Origin: Globisporangium splendens | Taxonomy: Eukaryota; Oomycota; Peronosporomycetes; Pythiales; Pythiaceae | DNA: 64,000 nt | Assembly (NCBI GenBank): GCA_006386115.1 | Contig: VFIW01000026.1 | Coordinates: 186,001 to 250,000, forward strand | Direction: 5' to 3' | In this document: positions 1 to 64,000 of the stretch, one piece after another | How the letters are laid out: the number at the start of each line of letters is the position of its first letter | Numbering within the stretch: the stretch's first letter is position 1 | The notes under the pieces: model-generated | The model's database searches: none | The model's input: only the letters and a program-made list of their open reading frames with translations | What the model was told of the DNA's origin: nothing | Made by a program: the position numbers and the translations under genes

Positions 1-1053
1 GTACGAGCGCCAGGGCATGACGTTCGACGCCGACGGGAACGAGATTGAGTACCACTTACTGCAGTCCGTGGACCGTCCTGAGTGGCCAGCAAACACGTTC
101 AAGAGCCTCATCCGCGCGCACGCGTCGACGTGTTACATCTACAAGCGCAAGAGCAACCGCGTGGTCGAGACGTTCTTCTGGGGCGAGTTCTACGGGAGCG
201 GCAGCTTCCCGCAGCGCATCTCGGACTACGGCATCGCGGGCAAGTGGCTCACGGTCGTGAATTCAGTCAAGTGTTCGCATGCGCGCAAACTGTCGCAGCT
301 CAAGCAGAAAGCGCGTGCGCGGTCGTCCAGTGCTACCGCCAGCACCACTTTCAGTGCCAGGGCAGGCGTCGAGGCATCGGAGAGGTTCGACAAGAAAACA
401 TGGGCTTTATGTGAGGAGCCTGGGTGAGAATCCTGACAATTGCCTTCGTGCGTATGCGTTGTTTGTTATTGCTGTCAACTTACGATATTGTAGCAGCAGC
501 GTGTGCCATGTCTGCAACGAACGTCAAAGTTTATTTAACACGCATCAGCGTTGCGTGGGTTGTCTCCAGGTATGTGCAGTGTCTCGCATTTAGTGTGTTT
601 TTTACTTTTTGCTAGCGAGCTGTGCTCAGTTCCCAAACTTTGTCTTTTTTTGCACCTCACTCTTAGACTGCGTGCAAGTCGTGCTCGAAGGAGGCAAAGC
701 TGTTTGAGTTGGGCTCGACGGGGCGTCCATTGACTGATCGGTTCTGCGGAAAGTGCCTCACAGCCGTCGCCAAGCAGCGCGGGTCCAAGATCAACTGGGA
801 CGGCGTCGAGGCTGAGCAGCCTCCCGCATACTTTGACTATGTGTTCCAGCTCTCAGGCGTGTGTGAGCAACTCGACTCGGAGACGTCGTCGACCTGGTCC
901 ACGAATCGCTCCGACACGACTTGGGTCGATACGCCGTCCTTTATCGAGTCCTCGATGCGCAAACTGGGTCTGCGAGGTGACGACGAGGCATCAAACGCTG
1001 ACCCAGACGACGAAGCCGACCTGACTAAGCTGGCCGAGGAATTCGCGCGATGA
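1..1053 (+). CDS. SF1: START-FYVE-like protein, 5' partial, shortened C-terminus
   Basis: The window opens inside the START domain (lipid-binding fold) at the YERQGMTFDADGNE segment. Three exons are visible: up to 423, 494-569 and 667-1053. The first junction is phase 2 (donor GTGAGA) and the second phase 0 (donor GTATGT), the same two positions as in SF2, SF3, SF5 and SF6. Exons 2-3 encode eight cysteines spaced as in FYVE fingers (CX2C-X12-CX2C-X4-CX2C-X20-CX2C), without the basic RHHCR patch that binds PI3P in true FYVE domains. The frame stops at 1051-1053 where paralogues have Arg in the RRR-SHADR tail, so a CGA to TGA change is likely. Past the stop the family tail is still legible (RQSHADRI, then EQLMEDLYAND one frame over, to about 1159). 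The gene may make a slightly shortened protein or be an early pseudogene. The acceptor of intron 1 could also be at 496. Confidence 0.8.
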
Positions 1054-2009
1054 AGACAATCGCATGCCGACCGCATCGGCACGAGAGTACAACAAAGAGC
1101 AGCTGATGGAAGACCTGTACGCAAATGACACGTCTCCAGATGGCGAGACGCCGATATGAGTCCCCAGAGCTACAAGAGATAGAAGCAAATGAAAAAAGCA
1201 GTGACACGCTGCGCGGGCCGAGGGATGTGTTAAACATATTTGTGTACAAAGACGGCTTTCACGGCAATTCATTATTCAGGAGAAGCTGCATTCCTGTGCT
1301 TTACTGCTCCTTATATGCCAAGAAAACACCACCACACCCACTGGCACTTCATCTCACCCGAATTGTGTTGTTGGGTTCTCATGTCTATCTATGCTTTACC
1401 ACGAAATGATGCACACCCAGACCTCAGGCTTCTCTTGCTGGGACACTCGTCGATTTCCTGGCAATGCTGCGATGAGGTATCAGCATCTATAATTCATCTC
1501 TCGAGCCTTAAAAAGCTCGTTTCTTGACGCAAACTTGACACTCCAAACCCAGGATCCCCTCGTTCTTCTTGATTCCTGCGTGATGGCTCTTTGATACCGA
1601 GCAACAGCACAGTACAGCGATGGAGCAGCTTCGTCTCCAAAGATATTACTTCAGATCTCTTCGTGCACCTAGAAGCAGCCAGCTTCATGGGCTTTCCAGT
1701 TCGTAAATCACTGCTTTGGTTCTTGAATCTGAGACATCTGCTGCTTCTCGTGGCGAAACAATAGATAAAACGACCTTTTTTTCACAAGAGACCTCTCTCT
1801 TCTTCACAGGGTAAATTGATTGCTCGGCATGAGTTGCACGCTCTTATAACGATCAACCTACTCTCTATTAACCGATATTTCTAAACAACATCTGTCGTAA
1901 AAAGTGTACCCAGCAGCGTAACCACACACGACGAGCAGGATGCGAGAACAACATCCCCTCCTCCCATTTCGCGAGTTTACGACACTTCTGTAGTCCCTCA
2001 TTCCCTCTA
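1054..2009. other. Intergenic, SF1 to SF2
   Basis: The first 105 bp are the degenerate tail of SF1. The rest is unremarkable, apart from AAAAAGTGTACCC near 1898-1911 (shared with SF3 upstream DNA) and CTCATTCCCT at about 1997, an initiator-like sequence directly before the SF2 ATG. Confidence 0.6.
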
Positions 2010-3607
2010 ATGGCCGCCGCCAGCGAGCCCTCGCTGCCGCCGCCCGTGCCCGCGGCGTCCGTGGCGTCGTCCACGTCGTACACCACGACGGCGGCCGCGT
2101 ACGCGCACTCGCGCTTCCACCGCGCGCTCCCGGCAGTCACGGCCGTCGGACAGTTCCCGCAGATCACACTCACGGCGGAAGAGCAGGCGCATTACGATCG
2201 CGTCGTCGGGAGACTGCTCTACTGCGCCGTGCAGGAGTATTCGCAGTTCAATGGTGCCGTTGACCGCAAGGTGTGGGTGCTCGTGCGCAAGAACCGCCAC
2301 ATGGCGATCTATAGGGATCTAAGAGGCACGGGCAACCCGCGCGTGACGCGCATGCTGGGCGTCGGCAAGATCGACGGCAGCCTTGAGGACGTCATGGACG
2401 GCGTGTACAGCGCCACGCCTGAGGAGATCCGCACGGTCATGACGTTCCTCAAATCCAAGATCACGAACGCGTCGATTCTGCAGGTGAGCGAGACGCGCAC
2501 GCCCGACGACCCGTTCACGTTTGCAGGCATCAAGTGGTGGGCGGCGAAGACACCGGGCGGTCGCATGTCGTACGACCGCGACCTGCTCAACTACGAGCGC
2601 CAGGGCATGACATTCGACGCCGATGGTAATGAGATCGCGTATCATCTACTGCAATCCGTGGACCGTCCCGAGTGGCCCGCGAATACCTTCAAGAGCCTCA
2701 TTCGCGCGCACATGTCGACGTGCTACCTGTACAAACGCAAGGGCAAACAGGTTGAGACGTTCTTCTGGGGCGAGTTCTATGGCAGTGGCAGCTTCCCGCA
2801 GTCCGTGTCGGATTTCGGCATCGCCGGACGCTGGCTCACGGTCGTGAACACGGTCAAGTGCGCGCGCGCCAAGAAGCTCTCGCAGCTGCGCGAACGCGCG
2901 AATGCCAGGTCCAATGCGAGCCGTGTTACGGTATCAGACAAGTACGCGCTCTCATTGCTTTATTGTGGTGACCTCCTTTATTCTTCCTATTAACGTACGT
3001 GTGCCTATATGTTTGTGTTTTCCAGGGATGCCTGCCATGTCTGTAACGAGCGCAAAAGCTTGTTCAATAGGCTAGAGCCCTGTGCAGGATGTCGCCAGGT
3101 TCGGATAAAAGCCCTTGAATGTTGCCAGGTTTATAGTCAAAGCGAAGCGAACCATCCGAGCCTAACGCTTGTGTGTGTCTGTGTTGTGATGGCGTTTAGA
3201 ACGTCTGTCGGTCTTGCTCCAAGGTGAAGGAGATCTTTGAGCTGGATAGATCCGGTCGGGCGATCCGCGATCGCTTTTGCAAACGGTGTCTGGTCCTCGT
3301 CGCAGCCCAGCGTGGGTCGCGGATCACGTGGGACGGCGTCGCGGCCGATCAGCCGCCGGCGTACTTTGACTACGTGTTCCAGCTGTCGCGGCGCGATTCC
3401 CAGTTGGCGAACATCACGTCCGAGGCTAACACCATCGATACGGCGTACATCGACGAATCCCTGAAACGACTCGGGCTGGTGTACGGCGACGTGGATCGGA
3501 GCGAGTGGAGCGACTACTACCGACGGCGTTTGTCGCACGCAGATCGGCTCAGCAGAAGCTCGTACAGCAGTGCAGACGACGTGCTCTCGGATCTGTACAT
3601 GGACTGA
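2010..3607 (+). CDS. SF2: START domain plus FYVE-like zinc finger protein
   Basis: Exons 2010-2941, 3026-3098 and 3200-3607 give 470 residues. The N-terminus (1-50) is Ala/Pro/Ser-rich with the subfamily signature VASSTSYTTTAAAYAHS. Residues about 55-300 are the START domain, predicted to hold a lipid or other hydrophobic ligand (markers GTGNPRVTRMLGVGKIDG, EDVMDGVY, FAGIKWWAAKTPGG, DRPEWPANTFKS). The zinc finger uses Cys314/317, 330/333, 338/341 and 362/365. FYVE fingers usually recruit proteins to PI3P-rich endosomes, but the RHHCR patch is absent, so phosphoinositide binding is doubtful. The C-terminus is RRRLSHADR...LSDLYMD. Introns are 84 and 101 nt, phase 2 and 0. The start at 2010 is the first ATG of the frame and lies just after an initiator-like sequence. 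Ligand and cellular role are unknown. Confidence 0.9.
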
Positions 3608-5333
3608 GGAGAGAGAGAGAGAGAAATCCCATAGATGCAGCAGAGATCGATGATGCTGTATCGGTTATAAAGTTTTGACCACCAAGTTGGGTGAGATCAA
3701 TAGCAAGTCTCTGAGGGATTCCTTCAAAGGAAAAGTGGTTATAAACAACAGTTTTGGCTTTCCGAGTTTACGTTCAGCTCGACCATCGTGACCACTTCGA
3801 TCTCCTCGTTTTGACTTTGGCATCCGAGTCCGCAAACAATTGAGCCGATGGGCATGGTTTAACACGGACTAAGCAACGCAGCCATACACAAAAGGTGGCA
3901 TTTGAGAAATCAGCACAGCATCAGCATCAGCATTCAAAGTGCACGTACAGTACGATGAATTGAGAAACGCATGAGCCGATGACACAGATCATTTTGCTCC
4001 TTTATCGCGAGAGGAGAAAAAAAGGGGAAAAGTGTGCATGTCGAGAGAGGATCCTACAGGATTCGCACTACTGTGTCAACAAGTGTTTATGTGTCCGATT
4101 ATGAAAGCAACGTCTCTCGCATTTGCCCGACAAGGTGTCCTCATAACTGGTGGATGCACATGGCGAGTGTTAGTGTTGGTGGCCAGGTGGAAACCCTGCT
4201 TTTGCTTCGGTTTTCTCCAAGTGAGTTCTGTGTCAAAACCTTCTTTTTAGTGTAATTCGGCGGAAAATATCCACAAGATAGTGTACAACAACTTTGGCGG
4301 GAAGAAGGGTGCTTATTCCGTACTTTCTCTGGCACGGCATCTGAAGAATGGACTGATAAACTGTACGGCTCGTCTGCTCGAATCAAAATATCGAACGTTG
4401 CAGCTTTTGAGCCTCGCAGAATAGGTGCATTGACGATATCACAACGCCAATTGTTCGTGAATCAGCACAAAATTGGCTCAAAATTCGCTGTAAGAAGGGT
4501 TTCTCTTTGTATAATTTTGAATCGAAATACGCAGCAGTCACTTGTGATACGAAAAAAGCGCAGGAAGAAGGCGAGATGGACACCGACAGTGGGTGAGAAA
4601 GCTGTACTGGTAATGTGGAAATGCCTGCTGAGCCCTTTTTTGCATAAAACTCGGCGCTATGTTCCACATGCGCCGCTAGTAGTGTGACCCAGCTGACTCG
4701 TCTTTCGTTGATATAAACCTGAAAAATTTGCATACACTGCCTGCAGATTCGATTGACGTTCTGCTCCACAATTTCATATTTTTGGTCCATTTTCTCTCCT
4801 TCTGAACCGTTTGTCCGCCAAAGCACTTTTATAATCGACTGCATCCATTTTACTTTTGGTTTTCTTCTATTAATTCGTCGCAGCAAATAAAGCGACGAAT
4901 TGTTCTCCTGAGAAAAGGAGGGATATGCAAGACCAAAAATCTTCGAAAAAAATACACTGTTTTTCTTTTCTTTTCTTTTCTTGTGAGTGCGATCGAAAAC
5001 CTCTTTGTAGTATACTTTGCAATTGAAGTACTCTTGCATTATTTACAATCAATTCAAGAGCAACAAACGATTACTTACTTGACTGAACAAAAACCCGTCT
5101 TTTAGAGCCTCATGAAACCTTGTCTATCTTCTACAGTGCATTCAAGATGGCACTGTCGAAATAGAAATTGGTCTCTGCGCTTACAAAAAAGTGTACCCGC
5201 GCGCGGCTGTCCCCAAACGTCCAATCGCAACCCATCAGCGCAGCTCAGCAAGCATACGCACCAAGCGCAAATCATGACGGCCCACTCTCGGCCATTCCCG
5301 ATTCTTCCGCCCTGCCGATCGCTCGTTCTGCTC
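3608..5333. other. Intergenic, SF2 to SF3
   Basis: A GA microsatellite follows the SF2 stop. A/T-rich DNA fills the middle, with one 218-codon minus-strand frame at 4383-5039 that has no recognisable domain. AAAAAAGTGTACCC lies near 5184-5198, about 135 bp before the chosen SF3 start. Confidence 0.5.
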
Positions 5334-6917
5334 ATGAGCAGTGCCGCGTCTGTGGAGTCGTCAACATCGTACACGACTGCGGCGGCCGCGTACGCGCACG
5401 CGCTGCATTCGCGCATCTACCGCTCGCAGAGTATGCCGGCTGTCACGGCCATCAAGCGCTTCCCGCAGATCTCGCTCACGCCTGAGGAGCAGGCGCATTA
5501 CGACCGCGTGGTCGGGCGCCTGCTCTACTGCGCCGTGCAGGAGTACGCCAAGTACTCGGGTACCGTCGACCGCACTGTGTGGACGCCCGTGCGCAAGAAC
5601 CGCCACATGGCGGTGTATCGCGACCTGCGCGGCACCGGCAACCCGCGTCTGACCAGGCTGCTCGGCGTCGGCAAGATCGATGGAAGCCTGGAAGACGTCA
5701 TGGACGGCGTGTACAACGACACGTCGCTGGACATGCGCATCGGCATGGCGTTCCTCAAGTCCAAGGCGACGGCGACGGCCATTCTGCAGGTGAGCGAGCG
5801 GCGCACGCCCGACGATCCGTTCAACTTCGCAGGCATCAAGTGGTGGGCAGCGAAGACGCCAGGCGGCCCCATGTCGTACGACCGCGACCTGCTCAACTAC
5901 GAGCGCATGGGGATGACGTTCGACGCGAATGGCGACGAGGTCGCGTACCACCTGCTGCAGTCGATCGATCGTCCCGAGTGGCCGGCCAACACGTTCAAGA
6001 GCCTCATCCGCGCGCACATGTCGCTCTGCTGTCTGTACAAACGCAAGGGCAACAAGGTCGAGACGTTCTACTGGGGCGAGTTCTACGGCAGCGGCAACTT
6101 CCCGCAGCCAATCTCGGACTACGGCATCGCCGGGCGCTGGCTCACGGGCACCAACACGGTCAAGTGCGCGCTCGCGAAGAAGCTCTCGCAGCTGCGCGAG
6201 CTCACGAACTCCAGGTCCAGCTCCGCTTCCATGACCATCTCCGACATGTACGAGCTGCCATGTAAAAGTGCGTGTTTGTCGCTGATTGCTGATAACGCGT
6301 GGCTTTGTTTGTGTGTATAGCAATATTTGCCACCTTTGCGAAGAGCGAAGGAGTCTGTTTAGCACCCAAGATTTATGCGGAGGCTGTCGACAGGTACGTC
6401 GTAAACAGCAACTCCAGGGAAACACCACACATCCAACTAACTGTGCTTGCTCTCTTTGTGTGTACAATGCGTATAGAATGTCTGCCGATCGTGCTCGGAG
6501 GAGAAGGCGATCTTCAAGTTGGACAGATCTGGTCGGCCAATCAAGGACCGGTTCTGCAAAAAGTGTCTTGCGTTCGTCGCCAAGCAGCGCGGGTCCAAGA
6601 TCCACTGGAACGGCGTCGCGGCCGAGCAGCCGCCGCCCTACTTTGACATTGTGTTCCAGCTTTCGAACATGCGGTCGACGGTGAACTCGGACGTGAACTC
6701 GAGCCTCACGACGCTGCTCTCGGACTCGAACGTGATCGACACGGCGTACATAGATCATACACTGAGCAAGAAGAGGCAAGAATGGATGGACCACAGTGAG
6801 CTGGACGAAGGCGAGTGGGAAGATTTTTACCGGCGGAGACTCTCGCACGCCGATCGAATCAGTCGGAGTTCCTACAGCAGCGAAGAGCACCTGCTTGCCG
6901 AGCTCTACAGGGACTGA
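5334..6917 (+). CDS. SF3: START domain plus FYVE-like zinc finger protein
   Basis: Exons 5334-6247, 6321-6393 and 6477-6917 give 475 residues. The start was chosen at 5334 (MSSAASVESSTSYTTAAAAY) because it lines up with the N-termini of SF2 and SF5; the same frame has upstream ATGs at 5274 and 5112, so a longer N-terminus is possible. The START domain spans about residues 50-300. The finger uses Cys308/311, 324/327, 332/335 and 356/359 with the FYVE spacing but no RHHCR patch. The tail is RRRLSHADRISRSSYSS...LLAELYRD. The middle exon is exactly 73 nt, as in SF2, SF5 and SF6, with phase 2 and 0 borders. Both donors read GTACG. Very high GC at third codon positions also creates a long open frame on the opposite strand. 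Confidence 0.9.
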
Positions 6918-8144
6918 GTTCACCGTGTTATTTTCTATCATTTATTGGATCGGGAGGAAGTTCATTAACAGCAGAAGCGAGAATTGTACAGAAATTGTCG
7001 AAGGAATTTCAGCATCCACCACTGGCGTGAAGGAAGCTGACGACACTTTAAAGCAGACAAGACAAAGTGGAAAGACCGCAATGGTGACACACCGAAGACA
7101 TAAAGAACACTCGCATGCTTGGTGTTGTTTACACACACACAAGTGCAGTTGTGGTTGCTTCGTCTGACGGCGTGTGACTTTGCACGAGCAGAGTGTTTGG
7201 GACACGGTATCCGTTATTTATGCCACGAACCAAATAAAGCGAGTCGCTTTCGAGCAAACGAACACCAGAGAGCAGACCTCACCGGGACTGTTGATTTTTA
7301 CGAAATGTTGGGCTGGGAAGGAGGAAAACAAGCAACCCAAGCATTCTTCAAAATGCATCACCAACCACGGGTGCACGCATCAAAATATGTTCAGTGCATC
7401 GACGGTGCAAAAATCATCAACTTTTGTTTGCTTCGTCTGACGAACGGTGATTACTAGTGCATTCGCTGCAAGTGCAACGTGGGCATTTGGAACCAATCGT
7501 GCCACTATTTAGTGAGCAACTCGAGCACAAAGAGAGTGCGCACACAGCTCTGTATAGGCACAGTTCTGCATAGGCATTGATCGGTTCGAGCCACTTGTCA
7601 CAGTGGCTCTTGTGCTCTGTTGATGACCACTTCCATGGCGCTCCATTGTTCACTGCTGCATAGGTCACGCAGGAGATGTTTGAATTGATGCAAAGCACTG
7701 GGAGAAGTTAACATACCGATGACAGCTCTCTGAGTTATCAGCACACTGAAACAAGTTAACCACAATATTGTGTGCTACTTAATAATTGCTGATTGTATTG
7801 CTCGAGTTACGTTTCAGGGATGACGAATGCACTATTTATGAAATGGTGTACCCTTCGAGGTGGATGAGCTTGCGATTCTCCAATTTTGTTCTCACGAACA
7901 CGACATCACCCTTAAATGCGTAATTAATACTCAAAAATCCGTATTTTAAAAAAGTAGGTGATTCGGTCGCAGTGCGTTTATGCCATTTATATGCTGTGAA
8001 GATCGGTCTGTGCTCATGGACACTGGCTTCTTGTTTCCCCCAATTTGGCGGGAAGAGTTGTGCTGTCGTTTGGTAGACGACTTCCCATCGATGGATGGGT
8101 GTGCCACTGAGCTATTGCTGTTTGGAATTTGGTGGAATTGGACC
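6918..8144. other. Intergenic, SF3 to SF4
   Basis: No gene seen. A GGTGTACCC octamer-like motif occurs near 7845, upstream of the SF4 relic. Confidence 0.5.
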
Positions 8145-8550
8145 GTGGACAAGTGCTGTTCGCCCGTGAAGAAGCTCTTCGAGTTTGGCAATAACGGCGA
8201 ACCCCTCACCGAACGCTTCTGGAAACGGTGTGCGGCTCAAGTCGCGCAGCAGCGCGGTTCCAAGATCAGCTGGAACAGCGTCGATGCCGACCAGCCGCCA
8301 TCGTTCTTCGACTATGCGTTCCAATATGCCAGCCGATCCAGCTTTAGTTCTGATGTCGCATCGAACGTGCCGACGATGATGTCGAACGGTAGCGCAGCAC
8401 CTCAATCTTGAGCAAGCGCTCTGGGACGTGAGCGGCGAGGAGGTGGACGAACTCAATCGACGCAGACACTCGCATGCGTCGCGCCTGAGCAGCAACAACT
8501 CGTACTCGAGCAAGCAAGAATTTCTCACGGATCTCTTCGCAGTGTCATGA
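8145..8550 (+). pseudogene. SF4 pseudogene: orphan last exon of a START-FYVE gene
   Basis: Only the third exon of a subfamily-A gene remains. It reads VDKCCSPVKKLFEF, then the QQRGSKISWNSVDADQPPSFFDY block, then after a one-base frameshift near 8395-8405 the tail NRRRHSHASRLSSNNSYSS and FLTDLFAVS with stop at 8548-8550. The tail is closest to SF5 (THASRLSS...FLADLFAAE), so it is probably a partial copy of SF5 or its ancestor. No START domain, first two exons or acceptor site can be found in the preceding 1 kb. The last zinc-binding pair is damaged (FWKRC instead of FCxxC). This is a non-functional relic. Confidence 0.8.
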
Positions 8551-9919
8551 TGGTAAGTGAAACCCAAGGATAGAGACAGAAAGCGAAGCTAATGCAGTGG
8601 CGTGCCAGGCGTGGCGCATGAGTCAAGTGGCTGGTGTCCACTCAGTTCAGTCGCAGGTGATAGCTGGACAGACACTGTCGATAGTCTGGATGCAGCGTAC
8701 ACCGTAATGGATTTGTGACTGATTTATGCGCTAAAGATACCGTCGAGAGTGGGACTGACCACGTCAACGGCTCACTGCTCATTGTTCATTCTGTACCGAA
8801 TAGACAACAGCGCCAGCATCAGCACGTGCCTCCAGTATTGAAAGCATGCGCTTTACCCAAGGTGCTGGAGCTACTGAACAAAAACAAAAGGAAACGTAAT
8901 TTAGAATTGAAAGGCTTTGCGTGCTTCAGGCAACAGATGAAGAGGTCTACTGGGGTCACATCGAGCGAAAATTGAATGGAGGTCGCAGCAACCGAGAAAG
9001 TGGCAACTTCATCTTCAAGGTGCTCAACGCAGCCAGTGCTCGATACATCAGTCTATTACCATCAGGTACTCGTTCACACCCACTCAAGCGATGGCTAATC
9101 GATCTTCTCTCACTGTGCCTGACTGTTCATGTTGTTTTCTGGCACGGTGCCGTGTCTCAAGCGATTTTCAAGCAATGAGGCTGAGAAAGTCGTCATCAAT
9201 AGAGTAACTTGGATTCGGCCACGTTTGCAGTCTGTGATAATGTTAAAACCAGTCGAATATCAGCTACCATGTTGATCGGTAATCGAGTCTTTCAAATCAA
9301 ACTAGCTCCCATGTGGACTTTTCGACTGATTTTGGTATAAAATAGGCAAGCCATCCAGATTCCGATGATTTCGAATCACCATTGCGGCTTGAATTCCTAT
9401 CACATTTCGGTTTGTCGCCTCCTTTTTGGTCGAAGCGGTCGCTTTCGTAAACACCTCGACGAGGAAATGCTCCGACTAAAGTTGAAAATGACAGTTGGGA
9501 TTTGTCAATCGCACGACCTACCCTTGTGCTGAGATCACAACAATTTTGCCGTAAATACATGGCACATTCCGTAAATAATAACTCGCTTCCAGGAATGGCT
9601 ACGACTCCACCTGAAAGCTCTCATCTCAAAATGCCTCAGCATGGCTCCAAGCAACATGGAAAGAAAGGAAAAAAATGTACCCATCTGCAAACACTATGTC
9701 GCCGCCCAATGCATATCTTCTTGTATGAAACACTCATAGAGCAATGGTCATTCGGCAATGCTCTTCAAGCGTCCATATCCGTCATTTCCCCGTGTGCAGG
9801 TCTAAATTTGCGGTGACTCCTTATTCACGGGACCTTCCCGTTTGTGTTGTGTCACAGTACACATCATCTGCTCGTGTTCCTCGAATCGCTCACTCGCAAA
9901 GTTCCCGTCCAACGCGCAA
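8551..9919. other. Intergenic, SF4 to SF5
   Basis: No gene seen. AAAAAAATGTACCCA lies near 9670-9683 and an initiator-like TCATTTCCCC near 9782. Confidence 0.5.
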
Positions 9920-11534
9920 ATGAGTTCGTCCCCGTCGCCGCCGTCGTCCGTAGCGTCGTCCACGTCCTACGCGACCACGGCCGCCGCCTACGCGCACTCA
10001 CTGCACTCGACGCTGCGTCGCGCGCATTCGCTGCCGCCAGCCACGGCTGTGAAAAAGTTCCCGACGATCACGCTCACGGCCGAAGAGCAGGCGCACTACG
10101 ACCGCGTCGTCGGCCGATTGTTGTATCGCGCTGTGCAAGAGTACGGGAACATCGACGGCAAGACTCCCGACAGCAGCACGTGGGCGCCCGTGCGCAAGAA
10201 GCGCAACCTCGCGATCTATCGGAATGTGAACGGCACAGGTGACCCGCGCGTGTCGCTCATGATCGGCGTTGGTACGATCGATGGCAGTCTCGAGGACGTC
10301 ATGGACGGCGTCTACTGCGACACGACGCAGGATCTGCGTGCACTCAAAGTGTTGCTCAATGCGCAGTTCCTCGCGGGTGCCATCTTGCAGGTGAGTGAGA
10401 AGCGCACGCCCGACGATCCGTTCAGCTTCGCAGGTATCAAGTGGCACGCTGCGAAAACCCCCGGCGGTGCTGTGTCTTATGACCGCGATCTGGTCAATTA
10501 CGAGCGCCAGGGCATGACGTTTGACGCCGACGGGAACGAGATCGCGTACCACTTGCTACAGTCCGTGGACCGTCCCGAGTGGCCCGCGAATGTGTTCAAG
10601 AACCTGATTAGAGCGCACACGTCGCTCTGCTGTCTGTACAAGCGCACGGCGGATCCGTCCAAGGTCGAGTGCTTCCTCTGGGGCGAATTCTTCGGCAGCG
10701 GACGGTTCCCACAGCGCCTTTCGGACTATGGCATTGCGGGCAAGTGGCTCTCGGTTGTGAACGCCGCGGCGTGCTCCAAAGCGAAGAAGCTCTCGCAGCT
10801 CAAGCAGCAGCTCAAGAATAAGTCGAGTTCCTCGGACATGTACGTTATGACATGCAGGTTTTGGGTCATAGCTTATGTATATTGACGATGTCTTTGTGGG
10901 ATTTGTTGCAGGAATGAGTGCCATGTATGTCACGAGCGTCGAAGTATGTTTAATGCCCAGCAGCCTTGTGGCGCCTGCCAGCAGGTAAGACACACTTGAA
11001 AGAGCCTTTAGCTTATACGCCGGGTGCTGATCATAAGTGTTTGCCTATTGTTATTATGACAAGAATGTGTGCAAGGCGTGCTCCAAGGACGAGAAGCTCT
11101 TTGAGCTGGACCGAGCGGGGCGAGCGGTCTCGGACCGCTTTTGCAGCAAATGCCTCGACGTGGTCGCCAAGCAGCGCGGGTCCAAGATCACGTGGGACGG
11201 CGTCGAGGTCGAGCAGCCGCCGGCGTACTTTGACTATGCGTTCCAGTTCATGTTGACGTCCAAGTCGGTGCAAAACCAGTCGAAATGGCTGGAATCGGAC
11301 TCAAGCGTCTCGACGCTGTGGTCAACGGACGACAGCGTGAACGACACGCGGTACCTCGACGAGTCGCTAGACGCGCGCGAGTTCAGTGACGATGGCATGA
11401 GCGACATCAGCGAGCTGTACGAGGATGAAGACATCAGTCGACGTCGACGGACGCACGCGTCGCGCCTGAGCAGCAGCAGCAGCACGTACGCGACGAAAGA
11501 GGAGTTCCTCGCAGACCTGTTTGCAGCCGAGTGA
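9920..11534 (+). CDS. SF5: START domain plus FYVE-like zinc finger protein
   Basis: Exons 9920-10839, 10912-10984 and 11064-11534 give 487 residues. The ATG at 9920 (MSSSPSPPSSVASSTSYATT) matches the start of its neighbours. START domain about residues 45-300, with VGTIDGSLEDVMDGVYCDTT and SFAGIKWHAAKTPGGAVSYD. Finger cysteines are at about 310/313, 326/329, 334/337 and 358/361. The linker after the finger is acidic and Ser-rich, and the protein ends RRRRTHASRLSSSSSTYATK then FLADLFAAE. The 73-nt middle exon and both intron phases are conserved with SF2, SF3 and SF6. The first 80 bp of the CDS are nearly identical to the matching part of SF6, which points to recent duplication or conversion. 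Confidence 0.9.
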
Positions 11535-12417
11535 GTTGTTCCCGAGTGCGGGCTGCTGTGAATGAGAGCGCGGGTGAGAAGAGAAGGCTGGCGCTCGTAG
11601 GACGGGGTTCAAACGCACCGAGAAGGAAGCAGTGGCATGGAGAAGAAGATGAGGGAGGGGACAATTTGTCGGTAGTGTTATAAGTTATTTGGGCTTTGAA
11701 ACGTGTCGGAATAGCAAGTTTATAAAGGTCGGATGCGTATGATATTAAATTTAAAGAGGCTTTGCAAGATTTTGGACTGTGATTTTGTGTGAAATTTGCA
11801 CGGCACAGCAACGTGTGTCAGTGCTGGATCCTCTTGCAGTGATGTCGTTTCTATTTTTTGCCACTGTAGCATTATTTATTTGACAGCATGTGTGTGTGTG
11901 TGTGTCCAGTCCACTTGCACTCACTGAGCGCAGTCAAGAAGAGTGCAGTTCCTGCTAAAATGCAGACAGAGCCTTTCTGACGTCAATGTCAACAAGTTCA
12001 AAACTCACTCATTTCATTGCATCATAAAGTGCCGTGTTGCCTTTCAATTGCGCAGCAGATCGTCACAGTTGATATACAGTACAGCTATTAAATTGTTGAA
12101 TCAGCCTTTCGAGCAAGGGCATACACATACCTCGTATATCTAATACTGAATTATAGAACGCCACTTTCCACGTCTCATGTCTCTTTATGCACCTCTATGT
12201 TTCTTTACAACGCTTAAATAGAATGAAAGCATCCCTTGTCTCTATACAAAGGGTTTTGCAACCTCTGCCTCTTTTCTGTCTCACCTATGGATTCAACTTT
12301 CTTCAACCGCATGCGTGTGGTTTCTTGCTCACCCGAATGACCCAGGCGGCAGCAGATGGCATTCCACAAGTGCCGCCTCAGCAGCCACTGCCCACGAGAG
12401 CAGCCCCATAGCCAATT
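11535..12417. other. Intergenic, SF5 to SF6
   Basis: No gene seen; a short (TG)n microsatellite is at about 11888-11905. Confidence 0.5.
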
Positions 12418-14060
12418 ATGAGCAGCTCGCCGACGTACTCGTGCTCGTCGTCGTCGTGCTCGTCGTCGTGCTCGTCGTCCTCAGCGCCGTCGTCGCACTC
12501 GGCGGTGCCTCTGGCGTCTGTGGCGTCGTCCACGTCCTACGCGACCACGGCCGCCGCCTACGCGCACTCGCTGCACTCGACGCTGCGCCGCGCCAAGTCG
12601 CTGCCGCCCGCTACGGCCATCAAGAAGTTCCCGACGATCACGCTCGCGCAGGAGGAGCAGTCGCACTACGACCGCGTCGTCGGCCGGTTGCTCTATCGCG
12701 CCGTGCAGGAGTACGCGCGCTTTGACGGAACGGTCGATCGCAATGTGTGGGCACCCGTGCGCAAGAAGGAGCACATGGCGATCTATCGGAGCGTCAGAGG
12801 CACGGGCGATCCGCGCGTGACGCTCATGCTCGGCGTCGGCAAGATCAACGGCAGCCTCGAGGACGTCATGGACGGCGTCTACTGCGACAACTCGCCCGAT
12901 ATGCGCACCATGAAGACGTTCCTCAAGGGCAAATTCATCATCGGCTCGATCATGAACGTCAGCGAGAAGCGTACGCCCGACGATCCGTTCACGTTTGCGG
13001 GCATCAAGTGGTTTGCCGCGAAGACACCAGGTGGAGCTGTCTCCTACGACCGCGACCTGCTCACCTACGAGCGCCAGGGTATGACGTTCGACGCCGACGG
13101 GAACGAGATCGCGTATCATTTGATGCAATCCGTGGATCGCCCCGAGTGGCCCGCCAACGCATTCAAGAACCTGATTAGATCGCACATGTCGCTCTGCTGT
13201 CTGTACAAACGCAAGGGCAACAAGGTTGAGACTTTTTACTGGGGCGAGTTCTACGGGAGTGGCAACTTTCCGCAGCGGATCTCGGACTATGCTATCGCCG
13301 GCAAGTGGCTCTCGACCGTCAACGCCGTGAGGTGCTCCAAGGCCAAGAAGCTGTCGCAGCTCATGCAGCTCATGAACTCGCGCTCGAGCACGAGCTCCAT
13401 CACCGTCTCTGAATTGTACGAACATGTCCTTCAATGTCCATTTATGCTTGTGGAATTGTGACTGACTGTAGTTTGTCTTTCGTGGTCGCAGCAATACGTG
13501 TTATGTATGCAACGAGCGTCGAAGCATGTTTAGCGTCCAGCAGCTCTGTGGCGCGTGTCGACAGGTACGTCTCTCACCCTTTCTGCAGCATTATGCAAAT
13601 ATCAACAGCATTACACTGATGGTACTCTATCTTACAGAATGTCTGCAAAGCGTGTTCGGCGGAGGAGCTGATCTTCAAGTTGGACAAAGCGGGGCGTCCG
13701 ATGTCGGAGCGCTTTTGCGTCACGTGCCTCGAAGCCGTCGCGAGGCAGCGCGGGTCCAAGATCTACTGGGACGGCATCGACGCCGAGCAGCCGCCAGCAT
13801 TCTTTGACTACGTGTTCCACTTGTCAGGCGTGAGATCGGCGCTGGAAGGCTCTTCGACTCTATCGGCGGACGACGAGGGTCTGAACGACACGTCGTACCT
13901 GGACGAGTCGCTCAAGAAACTCGGCTTTGGTGGTGACGACGACCTCGTGGTGCTCGAGGACCTGAGGCGCCGGAAACGCTCGCACGCCGACCGCATCAGC
14001 AACGTCTCGTACACGATGGACCAGCTGCTCTCGGATCTCGACGTCGAGCAGGACATGTAA
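12418..14060 (+). CDS. SF6: START-FYVE-like protein with Ser/Cys-rich N-terminus
   Basis: Exons 12418-13415, 13492-13564 and 13638-14060 give 497 residues. The N-terminus carries an extra Ser/Cys tract (about residues 3-26) made by a TCG/TCGTCC-type trinucleotide expansion, followed by the family signature VASSTSYATTAAAYAHSLHS. START domain about 70-325. The finger begins CYVC rather than CHVC and uses Cys336/339, 352/355, 360/363 and 384/387. The tail is RRRKRSHADRISNVSYTMDQ then LLSDLDVEQDM, so the usual DLY has become DLD. Introns at the two subfamily positions, middle exon 73 nt. The Cys residues in the N-terminal tract could be acylated, but nothing in the sequence proves this. Confidence 0.9.
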
Positions 14061-14865
14061 TGGAAGCAGGAAGGAGGAGTTTCCAATTAGTCATTACGAT
14101 TTTTTTGCGCGGAGATCAATAGCAAGAATTCAGAGGGTTTGTCTGTGGTTGGAATGGGTCCAAAACTATACTGTACTGGTTTAGGATAGCAATTAGGCTG
14201 AGTCATACCACGAACTGTTTCTGCAAAGATGAGGCAGAATACGTAAATACTTGACAATTATCCATAAAATACGTGCCATGAAGAAGGCAACCTTGGATCA
14301 TGGTCAGGAACTTCAAGGTGACGAAAAGCTCTATTTTTTCAATAAACGAGTCTTTCTTCCTGTGTAAACTCCGACGCTACATCTTGGGTATTTGGCTAAT
14401 GATGTTGTGGCACGGTGAACAAAGTCGAGGAGGGGAAGAGTGTGTGTCATACTTGAATTTGTAAAACATTATGGTCGTAAACGCAAATACAATCCATAAA
14501 TAATTGAAGAAAGATGAGAGTTTGGTTTTGCACTTTGAGAAGTTTGTGTATGTCGTTCAACAGCCCAAGTCTAATTGCCAACAAAGGGAAGACTTGGTGC
14601 AGAGGAGTCTGGTAGCAACCATCCACAGAACGACCAAAGGAATGAAATGCCCTTTTTGATTCGGTTAGTGTATTTACGGGATCCTTGTTTCTTGCGCGGC
14701 ACCATATTTGGTCCGTATATACCAGAGCTCTTTCTGTCGGTATCGGTAAATACCGGTGTGTGGACAGTTTGCTGGAATTATTGCATTTGCTGGCAGCGAC
14801 GTCAAGCAGAGACATTCCATCTCGAGGAGTGAACCAAGGCGATCTCATTTCTTTATCTTTATAAG
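14061..14865. other. Intergenic, SF6 to LINE
   Basis: AT-rich DNA without a recognisable gene; it ends at the LINE 3' terminus. Confidence 0.5.
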
Positions 14866-16481
14866 GTGAGGTATATTTAGGTTCATCTTCGTGACCTACA
14901 ATATCCATTCTCCTAACTAATCTTCATTGCGAATTTCATCTAGGAGTGTAAATGTGTCTATAGCACGGATTGCACTAGATCACTTCTGAATGCTAAATAA
15001 TCTTTGACCAGGATGGCATGTTCTCTTGGTCCTATGTGAGGCTGCCTTGTGTTGTCCAATGACCTTGGGTCTTCCGAACTTCGCATAAGCCAATGCATGA
15101 CGTCGTTGTCAAGATCATGGGTGAGATTGTTGAAAGCAGCTCGATGAGTTGGGAAGTGAACCTGCGTTGAGGTTCTGGTGTCCATGGCTAGGTTGGCGGC
15201 TGAGTCCGCCATCTTGTTGAAGGCACGGTAGTGATGGTACCATCCTCGGATGTCGATGCAATCCGCGAGTCGTCGACTTGTCTGGTATAAACGTGCCAAT
15301 CGGTGCTGTCGAGGGGACCGATGCATTCGCTGTTGGGAGATAATGAGTGCACTGTCTCCAATCACGTACAACGGTTCGAAGTGACTGCGTTGGGCTTCTC
15401 GGAGTCCGTGTATGAGACCCCAGTACTCGGCAAAGTTGTTGGTCGTGTCCTTCCTGCTATACGCCATGCTCGCGGCCCAAATTAAACTGGCTGTGTGCGA
15501 GTTTTCATGGACACGCACGATAATGGATCCAGTCCCTCCTGGTCCTGGATTGCCGCGTGATCCACCATCGAAAAACAACAGGTAAACGCCGCGAGTATCA
15601 CTTGGAGTCAAGGGGATGGCGTCGGTTTGGCTGAGAAAGCAGTCGACATATGCCTTGAGAACTGCCGCAACCGTGTGACCGTCCGAGTCTCCAGCTTGCG
15701 CTTCAGCGAGTCGTGTGAGGTTTCGCATTCCTGCCTCTAATCTGGTCATCATGATCGCCATCTCAGCAGTCGATTTGATTGGATCCGAATCCATGCGTCG
15801 CAGATGCGCACACCAAATGGTCTGTATGAGCGACGCGCTCATATATCGCCACAGCATGTGTGTGACGGGATAGAGATGATGATCTTGGAGGTGTTCATTG
15901 GAGAACTTGTGTCCGATAATGTGTCTCTTGATCGTGGTCCATGCATGCCTTGGAGTATCTGGTAGATCCAGACTGAAGATCCAGATTGCGGGGTCGTGAC
16001 CAGGAGTGATTCCGATCTTCGCCCATAGCGCATAAAAGTAGTTCCACACCAGTTTGGCTTTCGGACACTCCCAGAATAGATGTTGAACAGAAGATTGGAC
16101 AACTTGGGAGCATTCGGGATTCGAGCAGGATAGATCAGCTTTCTCATAGTTCCACATGGAGAGTCGGTTGGCTTTCAGCCGGAGAAGAGTCTGGGCTGTA
16201 TAAGCAGTAATCCCTGGGATGTTGTGTAATTCGCTCCATTGGATTAATTGCAGTCCTGGCCACAGAGATCCTGCTGTTTGGACAGCTTTGTTGACTGCTG
16301 CATCTCGAGTATCTTTGCCAATTTGTGTCCTCGTTGCTGCAACTTGTTGCCGATAGAAAGATCTGGCGGTATTGTATCGTCCGTTGCCACCCCATAGTTG
16401 CACGATTCTTGTGAAACGTGGATGTGCATGGAACGACACCTTCTGCCCGTTCAAGTCTCTTGTTGCCATGACGATACTCAT
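14866..16481 (-). mobile_element. 5'-truncated LINE-type (non-LTR) retrotransposon
   Basis: The minus strand carries the 3' part of a LINE: the end of the ORF2-type protein (zinc knuckle and RNase H), about 90 bp of 3' UTR, and a 3' terminus at about 14866 followed on the minus strand by an A-rich stretch (TAAAGATAAAGAAA). The reverse-transcriptase core and endonuclease are missing. The 5' break lies somewhere in 16480-16740 and cannot be placed exactly; an in-frame stop sits just upstream of the visible frame. I did not find a convincing target-site duplication. Positions 14866-14902 match the tail of the SINE at 16803-17051. Confidence 0.75.
14958..16481 (-). CDS. LINE ORF2 fragment: CCHC zinc knuckle (zf-RVT) and RNase H
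   Basis: An uninterrupted 507-residue frame. Around residues 95-150 it has the zf-RVT pattern that follows reverse transcriptase in many LINEs (LLRLKANRLSMW, CSNPEC, HLFWECPKAKLVW). Around 310-430 it has an RNase H domain with all four acidic catalytic residues: D in FFDGGSRGNPGPGG, E in NNFAEYWGL, D in VIGDSALI and D in MADSAANLA. RNase H would degrade the RNA strand during target-primed reverse transcription. The fragment lacks the polymerase, so it cannot move by itself. The unbroken frame suggests a fairly recent insertion. The first in-window ATG was used as a nominal start; the real protein began further upstream. Confidence 0.8.
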   Translation of the reverse strand: MSIVMATRDLNGQKVSFHAHPRFTRIVQLWGGNGRYNTARSFYRQQVAATRTQIGKDTRDAAVNKAVQTAGSLWPGLQLIQWSELHNIPGITAYTAQTLLRLKANRLSMWNYEKADLSCSNPECSQVVQSSVQHLFWECPKAKLVWNYFYALWAKIGITPGHDPAIWIFSLDLPDTPRHAWTTIKRHIIGHKFSNEHLQDHHLYPVTHMLWRYMSASLIQTIWCAHLRRMDSDPIKSTAEMAIMMTRLEAGMRNLTRLAEAQAGDSDGHTVAAVLKAYVDCFLSQTDAIPLTPSDTRGVYLLFFDGGSRGNPGPGGTGSIIVRVHENSHTASLIWAASMAYSRKDTTNNFAEYWGLIHGLREAQRSHFEPLYVIGDSALIISQQRMHRSPRQHRLARLYQTSRRLADCIDIRGWYHHYRAFNKMADSAANLAMDTRTSTQVHFPTHRAAFNNLTHDLDNDVMHWLMRSSEDPRSLDNTRQPHIGPREHAILVKDYLAFRSDLVQSVL

Positions 16482-16787
16482 GATGGACCTGCGCGTTTAT
16501 ATTATTCGCCAACGAATCGGAGCTGACGCGCTTGAATCTGGCGGAAGCGCGCTGCCTCCCTGTATTCGCATACCTCAATGTACAGAACGATACTCATTAT
16601 TGCAGGTGGATGCAGGAGAACATGCGCTTTTCACCATCCGATTCCTATTGCTGACCCGATGTCATCTACGGCGAATAAAATGTGATCGTCATGGTGATCG
16701 TGAATTTTGCGCTTGCAGATACCCAGCTGGGCAGATCTGGGCGTAATCCGCGTCGTGCAGGCATGAACGTGTCTCTTCTCACGCAGC

Positions 16788-16802
16788 ACGTACCATTCGC
16801 AC
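16788..16802 (+). repeat. Target-site duplication, left copy
   Basis: ACGTACCATTCGCAC, identical to 17052-17066. The two copies bracket the SINE exactly, as expected from target-primed insertion. Confidence 0.85.
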
Positions 16803-17051
16803 TAACCGGTGGCGCGGTTCTAGTGGGGTAAGCTTCTGACCTCTACGCTGTTGATTGCGGGTTCGAGTCCCGTTCGGAGCGGGATTTTCAACGAGCGGAA
16901 ATTCGAAGTTCTTCGGGCGCATTGAGGGGTAGCGGTGGGACCCCATGGGGGGCAATAAGACCCAGCCCTGTAATTCCTACCTCTTCAATAATAATCGGCT
17001 ATTGTAGGTCACAACGTTGAACCTAAATATACCTCACATGCAAAACTAAAA
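16803..17051 (+). mobile_element. tRNA-derived SINE, full length, with 15-bp target-site duplication
   Basis: A 249-bp unit. The head contains RNA polymerase III promoter boxes: an A-box-like TGGCGCGGTTCTAGTGG from 16810 and an exact B box GGTTCGAGTCC at 16860-16870. An unrelated body follows, then a LINE-like tail at 17001-17037 and an A-rich end (CAAAACTAAAA). It is flanked by perfect 15-bp direct repeats ACGTACCATTCGCAC at 16788-16802 and 17052-17066. It codes for no protein. Confidence 0.85.
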
Positions 17052-17066
17052 ACGTACCATTCGCAC
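17052..17066 (+). repeat. Target-site duplication, right copy
   Basis: ACGTACCATTCGCAC, directly after the A-rich SINE end and identical to 16788-16802. Confidence 0.85.
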
Positions 17067-17860
17067 ACCTCACGAGCATGTTGCAGCGCCTTCAAGATTC
17101 TCAGACTTCAAGCCACCTACCTTACGTATAAACACACATACGCAGCACATGAAGGGCGTCTTCTTCCACGTATTAGCGACGTGGCATCGAGTTGATTTTC
17201 CATTGGCGTCATTTCCAATCGGAAAGCAGCTGCTCTGTCTCCTTTCTTTGAGGGTGTTCCCCCATATCCCATAGTGAGCAAGCACCTCAGTCCAACGGCC
17301 ACCGGTGAAACACAGTGCTTTATAAATCGTGCCCACCAGTGGTAACCATTGGTGCGCAAATTAAGCACAAACGCGAGGCTCAAAATTGAGCGCTCTGTTC
17401 AGAACCCGTGTCGTGTCACTGCTACTAAGCACGATACAAAATGCAGCCATCTCGGAGTTTCCCTGTTCTGTGCTGTGCCCACTGCAGCCTTACTTTCTTT
17501 CCCGACCAACCAGCAGCCCTCAAAGCATATGGTTTGCTGTTTACAACGGGAAGAGCGTAGCTCTCTGGCTTCTGCTGCACGCAATGACGTACATCGACTT
17601 TCTCGTACTTTCCCAGTGCTTCTTGATGAGCCTCAGCGGTCGCTATGAGGCCGGGGTCGTACACCCACCGCAACTTACCGTGAGCAAGGAGGAAGACGGA
17701 GCATTTCCACTTCCTCGATCTGAGCTCACGCAGATCGTTGCCCTTGTCTATAGGACTATTGATTATGGGAATTGACTTGACCATTCTTCTTTTTGCCAGC
17801 AGGACCACAATCTTCAGTTTGCAATTTGCTCTGACGAGCTCAAATTTATACGGACGCAGA
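17067..17860. other. Intergenic, SINE to SF7
   Basis: No gene seen. The SF7 frame is open for about 120 bp upstream of its chosen ATG, but that part has no family similarity. Confidence 0.5.
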
Positions 17861-19171
17861 ATGCCGTCGACACCTCCTCAGCAAATCACGCTGAGTAGCG
17901 CCGAACAAGACGAGTACAACAAGCTCGCATCGCAACTACTGGACAAGACACTTGCCCAATACTCTCAGTTTAACGGGCTCGTTGATACAGAAGAGTGGAG
18001 TCTCGTGCGAAAGCGCAAGCAAATCAGCGTGTACCGAAGAGCACAGGGCTCTGACGACCCCAATGTCACGGTGATGGCCGGGTCAGGACTCATCCATGGT
18101 TCATTGGAAGACGTAATGGATGGCTTCTATTGCGACACAACAGCCGATCTCCGCACCGTGAAGACGCTCTTACACTACAAACTTGTCAACGGCGGCGTTC
18201 TGAGCGTGAGTGAGCGACGCAGTGCTGCCGAACCGTTTAGGTTTGCTGGCATCAAGTGGGTCGCTGCGAAGGCGTCCTGGGGACTGACCAAGCACCGTGA
18301 CTTGCTGACCTACGAAGTAAGATCCTCTATATGTCCTTGTCATTATGAACTTATGCGCTTGCTCACCAACTAACCTCTTGCTCTTATGACTTTTGTCCAG
18401 CGAATGGGGTCAACTTTCGGCAAGAACGGAAACGAGCTCGCGTTTCACGTCCTCCACTCCATCGATCGCCCCGAGTGGCCACCTAACTCCGTGAAAGGCA
18501 TCAAGCGATCCAAGATATCGACCTGCAACGTGTTCAAGCGCCTACCAGATAACCGAGTCGAGGTGTTTACGTGGGGCGAGTTCCACGACATTGGCTCGAG
18601 GTCCCATCGAGTGGCAGAGTACGTCGTCGCGGGGACCTGGTTGAGAATTGTCTACAGCGTGGACTGCGCCGAGGCCAAGAAATGTTCCAAACTCATGGCA
18701 CGATCCGCTGGGAGATCAGTTGCTGCCATGAAGGACTGTCACGTTTGCCGCAAGTCGACAAGCATGTTCAAGACGCGCCTGCGATGCGCTGGTTGCAGTC
18801 AGACGATGTGCAAGACGTGCTCATGCGACCACGTAATTTTTGAGATCGACATGCGAACGGGTAAGCCTGTGGAAAAGCGATTTTGTAAGTTGTGTATCAA
18901 CAAGATAGCAGCGGCCCCAGTGATACGACCAGCTTCTCAGCATCCGTTCCACACAGAGCCAACAAAAGGAAATGAACGCATGGAGATCCCGCGGGCAAAA
19001 TCAAAGTCATTGTCGTCGACGGGGTATCCATGGATCGAACCGAGCGGGAATGATACCAGCACTGACAAGGTAACCTCGGTTGGGGACGAAGAGGAAGACT
19101 GGACGACGTCCAAACTCTGCAACTTTGACCTTCGCATCGATGCGCAGACTATCTATGGGAACGAGGTCTAG
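17861..19171 (+). CDS. SF7: START domain plus FYVE-like zinc finger protein (subfamily B)
   Basis: Exons 17861-18316 and 18401-19171 give 408 residues. The ATG at 17861 (MPSTPPQQITLSSAEQ) aligns with SF8; the frame is open further upstream, so a longer N-terminus is not excluded. The single 84-nt intron splits the START domain in phase 0 between TYE and RMG, a position used also in SF8, SF9 and SF13 but not in subfamily A. START domain about residues 10-255. The finger uses Cys265/268, 281/284, 289/292 and 314/317 and lacks the RHHCR patch. The tail carries DWTTSKLCNFDLR, the subfamily LxxFDL motif. It is the shortest intact member with this motif. Confidence 0.88.
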
Positions 19172-21951
19172 CACAAGCAGCCAGCTACGAGCAACCGGAT
19201 AGTTGTGCGAAACCCGCAGAGGTCGAAATCAGGACGGCAAAGTCATGTGGAGCCGCGGGGTCTCTTGTGACGACAGTCTCTGGTATCAAACTGCGGCTCA
19301 CACTGCATTTTTGCGTCTTCGTCTGAGTCAGGAGCTACAGTTGAGGTCGCTATACGTGCGTCCCAGTTTGGGGGTGTATTGCACGAATTTTTGCTGTCAA
19401 CTGAGTGTACTGCATACAATTTCATAGTGCATTTTGAGTCTCGCGATCCTACTACAACCAGCATCTCTTCTGTTCTGCTATGTCTAATCACATAAACAGC
19501 CTTCATGCGCAATAGGAAAGAGAAACAAAACAATGAAGACCGTTTTCGTCACTTTTGGTCAGTGTGTGTGTGACAAATGCAAAGCCGCGTGAGTTGCAAT
19601 GCGTCGCACTCTAAACGCCATTCCATTCGCTGAGAGGCGCGTGCCAACAGCCTACACGAGAGCAGCCCAGGTTACTGCTGAAACGCCGCCCATTATTTAA
19701 CGCACACGCGTGCATTTGAAGTGCTGAGTCAGTCTTGAGCTGCTGGACTGCGTGTCAGTCCCTCGGTCGTCGTAGAGAGAGTAGATTCATCCGTCGCAGG
19801 AATACTGACGTCAAAGTGACGTCTGATGAGACGAGAAGAGAATGTTCCAACACGCGGCTTCCTCGTTCGTTCGTGGCTTGACGAAGACTGATTGACATGG
19901 GAGCGCGTGCCTCCCTTCCAGCTTAGCCCTGAAACTTACTCCTGACTTGCGCGGGAAGGCGAGTTGAAACTTTTGAGATTTGTTTGAACACTGACTCAGT
20001 CCATCAATCTGGATTAGCCCGACTTTGAAACAAGTGTCTTGCGCACAAAGGACAATGAAGCTGAATCAGCTCGGACAGTTTGCACGACAGCTGCCATGAC
20101 AAACGTCACCTGGGCTGCAGACTCACTCAAGCATTCCAGGCTCAGCGACCGCTATGTACTAACCATTTACGCGCCTGATGTTCTATCAAATGCGTTGGAT
20201 GGATTTGTGTGCACAGAACAAAGTGGGTGCTGTTGTAAGTACGCCCTTGAGCATCGCAAGAAACTTCCCACTGACCACATTTGGTCGCAAACAAAATGTC
20301 AGTACCTACGAATACTAATGCTCGCAAAAGAGACAAAGAAGAATAAGAGCAGAGCGAGCCGAGATGCATCTGCTTGCCAGAAAATATCCTCATCTAATCG
20401 TCCGTCTGCGAGTACGGCGGAGGAGATTTGCGCACAAACGCATTCGCTGCACGGTTGCGCATGCAGGAAGAAGCCAGCAAAGTTGACTTTCCCTCTCCGA
20501 GAGAGTAAGAAACGCACTCTTGGCGCTTGAATACTGCGGCCGAGGTCGAGCGACCACTATACGCCACTCGTTGATGATATCCTTGCTTGCTGGTCGGCAG
20601 ACCTTTCCCATCCATCGAGCATCTTATTCCAACGGAGTTGTACACGCACGTGAAAAACCTGCACGCACACTTTTCTCTTTCCAATTGCGTCAGCGCTTCC
20701 ATTTTTGACACGGAGAGCGTGTGTTTCTGCTCATTTACATGCTGGCTGGAGAAGGGAATTTCTGAACCGCACAAAAGCCACAAATGCTCGACGTTGCTGC
20801 TGCTATGTGGCAGTACTGTATACGAAAGCGAAAGTCTCACTTGGGATGTGTCGCAAGGCGATGACCACGTGAACACGCATGGCTTTCACGCTGCTGGGCA
20901 GGAAGGAGAGTGTGAGGGTGTTCAGGCAATGGCGACGGCAACGCTCTTGACTCTGCTGCTGGACAGAACGGGAGAGAAGCAGACGAGGCTCCAGTCTGCC
21001 AACCAACCACTTCAACGAGCAGATAACAAGGATGTGAGACGTTGCTAAACTTCCAAAAACCGCTATATTCCAGGTAATACATGCATCACAATAGGGACTA
21101 TGTGAGTGTAAAACCTTTTAGTAGTGCATGAGATGTGAATAGGGCTACTGCGCTGGTCGAAAGGCAAGTCTTGAGTTCAGAAGTACAGAAATAGGGATGG
21201 TGCGTACAGTAAATAGAAGAAACAACAACAATGGAGATGGGCAGAAATGGAAGAAACGGGCATGCCAACCTGCATCTTCAGGTGGACAGAGGAGGCATTT
21301 CGTATCTGCTCCATTATGACTTCAGCCTAGAACCACACAAGACAACAGAAGCGACCACATGCACCGCAGTTGTGTCTTTCACATCTGTGCAAGCACCGAA
21401 GGCGGCGGCGAGAGCCTCGGAGCAGCTGAAGAATCATTCGATCTAGGTGCATGGCAGCTACGCTTCAATCTGCGTCGGCTGACTGACATGTAAAGCCTAC
21501 TGGGCGTTAATATGCGGTGGGAATGAATCGAGTAGCGAGATCGAACCGCTGTTCTCACAGTACAGTACAGTGTTTCCCTCTCTCTTCCCCACTTCCTGGT
21601 GAGCTCAACGAAGAGTGGACGATGAGGTCAGTGCACGCGTGTATGCAAATTTGGGACCTTGGCAACGTTGCACTCAAGAAGGAAAAAAAGGATGTGGGTT
21701 GCTTCTGCGCTGGCTCATCTTCGCCTGCGATTGAGTCCAGTTGAGGAACGAAAAATTCGTGGTTGCAAGCGCTAACTCTTCGTGCGCACTTCGCTTATCC
21801 TTCTCTAACCACTCCTTTGCGTTCGTGCTGCTGCTCTCGCTATCTTTCTGTTGATTGAACCCGCTCACCCATTCTTTGTCATCGCTGCAAACGCCATTTT
21901 TCGATTGGCTTTGTCACTCGCGAGTCAGATTGAAACAAGAAACATAGAACT
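19172..21951. other. Intergenic, SF7 to SF8
   Basis: 2.8 kb without a supported gene. Short open frames are present on both strands but none has a domain, good start context or splice partner. Confidence 0.5.
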
Positions 21952-23432
21952 ATGCCGGCAAATACGCGAGACTACCACCAACAGATCCGACTGACTCCGG
22001 AAGAGCAAGCGGCATACGACGACCTCGCAACAAACCTCGTCGATATCGCTCTCATCCAGTACTCTCGGTTCAATGGACTGATCGATACCGATGACTGGAG
22101 TCTTGTGCGCAAGCGCAAGCAAATGACTATCTACCGGAGCATCGACCATCTTGGCGATCCCCATGTGACGCTGATGACTGGTTCGGGACTCATTCATGGG
22201 TCGTTGGAAGACGTCATGGACGGTCTCTACTGTGACACAACAACGGATCTTCGCGTCGTCAAGACACTGTTACACTACAAGCTGCTCAATGCTGCCGTCC
22301 TGAATGTGAGCGAGCGACGGACGGAAGCTGAACCTTTCCGGTTCGCTGGTATCAAGTGGGTCGCCGCCAATGTCTCCTGGGGACTGACCAAGCACCGAGA
22401 CTTGCTGACTTATGAGGTAAGCAGACACAACTCGCACATTTTTTCTTGCAATGATTAGTGACCAACCTAGCACCTTTTGTCTTGTGTTCTGCTGCAAAAC
22501 AGCGCACGGGAACAACTCGAGACGAGAACGGCAACGAGCTTGTGTTCTACGTGCTTGAGTCTATCGATCGTCCAGAGTGGCCAGCCAACGCTAAGAAAGG
22601 CATCAAGCGAGCCAAGACTTCCACTTGCTACTTGTTCAAGCGGCTACCTGACAACCGGGTTGAGGTCTTTCTCTGGGGAGAATTCTACGACATTGGCTCT
22701 GTGTCTCAGCGGATCGCTGAATATGTTATCGCGGGAACCTGGCTGAACGTTGTCTACAGCGTGGACTGTGCCGAGGCCAAAAAATGCTCCAAGCTCATGG
22801 CTCGATCGGTCGGGAGATCATGGCCAAAAAAGAACTCCTGCCATGTCTGCTGGAAGTCAACAAATGTGTTCAAGACGCCCCGTCAATGCGCTGGGTGCAG
22901 TCAGCGCATGTGTAAGGCGTGCTCGTGCTACCGTGCCACATTCCAGATCGACATGCGAACGGGAAAGCCCATTGAAGAGCGATTCTGCAAGTTGTGTGTC
23001 AACAAGGTGGTGAGCTCTGATGTACCCAGAAGGGTTTCTCGAGAACGGTTGCATACCGACTCGCCAAAGGGAAGTGAGCGTGTCGAACCGAGACATGTGA
23101 AGTCTACGTCGCTGCCCGAGCCATCCCTGCTTCCGTTGCCGTGGAACGATAACGAGAGCTTTCTCGACGGCCCCCTCGTCGTGGCTGCAGTGAATCGAGA
23201 CCCCGCGGTGGAAGAGGACGAGACGTGGACGACTTCGACACTTTGTAATTTCGATCTTCGCATTGCTGACGTTAGCACTCTCGTCAGTGAAGAGGATCGG
23301 TCAGTCAAGATCGACCATGAACAAAAAGCCATTCCAAGTAACGGTCGCCGCTCAAGTCAAGAGAGAGTGAGTCATCGGTATGCTCCAAGTCTCCGATGGC
23401 ATCAACGCATCGAGTCAGGCGACTTCCCATAA
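21952..23432 (+). CDS. SF8: START domain plus FYVE-like zinc finger protein (subfamily B)
   Basis: Exons 21952-22416 and 22503-23432 give 464 residues; exon 1 is 465 nt, the same as in SF9. The phase 0 intron is at the TYE/R position, where the usual RMGTT reads RTGTT. The START domain covers most of the first 255 residues and is closest to SF7 (GSGLIHGSLEDVMDGLYCDT). The finger has CHVCWKST...CAGCSQRMCKACS...RFCKLC with all eight Cys. After a basic/Ser-rich linker comes ETWTTSTLCNFDLRIAD, the LxxFDL motif, then about 60 further residues. Function within the START-FYVE group is unknown. Confidence 0.9.
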
Positions 23433-26400
23433 GCAAGCGTAATGAACTTGTCTGTTTGTTTGCCGTAAGAGCCTTCCACTGTAGCCGCCATCGATCCTAC
23501 TAGAGAATCCTCTATGGGAGTTCAACATGTGCCAAAACAACATGGTGTCTACATGTTGATGGATTTCTAATCTGACATTCTGTAGTTCTGTCTGTGTCGG
23601 AGGGCTGTCAGTTCAACAACAAGCCACAGCTAACTATTGCGTCGTTAGTCAGCGTATACACTGCAATAGCGATACACAAGTTCTTTTCAGCAATTACTAG
23701 ACCTGCACGCTTGGCGCCAAGGAGCCGCAACGTATTAACATGTCCGCCACAAAAAGACAGAATCGAGCAACTGCAATATACGGTAGAGGGGTCCTGTCGC
23801 TTACCCTCGCATCTGACGTCACGTCCAGTTTCAGTCCAGTGCCTTCCGGGCTTTCGCGGAGATTCATTGGGCTCGAGGCACACGCCTTTGGCCGCCACCA
23901 CTTCCTGACCTCAGCACCTGCAAGGTGTGCTTGCGTGGGTCGGCGCGATTGAGTCACTGTGGCAGCGCGGCGTGCACACTGTCAGTTTTACACTGGTGCG
24001 TGGCGGTCATCTGCTAGACGAGGCAGCTCTTTTGCTCTGAAAAGAGCTGTCGAGTCACAACGTTGCACTGTGAAGCGAAAGAGTCAGCTGGCGCATTTCT
24101 TGAACCACAGCTGGTTGGTCTCACTTGTGTCGTCCGTGCATGAGAAAGCCCGACCGCGTGAGGAGAATCTTATTCGGTCGACATCGTGGTGAGCCTGGAA
24201 TCTTCGGAAGAAACACCCCCCACACTGCAAAAAACGTAGAAAGATTTTACGCAACAGTGGACTTGACAGTGCAGGCATACGCGGTGCGTGTAGCTACTGT
24301 GCAACTACTGCACAGCTTACGAACGCAACGCGCGCCGCTCTACTGCAATGCCTTCAATCCTAAGCATGTGTGTAACCTCAGCACAAGCGACTAGCCTGAA
24401 AAGTTTACATGAAAGCTCAGCGCTGCATGCGTTACTTCGAGCTGAAGCGCGTCACTTGTTTTCTTCCTTTTAGGTGTTCAAACTGGTGGCCACGATAGTC
24501 GTAACCGCGAAAGAGCTGCGATGAGGATTTGCCAAGTTGGATCTGTCGGCATGATCGTGTAGATGGTGTGTGCAATACGTGCTGCACAAGCACTGCTGTC
24601 AGGCTGAGCCTGCTCGAGATCCCATTTACATGTGCAACACGAAGAAGAACAGTGAGATTGATCATGGCACTCCAAAGGTGTCTAGTTTGCCAGTATCGTT
24701 TTTGGACTAACCGGATTTGAATGCAGGCATGATAGGCAACATTCCCCCGACCCGTTGAGCGTCACAAACGCACGATGCAGCTCTGCTACTATTTTCACAA
24801 GAATAAGAACAAAAATGTAGAAGAAAGGATGCGACTCGAATCTACGGTGCCATCATTTGGTGCTCACCATCGTCGTCAGGCGCTGCTTTCTCTCTCTCTC
24901 ACACACACATGCACTGCATATTCGTCACGCGCAGGCGGTACAGTGGTTTATCCAAGGAGAATAAGCAATCGAGGCTGCACACTTGATGCGTGTGGCGTCC
25001 TCTGCGCGGACAGCCTAATCGGTGTCACGGATACACAATGACGCCAATGGTTCCATATTAGCTCCAGTGCCATATTCCATTTCCTCAGCCGCAGCAGCTC
25101 TCTCGATGGCAAAAAAGCTAAATGGCCTGAGATGTTGGGTATCCACGCGTGTTGCTGACCTAATGAAGTGCACATCATGTGGGTGCAAACACCTCGAAGC
25201 TCCTCACATCGGAGCGACTCGACGCAGTTCTTGAACTGAAACCACGAGCAGACCATCCACTCTCCACTACAGCAGAACCTCTGCATATGGATAAAGATGA
25301 GATCCTTTACCTTGCATGTTTTTATAACAGCACATGCGTGGCGACAGATGTTGGCAGATTTATTGCCGGTATGTGGTGCTGGTGTAGTTTTATGATTATT
25401 TGCAGGGCAGTTTTTGCTGTGATATTAGACCAAGCTTTCATATCAAGCCGATAAAAAAGCCTCCAACTCCTCCGCAATTGAAGATCGAGAACAACTACTC
25501 CGAGGCCATTCGCGGCTACATTATATATTCATCCAGTAGGCGTTCTGTCCATGTCAAGTGGCTGGTCTCAACAGATCCGATGCCTTTTATTGATAACACG
25601 CCGCTTGTCTTTTGCTGAATGCTCCCTTTTGTCTTCGCTATGGGGACATGTTCGACAAACTGATGATGCATAGTATTTAGCAAATTCGACTGAGTGGGTT
25701 CTCCAATCGATTCTGCAAACTATACACACTGCACATGCAAAAAAGCATAATTTCTCCACACGCTACAATAGGAAAAGTTGAAAAAAGGTCGGCAGTTGAT
25801 ACTGGCCCGGAGTATGCGTGCCAGGAGTGTACACCGTGCCCTTGTGGACACAAAAAAGATACTTTTGTGCTGAATCACTTCAACGTGATGCGCGTTTAGT
25901 CTGTCGTGGTTTCACCTGACATGGGGGGTGCGCCTGTCACCGAAATCTAAGCACTGTACTCTGCTGTGTGCACTAGGACCTACCAGAACTATATTCGCGC
26001 GCCAAGAGATTTTCGGTAGATCGGCAAGGCAAGTACGTGCGCCGGAATCAAGCGCGTTCGAAAGAGGGGGAGCCATACAGGGTGTCTCGTTTGCTAGACA
26101 GAAACAAGACTCGTATACAAAATTTGTGTGTCGCTCGAAGGAAAGACCAATCGCGCTCGCGTGACGCGACGTGTCAGCGTGATGTCCATTTTCTCGGAGC
26201 ATGAGTGCCTGTGTGCGTACGCAAGCCCTGGGGTCACTCGAACTGGTAATCGCCCATCACTAGCCAAGAAGATGACCCATCGAGATGGTCGCAAGGTTTC
26301 CCTACAGGGGATGACGTGTGGTCGCGCTGATCTCGATACAGCTGGCTCGGTGCAAAGTGAGAACGGGGTGGCGCCAACTGCTCCCATGCTGTGCTGTGAG

Positions 26401-26760
26401 ATTGCGGCCTTGATCCCATCGAGATATATCGCTTCAGGTGATGGATAACAGCCCCAGGTGCATCGCCATGAATACGTTGCATACATCCCCGCCAGTGGAT
26501 GAGAGAGGTGCGCGGAGTCTCACGCTGCAAAAACTGTGTCAGAGGAGTACAAAAGCGCGAGGGGTAAAATAGAAGAGGTGGGATCACGTGCAACTCTCCT
26601 ACCAAGGGTGAGGGTACGTCCTCAGCGCATTCTCCCACCACTCGTGTCCTCGCGAGGCAGGCAGAAGATGCGCTCCTCCACCACTCAAGGGACACGGATC
26701 TGGATGCCTGGAGAGTCTTTATGAACCGAAACATACGAAACTCCACCGACACTGTCACGA
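23433..26760. other. Intergenic, SF8 to SF9
   Basis: 3.3 kb without a supported gene. A CT/CA microsatellite is at about 24890-24910. The 174-codon minus-strand frame near 26234-26758 resembles nothing I recognise. Confidence 0.5.
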
Positions 26761-26774
26761 GTCAGTTTCCCATT
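26761..26774 (+). promoter_or_regulatory. Putative oomycete initiator (Inr) of SF9
   Basis: TCAGTTTCCCATTT within 26761-26775 agrees with 12 of 14 positions of the published oomycete initiator pattern TCATTYYNCAWTTT. It sits about 40 nt before the start codon. Pattern match only. Confidence 0.4.
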
Positions 26775-26814
26775 TACCTTCTACACGGCACAACTTCAAA
26801 ATAAAGTATTCATT

Positions 26815-28522
26815 ATGAGCGCCGACCCGTTCGAACGGTTTCCTTACATTCGTCTCGCGCGTCGTGAACAATTGCACTATGACCACTTGGCGGCCGATGT
26901 GCTCCGCAACTGCCTCGACCAGTACTCAAGACTGCACGGGGTCGTCGACACGAACGACTGGGTACCTGTGCGCCGCCGGAAGCAAATGAGCATCTTCCGA
27001 AGCCTCGAGTATTCGGGAGACCCGCGCATGACCATCATGACTGGCGCGGGGCTCATCCACGGCAGCCTCGAAGACGTCATGGACGGACTCTACTGTGACA
27101 CCCACGCCAACATCCGCACGGTCACGACACTTCTCAAGCAAAAGTACGTCGACGGTGGGGTTTTCCACGTCAACGAGCGCCGCGCGCCAGAGGCGCCTTT
27201 CCGGTTCGCTGGCATCAAATGGCTCGCGGTAAAAGCGCCGTGGGGAGTGGTGAAGCATCGAGATTTACTCACATATGAGGTAAGCATTGCGGCGAATATC
27301 TCGGTAATGAAGAGCTCCCAACTGACGTGAATCTATGTTTCTTGTGTTGCCATTGCAGCGAATGGGGACAACTGTTGACGCAGATGGCAACGAGCTCGTG
27401 TTCCACGTTCTGCAATCCATCGAGCGTCCCGAGTGGCCAGCAGGCTGCGTGAAAGGCATCAAGCGCGAGTACACCTCGACTTGCTACCTGTACCGCCGTC
27501 ACAGCGCCAACCGAGTCCAATGCTTTCTGTGGAGCAACGTCCGCGACCTTAACTCCGTCGGCCGTCGTCTGGCTGAGTATGTCGTCGCTGGCGCGCTGTT
27601 GAACGTCGTGAATACCGTTGCCTGTGCCGAGGCCAGGAAGTGTTCCAAGCTGATGATACGATCCAATGGAAGGATGTGTCCACCGAGCAATGCTTGCCAC
27701 ATATGCAAGAAGACTCCTGGTCTATTTGATACTCAGCGTCAATGTGCTGGATGCAAGCAGATTGTGTGCAAATCCTGCTCGGCCTATCGTCCAGTGTTCA
27801 AAATCGACAGCCGAAGTGGGAAGCCCATGGAAGCACGCTTCTGCAAACTCTGCAGCAACAAGGTGGCATCTACGGCAGGCTCATTGTCGCCACCAGAAGA
27901 ACCAGTCACTTTGGATCCCATCAGAAGGACCCAGAGTGACCCACCCCGCCAGCGTCAAGCGTACTCCAAACCTCGGACGTATTCAGTGAACACGACCTCG
28001 TTCATGACCGATAAGTCGTCGGAAGGAGACGAAGTCAACATTGGCATGATTGCACCGAATCGTCAGAAGATGACTTCGATCCTCGATAGAGAGATAAACT
28101 TCGATCGCGAGAGCTTCTATAACAACCCAGCGGATATGGTCTGGATGCCAGACCCGTCGCTGAATGACTCGAGGTCGTCGGTGGTCGTGCTGCTCTCGGA
28201 CGCGGAGAGTGACCAAAGGGTCAACGGCACCTACCAGCACCAACACCACGACTCGCCGCCGCCCGTTTCATATCGTGCGTACAGCTGCAGTTCCACATGC
28301 AGTGACGAAGAAGTTGAGTGGGATACCTTGGGCTTGGGGCAGTTTGACCTCGGTACGAGCATCTCCGAAGACGAAGACGACTACTACTTGCGCTGCTCAA
28401 GGAGGCACCGCCCTGGTCGGGCATCGCTTCACAGACATTTCCAGCGGAGCAACCGGTCGCAAGACTGGGAGAATTTCGTCAACGACTTGTATGTTCTGAC
28501 ACCGACTTCGTCTGGGTTTTGA
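26815..28522 (+). CDS. SF9: START domain plus FYVE-like zinc finger protein (subfamily B, long tail)
   Basis: Exons 26815-27279 and 27359-28522 give 542 residues. The start MSADPFERFPYIRL is the first ATG and lies 40 nt after an initiator-like element. The 79-nt intron is at the TYE/R position, phase 0. START domain about 10-260; finger CHICKKTPGLFDTQ...CAGCKQIVCKSC...RFCKLC. The roughly 220-residue tail is acidic and Ser-rich. It contains DTLGLGQFDLGTSISEDED (LxxFDL motif) and ends FVNDLYVLTPTSSGF, so it also keeps the DLY motif otherwise typical of SF1-SF6. Having both motifs suggests both were present in the family ancestor. Confidence 0.9.
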
Positions 28523-31500
28523 AGAGCATATTAGCAGCAGTAAATTGCTAAGAACAATGAAATGGTAATGGCGTTATATGTATTGCTGGTTTTTGAACTT
28601 GTGTACAAGGCACTCTCGCACCAGGATAATCTCTTCTAACAAATGAGCGACAGCGAGTGCCTCGCAATATGATAACACTTGGTGGGTCTGGTGGACGATA
28701 GAACGTCAGTGTCCACACAACCCGACTGTGCGTGTTCTCAACTCCTTCAACCGCGAATCAGACAATGCACATGCAGGTAAGAGAGATGAAGGGTGTGCGT
28801 GACGTCAATGCACGTCAGTACCTCTCGCACGAATATGTAGTATACTGTACTTTGATCTGCTCGCGCCGTCCATATGGACGAACCACGTGACTGTATTTCC
28901 ACGAGCGAAGACGCTCATGCACTGGAGTACTCCGTGGTCAATGACAGTGCTTTCGGTTGAGACTAAAGACTCCCTCAAAGTCGCCGTCTTGAGCTGGACA
29001 CAGTTGAACAAGCCCGATCGGGCTTGCTGCATCCTCATCACACCATCCACTTGTGTCCTCTTCGCCAGCTGCTGAGTCTGGCACGCGACGGAGAAGAGGA
29101 GCAAGACCATTACACATTGTGGATATTCTGGACGGAAGAGCGCTCTCGTCAGCGCGAGACTTTGGGACTCGAGGCTGGATCTCGGAGGAGATCGTCCATC
29201 TGACGTGGGGGGCAGGCACGTTGTGGCTTTTGTCACCAGACTCTCAAACACACGACACCCAGGGTAGCGCTGGCGCTGGCGTCAGTGCTGTCTTTACTGT
29301 AGAAAACTTGTTTCTGCAAAGAGGGAAATCTCTTCTTTTTCGTGCGGTTTTGTTTATATATCGAGCAAGAACAGGAGAAGTGAAATTCGAAAGCACCAAG
29401 TTGAAGTGACCTGCACTCCGAGCGATGTAGCAGCAATAAACGGTCTATCAACTTTAAAAAGGGTTTTAATGATTTGCCTGCCAGAATGGACCTGCAGGGC
29501 ACTCACCGAGAGATTTTATCCTGACAGTGTGCACAGTAACTACCCCACTGGCCACTGTTGGGGTCGCTGAAAGTTGCGAAAAGAGGCATCGAGCTGTCGC
29601 GCATAACCTTGGGTCGTTGGTTGATGCAGCGGTAAGTCTCTCAAGCGCGCTTGGGAACAACTTGCTGACTCAAAGCAGAAGTGCACCTATATATCTAGGT
29701 TCACGAGACACCGCAGCGTATCAGCGTAGGCATTGATGCGTGAAGTGATGACTTGTAGTTTTAGTCAACACACTCTCGCTTCTACCTCTTTACGCGCTGC
29801 GCTTTCTTCTGATCGCTCAGCAGCAACCAGTTATTCCGCTTTTCCACCAACCAGATCAGTTTGTATGTCTTGGTCACCAGTAATCTGACCAATTAAAAGA
29901 CTGTATACTGAAAGTGTTCGTCTAATGGAGTCATCGAGAGAATTTGGTGAGCTGCACCTTCAAAATGGCGCTGTTTCTTCGAACTTTGCGTGCTCTTACT
30001 GCTTGATCTGAATCACGTCGAGTCTGCATCCTGTTGCGCATTTAAAGCGTAATCTTGGTGGCTCCCATGTTTGGTCAAATGCATTTAGCCAGATGCATCC
30101 TTGTACCGAGAGGTAACGAGTACCTTGTCGTCACCTGTCGAGGAAGCTTTGAATGCCAGCGAATCTATCTCGCACAACATGAAAAAGGGAAATGGGATAG
30201 GTGGCGCCAGGTTCTTAGCCCCTTCGAATCAAAGATGCTGATGATAAGCCTGGTCTAGCCGGCCATCTGCCACGCGTGATCGTAGATCAATCGTATGCTG
30301 TTGCCACTTCTGTCCTCGTGCAATTGAACGCAGGTCGAGATGATGAACTTTTTAGCAAAAACCCTTGATCGAATATCGAAAACGGATAAGCATCGGAATA
30401 CGCAACCGCCAGAGTTTGTGATGTGATACCAAAGCGGTACAGTACACTTTGCAGACCACCAGAATAGGGACAAGTGGGCACAGAATGACCTAAAAGTTGA
30501 GCCTCGTAAGGTGAGCCTCGTAAGGTGAGGCGCGCATGCATGCAGCACGAATCTGCTGAGCAAATGGCGCTGCTCGTGCTCCAAAGGAGACCGACGGAAA
30601 GCGCCACGACTAACGAATCGCTCGAGGGCGTTGGAGCGGCCTGCACAAATGGACTTGTCGCAGCGCGGGAGAGAGAGCGAATGCGAAACAAGAGCAAACG
30701 TCGAAATTGTCGTCTGGTCTGCTTTTGAGGTGGCGATAAGACAGACGCACGTGCGATTCCAAAAAAATGGATGCGTGGACCACCAAGATGTGGAGTTGGA
30801 CGACGACTGTGTTGTGAATGCTGTCCTTGGACCAGCGGGAGGGACTCGACACAAGCAAGCTCGTCTGCCATCCAACCGCTTTGCTATCCGTCCAAACGCG
30901 GTCTGCTCCATTTAATCGGCATGCTGGTTCAAAATTGTCCCTAAAGAAATCCCTTCAAACCGTCATCATCTCCACTTGCTGATCTCTTTTTGGGCAGGTT
31001 TTTAGAGCCAATGACCGCGATGATCACAGCAAATTTTGACTACGTTTTTCCAGGTGCGATCCGGACGCAAATCAGTAGCCACCCTCGATGGGTTTGTGCG
31101 ATGGTCGACTGGTGGTGAACGGCGCTGAGTTTTACGAAGCTTCTTCATCTTCTGATCCAATCCTCCTCATCCACGCCGTCCAACCACGAGGGACACACGG
31201 GACGCATTGAATGCTTGTTGACCAGATGACGTACTTTTCGACCACTACTAGTCGCTCCATGGACATCGTCACGACGCTCATTGGGCTAGAGGCACACGTC
31301 CATGGACCAATGCGAGCCATTTTCGCAGGGCACGCGTCTCTGCCCGCGTGGTTGGCCGTGATGCCTGATCCCAGTGCCGCGTCTTCGCCCCCGCTTCCGC
31401 GAACCTGCCGCACCCATCGAGAGACTGAGGCGAGGGGTGCGTGTGACCGCCTTTCTTTATCCGCTTCTGTACTGTAAGGTCATAGTCTCGGGAGGATGCG

Positions 31501-31723
31501 TGCCAAGTGGGGATCGCGACGCGCGGATTCGGCCGCCGGACAGGTTGAAGTCGTCTCTGTTTGTATGGCGTCAGCGTCCGCCATGCCACTCCAGCGCCAC
31601 TCGGCGAGGAAAGACTCGCGACGTTCACTCGCGTCCGTCTCTTCCCCTTGCCTGTCCTACTGTAGGACGCGCGACGTGATCTTCGCGAGCGCACGCGGAT
31701 AAAAAGATGTGAGCGCCATCTTC
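28523..31723. other. Intergenic, SF9 to SF10
   Basis: 3.2 kb without a supported gene. A 15-bp tandem duplication (GTGAGCCTCGTAAGG) lies at about 30500-30530. Confidence 0.5.
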
Positions 31724-31737
31724 CCATTCCTGAATTT
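31724..31737 (+). promoter_or_regulatory. Putative oomycete initiator (Inr) of SF10
   Basis: CCATTCCTGAATTT matches 12 of 14 positions of the TCATTYYNCAWTTT pattern, 58 nt before the ATG. An AT-rich GGATAAAAAG lies about 25 nt further upstream. Pattern match only. Confidence 0.4.
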
Positions 31738-31794
31738 GCTTCTTCGCGACCACGTCTGCCGCCTGCCTACCTACTATAGATATTTGTTACCAAG

Positions 31795-33369
31795 ATGAGC
31801 GTGAATGTCGGCTGGTTCCCTCTCATCCGCCTCACGGACGAAGAGCAAGCCAAGTACGACGAGATCGTCGCGGGCGTGCTGCGCAACGCCATCACCGAGT
31901 TCTCGCGCTTCAATGGCCACATCGACACGGACGAGTGGGCACTCGTGCGCAAGCGTGACCAGATGAGCGTCTACCGCTCGCTCCAGAGCTCTGAACCGCA
32001 AGCGCAACCAGCACACACACTTATGGTCGGCACGGGGCTCATCCCTGGCACTTTGGAAGACGTCATGGACGGCATCTACTGCGAGAACACGACCGAGCTC
32101 TGCGCGGTGCAAACGTTCCTCAACTACAAGCTCATGGACGGTGCCGTGTTGTGCGTGAACGAGCGCCGCACGACGGATGCGCCGTTTCGGTTCGCCGGCA
32201 TCAAGTGGACTGCAGTCAAGCTGCCCTGGGGGATGGAGAAGAACCGTGAGCTGCTCACGTACGAGCGCATGGGCACGACCGTGGACGCCAACGGCAATCC
32301 ACTCGCGTTCCACGTGATCCAGTCCATCGAGCACGCCAAGTGGCCCGTGGACTCGGTCAAGGGCGTCAAGCGCGAGTCCACGTCCACGTGCTACCTCTAC
32401 CGCCGCCACAGCAACCGCGTGCAGTGCTTCCTCTGGGCCAACGTCGAGGACGCAAGCGCCGTCTCCAAGCGGCTCGCCGAGTACGTCGTCGCAGGCAATT
32501 TGTTGAACGTCGTGTACAGCGCCGAGTGCGCCGAGGCCAAGAAGTGCACGGCGCTCATCGACACGTCGGTCCCCAAGACCTGGTCGTCGAACGCTGCGTG
32601 CCACGTGTGTTTCAAGGGACCGGGTTTGTTGGACACGAACCGCACATGTGCTGGCTGCAGTCAGTGCGTGTGCAAGTCGTGCTCGTGCTTCCGCCCGGTG
32701 TTCAAGATCGACAAGAAGACCAACAAGCCCATGGAGGGCCGCTTCTGCAAATTGTGCGTCGCCAAGGTGATCTCGTCGCCGAGCACGCAGACGCTGCGGC
32801 AGCGCCTCAACTCGGACCCGACGCGACGCAACTCGCTCCAGGGAAAGAGCAAGCGCGAGCGATCGTCCTCAGAGCAGCAAAAGTCGCAGCCGCAGCAAGC
32901 GGTTTCCAACAAGCCACACAACGTGTACGCATCGCGGGACTACGACGACTCAGAGATCTCGTGGCGCTCGCGAAGCGTGTTCTTGCCCAACGGCGGTTTC
33001 AAGACGAACCTGAGCGACAGCGACCTGAGCGCGTTCGCAGACTCGGCGCTCACCTTGGAGCACCTGTCCGTCTCGGACGCCTCGCGTCCATCCGAGAGCG
33101 ACGAACCGTCCTTCTACAAGGATGTGTACGACTCGAGCTTCGTGTCGGACTCGTCCTTTGACACGTCGTCGTTCGGCTCGCCGATGTACTCGAGCCGCCG
33201 CCACAGCCGCAGCTCAAGCCGCGTGGACGGCGAGGTCTGGACCACGGGTGCGCTCAACAGCTTTGACCTGGATCCCCTGCGCCTCAGCGACTCGTCCGTC
33301 GCGTCGTCCACAAAGCACAGCAAGAGCCGCCGCTACATGCACCAGCAATGGCCCGAAAGTGAATTTTAA
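31795..33369 (+). CDS. SF10: START-FYVE-like protein, intronless
   Basis: A single 524-codon exon; none of the three family introns is present. The start MSVNVGWFPLIRL is at the first ATG, with an initiator-like element 58 nt upstream. START domain about residues 10-255 (GTGLIPGTLEDVMDGIY, PFRFAGIKWTAVKLPWG). Finger CHVCFKGPGLLDTNRTCAGC...CVCKSCSCF...RFCKLCVAK with eight Cys. The long tail is rich in Ser, Asp and Gln and has WTTGALNSFDLDPLRLSDSS (LxxFDL motif). GC-rich codon use is stronger than in SF7-SF9. Confidence 0.92.
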   Translation: MSVNVGWFPLIRLTDEEQAKYDEIVAGVLRNAITEFSRFNGHIDTDEWALVRKRDQMSVYRSLQSSEPQAQPAHTLMVGTGLIPGTLEDVMDGIYCENTTELCAVQTFLNYKLMDGAVLCVNERRTTDAPFRFAGIKWTAVKLPWGMEKNRELLTYERMGTTVDANGNPLAFHVIQSIEHAKWPVDSVKGVKRESTSTCYLYRRHSNRVQCFLWANVEDASAVSKRLAEYVVAGNLLNVVYSAECAEAKKCTALIDTSVPKTWSSNAACHVCFKGPGLLDTNRTCAGCSQCVCKSCSCFRPVFKIDKKTNKPMEGRFCKLCVAKVISSPSTQTLRQRLNSDPTRRNSLQGKSKRERSSSEQQKSQPQQAVSNKPHNVYASRDYDDSEISWRSRSVFLPNGGFKTNLSDSDLSAFADSALTLEHLSVSDASRPSESDEPSFYKDVYDSSFVSDSSFDTSSFGSPMYSSRRHSRSSSRVDGEVWTTGALNSFDLDPLRLSDSSVASSTKHSKSRRYMHQQWPESEF

Positions 33370-35406
33370 ATCAACAAGTTGCATACAAGGAGAAAGTGAA
33401 GCGAAACAAAAAAGAGAGCCATGGAGTATATAAATGGCGGTAACATTAAATAATCAAATGCCCTATCCGATCTCATTGCAATACGCCTTGCATTTCATGC
33501 GTGTCAACGCGAAAGATACTCTTTTTTTTCTGCGGAAAGGCGGGTTGTCCAGTTAACTTCGTTTCAGTATGGCTTTACAGTGTCAAAACGGTCCGAGTTT
33601 GCATTTGAGGAGCTACAGTTGAACCGTGATGAGTGGCTGTACACTGCGCTGCTCCACACGTGTCCATTGAGTCGCTTGCAACTCAAGGGAAGACAAACCC
33701 TCTGTTTACGTCGGTCTTTCGTTGCCATAGGCCAATGGCACGCGCCCCGAGGCGCTCGCTTCCCGTCTGAGTTTTGCGCTGACGGTGCTGAGCAAATCCA
33801 TGTCCCTGACTCAACTCAGTCGAGAAGAAAAAAAAAGATGCCCGGCAACGTTCCTGGGGCTCGAAAGAAAGCCACAAGCAGATGCAGTCCCTCCTCTGAA
33901 TGCGCTTGGCTCTGGACTAATCGTCATCTGTTCTTGACCGACTAAAAATTGGCAACAAGGGTGCAGAAAATGAGGTGCAACCAATGAATGACCGCCGTTC
34001 AAGCGCACGTTGGGTGAGTGGCTGACGCTGCACCATTTCTTGCACATCGTGTCAACATTTGCGGCGTTCGATCTGCCAGAGCGAGCGTCCTGAGATCCGA
34101 AAGAGAAAAGACCGTGTGCGCTGCGCCAGTCGTTTGGACCAATCCTCAAGTCGTCCTAGCTGTCTCACCACCAGCTGGGAGATGTTTATGGCAAGCCAAA
34201 ATTCATACGTGTCAACTGATCTTTTCCAGAAAGAACGAGCACTCTGTGCTCTCGGAATGGGTACACTACACTGACCAAGCGTCAAGTGAAGACGCAAGCC
34301 CATCATAGAACCTCACGGACGAGTGCGGCGAAACCGTCGAGAACCAATGCGTCATCGTGTCATGCCACCCCATTTGAGGTATGCAGACACGATATTAATG
34401 CGCAGGACGCCAAATTAAACTGCTTAACATTGCCTTTCCTTCTTGCTGTCACTGAGTTCTCGTGGCATGCTGCAGAATGGGCGACGACGCAGTGCGTCAG
34501 CAAGAGTCTTGGTTCAAGATCATTCACTAGATCCTGAAGCGTGGGGATGAACTCACTCGGTTGTCTAATGATGCGCGTGCTGGTCGAATCTCACTGGACG
34601 AGAGGCACGCGCCACGAGTACACCTCTGAGGGATGTGCTGGTCAAGTGGCGGCACCGCCTTTCTGCCGCAGCCGCAATCATCCTCCAGGATGGAAGGCGA
34701 ACCACTTGTATTGTTGACAGGGAAAGTCTCAGCACATGAAGGCAGGTCACAAGTCTCAGTACATGAAGTGGCCTGTGAGCTGAGATGACGAGTCTGTACG
34801 CACTCGCTGAGCAGCACGAGATCCTCATCGGTCGTCCAGTTCTCCTCTACGGTCTGATCTCCCTGTAGGCTCATCTTTACAAGCAGCTGTTGTTGTCGAT
34901 ATCTACATACTGCATTACCTGTTATATCACATTCCTGCCTAGGTGATACCTTCATCGATTTACTATATTAGTCTTTCCTCGTAAATGATGTCTCTCAAAT
35001 CAGATATTGAACTGGTGGTGCTCCTGCTGCGCTGGACTGCGATGGGCACACAAAATCGCATGAGCCAAGTCGTGGAGCCACTGCGTGGGACTGCGCTCTG
35101 CAGTTGCCGTGCTGAACCGAGAGGCGAAAGCTCACGCTGGAAACCCACTTTTTTCACGCAGAAGCCAAGTTGCAAGATGCTGTGAGTGAGCGAGCGAGCG
35201 CGCTTGACTCTCTCGCAAGGGCTCAGCTCGAGCGCTCACCAGAAACGCAGAAGAGTCACCGTTTCCCCAACTCGACCGCAAACACGAGACGGCGTTGCTT
35301 CCCTGACCTCACTATCCATTTTGCGTTGCGATCGCGACGCCGACAACTTCAAGTATCACCACCAGAACCAGCCACACTCACTCGCTCGCGTCGTCCAGGT
35401 TTCGTC
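33370..35406. other. Intergenic, SF10 to SF11
   Basis: 2 kb without a supported gene. The final 200 bp are C/T-rich with an initiator-like CCATTTTGC near 35316. Confidence 0.5.
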
Positions 35407-36685
35407 ATGGCGGCCAATAGTTCCTCGTGTATCCCGGCCATCCACGTGACGAATGACGAGCAAGCCCAGTACGATGGCATCGCGTCGCACCTCTTGCGCA
35501 AAGCCGTCGCCGAGTACTCGAATTTCCACGGATACATCGACACGGACGACTGGAGCCTCGTGCGCAAGAAACAGCAGATGAGCATCTACCGCAGTCTTTC
35601 AGGCACGGACGATCCGCATGTGACGCTCATGGTTGGCACGGGCTTGATCCCCGGCACGCTCGAAGACGTCATGGATGGACTGTATGCCGACAACACGTAC
35701 GACTTCCGCACGATGAAGACGCTCATGACCAAGAAGTTCGTGGACGGTGCCGTGCTGAACGTGAGCGAGAAGCGAATCCCCGAAGCGCCATTTCGATTTG
35801 CAGGCATCAAATGGTCCGCAGGGAAAGCAGCGTGGGGCATGGTCAAGCACCGTGACATTCTCACGTACGAGCGCATGGGGATGACCACGGACGCCCGTGG
35901 CAATGAACTCGCGTTCCACGTGCTGCAGTCGATTGAGCGTCCTGAGTGGCTCGTCGACGCCGTGCGCGAAGTCAAACGCGCCCGAACCGCGACATGCTAC
36001 ATCTATCGTCGCTGCAACAGCCGCGTCCAGTGCTTTGTCTGGGCTGAGTCCTACGATATTGGCTCGACGTCTCGTCGTGTCGCCGAGTACGTGATCGCGG
36101 GGGCACTCTTGTCCGTCGTGCGCAGTATCGCTTGTGCCGAGGCGAAAAAGTGCTCCAAGCTCATCGCCGATGCTCGAGGCAAGGCAGCTCCGTCCAAGTA
36201 AGTACAATTTGTGGATGTCTTGTGTTCTAAACTCTTGCTTATGTGCCTAATTTTGAATCGTGCGCGTATTCTTTCACTGCAGTGTTGTCTGCCATGTGTG
36301 CCACAAGAGCTCCGGGGTCTTCGACCACCTCCGAACGTGCTCTGGGTGCATCCAGAAAGTCTGCAAGTCCTGTTCCCAGCACCGTCCGATCTTCGAGGTC
36401 GACCAGCGAACAGGCAGGCCAGTCGAGGACCGATTTTGCAAGCTCTGCATCAGTAAAGTCGTGTCGGCGCCTCTATTCAGCCAGCAACCGATTCCGCGAA
36501 AGAGTGCGCACTCGGATCCTGGCGTTCTGGTGCGTCGAACTCCTGTGGTCAATAAGGCGAGACGGGAAAAGACCCAGTCGGCACCACAACGGTTCCTCGC
36601 GCAATCGCGACACATCAAGCGTCCATTAATGGGCGTAGACTCGGACCCGCTGTCGTCCGATGACGAAGTAGAATACGCCTACTGA
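35407..36685 (+). CDS. SF11: START domain plus FYVE-like zinc finger protein (short tail)
   Basis: Exons 35407-36197 and 36283-36685 give 397 residues. The start MAANSSSCIPAIHVTNDEQ lines up with SF10 and SF13; the frame extends upstream but without family similarity. The START domain has no intron at TYE/RMG. The only intron is phase 2, just before the finger (donor GTAAGT), the same site as intron 1 of SF2, SF3, SF5 and SF6. Finger CHVCHKSSGVFDHLRTCSGC...VCKSCSQHR...RFCKLC, eight Cys. The tail is short and ends SDDEVEYAY. It lacks both the LxxFDL and DLY motifs, and SF12 has a similar short acidic tail. Confidence 0.9.
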
Positions 36686-37623
36686 TATGTGAGACCAACA
36701 ACAATGAATACGATTATTTAGCATGCAACGACTTTCGCTACGCATGCAATCACTGCTGTGTTACCTCGGTGTCTCAGAAACATTGCTACATGGTGCTCGG
36801 GAGAAGTGCTCGGCGCATTGAAGGCAGATGTTTTCGTCCCAAGCGGGACCAAACCAGAGGAGACTGAGGACTAGCTCTCGACGTGGAACCGACCACAGTC
36901 GCGTGATCCATGTGCTGAAGCTACACATCCGAGGCTTTGCGCAAACGGAGCGGATCATTTCAATCACACGGTGCAAAACATGCAGCAAGTTCGTAGCTCT
37001 TCATGCTCCATGGGACTGGGCTCAGCTCACCGGTAATTGATTGAGATGGGCACATTCCAAGATTCCACAAATGAAAATCCACATGGAAGTGGAGTCGCAA
37101 AGCGAAGCAGCAAATCACCGCAGAGGAGCACACTGAGTCACTCGAAGCGAGCGTGAGGATGTCGAGGGGGGAATCACATTTGTCGAGAGGATTTCGGTGC
37201 AGTCGTACATCGTCGATCGCCAGAACGCCGATGGCGCAAACACTTGGCAAGCGCCTGACCGAGGTAATGGTGATGCTGATGGAAACTCTCTGTGAGTTTG
37301 TGTCGCTATCGCTTTCTTGACCGTGAGCAGGCCAGACAAGTTTCCTCTGTTTGTTATGGAGAGATGCACCCCCGCAATACCCAATGAGGAGACGGATTCG
37401 GTGCTGGTCACGATAGCTTTGCTCGCCCCTGCTGGTCAGCAAGAGAGTTTGTCGCGATTGCATCCTCAGAAAGAACAGACAGCAGCGAAGAACGCCACTC
37501 TTGTGTTCTGAATCTCTCTTCAAGTGGCACTGGTGAGATGCGCACACACACAGCATACCGTAAGAACCTCTTACGGTCCTCTTGCTAAGAGGACGCCGGT
37601 CGAGGTCTCCGAGCTTTCTGAAG
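36686..37623. other. Intergenic, SF11 to SF12 relic
   Basis: Nothing recognisable; the 5' part of SF12 that should lie here has been lost. Confidence 0.5.
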
Positions 37624-38340
37624 GAGGCACTTTGGAGGACGTGATGGACGGTCTCTACTCGGACAACACGACTTTGGACACCAACGGCAGCGAGCTCGCG
37701 TTCCATACGATCCAGTCGATAGAACGTCCCAACTGGCTTGTCGACTCGGTGAGAGACGTCAAGCGCGCGCAGACAGCAACTTGTTACTTGTACCGCCGCT
37801 GCAACAACCGCGTTCAATGCTTCGTGTGGGCAGAAGTTCGCGACCTTGAGGCGACTTCGCGTCGGGTCGCTGAGTATGCGGCAGCAGGTGCCTTACTGAC
37901 AGTCGTAAAGCCCTCAACGCGTGCGACAGCCAAAAAATACTCGAAGTTGATCGCAGCAGCAAACACGAAGAAATGGTCCCCACTTGCGGCCACCATATGC
38001 CACATTTGCTACAAAGAGCCCCGATTGTTTCACAAATCCGTAGACTGCGCTGAGCAAAGTGTGCAAGTCGTGCTCGCAGTCCCATGACATCTTTGAAGTC
38101 GACGAACGAACGCGGAAACCCTTGCGAGATCGATTCTGCAAGTTGTGCCTAAGCAAAGTGATAGGACCGATTGTCACCCAGAGGAGGACACAAGACAGTG
38201 ACGCAAGGGTGAACGGCTTGAAGAAAGAGTACGTGGACACGGGACTCCAGCGGTTTATCGACCTGGCCGACAAGCAATGCTACACGATCTCTTCCGGTGA
38301 CGAAATCGAAAGCGACGAGGACAAAATCTCGGTCTTGTAA
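37624..38340 (+). pseudogene. SF12 pseudogene: START-FYVE gene with internal deletion and frameshift
   Basis: Family similarity begins at GTLEDVMDGLYSDNTT, so the first third is missing. The frame then jumps to LDTNGSELAFHTIQSIERP, removing about 60-65 residues of the START core without changing frame. The finger starts CHICYKEPRLFHKS, but near 38050 about five bases of the second CxxC are lost (paralogues read CAGCS) and the frame shifts. The rest, VCKSCSQSHDIFEVD...RFCKLC and an acidic end, continues in another frame to the stop at 38338-38340. The closest relative is SF11. The product could not fold a START domain or a complete finger. Confidence 0.85.
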
Positions 38341-39070
38341 GAGCTGCTGACAGCGCAAGGTACTGGAATTGGATATATACAAATATTGAGTAACAGATAT
38401 CAGTAGACAGTTGCGTTCTGTGAGCCGGGGACGCCTACTCGTACTTAAAAGGGTGGTGGAGGTAACATGTGTGAGTCAACAGGACGCACAGTTGTATCGT
38501 AATGGCAATGGACACGTGCACTTTGCGTCATTGGCCAGGAGACACGCGCCAGCAAACCGCTGGGTACAGTAGCTCCGCTCCATTCACTGCCCTGCATCTC
38601 GTGCAGAGCGATCTTGAGCGCTCACTGCGTGGCAAGCGTTGGTAAGGTGTGGTGTGTACCCATGTCCGTTGCGTCGTCTGCAATCAGAATTGCACTGGTA
38701 CTGCACACAGACACTCGAGACGAGTGGGATGGTGGCAGACAGGTAGGAACCACTTCGGTGGTCATCCGTAAAAATTGGCGGCAGACAGGTGCGTCACTGG
38801 AGTCTGTTACTTCCCCGTATACCAATGGCCATCTTGGCGCAAGTACGAGCCATAAAGGGTCTGCTCACGGATGCAGTTAACGGGCATGTGCACAAGCTCC
38901 TTTTTCCTCCTTCAGTTTCAGGTGCGAGCTGAAAAGTGCAGCCCCCAATCGGTAAGAAAGTTTTGGTGATCTGAAAAGCGCGCATTTCCGATTCGCCTTG
39001 GTCTGCGTGGATGAACCTCGGCGCCAGAGTGCTAAAGCATTTGAGTGAGAACGGCGAGAGGTGAAAACGC
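38341..39070. other. Intergenic, SF12 to SF13
   Basis: No gene seen. A weak initiator-like GCATTTCCGATTCG (10 of 14) is near 38992, about 80 bp before the SF13 ATG. Confidence 0.5.
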
Positions 39071-40443
39071 ATGACAGGCGGTGGTGGTGGCGACCAGTGC
39101 ATCCCGCAGATTCGCCTCACGCGAGAGGAGCGTGAGCGGTACGACGAGTCGGTCAACAACGCTCTAGACGAAGCAGTGTCCGAATTCTCCAACTTTAACG
39201 GGTACATCGACACGAACGACTGGTCTCTTGTGCGGAAGCGGAAGCAAATGAGTATCTACCGAAGCTTGCAGCCGAACGATGAGCCATACGCGACCTTGAT
39301 GGTCGGCTCGGGGTTGATCCCAGGCACGTTAGAAGAAGTCATGGACGGACTCTATTGCGACAACACGACGGATCTTCGCGCCGTGAAAACGCTGCTCAAG
39401 CACAAGTTTCTCGACGGCGCAGTGCTCAATGTGACTAAGCAGCGCACACCTGATACACCGTTCAGTTTCGCAGGCATCAAGTGGTTTGCAGCGAAGGCGC
39501 CGTGGGGGTTGACGCAGCATCGCGACTTGCTGACGTACGATGTAAGATATGTCCGTAGTAATTCCTTGTTCATTGCATCTTGACTAAGAGTGTCGTGTGT
39601 GTGTGTCAAACGTCTGCAAGCGCATGGGGACAACGGTGGACGAAAATGGAAACGAGCTCGCGTATCACGTGTTACAGTCGATCGGTCGTCCTGAGTGGCC
39701 AGTAGGATCGGTGAAAGGCGTGAAACGGGAGCGCACGACAACGGTCTACTTGTATCGCCGTCACCAGAACAACCGCGTACAGTGCTTTCTCTGGGGCAAA
39801 GTGTACGATATTGGCTCCATCTCCCAGCGACAGCGGGTCGCCGAGTATGTCATCGCGGGCACGTGGCTGAATGTCGTGCACAGCGTGGACTGTGCCGAAG
39901 CAAAGAAATGCTCCAAGTTGATGGCAGCGACCGAAGGAAGTTCGTGGTCATCCAAGTACGCGGTCACCGTTGCACATGCGAAGCAATTGCAAGCTGAGTA
40001 GGCTTTTCTCACACATGTTTTTGTTTTCAATCGGAGCAGCACATGCCACATTTGTGCAAAAAGTCCGGTTTTTATCGAGAACCATCGCACCTGCGCGGGG
40101 TGTAGTGAGGTACGTTTTGAGTGAGGCGATGCCTCTCTGTCTGCTACATGTGACCATGTATTTTAAATTGAATGTCTGTTGTTTTCGCTAGGACGTATGC
40201 CGATCTTGCTCAAGCAATCGCTCAATTTTCAAAATTGACGTTCGCACGGGGAAGCCGCTCGAGGAGCGATTCTGCAAATTCTGTATCAGCAAAGTGATCT
40301 CGCCTCCGATTTTGCCGACTCGACGCGAGAGTTTGTACTCGGATCCCATGGGAAGGACTCGAACGGTGAGCAGTAGTATTGGCAGCAACAATGTGCAGTC
40401 AGGGAGAAACGCATCGTCCTCTGGTTCCACGGTGCGCCAATAA
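39071..40443 (+). CDS. SF13: START-FYVE-like protein with all three family introns
   Basis: Exons 39071-39541, 39621-39955, 40040-40109 and 40192-40443 give 375 residues. Introns are at TYD/R (phase 0, acceptor GCAAG), before the finger (phase 2) and after the second CxxC (phase 0): the union of positions seen in all other members. Start MTGGGGGDQCIPQIRL. START domain about 8-260, with an extra dipeptide (SQRQRVAEY). The finger is CHICAKSPVFIENHRTCAGC...VCRSC...RFCKFC, eight Cys. The short Ser/Thr-rich tail (SDPMGRTRTVSS...) has neither C-terminal motif. The last exon begins with no in-frame ATG and is recognised only through splicing; all exon phases add up. Confidence 0.85.
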
Positions 40444-42147
40444 GGTGTCGTCGTGGACGCCGTATCGCCGAATGGAACGGCAAACGCTTGACCTCAAGGA
40501 CGCGTACGCAGAGACCCCACCTCAAAACGGCACGTGGGTCTAACACGACCCAGCCAGCGTCAGTTCAGCAGCCAGCCCCAGGCATCGCCATGGCGGTCAT
40601 CTCTCAGAGCGAATGGGAGATGTTTTTCATTTTGAAACTCACGCGGTGAGTATTTATATGTATATACGGATCTTTCGTAAGGAAATAGGCATGAGCGCGA
40701 TCTTTTACATGCTTTGAGGACGTGCGTTCAACCCCATTTGAGCCAAATAGCACGCGTCGGGAGTGAACACTTGCTGCTGGTTCTTCTTGATGCATTTTTG
40801 AAAGCTCTTCATTAGAGCCACTGGATCGTGCTGAACTGGTACTGGATCTCTTTGAGCCCAGTCAAGAAGTTATTGTGCCAGCAATTATTGTTGACCAGTT
40901 TCAAGCCGGTTAATCGAAAAGCAGGCAGTGTTGTAACCGTACCAGTACACGGTGATCTTTTAACGCAGAATTAGCCGGTTCACATTTGGGTCTCTTTTAT
41001 CCGAATATCTGAATGCACTGTCTCGTGTGTTTGAAGCAGATCTTGTGTCGGTGCGCCAAGTGGCACTCCCTCTTGTCTGCCTTCAAGTGCACCACTTCTG
41101 ACAAAGAATGCATGCCAGTTCCCGTTCTGGGCTGCTTTGGATCGGACGACGTCATCGCGCTCGGTGAAGTTCATTTTGAGCTCAAGGCAGTTCGTTGTGT
41201 CCATCATGCGGTCATATGGCGGCTTGTATTGACAGCGAAACGGATGCCGCCGAGCCAGGTCCATGGCCAAAGTTGACTCGGGACTGTACGTAATGGACAC
41301 CAAATGACGTGTTCCGTTGCTCGACGCGTACAGTGTACTTTACTGTACATGTACCTGTGTAGACGCTCAGTGTGCTGGTGTCAGCACTTGTTCTACACAG
41401 TGCGCGAGTGCGCTCAATTGAGACACGAGTCTCCAATCTGGGAGGGCTCGAATATCATCCACTGTCAAGCCCACCGACAGGGGAAAACATGCTGGCAATG
41501 TTTGTCCTGGCATACATCTGCATTTCTAGGTCGCTGCAAGAGCAAACGAAGGAGGAAAGCGGATGCTGGAGCGAGTGTGTTCTTGTGTAACCGCGGAGCT
41601 CGAACTTGGAATGTTGTCGACTGTGCAGAGAGCTGGTGTGTTCCCGATGGCTATCCCTGGATTTTTCTCTCTTGATGAAGCCGCCAAGGAGCCGAAATGT
41701 GAATTGCTCGCTCTCAACAAGGATGCCATCTTGGCAGCAATACACTCAACCGCTGTGCAGTATCTGATTATCGCCGAAGGCACATTTCTCTGGCTCATAA
41801 ACAGGTGCGCTCAAGGTTTGATGGTAAACTGATCTGGGGCAGTTCGAGAGGCTCGCACTGTTCATGCTTCTTAAGAGAAGACCGGAATCTGTCTACACCA
41901 AGCCTGTTTGGTCCATGTACAGACGCACATCGTAAAAATAATGCAGCCATTCGACTGATTACGGTTCTCCTTGAATCTGCATTCGGCGATTGCGAGGGAA
42001 CACCTCGAGCTATTGGACAGTCTATCTACTTGAAGACAACTATACCCATCTGGTGCATGCTCTTCTGACGAGGATTAGGGCGACTTATCGATCGGAGATC
42101 CGGTCGGGGTCCATGCGAAATTTGTAACTACGAGGCCACTAGACGAT
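40444..42147. other. Intergenic, SF13 to SF14
   Basis: 1.7 kb without a supported gene on either strand. Confidence 0.5.
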
Positions 42148-42161
42148 CCATTTCTCAATCT
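42148..42161 (+). promoter_or_regulatory. Putative oomycete initiator (Inr) of SF14
   Basis: CCATTTCTCAATCT matches 12 of 14 positions of the initiator pattern, about 20 nt before the ATG. The region identical to SF15 starts right at its 3' edge (42161). Confidence 0.4.
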
Positions 42162-42926
42162 TCCCCCGACAGAGCACTCGATGGTGAGTGATATGTACAG
42201 CAGCAATGGACGGCGCGTGCCCCAGATCCAACTCACGCACAGCGAGCAGAGCCACTACGACGCCATCGTCGCTAATGTGCTCCAGACAGCCATCAAGGAG
42301 TACGCGGGCTTTCAGGGCTTCATTGACACGGACGACTGGGCGTACGTGCGTCGACGCAAACAGATGAGCGTCTACCGGAGTCTGCAGCCGTGTGACGATC
42401 CACGTGCGACCGTCATGGTCGGCACGGGTCTGATTCCAGGCACGCTCGAAGACGTCATGGACGGATTGTACTGCGACACGACATCTGAGCTCCGTGGTGT
42501 CAAGACGTTTATCAAGTACAAGTTCTTGGACGGCGCTGTGCTGAACGTGAGCGAGCGCCGGACGCCGCAGGCGCCGTTCCGATTCGCAGGCATCAAATGG
42601 ACTGCGGCCACAGCTGCGTGGGGAGTAGCGAAGAACCGCGACCTGCTTACCTACGACCGCATGGGGACGATCACGGATCGCCAGGGCAATGAGCTCGCCT
42701 ACCACGTCCTCACATCCATTGACCGACCCGAGTGGCCGGCGAACAACATCAAAGGCATCCAGCGCACAGAGATAACGACTTGTTACCTGTACAAGAGACA
42801 CAAGCACCGTGTGGTGCAGTGCTTCATGTGGGGCAAAATTTACGACATCAACAACTCGGGTCCGATCGTGCAGCGCATCGCCGAGTACGTCGCAGCGAGC
42901 ACGTGGCTCAACGTCGTGCGCAGTGT
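42161..42926 (+). repeat. 766-bp segment identical to 47171-47936 (copy 1)
   Basis: A line-by-line comparison shows no difference from 47171-47936, starting 20 nt before the ATG and ending inside the last part of the START domain. Sequence on both sides is clearly diverged. Confidence 0.9.
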
Positions 42927-43679
42927 GAAGTGTGCCGAAGCCAAGAAGTACTCTCATCTTTTGGCAGATGCAAAGGAAAGGTCGTGGCAAGAAGCGAGCA
43001 CTGTCTGCCAGGTGTGCTACAAAAGCTCGAGCAAGTTTGGCAGCAGCCACATTCAATGCGCAGGGTGTTGTGAGGTAAGTCGCGTATACACTTTCGCATC
43101 GGGTGGTGGCTTTTACTTCCTAGGTAACTAAAATGCGCTCGGACACTCCACATTTTGTAGAACACCTGCAAATCCTGCTCGTTCAGCAAGAAAATCTTTG
43201 AGATCGACGCCAAAACGAAGAAGCCAACGAAAGAGCGCTTTTGCAAGCTCTGTATGAACAAGTCGCTCTCGAGATCCGCTGTGGGCCAGCAGCTACGCCG
43301 CAGCAGACTGGTCTCGGCGCCTGGCCATCTGCGTGCGGAGTCTTTGAGTACGCCTGAATTCGCTGCGGGGAGAACCAAGTGGTCCAAGTCGCTTGGAGAA
43401 TCGACGATTTCTATGAGCACGACAACGTCTTCTTTCGACGAGAGCGATCTGTTCGATGAAGATCGATCCTCATCCATGGCATCTGGAGACTCTAGTCGGG
43501 GGGCATCGAGTCAAAATAGCGTTCCGTTCGGTCTTCAAGGTTTCTCGAGAAATGCCCACGTAGATTCTACTTTTGAAGGCAAAAATGCTGCAAAACCGAA
43601 CTTCGTTGATGCAGACTTGGTTCGAATGTCCGAATTAGGTGATTTTGACTTGGGGGTGGATGTCAGTGGGATGCATTAG
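42181..43679 (+). CDS. SF14: START-FYVE-like protein, START identical in sequence to SF15
   Basis: Exons 42181-43074 and 43161-43679 give 470 residues. The only intron follows the second CxxC (phase 0, donor GTAAGT), equal to intron 2 of subfamily A. Start MVSDMYSSNGRRVPQIQL. START domain about 10-260. Finger CQVCYKSSSKFGSS...CAGC, CKSCS, FCKLC, eight Cys. Tail Ser/Asp-rich, ending RMSELGDFDLGVDVSGMH (LxxFDL motif near the extreme C-terminus; no DLY). Up to 42926 the DNA equals SF15 base for base, and beyond that point the two genes differ clearly. Confidence 0.9.
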
Positions 43680-45042
43680 CCACTCCAGGACCAAGTCCTC
43701 GACAACTTTTCTTTGCTGGCGTATCATGTCAGACTTGCTAGTTCAATATTATGTCAGGTTATGCCAAATTCAATGTTTTGTTTCATTGTGGTTGATGCAA
43801 GTCGCGCATCATTTAGCGTACGTTTTATCCAGGGCGGTGCATCTTTTGGTGGGTTTCCGAGCGTCGAGCGTTGACATGCTGGCAAGATATAGCTCTGTGT
43901 TACGCCAATAGAAGTGATTCTGGAAACCAAAAAAGTTCAGCACGCGATTGATTATGCCGAAACGTTTTGACATCACCGACTCGGAGCTCACAATCTTATG
44001 TCTGACGATTATTCGCTATCCGACAAAGAGAAAGCGCGCCGATAGCGCGAATCAAATGAAGCGGAAACACAATGCTGATGTGGCTCCGAGTTGATGGATG
44101 CAGTATTTTGTATTGATGAATTCCGCTCGCAGCACAATCCCAACTCGGCGCAGCAGATGAGATGCGGTTGTTTAGCCAAAATGCATCGGGCGAGAGCACG
44201 AGGCTCTCCGAAGGCTCTTCACGCACACAGGCTCCCCGGATCCACCGAAGGATTATGATTGGCATCACTGAGCCAGATCTCTGACTTCTAAAAAATCGAG
44301 TTCACAGCTCAACTCGATGCAGCAGACGAAGTCCAATTGTTTAGTCAAATGTATAACAGCATTCTGAGCTCGGCGTGATCTAGAATCTGTCACACGCGCG
44401 CAGTTTCTTTCGCATAGATCACGCGGTGATTCCGATCGCTTGAAGGCTTTGGTTGGCATCCGTGCTGAACTCCAGGCATCTCGCAGGCGCATTCCAGCAA
44501 CCGTCGAGTGTTACAGTATCACCCTCAGGTTGCACCGCATTGCGCGCGACTGTCTGCCATTTCCTCGCCCACCCACATTCGGGAGATCTTTGTTGGTGCG
44601 GAATGGATTGGGTGCCGTCGACGGGCTGGTCCCGCCTGGGTCGGTAGATTCGAAATCGAAGCAAGCCCGGTGGGAGGAGCAGCTTGTTCCTCTAGTAGAC
44701 CTTGCTCAGACGTCACGAGATCAATCACGTCTCCAAGCGGGAAACGATCTGGAGAAAGTCGCGATCTTTCGCTAGCATGCACATACACTCATGTATGAGG
44801 CTTGAATCTCGCCTTCGTGCTGCCTAAACATGTGGTTGATTTGCATTTTGCTGGCGGCTTCAGAATGCCAAATGTTTCAACGAGTGGCAACCTGCAGATG
44901 GCGTGGTCGGAATGACGGCGACTGAATTTCTACAGTGCTTCTATGATGTATGCTCAACGAGATGCCATTGGACACACATAAACATGCATGGCCTGTGAGC
45001 CGGAAGATCAAGAAAAGGAAAAGAAAAGTGGGAGCGCAGGTC
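43680..45042. other. Intergenic, SF14 to hypothetical frame
   Basis: No supported gene. Two loosely similar stretches (GCAGCAGA...TTGTTTAG at about 44143 and 44318) hint at an old tandem duplication of about 175 bp. Confidence 0.4.
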
Positions 45043-45666
45043 TCACAGCGTAATAAAAACAATATGGTGGGTTCCATCTGATCCCGAGAGACCGTAGTAC
45101 TTGACATCAAGATACCGAGATTGAAATGACAGAACCCTATCCGTGTCTTTTTCGCTAAACGGTCCAGCCGCACCGCTTCGGATACTCCGTGAGTAATTTA
45201 AGAGGTCGAGTGACACTGTCACTCGATTCTCACGTAGGACTTTCGTACCTCGGGCGTGTTCATCATTGGCCACTATTAATAATCTTCCGCCTTCGTGCGG
45301 CACTCTCGTCCGACGTTCTTGAGACGCATCTTCGTCATCATACTTGGACGTTCTTGGCAAAGAAAAGCGAGAAAGTTTGACGGAAACATCGTACAGTAAT
45401 GGCGGCTGTGTGGGTTCTGTGGGCGAAACGTTGAAGAGCTGGGATTTGACAGGAGACTGGGAGCGAGAGAAAACAACTGTGGCCGCCACCAGCGGCAACC
45501 ACAAAGCAACGTAGAGAGCAACAAAAGAGCCAACAGAGGAGATGCGCGGCGGTGGGGTTGACGGCTGACTTGAGCTTGATGCTTTCGAGGTGAGACTGCG
45601 CTTTGGCTCGGCTGGCAGACTTTCAACAGCCAAAGACTCGACAAATAGAAGTTGGCAGGGGTACTG
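45043..45666 (-). CDS. Hypothetical single-pass membrane protein, incomplete model
   Basis: A minus-strand frame of about 205 codons not explained by any neighbouring gene. It follows a good acceptor (CCTTTTTGTGTTTCAG) at its upstream end and reaches a possible donor (GTGAGA) near the TGA at 45043, so it may be an internal exon. It encodes a Ser/Pro-rich start, one hydrophobic helix (SFVALYVALWLPLVAATVVF) and a mixed polar domain (LLIVANDEHARGTKV, VTVSLDLLNYSRS). There is no ATG in frame before the helix, so a first exon is missing from this model. I do not recognise the family; the layout of an N-terminal helix and a soluble domain vaguely recalls PIG-S, but no diagnostic motif is present. 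It could be a relic. Confidence 0.3.
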   Translation of the reverse strand, partial: QYPCQLLFVESLAVESLPAEPKRSLTSKASSSSQPSTPPPRISSVGSFVALYVALWLPLVAATVVFSRSQSPVKSQLFNVSPTEPTQPPLLYDVSVKLSRFSLPRTSKYDDEDASQERRTRVPHEGGRLLIVANDEHARGTKVLRENRVTVSLDLLNYSRSIRSGAAGPFSEKDTDRVLSFQSRYLDVKYYGLSGSDGTHHIVFITL

Positions 45667-47157
45667 AAACACAAAAAGGCATGCTGTGGTATCAAATATG
45701 AAAGGTCTTCACAACTTCTGGTGTCTCTGCACGCAACTCGGAAAACCTGTCTAAACGCATTTGATGCATTCAATCGTATTCAAGAAGGTAATAGGAATAG
45801 CGTGTTCGGCTGTTAGAGGTTGCCTGCAGTCACGGCATCTGTCATCGGGATTGTCAAACGGTGCCAGAAATGGACCTTTTCGCGTTCAGCTGGTCAAATC
45901 TTAAACGCAGATCCTGGCTCGTTGGCCTGCTGCTGTGCACCGGTCACCGACTCGCACTATTTTCTCTTCAAGTGTGCACGTTCAAAGCGCCATACTCGGG
46001 ACGAGAGAAAGAGAGAGATTCAATACGAGGCACTCAGTTTTTCGATTCTGCACAGTCCTTTCGTTACGAAGGGGTTCGTGGATCAAGTGTTGAGGCGAGA
46101 GTTTCGTGTCAGCATTTGATACACGAGAGCGCCTAAGGTCAGCTATAAGCGGTTTTGATTCGACTCTCTGGGTTTGTGTTGAGTTTGGATTCGAGCCACA
46201 TGGGGAGGTAGTAAACAAGTCCTGGTAATCAAGCTTTCTCGTGCGAGATGCTGTGTCGAATACCACAGATTCAAAGCGTGGTATCACTTGCTCTCCGGTT
46301 GGTGGCTGCCGCAGCCAAAGATAACAACCGAGTTTTTCCCTCGGCGAGAATGGATAGTCTGGTCGTCGTTAGAGCTAAAGGTGAGATAAAACACACACAC
46401 AAAAACAAAAACAAGATAGTTTGGTCGTCATCCAGGCAGGACGGACGACGCACCCCGTGTCACCCTATCATGCGTAAACTACACTACATCGCAGTTCTGT
46501 ATACCAAACAACATAGTCGCGGTCTCTGCAAGCTAAAACTAAAGGCTGGGTCGGTGACATTGGGATTTTCGCAGGCTTAGATGTTTAGGAACTCGGAGTG
46601 TGTCGCAGTCTAAAGTATACGCCTTAAAGGAACGAAAGGAAACCACACGCAAAGCTGTAAACCCGGCAGTGTCGCAGTGCGTCGCGCAACGAAAAACCGG
46701 ATTTTGCGCGTCGAATAGTGGTCGTGCACTGAAGAATCGCATAATTACGGTTCGAAGTCATGTCACCCAATTCAGCTTGATTTTATTGCCAATTTTTGCA
46801 TCAAAATGCTATGCTAATTGCTCTTCTAGTCAAAAGCGTCAGCTCATTTATTCTAACACCATCGGGAATGTAGAGGAGCGAAAGTGGCATAAACTATCTG
46901 TTCTCTGTGGTTTGCCCATCGTGAAATCGATGCCTCCGAAGTAGGGCTGCGCTTTTGGGTTAGCTCGAAAAGCCGGGACTATTCGGTGCATAAATGACCA
47001 CCATCCTGGTGGATAGCAGGTGACGGATGATTACTTGGTGCTCGACTGCTTGAGGTATGTGTGTGGGTCTCATGAGGATAGGACATTGATGCAGAAGATC
47101 CCCAGGCAGGCTGGGCCGTCTTGGCGAATCTGCTCAATATCAGCGCAGCGGCCAGCC
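45667..47157. other. Intergenic, hypothetical frame to SF15
   Basis: Nothing recognisable, apart from a possible missing first exon of the minus-strand hypothetical gene next to 45667-45760. Confidence 0.4.
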
Positions 47158-47172
47158 CCATTTCCCAAAATT
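47158..47172 (+). promoter_or_regulatory. Putative initiator (Inr) of SF15
   Basis: CCATTTCCCAAAATT gives about 11 of 14 matches to the oomycete initiator pattern, some 20 nt before the ATG. The element differs in sequence from the one at SF14, although the DNA right after it is identical. Confidence 0.3.
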
Positions 47173-47936
47173 CCCCCGACAGAGCACTCGATGGTGAGTG
47201 ATATGTACAGCAGCAATGGACGGCGCGTGCCCCAGATCCAACTCACGCACAGCGAGCAGAGCCACTACGACGCCATCGTCGCTAATGTGCTCCAGACAGC
47301 CATCAAGGAGTACGCGGGCTTTCAGGGCTTCATTGACACGGACGACTGGGCGTACGTGCGTCGACGCAAACAGATGAGCGTCTACCGGAGTCTGCAGCCG
47401 TGTGACGATCCACGTGCGACCGTCATGGTCGGCACGGGTCTGATTCCAGGCACGCTCGAAGACGTCATGGACGGATTGTACTGCGACACGACATCTGAGC
47501 TCCGTGGTGTCAAGACGTTTATCAAGTACAAGTTCTTGGACGGCGCTGTGCTGAACGTGAGCGAGCGCCGGACGCCGCAGGCGCCGTTCCGATTCGCAGG
47601 CATCAAATGGACTGCGGCCACAGCTGCGTGGGGAGTAGCGAAGAACCGCGACCTGCTTACCTACGACCGCATGGGGACGATCACGGATCGCCAGGGCAAT
47701 GAGCTCGCCTACCACGTCCTCACATCCATTGACCGACCCGAGTGGCCGGCGAACAACATCAAAGGCATCCAGCGCACAGAGATAACGACTTGTTACCTGT
47801 ACAAGAGACACAAGCACCGTGTGGTGCAGTGCTTCATGTGGGGCAAAATTTACGACATCAACAACTCGGGTCCGATCGTGCAGCGCATCGCCGAGTACGT
47901 CGCAGCGAGCACGTGGCTCAACGTCGTGCGCAGTGT
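47171..47936 (+). repeat. 766-bp segment identical to 42161-42926 (copy 2)
   Basis: Identical to the SF14 segment at an offset of 5010 bp. The first difference downstream is the codon after SV (GAG here, AAG in SF14). Confidence 0.9.
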
Positions 47937-48909
47937 CGAGTCTGCTGAGGCCAAGAAGCTCTCGAAGCTAATGCTGCGCGCGGGCGAACGACAGTGGACC
48001 GTCAGCAACGCATGCCACGTGTGTTACAAGAACACGAGTAGGTTTGGCAGCAGCCACATCCAGTGTGCAGGGTGCAGTCAGATGACCTGCAAGGCGTGCT
48101 CCATGGACAAGAAGATCTTCCAGATCGACAAGAAAACGAACAAACCCATGGAAGACCGCTTTTGCAAGCTCTGCCTGAACAAACTGGTCGCAAAAAAGGC
48201 GAAAGCGCCTCAGCGAGAGCGACGTGACCGGATGGACTCTGCGCCTGTGGATACTGGAATCCCTACACAGCGGGACCGCTGGGATTCGGCTCCAGTGTCT
48301 CTCGGAATCGCTGCGATGGATATTTCCCGAGCTGAGCAGATCCCGACTCGAAAAGCCGAGTCCAGGTCCATGTGGTCGCAATCCACCTCCACGTCGTCGT
48401 CGTTTGATGACAGCGAGCTGCTCCGTAGCAGTAATGAGCGACCGTCAACGCCCGAGTCTCGCTCGAAAGCGAAGCAGCCCGCCACCAAGACCAAGACCGA
48501 GTCCAAACAGGACTTTGCGTCGAGTATTTATTTCTCCACGGCTTCTTTCTCGAGCATTGCCTCGTCGTCCAGTGTTTCGAGCGCCTCGAGTGTGTTGTCG
48601 TCGAGCACGGCGTCGAGCATGTCGTCATCAAGCGGACGGGATAGCCAGCCAGAGCCCAGCCGCAGCACGAAACCAAAGCATGTCGACGACGACCTGGAGA
48701 TGAGACGAACGACCGGTCTCGGTTCGTTTGACTTGGAGATGGATCTGCTCGGCGCCATCAGCGACATGCAGCGTCAGACCTCGTCGAGCGAAAACTCCAC
48801 GAGCCAGACTCATCACGATCTCTCGCGCAGGCGAGTGCGAGAGCGCTTCATCACCGACTTGTACGTCTCGCCGCCACCATCTCCAACCAAGGTGGGCTTC
48901 TTCGCGTAG
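47191..48909 (+). CDS. SF15: START-FYVE-like protein, intronless, long Ser-rich tail
   Basis: A single exon of 572 codons plus stop. The start at 47191 is the one shared with SF14; the frame is open upstream to about 47020 but has no family similarity there. START domain about residues 10-260, then finger CHVCYKNTSRFGSS...CAGCSQMTCKACS...RFCKLC with eight Cys. The 170-residue tail is extremely Ser-rich (about residues 450-490), carries TGLGSFDLEMDLLGA (LxxFDL) and ends RFITDLYVSPPPSPTKVGF (DLY). It has no intron although its partner SF14 has one. Confidence 0.92.
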   Translation: MVSDMYSSNGRRVPQIQLTHSEQSHYDAIVANVLQTAIKEYAGFQGFIDTDDWAYVRRRKQMSVYRSLQPCDDPRATVMVGTGLIPGTLEDVMDGLYCDTTSELRGVKTFIKYKFLDGAVLNVSERRTPQAPFRFAGIKWTAATAAWGVAKNRDLLTYDRMGTITDRQGNELAYHVLTSIDRPEWPANNIKGIQRTEITTCYLYKRHKHRVVQCFMWGKIYDINNSGPIVQRIAEYVAASTWLNVVRSVESAEAKKLSKLMLRAGERQWTVSNACHVCYKNTSRFGSSHIQCAGCSQMTCKACSMDKKIFQIDKKTNKPMEDRFCKLCLNKLVAKKAKAPQRERRDRMDSAPVDTGIPTQRDRWDSAPVSLGIAAMDISRAEQIPTRKAESRSMWSQSTSTSSSFDDSELLRSSNERPSTPESRSKAKQPATKTKTESKQDFASSIYFSTASFSSIASSSSVSSASSVLSSSTASSMSSSSGRDSQPEPSRSTKPKHVDDDLEMRRTTGLGSFDLEMDLLGAISDMQRQTSSSENSTSQTHHDLSRRRVRERFITDLYVSPPPSPTKVGFFA

Positions 48910-51025
48910 AATGGAGCCGCAATATTAGGCAGAAAATTTTGAAAAAGCAGAGGTGAATGCCATTGACAGCGGTATCGATGGACACCTACGAATATATTAT
49001 TATTAGCACTTGCTGCATCGTGCAAGGTGGATATTTCAATTTGGCAGAGAACCATTTTCACTTTTCCATTTACGATTTTTTTGCCAGAGGCAAGATGCCT
49101 CAAGCGTACTGTAGTCCTCTGTGAGCGCTGGCGCCACGGAGGATTGCGCATCCACTGCAGGAGTAGACGAAAGTTTAGTGGAGCTGCCTTTCCAACGGGA
49201 AAATGCAAATGATACATAGTGGAACGGAGTCAACGTGACGTAAATCCACGTCTGTAAAGTTATTACTAGCACTTCCGAAAAAGTACGCTCCATATGCAGG
49301 ACCAGCAGTCAGCACCGTATCATACTTCACTCCTGCTGGTCATCTCTGTCCTGTCCGCGGAAAGTCGAATGCTCGCAACGTGCGTCTCGAGTCCTTCTTG
49401 TGCTGCTTATTGGCCCTTCCGCAGTCGCCAGCGCTGCAGTCAGCCTCCAATATTTCGTTCGTCTGAAGCAAGAAGAGGACAGGCGCAATCCACTATCCCC
49501 GTGCCAATGCTGCTGATGTAGCCATGCAGGAATTTTAGAGACCAGATATCAGACAAGGCAGTTTATCGGAAGTCAGAGAGCTGCAACGAACAGCATGAAT
49601 GATGATCTCTACTATCAGACCGGATCTTATACGAGGCGACTGCGCCACTGACGTTGGAAAAGTTTAACCCGTTTCTGCAAAGCTCTCTCTGTCAGCAAGG
49701 TCAAGTCCACGCGCAATGATCAGCGATCGCACGTCAATCAGTAGCGGCGTTCAGCTTTAACCAGCTTGGTGAGCACCGCTGGAGCTCAGTCAGATTTCAG
49801 CTCTGTTCATCTCTCTTCCATCATCAACCGAGTACGAGGTGATAGTACGGAAAGGATCGGGCGAAAGTCTCACTTCGGTGATATGGATCTGGAACTCGCC
49901 CTACGCACAGTATGTGATGTCAAGAATGCATCAAGGTCTCCGCGAAGGAGTTCAGAACGTACACCTCGCATTTCACGCCGTGGGCAGCGCCACCACGCCT
50001 TGGGCTCTTTTATTCGCAGTCGACTGACACGAGCATGTCCTCCTGTCCACGCTATCCAGGCGCTGTTTGGTTCCCCACGATCTGCTGAGGCGGTCAGCGC
50101 ACACGAAACACATGGGGAGGTCCGTGTGCGTCAACGAGGAGTTGACTTTGGTAGTCAGATCCCCCCCCATATGACGTGGGACGTGGCACTGTTACTCACC
50201 AGAGACTTGATTGATTGACCTTCTCGGAGTATCTAAACCTGTTTATATGCTATTTATTTGTTAACTGACATTTCTTCTTGTATTCAGTATGTCATTCTGC
50301 ATCTTTATATTACGTTCCTTTCCGAATGCTAATTCGTGAGGTGAGATGCAAAGGCATGTGGCCACGATGGGAAGATAACCACTTTCGAACGACTGACAGA
50401 TTTCTGAACGCAGCAGCGCCCTCGCTTTACGAGCATCCCGATCAACCTCATTAGTTATTAAATACCCATTTCAAGAGAAACTAAGAGCTGAGAATCGGAG
50501 AAAGTCATTAAGATCCAGGTAGCATTTCGATTGTCTCGTCGCTGTCCCCATCATCGCACCCAAAAGTTGATTACAAGACGGTCCTGTTTATAAAATCAGC
50601 ATTCACAGAAGATACACATTACCAATTGGCGGTATCTTGTCCATATTAACAGCGAAAAGCGTTGGTAACAGCGACCATCGAGTCTTAATTCATATTAAAT
50701 TACCCTGAAGCGCCCACTATTTCTGGAACTAATCCTTCTTCCCAACCAGTGCGCTGATTCGGGACAACGAACACGAGATGGAGGAAAAAAATGTGGCTCT
50801 GACGCAAACTACGCGACCGAAAGCCTCCCACGCACTCGCGCACACTACAGTCCGCTACGTACGCCTCACGTACGCCAAGCGCCTACTTCCGTCTGTCCCT
50901 CGCTTCGTGCGCTTGTCAGGCGCTCTTCCCACGCATCCAGCTCGTCCAGCTGGTCCGTTCAATCGCCAACGTGCCCGCTCGCGTCCAGCTGGCAGATTAG
51001 ATAGAAGCAGAAGAAGCAAGCAAAT
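48910..51025. other. Intergenic, SF15 to SF16
   Basis: 2.1 kb, AT-richer than the genes, with no supported feature. Confidence 0.5.
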
Positions 51026-52567
51026 ATGAGCGAGAGCGAGAGCCGCGACTCGTGCGCGGCGCCGCCGCCAACGGCCGTGGGTGCCGATCCGCGCGCGTCG
51101 TCGTCCTGGCGCGCGTCGTCACAGCTGTTCCCGACGATCCACCTGACCAAGGAGGAGCAGATCCACTACGACGTGACCGTCGGCCGCGTACTGCAGCGCA
51201 CGCTCACCGAGTACGAGAACTTCCGCGGACAGGTGAACAAGGACAACTGGGAGCTCGTGCGCAAGCGCAAGCAGATGAGCATCTACCGCAACCTGCAGGG
51301 GCTCGGCAACCCGCGCGTGACGCTCATGATGGGCACGGGGCTGATCCCCGGCACCGTCGAGGAAGTCATGGACGGGCTCTACAGCGACAACACGGACGAC
51401 CTGCGCGCCGTGCGATCGCTCATCAGGTACAAATTTGTCGATGGTGGCGTGTTCCACGTGTGCGAGAGCCGCACGCCCGAGGCGCCATACCGGTTCGCAG
51501 GCATCAAGTGGACGGCGGCCAAGGCGCCACTCGGTGGCACGCTCATCAAGAACCGCGACCTGCTCACGTACGAGCGCATGGGCATGACCACGGACGCCAA
51601 CGGGAACGAGATCGCGTACCACATCCTGCAGTCGATCAACCGACCTGAGTGGCCAGCCGATTGCATCAAGAACATTCGGCGCGCATACACGTCGACGTGC
51701 TACTTGTTCCGTCGTCGCAACAATGTCGTCGAGTGTTTCCTCTGGGGCGAGTACTACGCAAACGGTCACGTCGTGCAGAAACTCGCGGATTACGGCGTGT
51801 GCGGTCTCTGGATGAACGTTTTGTACGCGCCGCAATGCTCCGAGGCGAAGCGACTCACGCAGTTGATGGCGCGCGCGACGTCCGGCACGATCTCGCTCAG
51901 TGGTTCGTGCGACAATTGTCACCAGCGACCCGGGTATTTCGACAAACTGCGGTCGTGCGCTGGATGCCGCCAACGGATCTGCAAGGGCTGCACGACAGTG
52001 CGCAAGATCTTCAAGCTTGACTGGCATACGAAGACGATCCTCACGGAGAAATTCTGTCTGCTTTGTGTGACTTCGGTCACGAACCGATCTGTTGCAGTGG
52101 TTGGGCGCTTCGGCGATGCCCACTCGGCTTCCAGCACCTCGGACAGCAATTATGGCGCGAGCGAAGAGTACGAAGGCAATGAGCGAGTAACCAAGCTGCG
52201 AAGAGGACCAACGTCCGTGCCGCAGTTGCACAACCGAACCACATTGTCCTCAACGTTCCAGAGCTCAGCTCCAGGCAACTTGGGCACGAATCACATCGTG
52301 CCACCCCCAAGCAGTCTAGGCGGCAGCGAAATCAACGAAGAGGAGACGTTTGAGCTCACGGAAGCGAATCTGCGCAATTTCGAGCTGGGTATGAGCACAG
52401 TCGAAAGGGAGACAACGACGGCGCTGGACGAAGAGCCCAAGATTGTTGGACCCGAGGATATCTCGCCAATTGAGACCGAAGGACCGATTCTGGAGCGCGA
52501 TGGCCAGGACCGGTACTTCGTGGACATGCACACCAATAAAGTGCGACCAGGTCGTGCGTCAGTCTAA
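51026..52567 (+). CDS. SF16: START-FYVE-like protein, intronless, intermediate type
   Basis: A single 513-codon exon, the last member of the array. Start MSESESRDSCAAPPPTAVGA, an Ala-rich lead as in subfamily A but without its TSYATTAAAY signature. The START domain combines B-type blocks (MGTGLIPGTVEEVMDGLYSD) with A-type ones (FLWGEYYANGHVVQKLADYG), plus a small insertion (KAPLGGTLIKNRDLL). Finger CDNCHQRPGYFDKLRSCAGC...ICKGCTTVR...KFCLLC, eight Cys. The tail has LTEANLRNFELGMSTVE, a variant (FEL) of the LxxFDL motif, and ends RYFVDMHTNKVRPGRASV in place of DLY. Confidence 0.92.
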   Translation: MSESESRDSCAAPPPTAVGADPRASSSWRASSQLFPTIHLTKEEQIHYDVTVGRVLQRTLTEYENFRGQVNKDNWELVRKRKQMSIYRNLQGLGNPRVTLMMGTGLIPGTVEEVMDGLYSDNTDDLRAVRSLIRYKFVDGGVFHVCESRTPEAPYRFAGIKWTAAKAPLGGTLIKNRDLLTYERMGMTTDANGNEIAYHILQSINRPEWPADCIKNIRRAYTSTCYLFRRRNNVVECFLWGEYYANGHVVQKLADYGVCGLWMNVLYAPQCSEAKRLTQLMARATSGTISLSGSCDNCHQRPGYFDKLRSCAGCRQRICKGCTTVRKIFKLDWHTKTILTEKFCLLCVTSVTNRSVAVVGRFGDAHSASSTSDSNYGASEEYEGNERVTKLRRGPTSVPQLHNRTTLSSTFQSSAPGNLGTNHIVPPPSSLGGSEINEEETFELTEANLRNFELGMSTVERETTTALDEEPKIVGPEDISPIETEGPILERDGQDRYFVDMHTNKVRPGRASV

Positions 52568-53038
52568 GGAGAAGGCTGTGTGCGCATAAGAGAGAGTGGG
52601 AAGCGGTGTTGCGAATGCAGCAACCCAAAGTTAACGATCTCACCCATCGAAATCTCAGCTTTTTAAGGACACCACACCCAGTTTGATGCCAACGTAGCAG
52701 CGCTTCGCGTCGAGAAAGGACCAAAAGTAAACGAGAGACACGTTAGAGCTTCTCGTTTGTCTCTTCTTCTGCGTGCGCTGCGTGCATCTTGATGTGTTTT
52801 TGAGCAAACGAATAAATATGAACAAGAAACCAAGAAAGATCAAATTGTCGTCGCTTGCCATGATTTATCGTTTATAAGAGCACTCCTTGTTGACCCTCGT
52901 CTACCCAGTTTTCACGGTAATCACATTTACAAATCATCTACCAATCCAGTTTGTCCATTGATTATTCTCGATTTGAGCCAATCAAAGATGCACTTGAACT
53001 CATTCCGCAATTTCCCTTTTCGTACTGAGAACACGAAT
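52568..53038. other. Intergenic, SF16 to TMEM222-like gene
   Basis: No gene seen; it marks the right end of the START-FYVE array. Confidence 0.5.
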
Positions 53039-53872
53039 ATGGCGAGCACTGCGGACGAGATGCGCGTGGCCATCGACGACGCTGCGGGGGGCGAGGAAGA
53101 GCGCGGAGATCTGCTCATGGAGGAGAAGAAGAGCAGCAGTGTGCACCGTGGAAAGTCACCAGCGCCAGCAGTGATGCCAGCCGTCGATCCCGCAAAGCAG
53201 CGGTTTCCGTTCTGCATCGTCTGGTCGCCGATCCCCGTGCTCACGTGGGTCCTGCCCTTTATCGGCCATCTCGGCATCGCTGACTCCAAAGGGTGAGCCG
53301 AGCTCCGTGCGCAAAGCTGCTATGCGCATCGTGTGCGTGTGTCTACGTGTATTCATAATGAGCTCACGTATGTATGTGTATGTATTTGGTTGAAGTGTGA
53401 TCTTTGACTTTGCTGGACCATACACGATCGGCCGCGACAACTTCGCGTTTGGGATCCCGACGCGGTACGTGCAGTGCACCGTGAAGAAAGATGAAGTGGA
53501 GAAGTGGGACGCTGCGGTCGATGATGGATGCGCGGTGTACGCGACGCGGATGCACAACCTCTGGTACGTTGTCCAGTGTTTAAGACGTCGGTGCTGGTGC
53601 ATTGGACTTTTTTTCGATGAGAGACTAATTCGTGGATGCATCTCCTGATAATCTGTTTGATGTGGCGCAGTTGCGATAATTGTCACTCGCATGTGGCAGA
53701 GTGTCTGGAAAACATGCAGTACAAGGGGATCAAACGGTGGAACATGGTGATGCTGTGCTTCTGGGTGTTCTTTTGCGGGCGATACGTGGACACTATCGGG
53801 TTCCTCAAGTCCTGGGTGCCGTCGCTTCTTATCCTAGCGTTTGTTCTGTTTGTTCATTCGACAGCATCATGA
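53039..53872 (+). CDS. TMEM222: TMEM222/DUF778 family membrane protein
   Basis: Exons 53039-53292, 53396-53563 and 53671-53872 give 207 residues, the normal size for TMEM222. The family core is plain: RFPFCIVWSPIPVLTWVLPF and IGHLGIAD in exon 1, VIFDFAGPYTIGRDNFAFG in exon 2, and HNLCCDNCHSHVA across junction 2, followed by RWNMVMLCFWVFFCGRYVDT and a hydrophobic end. About three membrane segments are expected. The family includes plant RTE1 (ethylene-receptor modulator) and metazoan TMEM222; the biochemical role in protists is not established. An ATG at 52988 would add 17 residues; 53039 was chosen because it gives the usual length. The gene converges on the minus-strand Kelch-IFT88 locus, with only about 130 bp between stops. 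Confidence 0.9.
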
Positions 53873-54005
53873 GCACTGCGTGTGTATTTGTTATATCTGC
53901 TGGGGTGCTGACGTTGTGCCTAAAGGAAGCAATAGCAACCTTATTGTACACATGGAATGGTCTCCTCAATGGAATTCGGTTAACTCTTATTGTTTGACGT
54001 GTCCT

Positions 54006-57000
54006 TTAGGCTGCAATGCTGATCTGCAAAGAAAAAGAAGGAGAGCAGAAGAAACCTCCATGAAGCTTTGCCAGTTTTGCCTGGAACCCATCGCAGTGCT
54101 GTCCAAGATCTTTGCAGATCGCGACCAAGTGCCTCAAGCACTCGAGATTCTCTGGGTAATCTTGATGAATTTGTTCGTAGAGTACCATGGCTTTCTGGTA
54201 CGCACCCTGCGTCGGTAGCAACTCGTGACCATGAGCCTCCATTTGACTTCAGTTGACTGGATTTGGCTCGCGCGCTCAAAGAACTGGATGGCTTTCTCGT
54301 AGAGCTCACTCTTCACGTACCATACGCCGAGCCAGGAGATGACGTCAAGGTTGATCGGGAAATACCAATATGATTCTAAATGGTAATGGAACGCCTGGGT
54401 CTCGTCGTCGTCTTTGTTGAAGATCTGTCCCAGTCGTGCGAAAACGCCCGGATCGGCGACGCTTTTCGGCGGGTGCTGGTGTTTCCCGTTCCTTTCGGGT
54501 TTGTCGGAGCTGCCACCGAAGCAAGAGATCAAGATGTTGAACCATTTCGCTGCCTGGCGGTAGTTGCCCATCATGTCGTGTAGACTCGCAATCTGGTACA
54601 GCACTTCGGTGTTGCTTGGGACGATACTGTGCAGCTTCTCGAACGCCTGCAGTGCTTCGTTCAGGATTCCCATCTTGATGTTCACGAGACCGAGGTTATA
54701 GACTGCTTCAATGCAATCCGCTTCGACACCGATTGCTTCCAGGAACAGCTCTTTTGCACGCTCGCACTCGTTCTTGACGTACAGGCAGTTGCCTTTGTTG
54801 ACGAGTACTTTCGCGTTGTATCGCTGGTGGCGAACTGCCATGGACGCGTATTTATCTGCTTGGTTGGTGTCGCCCTCGATGAAGTACAAGTAGCTGAGAT
54901 TCGTCGCTGCCATGGCTTTGTGGACCTGGTCTTTTTTCTCCAAAGACTTGAGTACTTCGATCGCTTTTTCAAAATCCTTTTGCTTCAGGAAGCAATGTGC
55001 TTTACAGATCTCCACTTCGCTTGCAAGATGCTCGTGGTTTTCCTGCTTCAAGGCGTCGATGACCCAGGTATACCCAGCGAGCCAATCCTTCTTGTCGAGT
55101 GCCGGGGCACACAACTTCGCGGCGATCAAGATATACTCCATGGACTTTTTGCGACGTGCTCGAATCTCGGCTTTGAGTCCATCGGTCTTCAGGTTGTGCA
55201 AGTGATCTTTCGAAGACGTATGGCGGTCATCGTTTCCACCGTCCTTGGACTCGCTCGCAAGCGCTTCTTCCTCCTCTTCTTCCTCCGAGAGTCCCTCCAT
55301 AGGGATACTGATCAGATTCGTGAACTCGCGTCGCATCTTTTCGTGCTCGCCGATCGCGTAGTAGCAGATGATCAAGTTGAAGCCAGACTGGAAATCCGCG
55401 TTACCCTCCATGATGTCTTCAAAAGTTGCTGCCGCGTCCTGGTAATGGCCTAGTTTGATCTGCACCGTGCCGATATTGCGCTTGATCTTGTACCGGATCT
55501 CCTTGCTGGTGTTTGGAATTTGATCGAGCGCCATACGGTACATGCGAATCGCGGTGGGGTACTGCTGCTGCTCAAAGTAGATGTTCCCAATGTTGATCCC
55601 ATTCGAGTAGTGCAGATTGTCGGCGGTGCATGGGTACTTTTGGATGTTTTCGAGGTACGAGTCGTTGTCCGTGTGCTCGAAACCCGAAAAGCAGCAATGA
55701 TTGCAACTCTGTTGTTGGTCAATGTCGCTGTAGGTGCAGTAGCTTCCGAGACACGAAGAATTGGAGCAGTCGACGCCATAGTATCCGTCATCGCAGCGAC
55801 AATTGCCGTAAAGGCATTTTCCGTGCAAAGAGCAGTTCTTGGGCAATTGTTGAGGTAGTATTGACAGAGATCGCCGAGCGAGCTTCCTGGGTACGTTGTC
55901 TCGACCTGGTACAAATACTCTTTTTCAAACCCATGACCCCCGAACACGAATGTTTTGTCAAAGCCCTCATGGTATGTGGCCATGTGACCTGCTCGCTGCG
56001 ACGGGTGAGCCCACTGAAGCTCCTGAGCAAGATCCGTCCGTCCATCGCTGCGGTCGCGGCAGCCGTCCCAGCCAGGAGCTTGACGTCGAGCTTGAAGGGT
56101 GAACACAGGCTCCAAGTTTGAACCTCGCGTCGGCTCGGCAAAGACCGAAAACTATGCAGACGGACCACAAGAGTAAGTGAGTTATTGCTCTTTCGTGCGT
56201 GGATGTGGTATTTTCTTACATTGAATGTGCCGTAATACCGCTCCTTGATGAAGTAGTACCCATCGAGGGTATCTGGTAAGTCTGCTGGCGGCACAAACGC
56301 CTTGTAGTTGCCACTGTGCTCCAATTTGCGCGCTTGCAGGTCGTCCGTGCAGGCATCCGGGTAAAGCGCATGCACGAAACTGGTCTGCTTCACCCATCGA
56401 TTTGCACCTGCACAGCCACCACGCAAGCAAAAAAAGAAAAGCAACGTTCAAGCGTCTACCAAGGCATCAATTGCGAGGGAGATGGAGCCACATACTCGTG
56501 TTGTACTGCCACGTGTCGTCGTCGTAGTAGTTTGTGATGTACCCGCCGAAGAGGACAAACACGCCACCCTTGGCAGCGATGAGCGTGTGGTCGAGTCGTG
56601 GAGGCAGCACTTTTTCTAGTCTGCGGTCGCTCTCATCAGTTGTCGGCGTGATTTCCTCCCAGAGACCCGTGCTCAAGTTGTACTTCCAGAAATCTTGCAG
56701 GTAGTACGGATGCGTTGGGAAGGGGATGAAGCCATTGCCTCGCACCGTGAGTGTTCCGCGTCCAGCACCTCGCCCCGTTGTCGATGGATACGGGAAAAAC
56801 GTGCGGTACCCGCCGTGAATGAAGATCGCGTGGTCGTAGTACACAACCGAGTGGCCAGCTCGTCCCGTTAGCCACGTGAGGGTGTACTGCGCGTCAATGC
56901 TGAGCGCCGGGTCGATCAGCGTTAAGTCGGGACACACCACGGTCTCGGTGATGTCTGTCCACTTGTTGGTGGCCATGTCGTACACCCAGAGATCGTTGAG

Positions 57001-57567
57001 GTTGCAGCCACCCCATTCAGCCCCCGAGTTGAGCACTTGCCACATCGAATCGCGACAGCTATCGTCAGCATACCGCGTGCAGTCTACAGAGAAGAAAATG
57101 AGGCTACGTCAACACGACGCACATCAAAACGAAAATGCAATGCAAGACTCGCTGACATCATAGCTCCAGACGTTGTTGAGGTACACGGCGACGCGCACTT
57201 CGGTCGAGTCTGTCGGGCGTGCGATTTTGTCCTCGTGCGACAAGAACTCGAGCGTGCCGTTCACTTTGTGGATCTCATACGTCTTGGGAATGTGCGTCCT
57301 CGTCGAGTCCTCGGTTCGTCCGCCAAACACGATTAGTTGTGTCTTGTAAAAGCACATCGAGTGACCGCGGCGCACGTCGGGACCATCGGAGTCAGTCCAT
57401 TTCCACTCTTTCCAGGCGAACGCTGCAACAACACAAGTCGTAGACCATCGTTCAGCACAGTCAGACATGCGTACACAGGCTCCAGGATGGCGTATCCAAG
57501 CAGCTACTTACCTGACGACAAGAGCAACAACGACCAGAGAACGAGCAAATATGTGGATTTGTGTCAT
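54006..57567 (-). pseudogene. IFT88: Kelch/EGF-like protein fused in frame to IFT88 TPR region; several frame breaks
   Basis: Read on the minus strand. Exon 1 57512-57567 gives a hydrophobic leader; exon 2 57157-57422 and exon 3 56496-57083 give Kelch blades (RRGHSMCFYKTQLIVFGG, LNDLWVYDMATNKW, RAGHSVVYYDHAIFIHGG, HTLIAAKGGVFVLFGG); exon 4 is 56220-56407; exon 5 runs from 56151 to the end. Exon 5 holds another blade (AGHMATYHEGF...FVFGGHG), an EGF-like stretch (CSLHGKCLYGNCRCDDGYYG, CCFSGFEHTDND) and, from about 55598, IFT88. The IFT88 part has NIGNIYFEQQQYP, MALDQIPNTSKEIRYKIKRN, GFNLIICYYAIGEHEKM, AAKLCAPALDKKDW, ALYN-type TPR units and FFERASQIQ. IFT88 is an IFT-B train subunit needed to build flagella. 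The IFT88 N-terminus and C-terminal tail are missing. One-base breaks occur near 57558, 57156, 55842 and 54206. A fusion gene in decay is likeliest; sequencing error is the alternative. Confidence 0.7.
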
Positions 57568-57686
57568 TGCCTTCAAAAAATGAGCAGGGTACGAGTCCAG
57601 GCCATTCAGCGACGGTTCGGGAAGTGCTCCGCGGTTTTTCTTCCATGAAAAAAGTGCACTGTTAAATTTAGGACGGATCGTGGGGC

Positions 57687-58523
57687 TCATATTGCTCTGA
57701 GAATGGCTGACGCTACTGCTATTACTGCGTCGTCGGCAAACTCCTTCGCTGCGTCTCGCTCTGGTGCTTGGAAGATGCTCTTCTGCTGCCATATTGTCAA
57801 ACCGAACGCTTGTTTCTCTCTCGCATGCAAATGCTCTGCCAGCCACACGACGAGGTTCGAGTGTCCGCGTTGTGCGGCGACATCGATCGCGTCCATTATG
57901 CTGCTTTGTCGTCCAAACTGCGCGAGCCACGTCACGATGTGAAAGTGTCCGTTGTAGCTGGTATCCACCAGCGCTCGATACGTGCATCCTTCCGCTCTAT
58001 GCATGTGCAACCACTGGACGACATCAAAGTGACCGGAAACCGCGGCGGCGTCCATGGCGTCGGTGGAGCAGCCTTCGTCTCGATGCATGTGCAGCCACTG
58101 GACAACGTGTAAGTGGCCGCCTGCCGCCGCTAGATCCATAGCATCCGACGTGCATCCTTCCCTTCGATGCACGTGTAGCCACTGGACAACGTGCAAATGC
58201 CCATTGGCTGCCGCCATGTCCATGGCGTCTGCTGTGCATCCCTCCATGCGGTTCCAGTGCAGCCACTGCACGACATCCAGATGACCACACTCGGCCGCAA
58301 AGTCCATGGCATCCTGGACACCGTCGAAATCGCCCACGGGTGTGGACGCGCTCAGTGTCTGCACAAGGTACAGGCGTCCGTGCGCGGCGGCGTTCCCGAT
58401 CGTCCACTCGTGGGAATGGTCCAGGAACGACGTGAGCAGCTCCGTGAGCAGCGGAATGTCAACGCCCTTCGCGACACTCACTGCGCGCACAGCCGGCGAG
58501 ACTCGACGATGTGTTGGTGCCAT
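57687..58523 (-). CDS. Ankyrin-repeat protein (28-residue WLH-type repeats)
   Basis: A single-exon frame of 278 residues from the ATG at 58523 (MAPTHRRVSPAVRAVS). After an N-terminal helical part come about six ankyrin-type units of 28 residues. Four are very regular (AAxxGHLHVVQWLH, then EGCTxDAMD) and two are more diverged (GHFHIVTWLAQF, GHSNLVVWLAEH). Ankyrin repeats of this degenerate kind are abundant in oomycetes and mediate protein binding; the partner is unknown. No signal peptide or membrane segment is seen. The C-terminus is short and helical. Its upstream side has a (GT)n run at 58541-58553. Confidence 0.85.
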   Translation of the reverse strand: MAPTHRRVSPAVRAVSVAKGVDIPLLTELLTSFLDHSHEWTIGNAAAHGRLYLVQTLSASTPVGDFDGVQDAMDFAAECGHLDVVQWLHWNRMEGCTADAMDMAAANGHLHVVQWLHVHRREGCTSDAMDLAAAGGHLHVVQWLHMHRDEGCSTDAMDAAAVSGHFDVVQWLHMHRAEGCTYRALVDTSYNGHFHIVTWLAQFGRQSSIMDAIDVAAQRGHSNLVVWLAEHLHAREKQAFGLTIWQQKSIFQAPERDAAKEFADDAVIAVASAILRAI

Positions 58524-59317
58524 TGGACTTTGTGAGTGTGTGTGTGTGTGTGTCTTGTGAGTGTGCGCAGCGCGACGCAAAAACGCGAATGAGGGCAACT
58601 TGGCTCACTCCCCTTGATCGGACTAGTTCGTTCCTCCCTGCACGAGCTGACAACAGATCTTGAGCAGCTACATTGCGGCACGAACCTCTTGAACCACATA
58701 CCCTCACCAAATCGACTTGTTAGATCATGCTTTTTGCATGTAGCCACGTTGTGTTTCTCCCTGGGAAAAACGATGTCGCCCTGTCTCTGGACAATATGAT
58801 GAGCAATGCGATTTGCAGCATGCGCCTCGCCCCATCGCAAAAGTGGGGCAAATGCGCATGTACCACCCGCGTGACATGTCCCTCGTTCCCTCCTGTATCT
58901 CTTCGCCGAGTCCTCCGTACCCACACATGCAGGCACTTCATGACTGTACATCACCGTGGTCGTGCTCACGACGACCGGACCCACTGCGTGCATCGCGGAT
59001 GGGCGGGCGGACCATAAGAAGTCGAAGGCGAAGTGGCCCTAATGCGCGATTGCCAACCCACACGAGGGAGGTGATGCTCTGATACGAACGCGCTCTCTGT
59101 AATCTCGTGGGTTTGTCAGCACGTTCAAGTCCCACAGGATGACGCTAACTGGTTCCACATGGCAGCGGTTTTCCCCTCCGCCATGCGTCTCCAAAGCTCT
59201 GCTTGATGGTGAAACGGACGGCACATGGCGGCGGCTCTTGCCCGCGCGTTTCCTCTGTTGCATTCCTGTAGCTCTTGTGCCTTCTGACGATAAGCTAACA
59301 GCATGGAATAAGCCACC
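58524..59317. other. Intergenic, ankyrin gene to TRP pseudogene
   Basis: It holds the upstream region of the minus-strand ankyrin gene, with a (GT)n run at 58541-58553. Nothing else is recognisable. Confidence 0.5.
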
Positions 59318-59990
59318 CTGTCGACGACGGTGATGAGCGCGCGCTCAAGTGGCAGACGCTGCCGAGCGCCGAGTTTGACGAGATCGCTGCCAAGATCATG
59401 TGCGTGCCACACATCGTTGACATTGTGAAATGAAGGCCAGGATTCTCGTTTTTGCCTTCGTTTTCTTGCCGAATATTACAGCGTGAATCCGCAAGTTGGC
59501 CATCTCGAGCTCAAGAACCCGCTGATCAGACGTGCGCGCGACGGATCGACGCTGCTGCACCTCTTTACCGGCTGCGAGAGCTGCGACGAGCCCCACGCGG
59601 TCCGCCGTCAAGCCGATCATCGAAGCCCACGCCGTGAACCTCCACGCGCCAGACCTGGACGCGCTCAAGGAGTCGCTGTACTTGAAGTCCACGTTCGACG
59701 ATGACCTCGCAGCAGATGACTGTGCCGACGGCAACGGCAATGGAACGCACCACGAGCTGGGGCTTCTCGAAGACGGGATCCGATATAAGAGCCCCATGAA
59801 GATGCAAAGCACTGCGAAGTCCACGATGGACGTCATCCTGGAGCTCCAGACGCATGTGCAGCAGCTCACGGCCGTCGTCAAGGACCTTAAGACCCAGGGG
59901 ACACAACCGCTGGCCGTGCCGCAACGGCACCGTAGGAGTCTTGCACGATATGCCACGGCGTCGGCGATCTCGCCTGCGGAACTTGTGTAA
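59318..59990 (+). pseudogene. TRP-channel pseudogene lacking the whole membrane region
   Basis: Two parts match the intact channel gene at 62458. Exon-1-like ALKWQTLPSAEFDEIAAKI ends at 59399 before a GTGCGT donor, and exon-2-like VNPQVGHLELKNPLIRRA then DGSTLLHLFTGC starts at 59482 after TATTACAG; the junction phase is the same as in the intact gene. Near 59590-59610 the sequence then changes frame and jumps straight to what looks like a channel cytosolic tail (VKPIIEAHAVNLHAPDLDAL, a coiled-coil LELQTHVQQLTAVVKDLK) ending at 59990. Ankyrin repeats 2-3, all membrane helices and the pore are gone. No ATG is in frame. That the last part is a TRP tail is inferred from position and character, because the intact gene runs off the window. 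Confidence 0.65.
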
Positions 59991-60083
59991 GCATCAGAAG
60001 AGAGAGAGAGAGCGTGCACTTTTCTCCATGTGTGATATACCAATATATATATATTGCTGTTTTTCAATACCTTAATGATTCTC

Positions 60084-60956
60084 TCAACACGTCGTTCTGT
60101 CGAGCGCGTCTCGTACTTGGTCCCAATCACTCAACAGAAGTAAACGATCCTCTTCGTCCTCATTGTTCTCGTCCCGTTCCTCCAATTCCATCAGCTCGTC
60201 CTCATCGCCATTTTCAACATCATCCCCGTCGTCTCCGTAAAGACAATAAAACCGATATTCTCCGTATCCAGCGTTTCCATTTCGCCACTTCGCGTCACAG
60301 AGAAAGCTGCGGCACGCGCTGTTGTGGATGAGATCCTCGGACCGGCAATTGCGGCGGCGATACGTCAGCAGCCAGACAGCGATGTCGTAGTGTTGCATGT
60401 AGCACGCGTTCACGAACGCCGACTTGGTGCATCCTTCGCTCCTGTTGTCGTGCAGCCACTGCATCACATGCAGATGACCATTCGTGGCGGCATTGTCCAT
60501 CGCATCGCTCGTGCATCCCTCCTGTCGGTGTTCATGAAGCCACTGCACGACCTCCAAGTGACCATTCTGCGCGGCAAAATCCATGGCATTCGTCGTGCAT
60601 CCTTCCTCTCTGTGCTCATGGAGCCACTGCACAACGTCTAAGTGGCCATTGCCGGCCGACATGTCCATGGCGTCTGTCGTGCAGCCTTCTTCCCGGTGCT
60701 TATGGAGCCACTGAACGACATCGAGGTGACCGAACTCGGCCGCCGAGTCCATCGTTTCCTCGCAGCAGCCGTCGAAGGGCGTCGGGTGGCGCGTGTGCAG
60801 TCGCTTCAGCAGATGCAGATGACCTTCGAGTCCCGCGTGCATGAACGAGCAGAGCGGCGACACGTCCAGGAACGCGTGGATGTTGGACATGACGAGGTCG
60901 ACGGCCGCCTCGTGGCGGTCGCACACGGCGCGCACAGCGGGCGACAGGAGCTCCAT
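60084..60956 (-). CDS. Ankyrin-repeat protein with acidic C-terminus
   Basis: A single-exon frame of 290 residues from the ATG at 60956 (MELLSPAVRAVCDRHEAA). The N-terminus SPAVRAV is shared with the ankyrin gene at 57687-58523. It contains one diverged unit (GHLHLLKRLHTRH) and then five 28-residue units (GHLDVVQWLHKHREEGCTTD and close copies). The last 50 residues are very acidic (DDGDDVENGDEDELMELEE...). The repeats are so alike that internal unequal exchange is likely. Probable role: protein-protein binding in the cytosol or nucleus; no targeting signal is seen. Confidence 0.85.
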   Translation of the reverse strand: MELLSPAVRAVCDRHEAAVDLVMSNIHAFLDVSPLCSFMHAGLEGHLHLLKRLHTRHPTPFDGCCEETMDSAAEFGHLDVVQWLHKHREEGCTTDAMDMSAGNGHLDVVQWLHEHREEGCTTNAMDFAAQNGHLEVVQWLHEHRQEGCTSDAMDNAATNGHLHVMQWLHDNRSEGCTKSAFVNACYMQHYDIAVWLLTYRRRNCRSEDLIHNSACRSFLCDAKWRNGNAGYGEYRFYCLYGDDGDDVENGDEDELMELEERDENNEDEEDRLLLLSDWDQVRDALDRTTC

Positions 60957-62457
60957 TGTTGCGGACTGTGGGAGTGCGTTCAAGAATGGAACTGGTGGAA
61001 TGAGCGTCCAGACGACGGTTTATTTCGGGACTGGAGGCGTTTCGTTCGTTCTTTCTGCGGAGCGCACAAGGTGCGTCGAACGGGAAGAAGGTCGGACGAG
61101 CGGCGCTTCCATACAAATATATAGACAGCAGTAGATGACTGCGGCCTCGTGCATGAATTGGAGCGCACCCATTGCTTCTTCTTTCTTTTCCTTTCGACTC
61201 ATGCCATCACTGGTCCTTCTTTTTTCGGTTCTTCTTTGGTTCCTCCCTGTAGAGGAACGATTCGATCTTGGAATGACGTCTTGTAATGCCAAGAAGGATT
61301 AGGATGGAGAAGTAAAGGGTTTTTTTCAAGCAGTGGGAGGATGTTCATTTGTGATCATTGATCTATAACGAAATCAAAGAGGTTACTTGGGTTCTGGACA
61401 GCACACACTCGAGATGACGAGCACAAAAAATCGAACTCACTTGGTATGACCTGCATCAATTGATATTCAAGCAGAATCTGCGACGTGGATGTTGGATGAT
61501 TCAGCTGCAGACCAAAGCAAGAAAACTTGTAAAAATTGGTTTAGTACGTTTTAGCTCTAGTAAGTTCAAGTTGGGAGATTTGGTTGTGTGGGTCAGTTGA
61601 AGCGAGTAAAACCCACCAAATCAAGTTCAACGTCCCAGATTACAGTGTAGAAGATGTCTCTCAGGACGAAATGAACACTGAGTGATGGTATCAATACAGT
61701 GCGCGACCGTCATTCGATGCGCATTTCAGCCAGCAAGCCCAACCAAGAGATCTAGGATTCAATTGAGCGGATCAGTGATTGTTATCGGCAGCAACATAGT
61801 TGGACGTTGAACTGCCCACACACCCCTAGACATGAATGGCGCTGTCCAAAGGAGTAACGAGGTCAGGGCTCTCAATAGCCGCCGTCCATTGTGTGAGATC
61901 GCAGCTCGATGGCAGTTTTTGCGTCACACGTTGACCGCACAGGAATCTATGCTCTGTGCTCAAAGCCCATCTTCTTGGCATTGCAGCTGAAGCAGGATAA
62001 ACGCGCAGGTGGCGCAAGTCAGCTGTATCCCTTCATTTCGAGGGCTATTGGATGAGCTGGTGTGGCTCTGTCTCCATGGTGGACATCTTGCCAGCGAACT
62101 CCACTGGGTGCTTTGAAATTCCCTGCACCAGTGGGGCTTAAACATGGCACGCGAAAACGGACGATGGATGATTTTTGGACGGGAAGCACCTGAAACAACG
62201 ACAACCTGATTTCTCGGTGCGAGTTGTCCCATGCTGCAAGTGCCACGTCATATGCGACAACTCACGCAGGTTGTACTGATTTTACGTTATATTTTGTGTA
62301 TGTTGTTTGTATTAACGTGTATGCCACAACACTCATGGCAAATCGACTGGGTGTTTCTTTTACTAACCTTCGTTAATTCAGCAGTCATTGTGACTGCATT
62401 TGGCTCAATAGCAGTCTGCACTTGGGTGAGCCGTTTCAGTTCGCAATTTGCACCGAA
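60957..62457. other. Divergent intergenic region, ankyrin gene and TRP channel gene
   Basis: 1.5 kb between two genes pointing away from each other, so it should hold both promoters. I could not identify specific elements. Confidence 0.5.
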
Positions 62458-64000
62458 ATGGACATCAGCATCGACGACGCGCCGAGCGCGAGTGCAAATG
62501 CCACCGCAGCCCCGACAGTTAGCGGGTCCACAGGCACCGAGGGCGAGCAGCCGCTGCCGTGGGAGCTCGTGGACAGCGCCGCCTTCGATGAGCTGCTCGC
62601 CAAGATCATGTACGTACGCTTCCTGGCACATTCGTTTGTGTGGTCGGCATGCGACTAAATGGGTCTAATGGACCTATTTGTGATACCTTTGTATCGCAGC
62701 GTGAACCCGCAGACTGCTCTGGACGACCTCGACACGCTCTTGGTCAAGAGCGCGTCCGATGGCTCGACGCTGTTGCACGTGATCGCTGGCTGGAACAACT
62801 GCCAGGAACTCGTCATCCAGCTGCTCGACGCTGGCATCTCGCCCAACGTCCGCGTAAGTGCTGCAGTTCGACTTCCTTGTGCATTGTGAAGGAATTGCTG
62901 CTAATAGAGACGTGTGTGAACTTTGGCAACAGGACGCATCTGGCTGGACGCCGCTGCTTGAGGCCGCGCAGGAAGGTCAAATCGAAGTTTGCCAGGTGCT
63001 GCTCGCGCGCGGGGCGATCCCGGACCTCGCGGTGAACGACGTCACGCCACTGCGAGCAGCGGCCGAAGTCGGCAACGAGGAGATGGCCAAGTGGCTCTTA
63101 AGGCAGCCAGGTACGTGGTCAGGCGCATGGGACAGCGAGCTCTTTGAGTTTCTGCTCGACAAGACGCCCGATGCCGTCGCGACGTACTTGGACTCGTTCG
63201 CGGCAGTGCTCAATCACTCCAAGCGCGGGCACATCGCAGTCAAGTACTCCCACTTGCGCTCTCTGTACGGCGAACCGAGCGTCCCCGTCGAGTCGACGGC
63301 GCTCGCGATGGTCGTGAGGAGCTCCAATGCGCGCGATATCCTGTCGCATCGAGTGATGAAGTACCTCATGAAGGCAAAGTGGAAGGCGTTCGCGAAATCC
63401 AAGTTCCGCCGCGAGTTCTCGGTATATTGTACCTTGCTGGTGGCGTACTACGTGCCAACGATCTGGGCTGATCCCGATTGGATTCAGTTGCAGAGTACTT
63501 TTGACTATTGGGTGGCGTTTTCTCGAGCACTCTCGTGGATTTGCTCTGGGTACCTGCTCTTCCGCGTGGAACGCAACGAGTTCATGGGTGAGAGTGTTAA
63601 GGGGTACTTTCTCTCATTCTGGAATTGGCTCAACATCGGGACGCACTTGGCGATTATGGCCACCATCCCGCTTGAGTTCGTGGCGTCGCTTTCCCAAGTT
63701 CGCAACAGCATTCTCGCGCTCATCATTGTGTCGCTTTGGCTGAATTTGCTGCAGTTTCTGCAAGTGTCCACAGAGAGTGGCCTCCTGATCGCGATGATGT
63801 CCCACATGGCCAAGGACGTCTACCGGTTTCTCCTACTCTATGTGGTGTTCCTGTTTGGCTTCAGCGGCGCGTTTTATATTCTTCTCCGTGGGAGTACGGG
63901 CTACGAGAACTTCACGAATTCCTTCATCACGGTCTTCCTGATGCTCTACGGGCAAGTCACGTTCGACACGTTCAACGCGACGAAAGGCTGGGTCTGGCAC
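62458..64000 (+). CDS. Ankyrin-TRP-type ion channel, 3' partial
   Basis: Exons 62458-62609, 62700-62853 and 62933 to the window end (still open). Start MDISIDDAPSASANATA. Residues about 60-160 form three ankyrin repeats (DGSTLLHVIAGWNNCQELV, GWTPLLEAAQEGQIEVCQVL, VTPLRAAAEVGNEEMAKWLL). Hydrophobic helices follow: FSVYCTLLVAYYVPTIW (S1), WVAFSRALSWICSGYLLF (S2), FWNWLNIGTHLAIMATIPL (S3), ILALIIVSLWLNLLQFLQ (S4) and RFLLLYVVFLFGFSGAFYIL (S5). A pore loop (FITVFLMLYGQVTFD) comes just before the sequence stops. This is the TRPV/TRPA-like layout of a cation channel in the plasma or an internal membrane. S6 and the C-terminal tail are outside the window. Introns are phase 2 and phase 0. Confidence 0.85.

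What the first reader, a model, noticed from the sequence alone, without database searches (positions are those of the whole stretch)
54006..57567. In-frame fusion of a secreted Kelch/EGF protein with IFT88
Exon 5 reads from the Kelch/EGF part (...NLHYSNGI) into the IFT88 TPR region (NIGNIYFEQ...) without a stop or intron near 55598. One half should be extracellular or luminal, the other belongs to the cytosolic flagellar transport train. The IFT88 N-terminal third and the end of the Kelch/EGF protein are missing, as expected from a deletion between two neighbouring same-strand genes. I know of no such natural fusion.
Basis: partly seen in the sequence, partly recalled or inferred. Interest (0 to 1): 0.75.

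Follow-up and report, generated by a model that had tools for sequence, protein, structure and literature searches.

The report
Dead flagellar gene fused by deletion
In an oomycete that seems to have lost its swimming spores, two neighbouring genes were truncated and run together by a deletion; the join looks like a fusion protein but is a broken remnant, one of several decaying flagellum genes in this genome.

Summary
An open frame does run from Kelch/EGF sequence into IFT88 at 55598/55597, but it is not a working fusion gene. The Kelch frame breaks near 55840, upstream of the join; 0 of 40 enumerated splice choices carry Kelch translation into IFT88; the open frame's first Met lies after the join. 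IFT88 has a second frame break (~54207) and no recognisable tail. The Kelch gene has an internal deletion (~57000) and lacks its last ~130 residues. Searches of the 53.3 Mb assembly found no second IFT88 and no other home for the missing parts beyond weak paralogous matches. The two genes are neighbours in other oomycetes, so a deletion is well supported. Seven of 7 IFT genes examined closely carry lesions (IFT88, 81, 80, 57, 46, 121, 144). In-frame stops hit 9 of 11 non-cytoplasmic dynein slices (7 of 11 counting only stops away from alignment gaps), against 0 of 2 cytoplasmic copies. Best reading: flagellar genes are decaying in a zoospore-less oomycete, probably Globisporangium splendens. 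The process is known from downy mildews; I found no report for this genus.

The parts
57512..57567 (-). Candidate exon 1 of the Kelch/EGF gene (ATG at 57567, hydrophobic signal-like stretch by eye); not in frame with exon 2 by the GT-AG boundaries found
   Evidence: 8 of 8 splice choices from this ATG stop after 28 residues; true exon 1 not proven
57149..57422 (-). Kelch exon 2 (approximate end)
   Evidence: tblastn with P0121; splice choices
56496..57103 (-). Kelch exon 3 (approximate start), with an internal deletion of about 112 residues joined at ~57000
   Evidence: P0121 residues ~140-252 have no counterpart here and the flanking residues abut; elsewhere in the assembly only weak Kelch-type matches, 33-38% identity
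56220..56407 (-). Kelch exon 4
   Evidence: tblastn; splice choices
55837..56151 (-). Kelch part of exon 5, up to the frame break near 55840
   Evidence: P0121 478-582 in one frame, 582-663 in another, no intron-sized gap
55598..55840 (-). EGF part, in the frame that runs on into IFT88
   Evidence: 77% identity to P0121 582-663; Pfam EGF_2 and EGF_Teneurin
55597..55598 (-). Junction: end of Kelch/EGF sequence, start of IFT88 TPR sequence
54209..55597 (-). IFT88 TPR body (about P0001 residues 128-590), 463 codons open
   Evidence: (8bd7_A E 3.6e-126)
54063..54206 (-). IFT88 continuation after a frame break at ~54207; no recognisable C-terminal tail beyond
   Evidence: 95.8% to P0001 592-639; tail not found
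53621..53869 (+). Last exon of the next gene (RTE1-like family), ending about 190 bases from the IFT88 remnant
   Evidence: PF05608 E 2e-10; spacing

Best explanation
The locus is a relic of two neighbouring genes, a secreted Kelch/EGF protein and IFT88, in an oomycete whose flagellar genes are no longer under selection. At least one deletion removed the end of the first gene, the spacer and the start of the second, joining them by chance in an open frame. Further small and large lesions hit both genes. Shown: the open frame across the join, the missing parts, the frame breaks, neighbourhood of the two genes in other oomycetes, no second IFT88 found in the assembly, and lesions in the six other IFT genes examined closely and in most of the non-cytoplasmic dynein heavy-chain slices. 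Inferred: that loss of flagellated zoospores came first and decay followed; the order and mechanism of the deletions; the species (probably Globisporangium splendens).
For: (1) Frames. (2) Missing parts: IFT88 N-terminus has no match in the assembly at E <= 0.01; Kelch C-terminal ~130 residues likewise. (3) Neighbour pair elsewhere: 2 pairs by consecutive locus tags, 4 more by equal contig length. (4) Other IFT genes: in-frame stops inside aligned stretches of IFT121 (4), IFT144 (1), IFT57 (2), IFT46 (1); a stop directly after the aligned start codon of IFT80; a frame change without room for an intron in IFT81. (5) Dynein heavy chains: 16 in-frame stops in 14,062 alignment columns over 11 non-cytoplasmic slices, 9 of 11 slices hit; counting only the 8 stops with no gap within 12 columns, 7 of 11. 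The two cytoplasmic copies have none and are open for 4450 codons each. The 4450-codon chain is cytoplasmic dynein 1 by its best PDB matches; L031, one of the 11, is axonemal. (6) Control: 2 of 27 myosin-head matches of 400 bits or more show stops, 4 of all 42. (7) Relaxed constraint: 10 changes at IFT88 sites invariant in 21 relatives, against 0 in nearest relative P0001; relative-rate counts 16-18 against 2-5 with five outgroups. (8) Base quality: published as an Illumina plus PacBio hybrid assembly (PMC7163027, whole text), if the species is right.
Against: The IFT88 body keeps a 463-codon open frame at about 91% identity, so decay is recent or this part is unbroken by chance. One of 11 non-cytoplasmic dynein slices (L036) shows no lesion. 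Eight of the 16 dynein stops lie within 12 columns of a gap and may be intronic. In the like-for-like domain search only 3 of the 11 non-cytoplasmic AAA_6 matches contain a stop. The change of frame in IFT57 between 351202 and 351309 may be an intron and is not counted. IFT20 could not be judged (a 38-residue piece). The IFT81 frame change sits in a short run of C. A second haplotype with intact genes could be missing from the assembly: two cytoplasmic dynein copies at 98.6% show that some haplotypes are kept apart, though the flank of this locus occurs once. P0019, another relative, has 16 private changes, more than the window.
Confidence: 0.92

Rival explanations
1. A functional fusion gene that makes a Kelch/EGF-IFT88 protein, perhaps by unusual splicing.
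For: Open frame across the join; IFT88 body conserved at 91%.
Against: Kelch frame not continuous with IFT88; 0 of 40 splice choices tried connect them; no Met before the join in the open frame. Partner IFT genes broken as well, so an IFT train is unlikely.
Confidence: 0.03
2. Assembly error: a chimeric join and uncorrected base errors in an otherwise intact genome.
For: No reads could be examined here. The IFT81 frame change is in a short C run, a typical place for errors.
Against: The missing parts were not found elsewhere in the assembly. Cytoplasmic dynein is open for 4450 codons in two copies and myosins are nearly free of stops, so errors would have to prefer flagellar genes. Most lesions counted elsewhere are in-frame stops, not indels.
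Confidence: 0.03
3. IFT88 alone is still made as a shorter protein from an internal start after the join.
For: A Met lies 18 residues after the join and about 445 IFT88 codons follow before the frame break.
Against: Frame break at ~54207, missing C-terminus, and lesions in the six other IFT proteins examined closely.
Confidence: 0.02

Closest known systems
Decay of flagellar genes in the downy mildew Hyaloperonospora arabidopsidis (PMC3471859; passages read)
   Same: Remnants of flagellar genes, IFT172 among them, with indels, larger deletions and local compaction, in an oomycete without zoospores.
   Different: There 211 of 257 genes lack orthologs and the 37 remnants average 57% nucleotide identity to P. 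infestans. Here the genes examined are largely still present with few lesions each, in another lineage (Pythiaceae).
[quoted passage not shown] passages read)
   Same: Repeated loss of flagellar genes in lineages without zoospores.
   Different: In downy mildews; in the passages seen, Pythium/Globisporangium serves as outgroup or comparison.
Pythium (Globisporangium) ultimum (PMC2926784; passages read)
   Same: A relative that very rarely makes sporangia and zoospores; 14 putative axonemal and IFT orthologs showed no expression.
IFT88 (PDB 8bd7_A)
   Same: TPR body aligns (query residues 87-573).
   Different: N-terminal and C-terminal parts missing and frame broken here.

Membership tests
IFT88 | TPR body matching known IFT88 | tested here: met
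   8bd7_A E 3.6e-126; 91% to P0001
IFT88 | Complete N-terminal TPRs and C-terminal tail in one frame | tested here: not met
IFT88 | Partner IFT proteins intact | tested here: not met
   lesions in IFT81, 80, 57, 46, 121, 144; IFT20 not judged, others not examined
Oomycete Kelch/EGF protein (attractin/teneurin-like domains) | Kelch repeats then EGF repeats, about 790 residues | tested here: not met
   Domains present (relatives) but ~112 internal and ~130 C-terminal residues missing, frame broken
Fusion gene | One reading frame from the first gene's start into the second gene | tested here: not met
   0 of 8 and 0 of 32 splice choices
Fusion gene | Transcript and protein spanning the join | not testable with these tools
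   no RNA or protein data at hand
Flagellar gene decay after loss of zoospores | Lesions in many flagellar genes, few in other large genes | tested here: met
Flagellar gene decay after loss of zoospores | Organism makes no zoospores | not testable with these tools
   Species inferred from assembly size; absence of zoospores in G. splendens is recalled, not found

The most novel reading that the evidence does not exclude
The Kelch/EGF protein is itself an unrecognised flagellar surface or mastigoneme protein of stramenopiles: it sits next to IFT88 across oomycetes, and here it carries lesions of its own besides the deletion it shares with IFT88. With loss this recent, lineages of the same species or close sisters may still carry intact sets.
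Probability: 0.25. Interest if true: 0.5.

Novelty: new member of a known kind. Interest (0 to 1): 0.38.

Why it matters
It turns an apparent odd fusion into evidence for an early stage of organelle loss. Nearly whole flagellar genes with few lesions each could show which parts break first and date the loss, where Hyaloperonospora shows only older scraps. Genes that decay along with the IFT set here become candidates for unknown flagellar functions.

Tried and rejected
A functional fusion was tested by enumerating splice sites and rejected. A second IFT88 or another home for the missing parts was sought; two searches gave, besides this locus, one weak TPR match each (24% and 27% identity), and one search gave five weak Kelch/EGF-type matches elsewhere (30-38%). 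Assembly error was weighed against open frames in cytoplasmic dynein and myosins. A changed genetic code was rejected because stops of all three kinds interrupt IFT genes while a 4450-codon frame stays open. IFT80 first looked intact; the stop directly after the aligned start codon was seen later. IFT20 gave only a 38-residue piece and is left out of the tally. The C100 matches of the IFT46 search and one C162 match were not followed. Of 16 dynein matches, three low-scoring ones (C168, C180 twice) were dropped before the count. One search left out minus-strand loci by a filter; one search repeats it with all 13. The radial-spoke gene has in-frame stops, but one may be in an intron, and its C68 and C100 copies are identical over 3537 bases, so it is not counted. 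Neighbour evidence that does not pair up: the Pythium insidiosum and Phytophthora ramorum rows come from different contigs or assemblies and say nothing either way. DNA of relatives was not available, so no dN/dS and no ancestral junction.

Full report
WHAT WAS CLAIMED.

WHAT IS THERE. The frame 55924-54134 is open for 596 codons and passes the join. After the join it is IFT88: PDB 8bd7_A aligns with query residues 87-573, E 3.6e-126, and the best protein relative, P0001, is 91% identical over 82% of the query. Before the join, 82 residues match the EGF part of P0121 from Pythium insidiosum at 77%. The join is therefore real in this assembly. Reads were not available.

NOT ONE READING FRAME. 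P0121 aligns to the window in one frame up to residue 582 (55837) and in another from residue 582 on (55840), without room for an intron. The Kelch frame, carried on, ends at a stop at 55450. The open frame that contains the join has its first Met at residue 128, after the join at residue 110. From the ATG at 57567, 8 of 8 enumerated GT-AG choices end after 28 residues. Starting instead in the frame of exon 2, 0 of 32 choices reach IFT88, while 2 of 32 keep the Kelch frame through exon 5 and then stop. Only sites in short windows around the expected boundaries were tried; unusual splicing cannot be excluded without RNA.

MORE LESIONS. Inside the Kelch part, P0121 residues about 140-252 are missing at ~57000, with the flanking residues abutting. 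IFT88 has a frame break at ~54207 and no recognisable tail after 54063. The IFT88 N-terminus gave no match in the 53,310,241-base, 195-contig assembly at E <= 0.01. P0121 gave six matches at this locus and five weak ones elsewhere (30-38% identity); none covers its last ~128 residues. No second IFT88 was found; apart from this locus, searches gave one weak TPR match each. The tool scores only its best candidates. The flank 51000-53870 occurs once at full identity; its other 16 matches are shorter, diverged stretches, 15 of them on the same contig.

HOW IT AROSE. In Pythium oligandrum the Kelch and IFT88 genes carry consecutive tags (Poli38472_002807 and _002808), in Saprolegnia parasitica SPRG_08234 and _08235. 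Four further pairs have the same longest-contig length: P0131/P0003 (10856), P0136/P0018 (23645), P0152/P0015 (40308), P0137/P0027 (160628). That equal length means the same contig is inference, and orientation in those species was not seen. A deletion between neighbours explains the join.

THE WIDER DECAY. IFT121 aligns over query residues 10-1016 to its PDB relative, with four in-frame stops inside aligned stretches. IFT144 has one in-frame stop, IFT57 two and IFT46 one. IFT80 is otherwise open for 763 codons but has a stop directly after the start codon, as aligned to the PDB relative. IFT81 changes frame in mid-gene without room for an intron. With IFT88 that is 7 of 7 examined closely. 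IFT20 could not be judged. IFT52, 74, 172, 140 and 122, among others, were not examined.

DYNEINS AND CONTROLS. The dynein domain AAA_6 gave 16 matches; three low-scoring ones were dropped. Two of the other 13 are copies of one heavy chain, 98.6% identical, each with a 4450-codon open frame; it is cytoplasmic dynein 1 (about 1657 bits, against 777 or less for any axonemal or dynein-2 chain listed). One of the remaining 11, L031, was checked and is axonemal; the other ten were not placed one by one. In slices of about 4 kb, 9 of the 11 have in-frame stops, 16 in 14,062 alignment columns. Eight of the 16 have an alignment gap within 12 columns and may be intronic; the other eight fall in 7 of the 11. 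One more slice (L032) appears to change frame; one (L036) shows nothing. The cytoplasmic copies have none. Within the AAA_6 domain alone, 3 of the 11 have a stop. As a control for base quality, 2 of 27 myosin-head matches of 400 bits or more have stops, 4 of all 42.

RELAXED CONSTRAINT AND AGE. In the aligned IFT88 body (479 ungapped columns), the window has 10 changes at sites invariant in 21 relatives; the nearest relative has 0, the other 20 have 0 to 16, with P0019 highest. Relative-rate counts are 16-18 against 2-5 with five outgroups. With a nonsense share of 0.040-0.044 of random changes, 8 to 16 stops in the dynein slices correspond to roughly 0.5-0.9% neutral change; this is my own arithmetic and rough. 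It is of the order of the 1.4% between the two cytoplasmic dynein copies, so the loss seems recent.

ORGANISM. Named IFT88 relatives nearest to the window are oomycetes, Pythium oligandrum first at 84%. Globisporangium splendens rgcb-1 was published at 53.3 Mb in 197 or 198 scaffolds, 195 of them over 10 kb, from Illumina and PacBio data (PMC7163027, whole text), which fits G000. That G. splendens makes no zoospores is recalled; paper searches did not show it (passages of two papers).

WHAT IS KNOWN. Flagellar gene decay is described in Hyaloperonospora (PMC3471859, passages) and gene loss in other downy mildews (PMC6264045 and PMC9997571, passages). P. ultimum is reported to have the set (PMC2926784, passages). 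Searches for Globisporangium, Pythium or oomycetes with flagellar gene loss listed no report of decay in this genus; two searches listed 20 of 126 and 20 of 33 papers, and the library holds open-licence papers only.

THE KELCH/EGF PROTEIN. Full-length relatives have about 780-790 residues, with Kelch repeats resembling attractin/LZTR1 and EGF repeats resembling teneurin, and a hydrophobic C-terminus (by eye in P0121). The 11 of 36 rows that name a species are ten oomycete rows and one brown alga, groups that I recall as having flagellated stages. Its place beside IFT88 and its own lesions suggest a flagellar role, but it may simply have died by the shared deletion.

VERDICT. The open frame is real, the deletion reading is right, the fusion protein is not. 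The find is a fresh case of a known process in a lineage where I found no report of it.

Noticed in passing
L024 (G000:C151:347000-355000), about 349790-350400: A truncated NEK-like kinase piece (by eye) with an in-frame stop runs in the same frame into the start of the broken IFT57 gene: possibly a second join of neighbours at a flagellar locus.
   Followed up: partly
window 1872-52567 and contig C117 around it: A tandem array of related genes (matches about 66-76% alike in DNA), several with long open frames; stretches near 42-43 kb and 47-48 kb are nearly identical in part. No Pfam match for the two copies tested.
   Followed up: no
window 14958-16496, minus strand: Long open frame that looks like the end of a retrotransposon (RNase H-like by eye).
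   Followed up: no
L064 (C68) and L065 (C100): Radial spoke 4/6 gene with in-frame stops, present in two stretches identical over 3537 bases: recent duplication or an assembly duplicate.
   Followed up: partly
L047-L050 (C112, C150): Two copies of the cytoplasmic dynein heavy chain region at 98.6% identity, probably two haplotypes kept apart in the assembly.
   Followed up: partly
window 57690-58604, minus strand: Ankyrin-repeat gene next to the Kelch remnant with an open frame of 305 codons.
   Followed up: no
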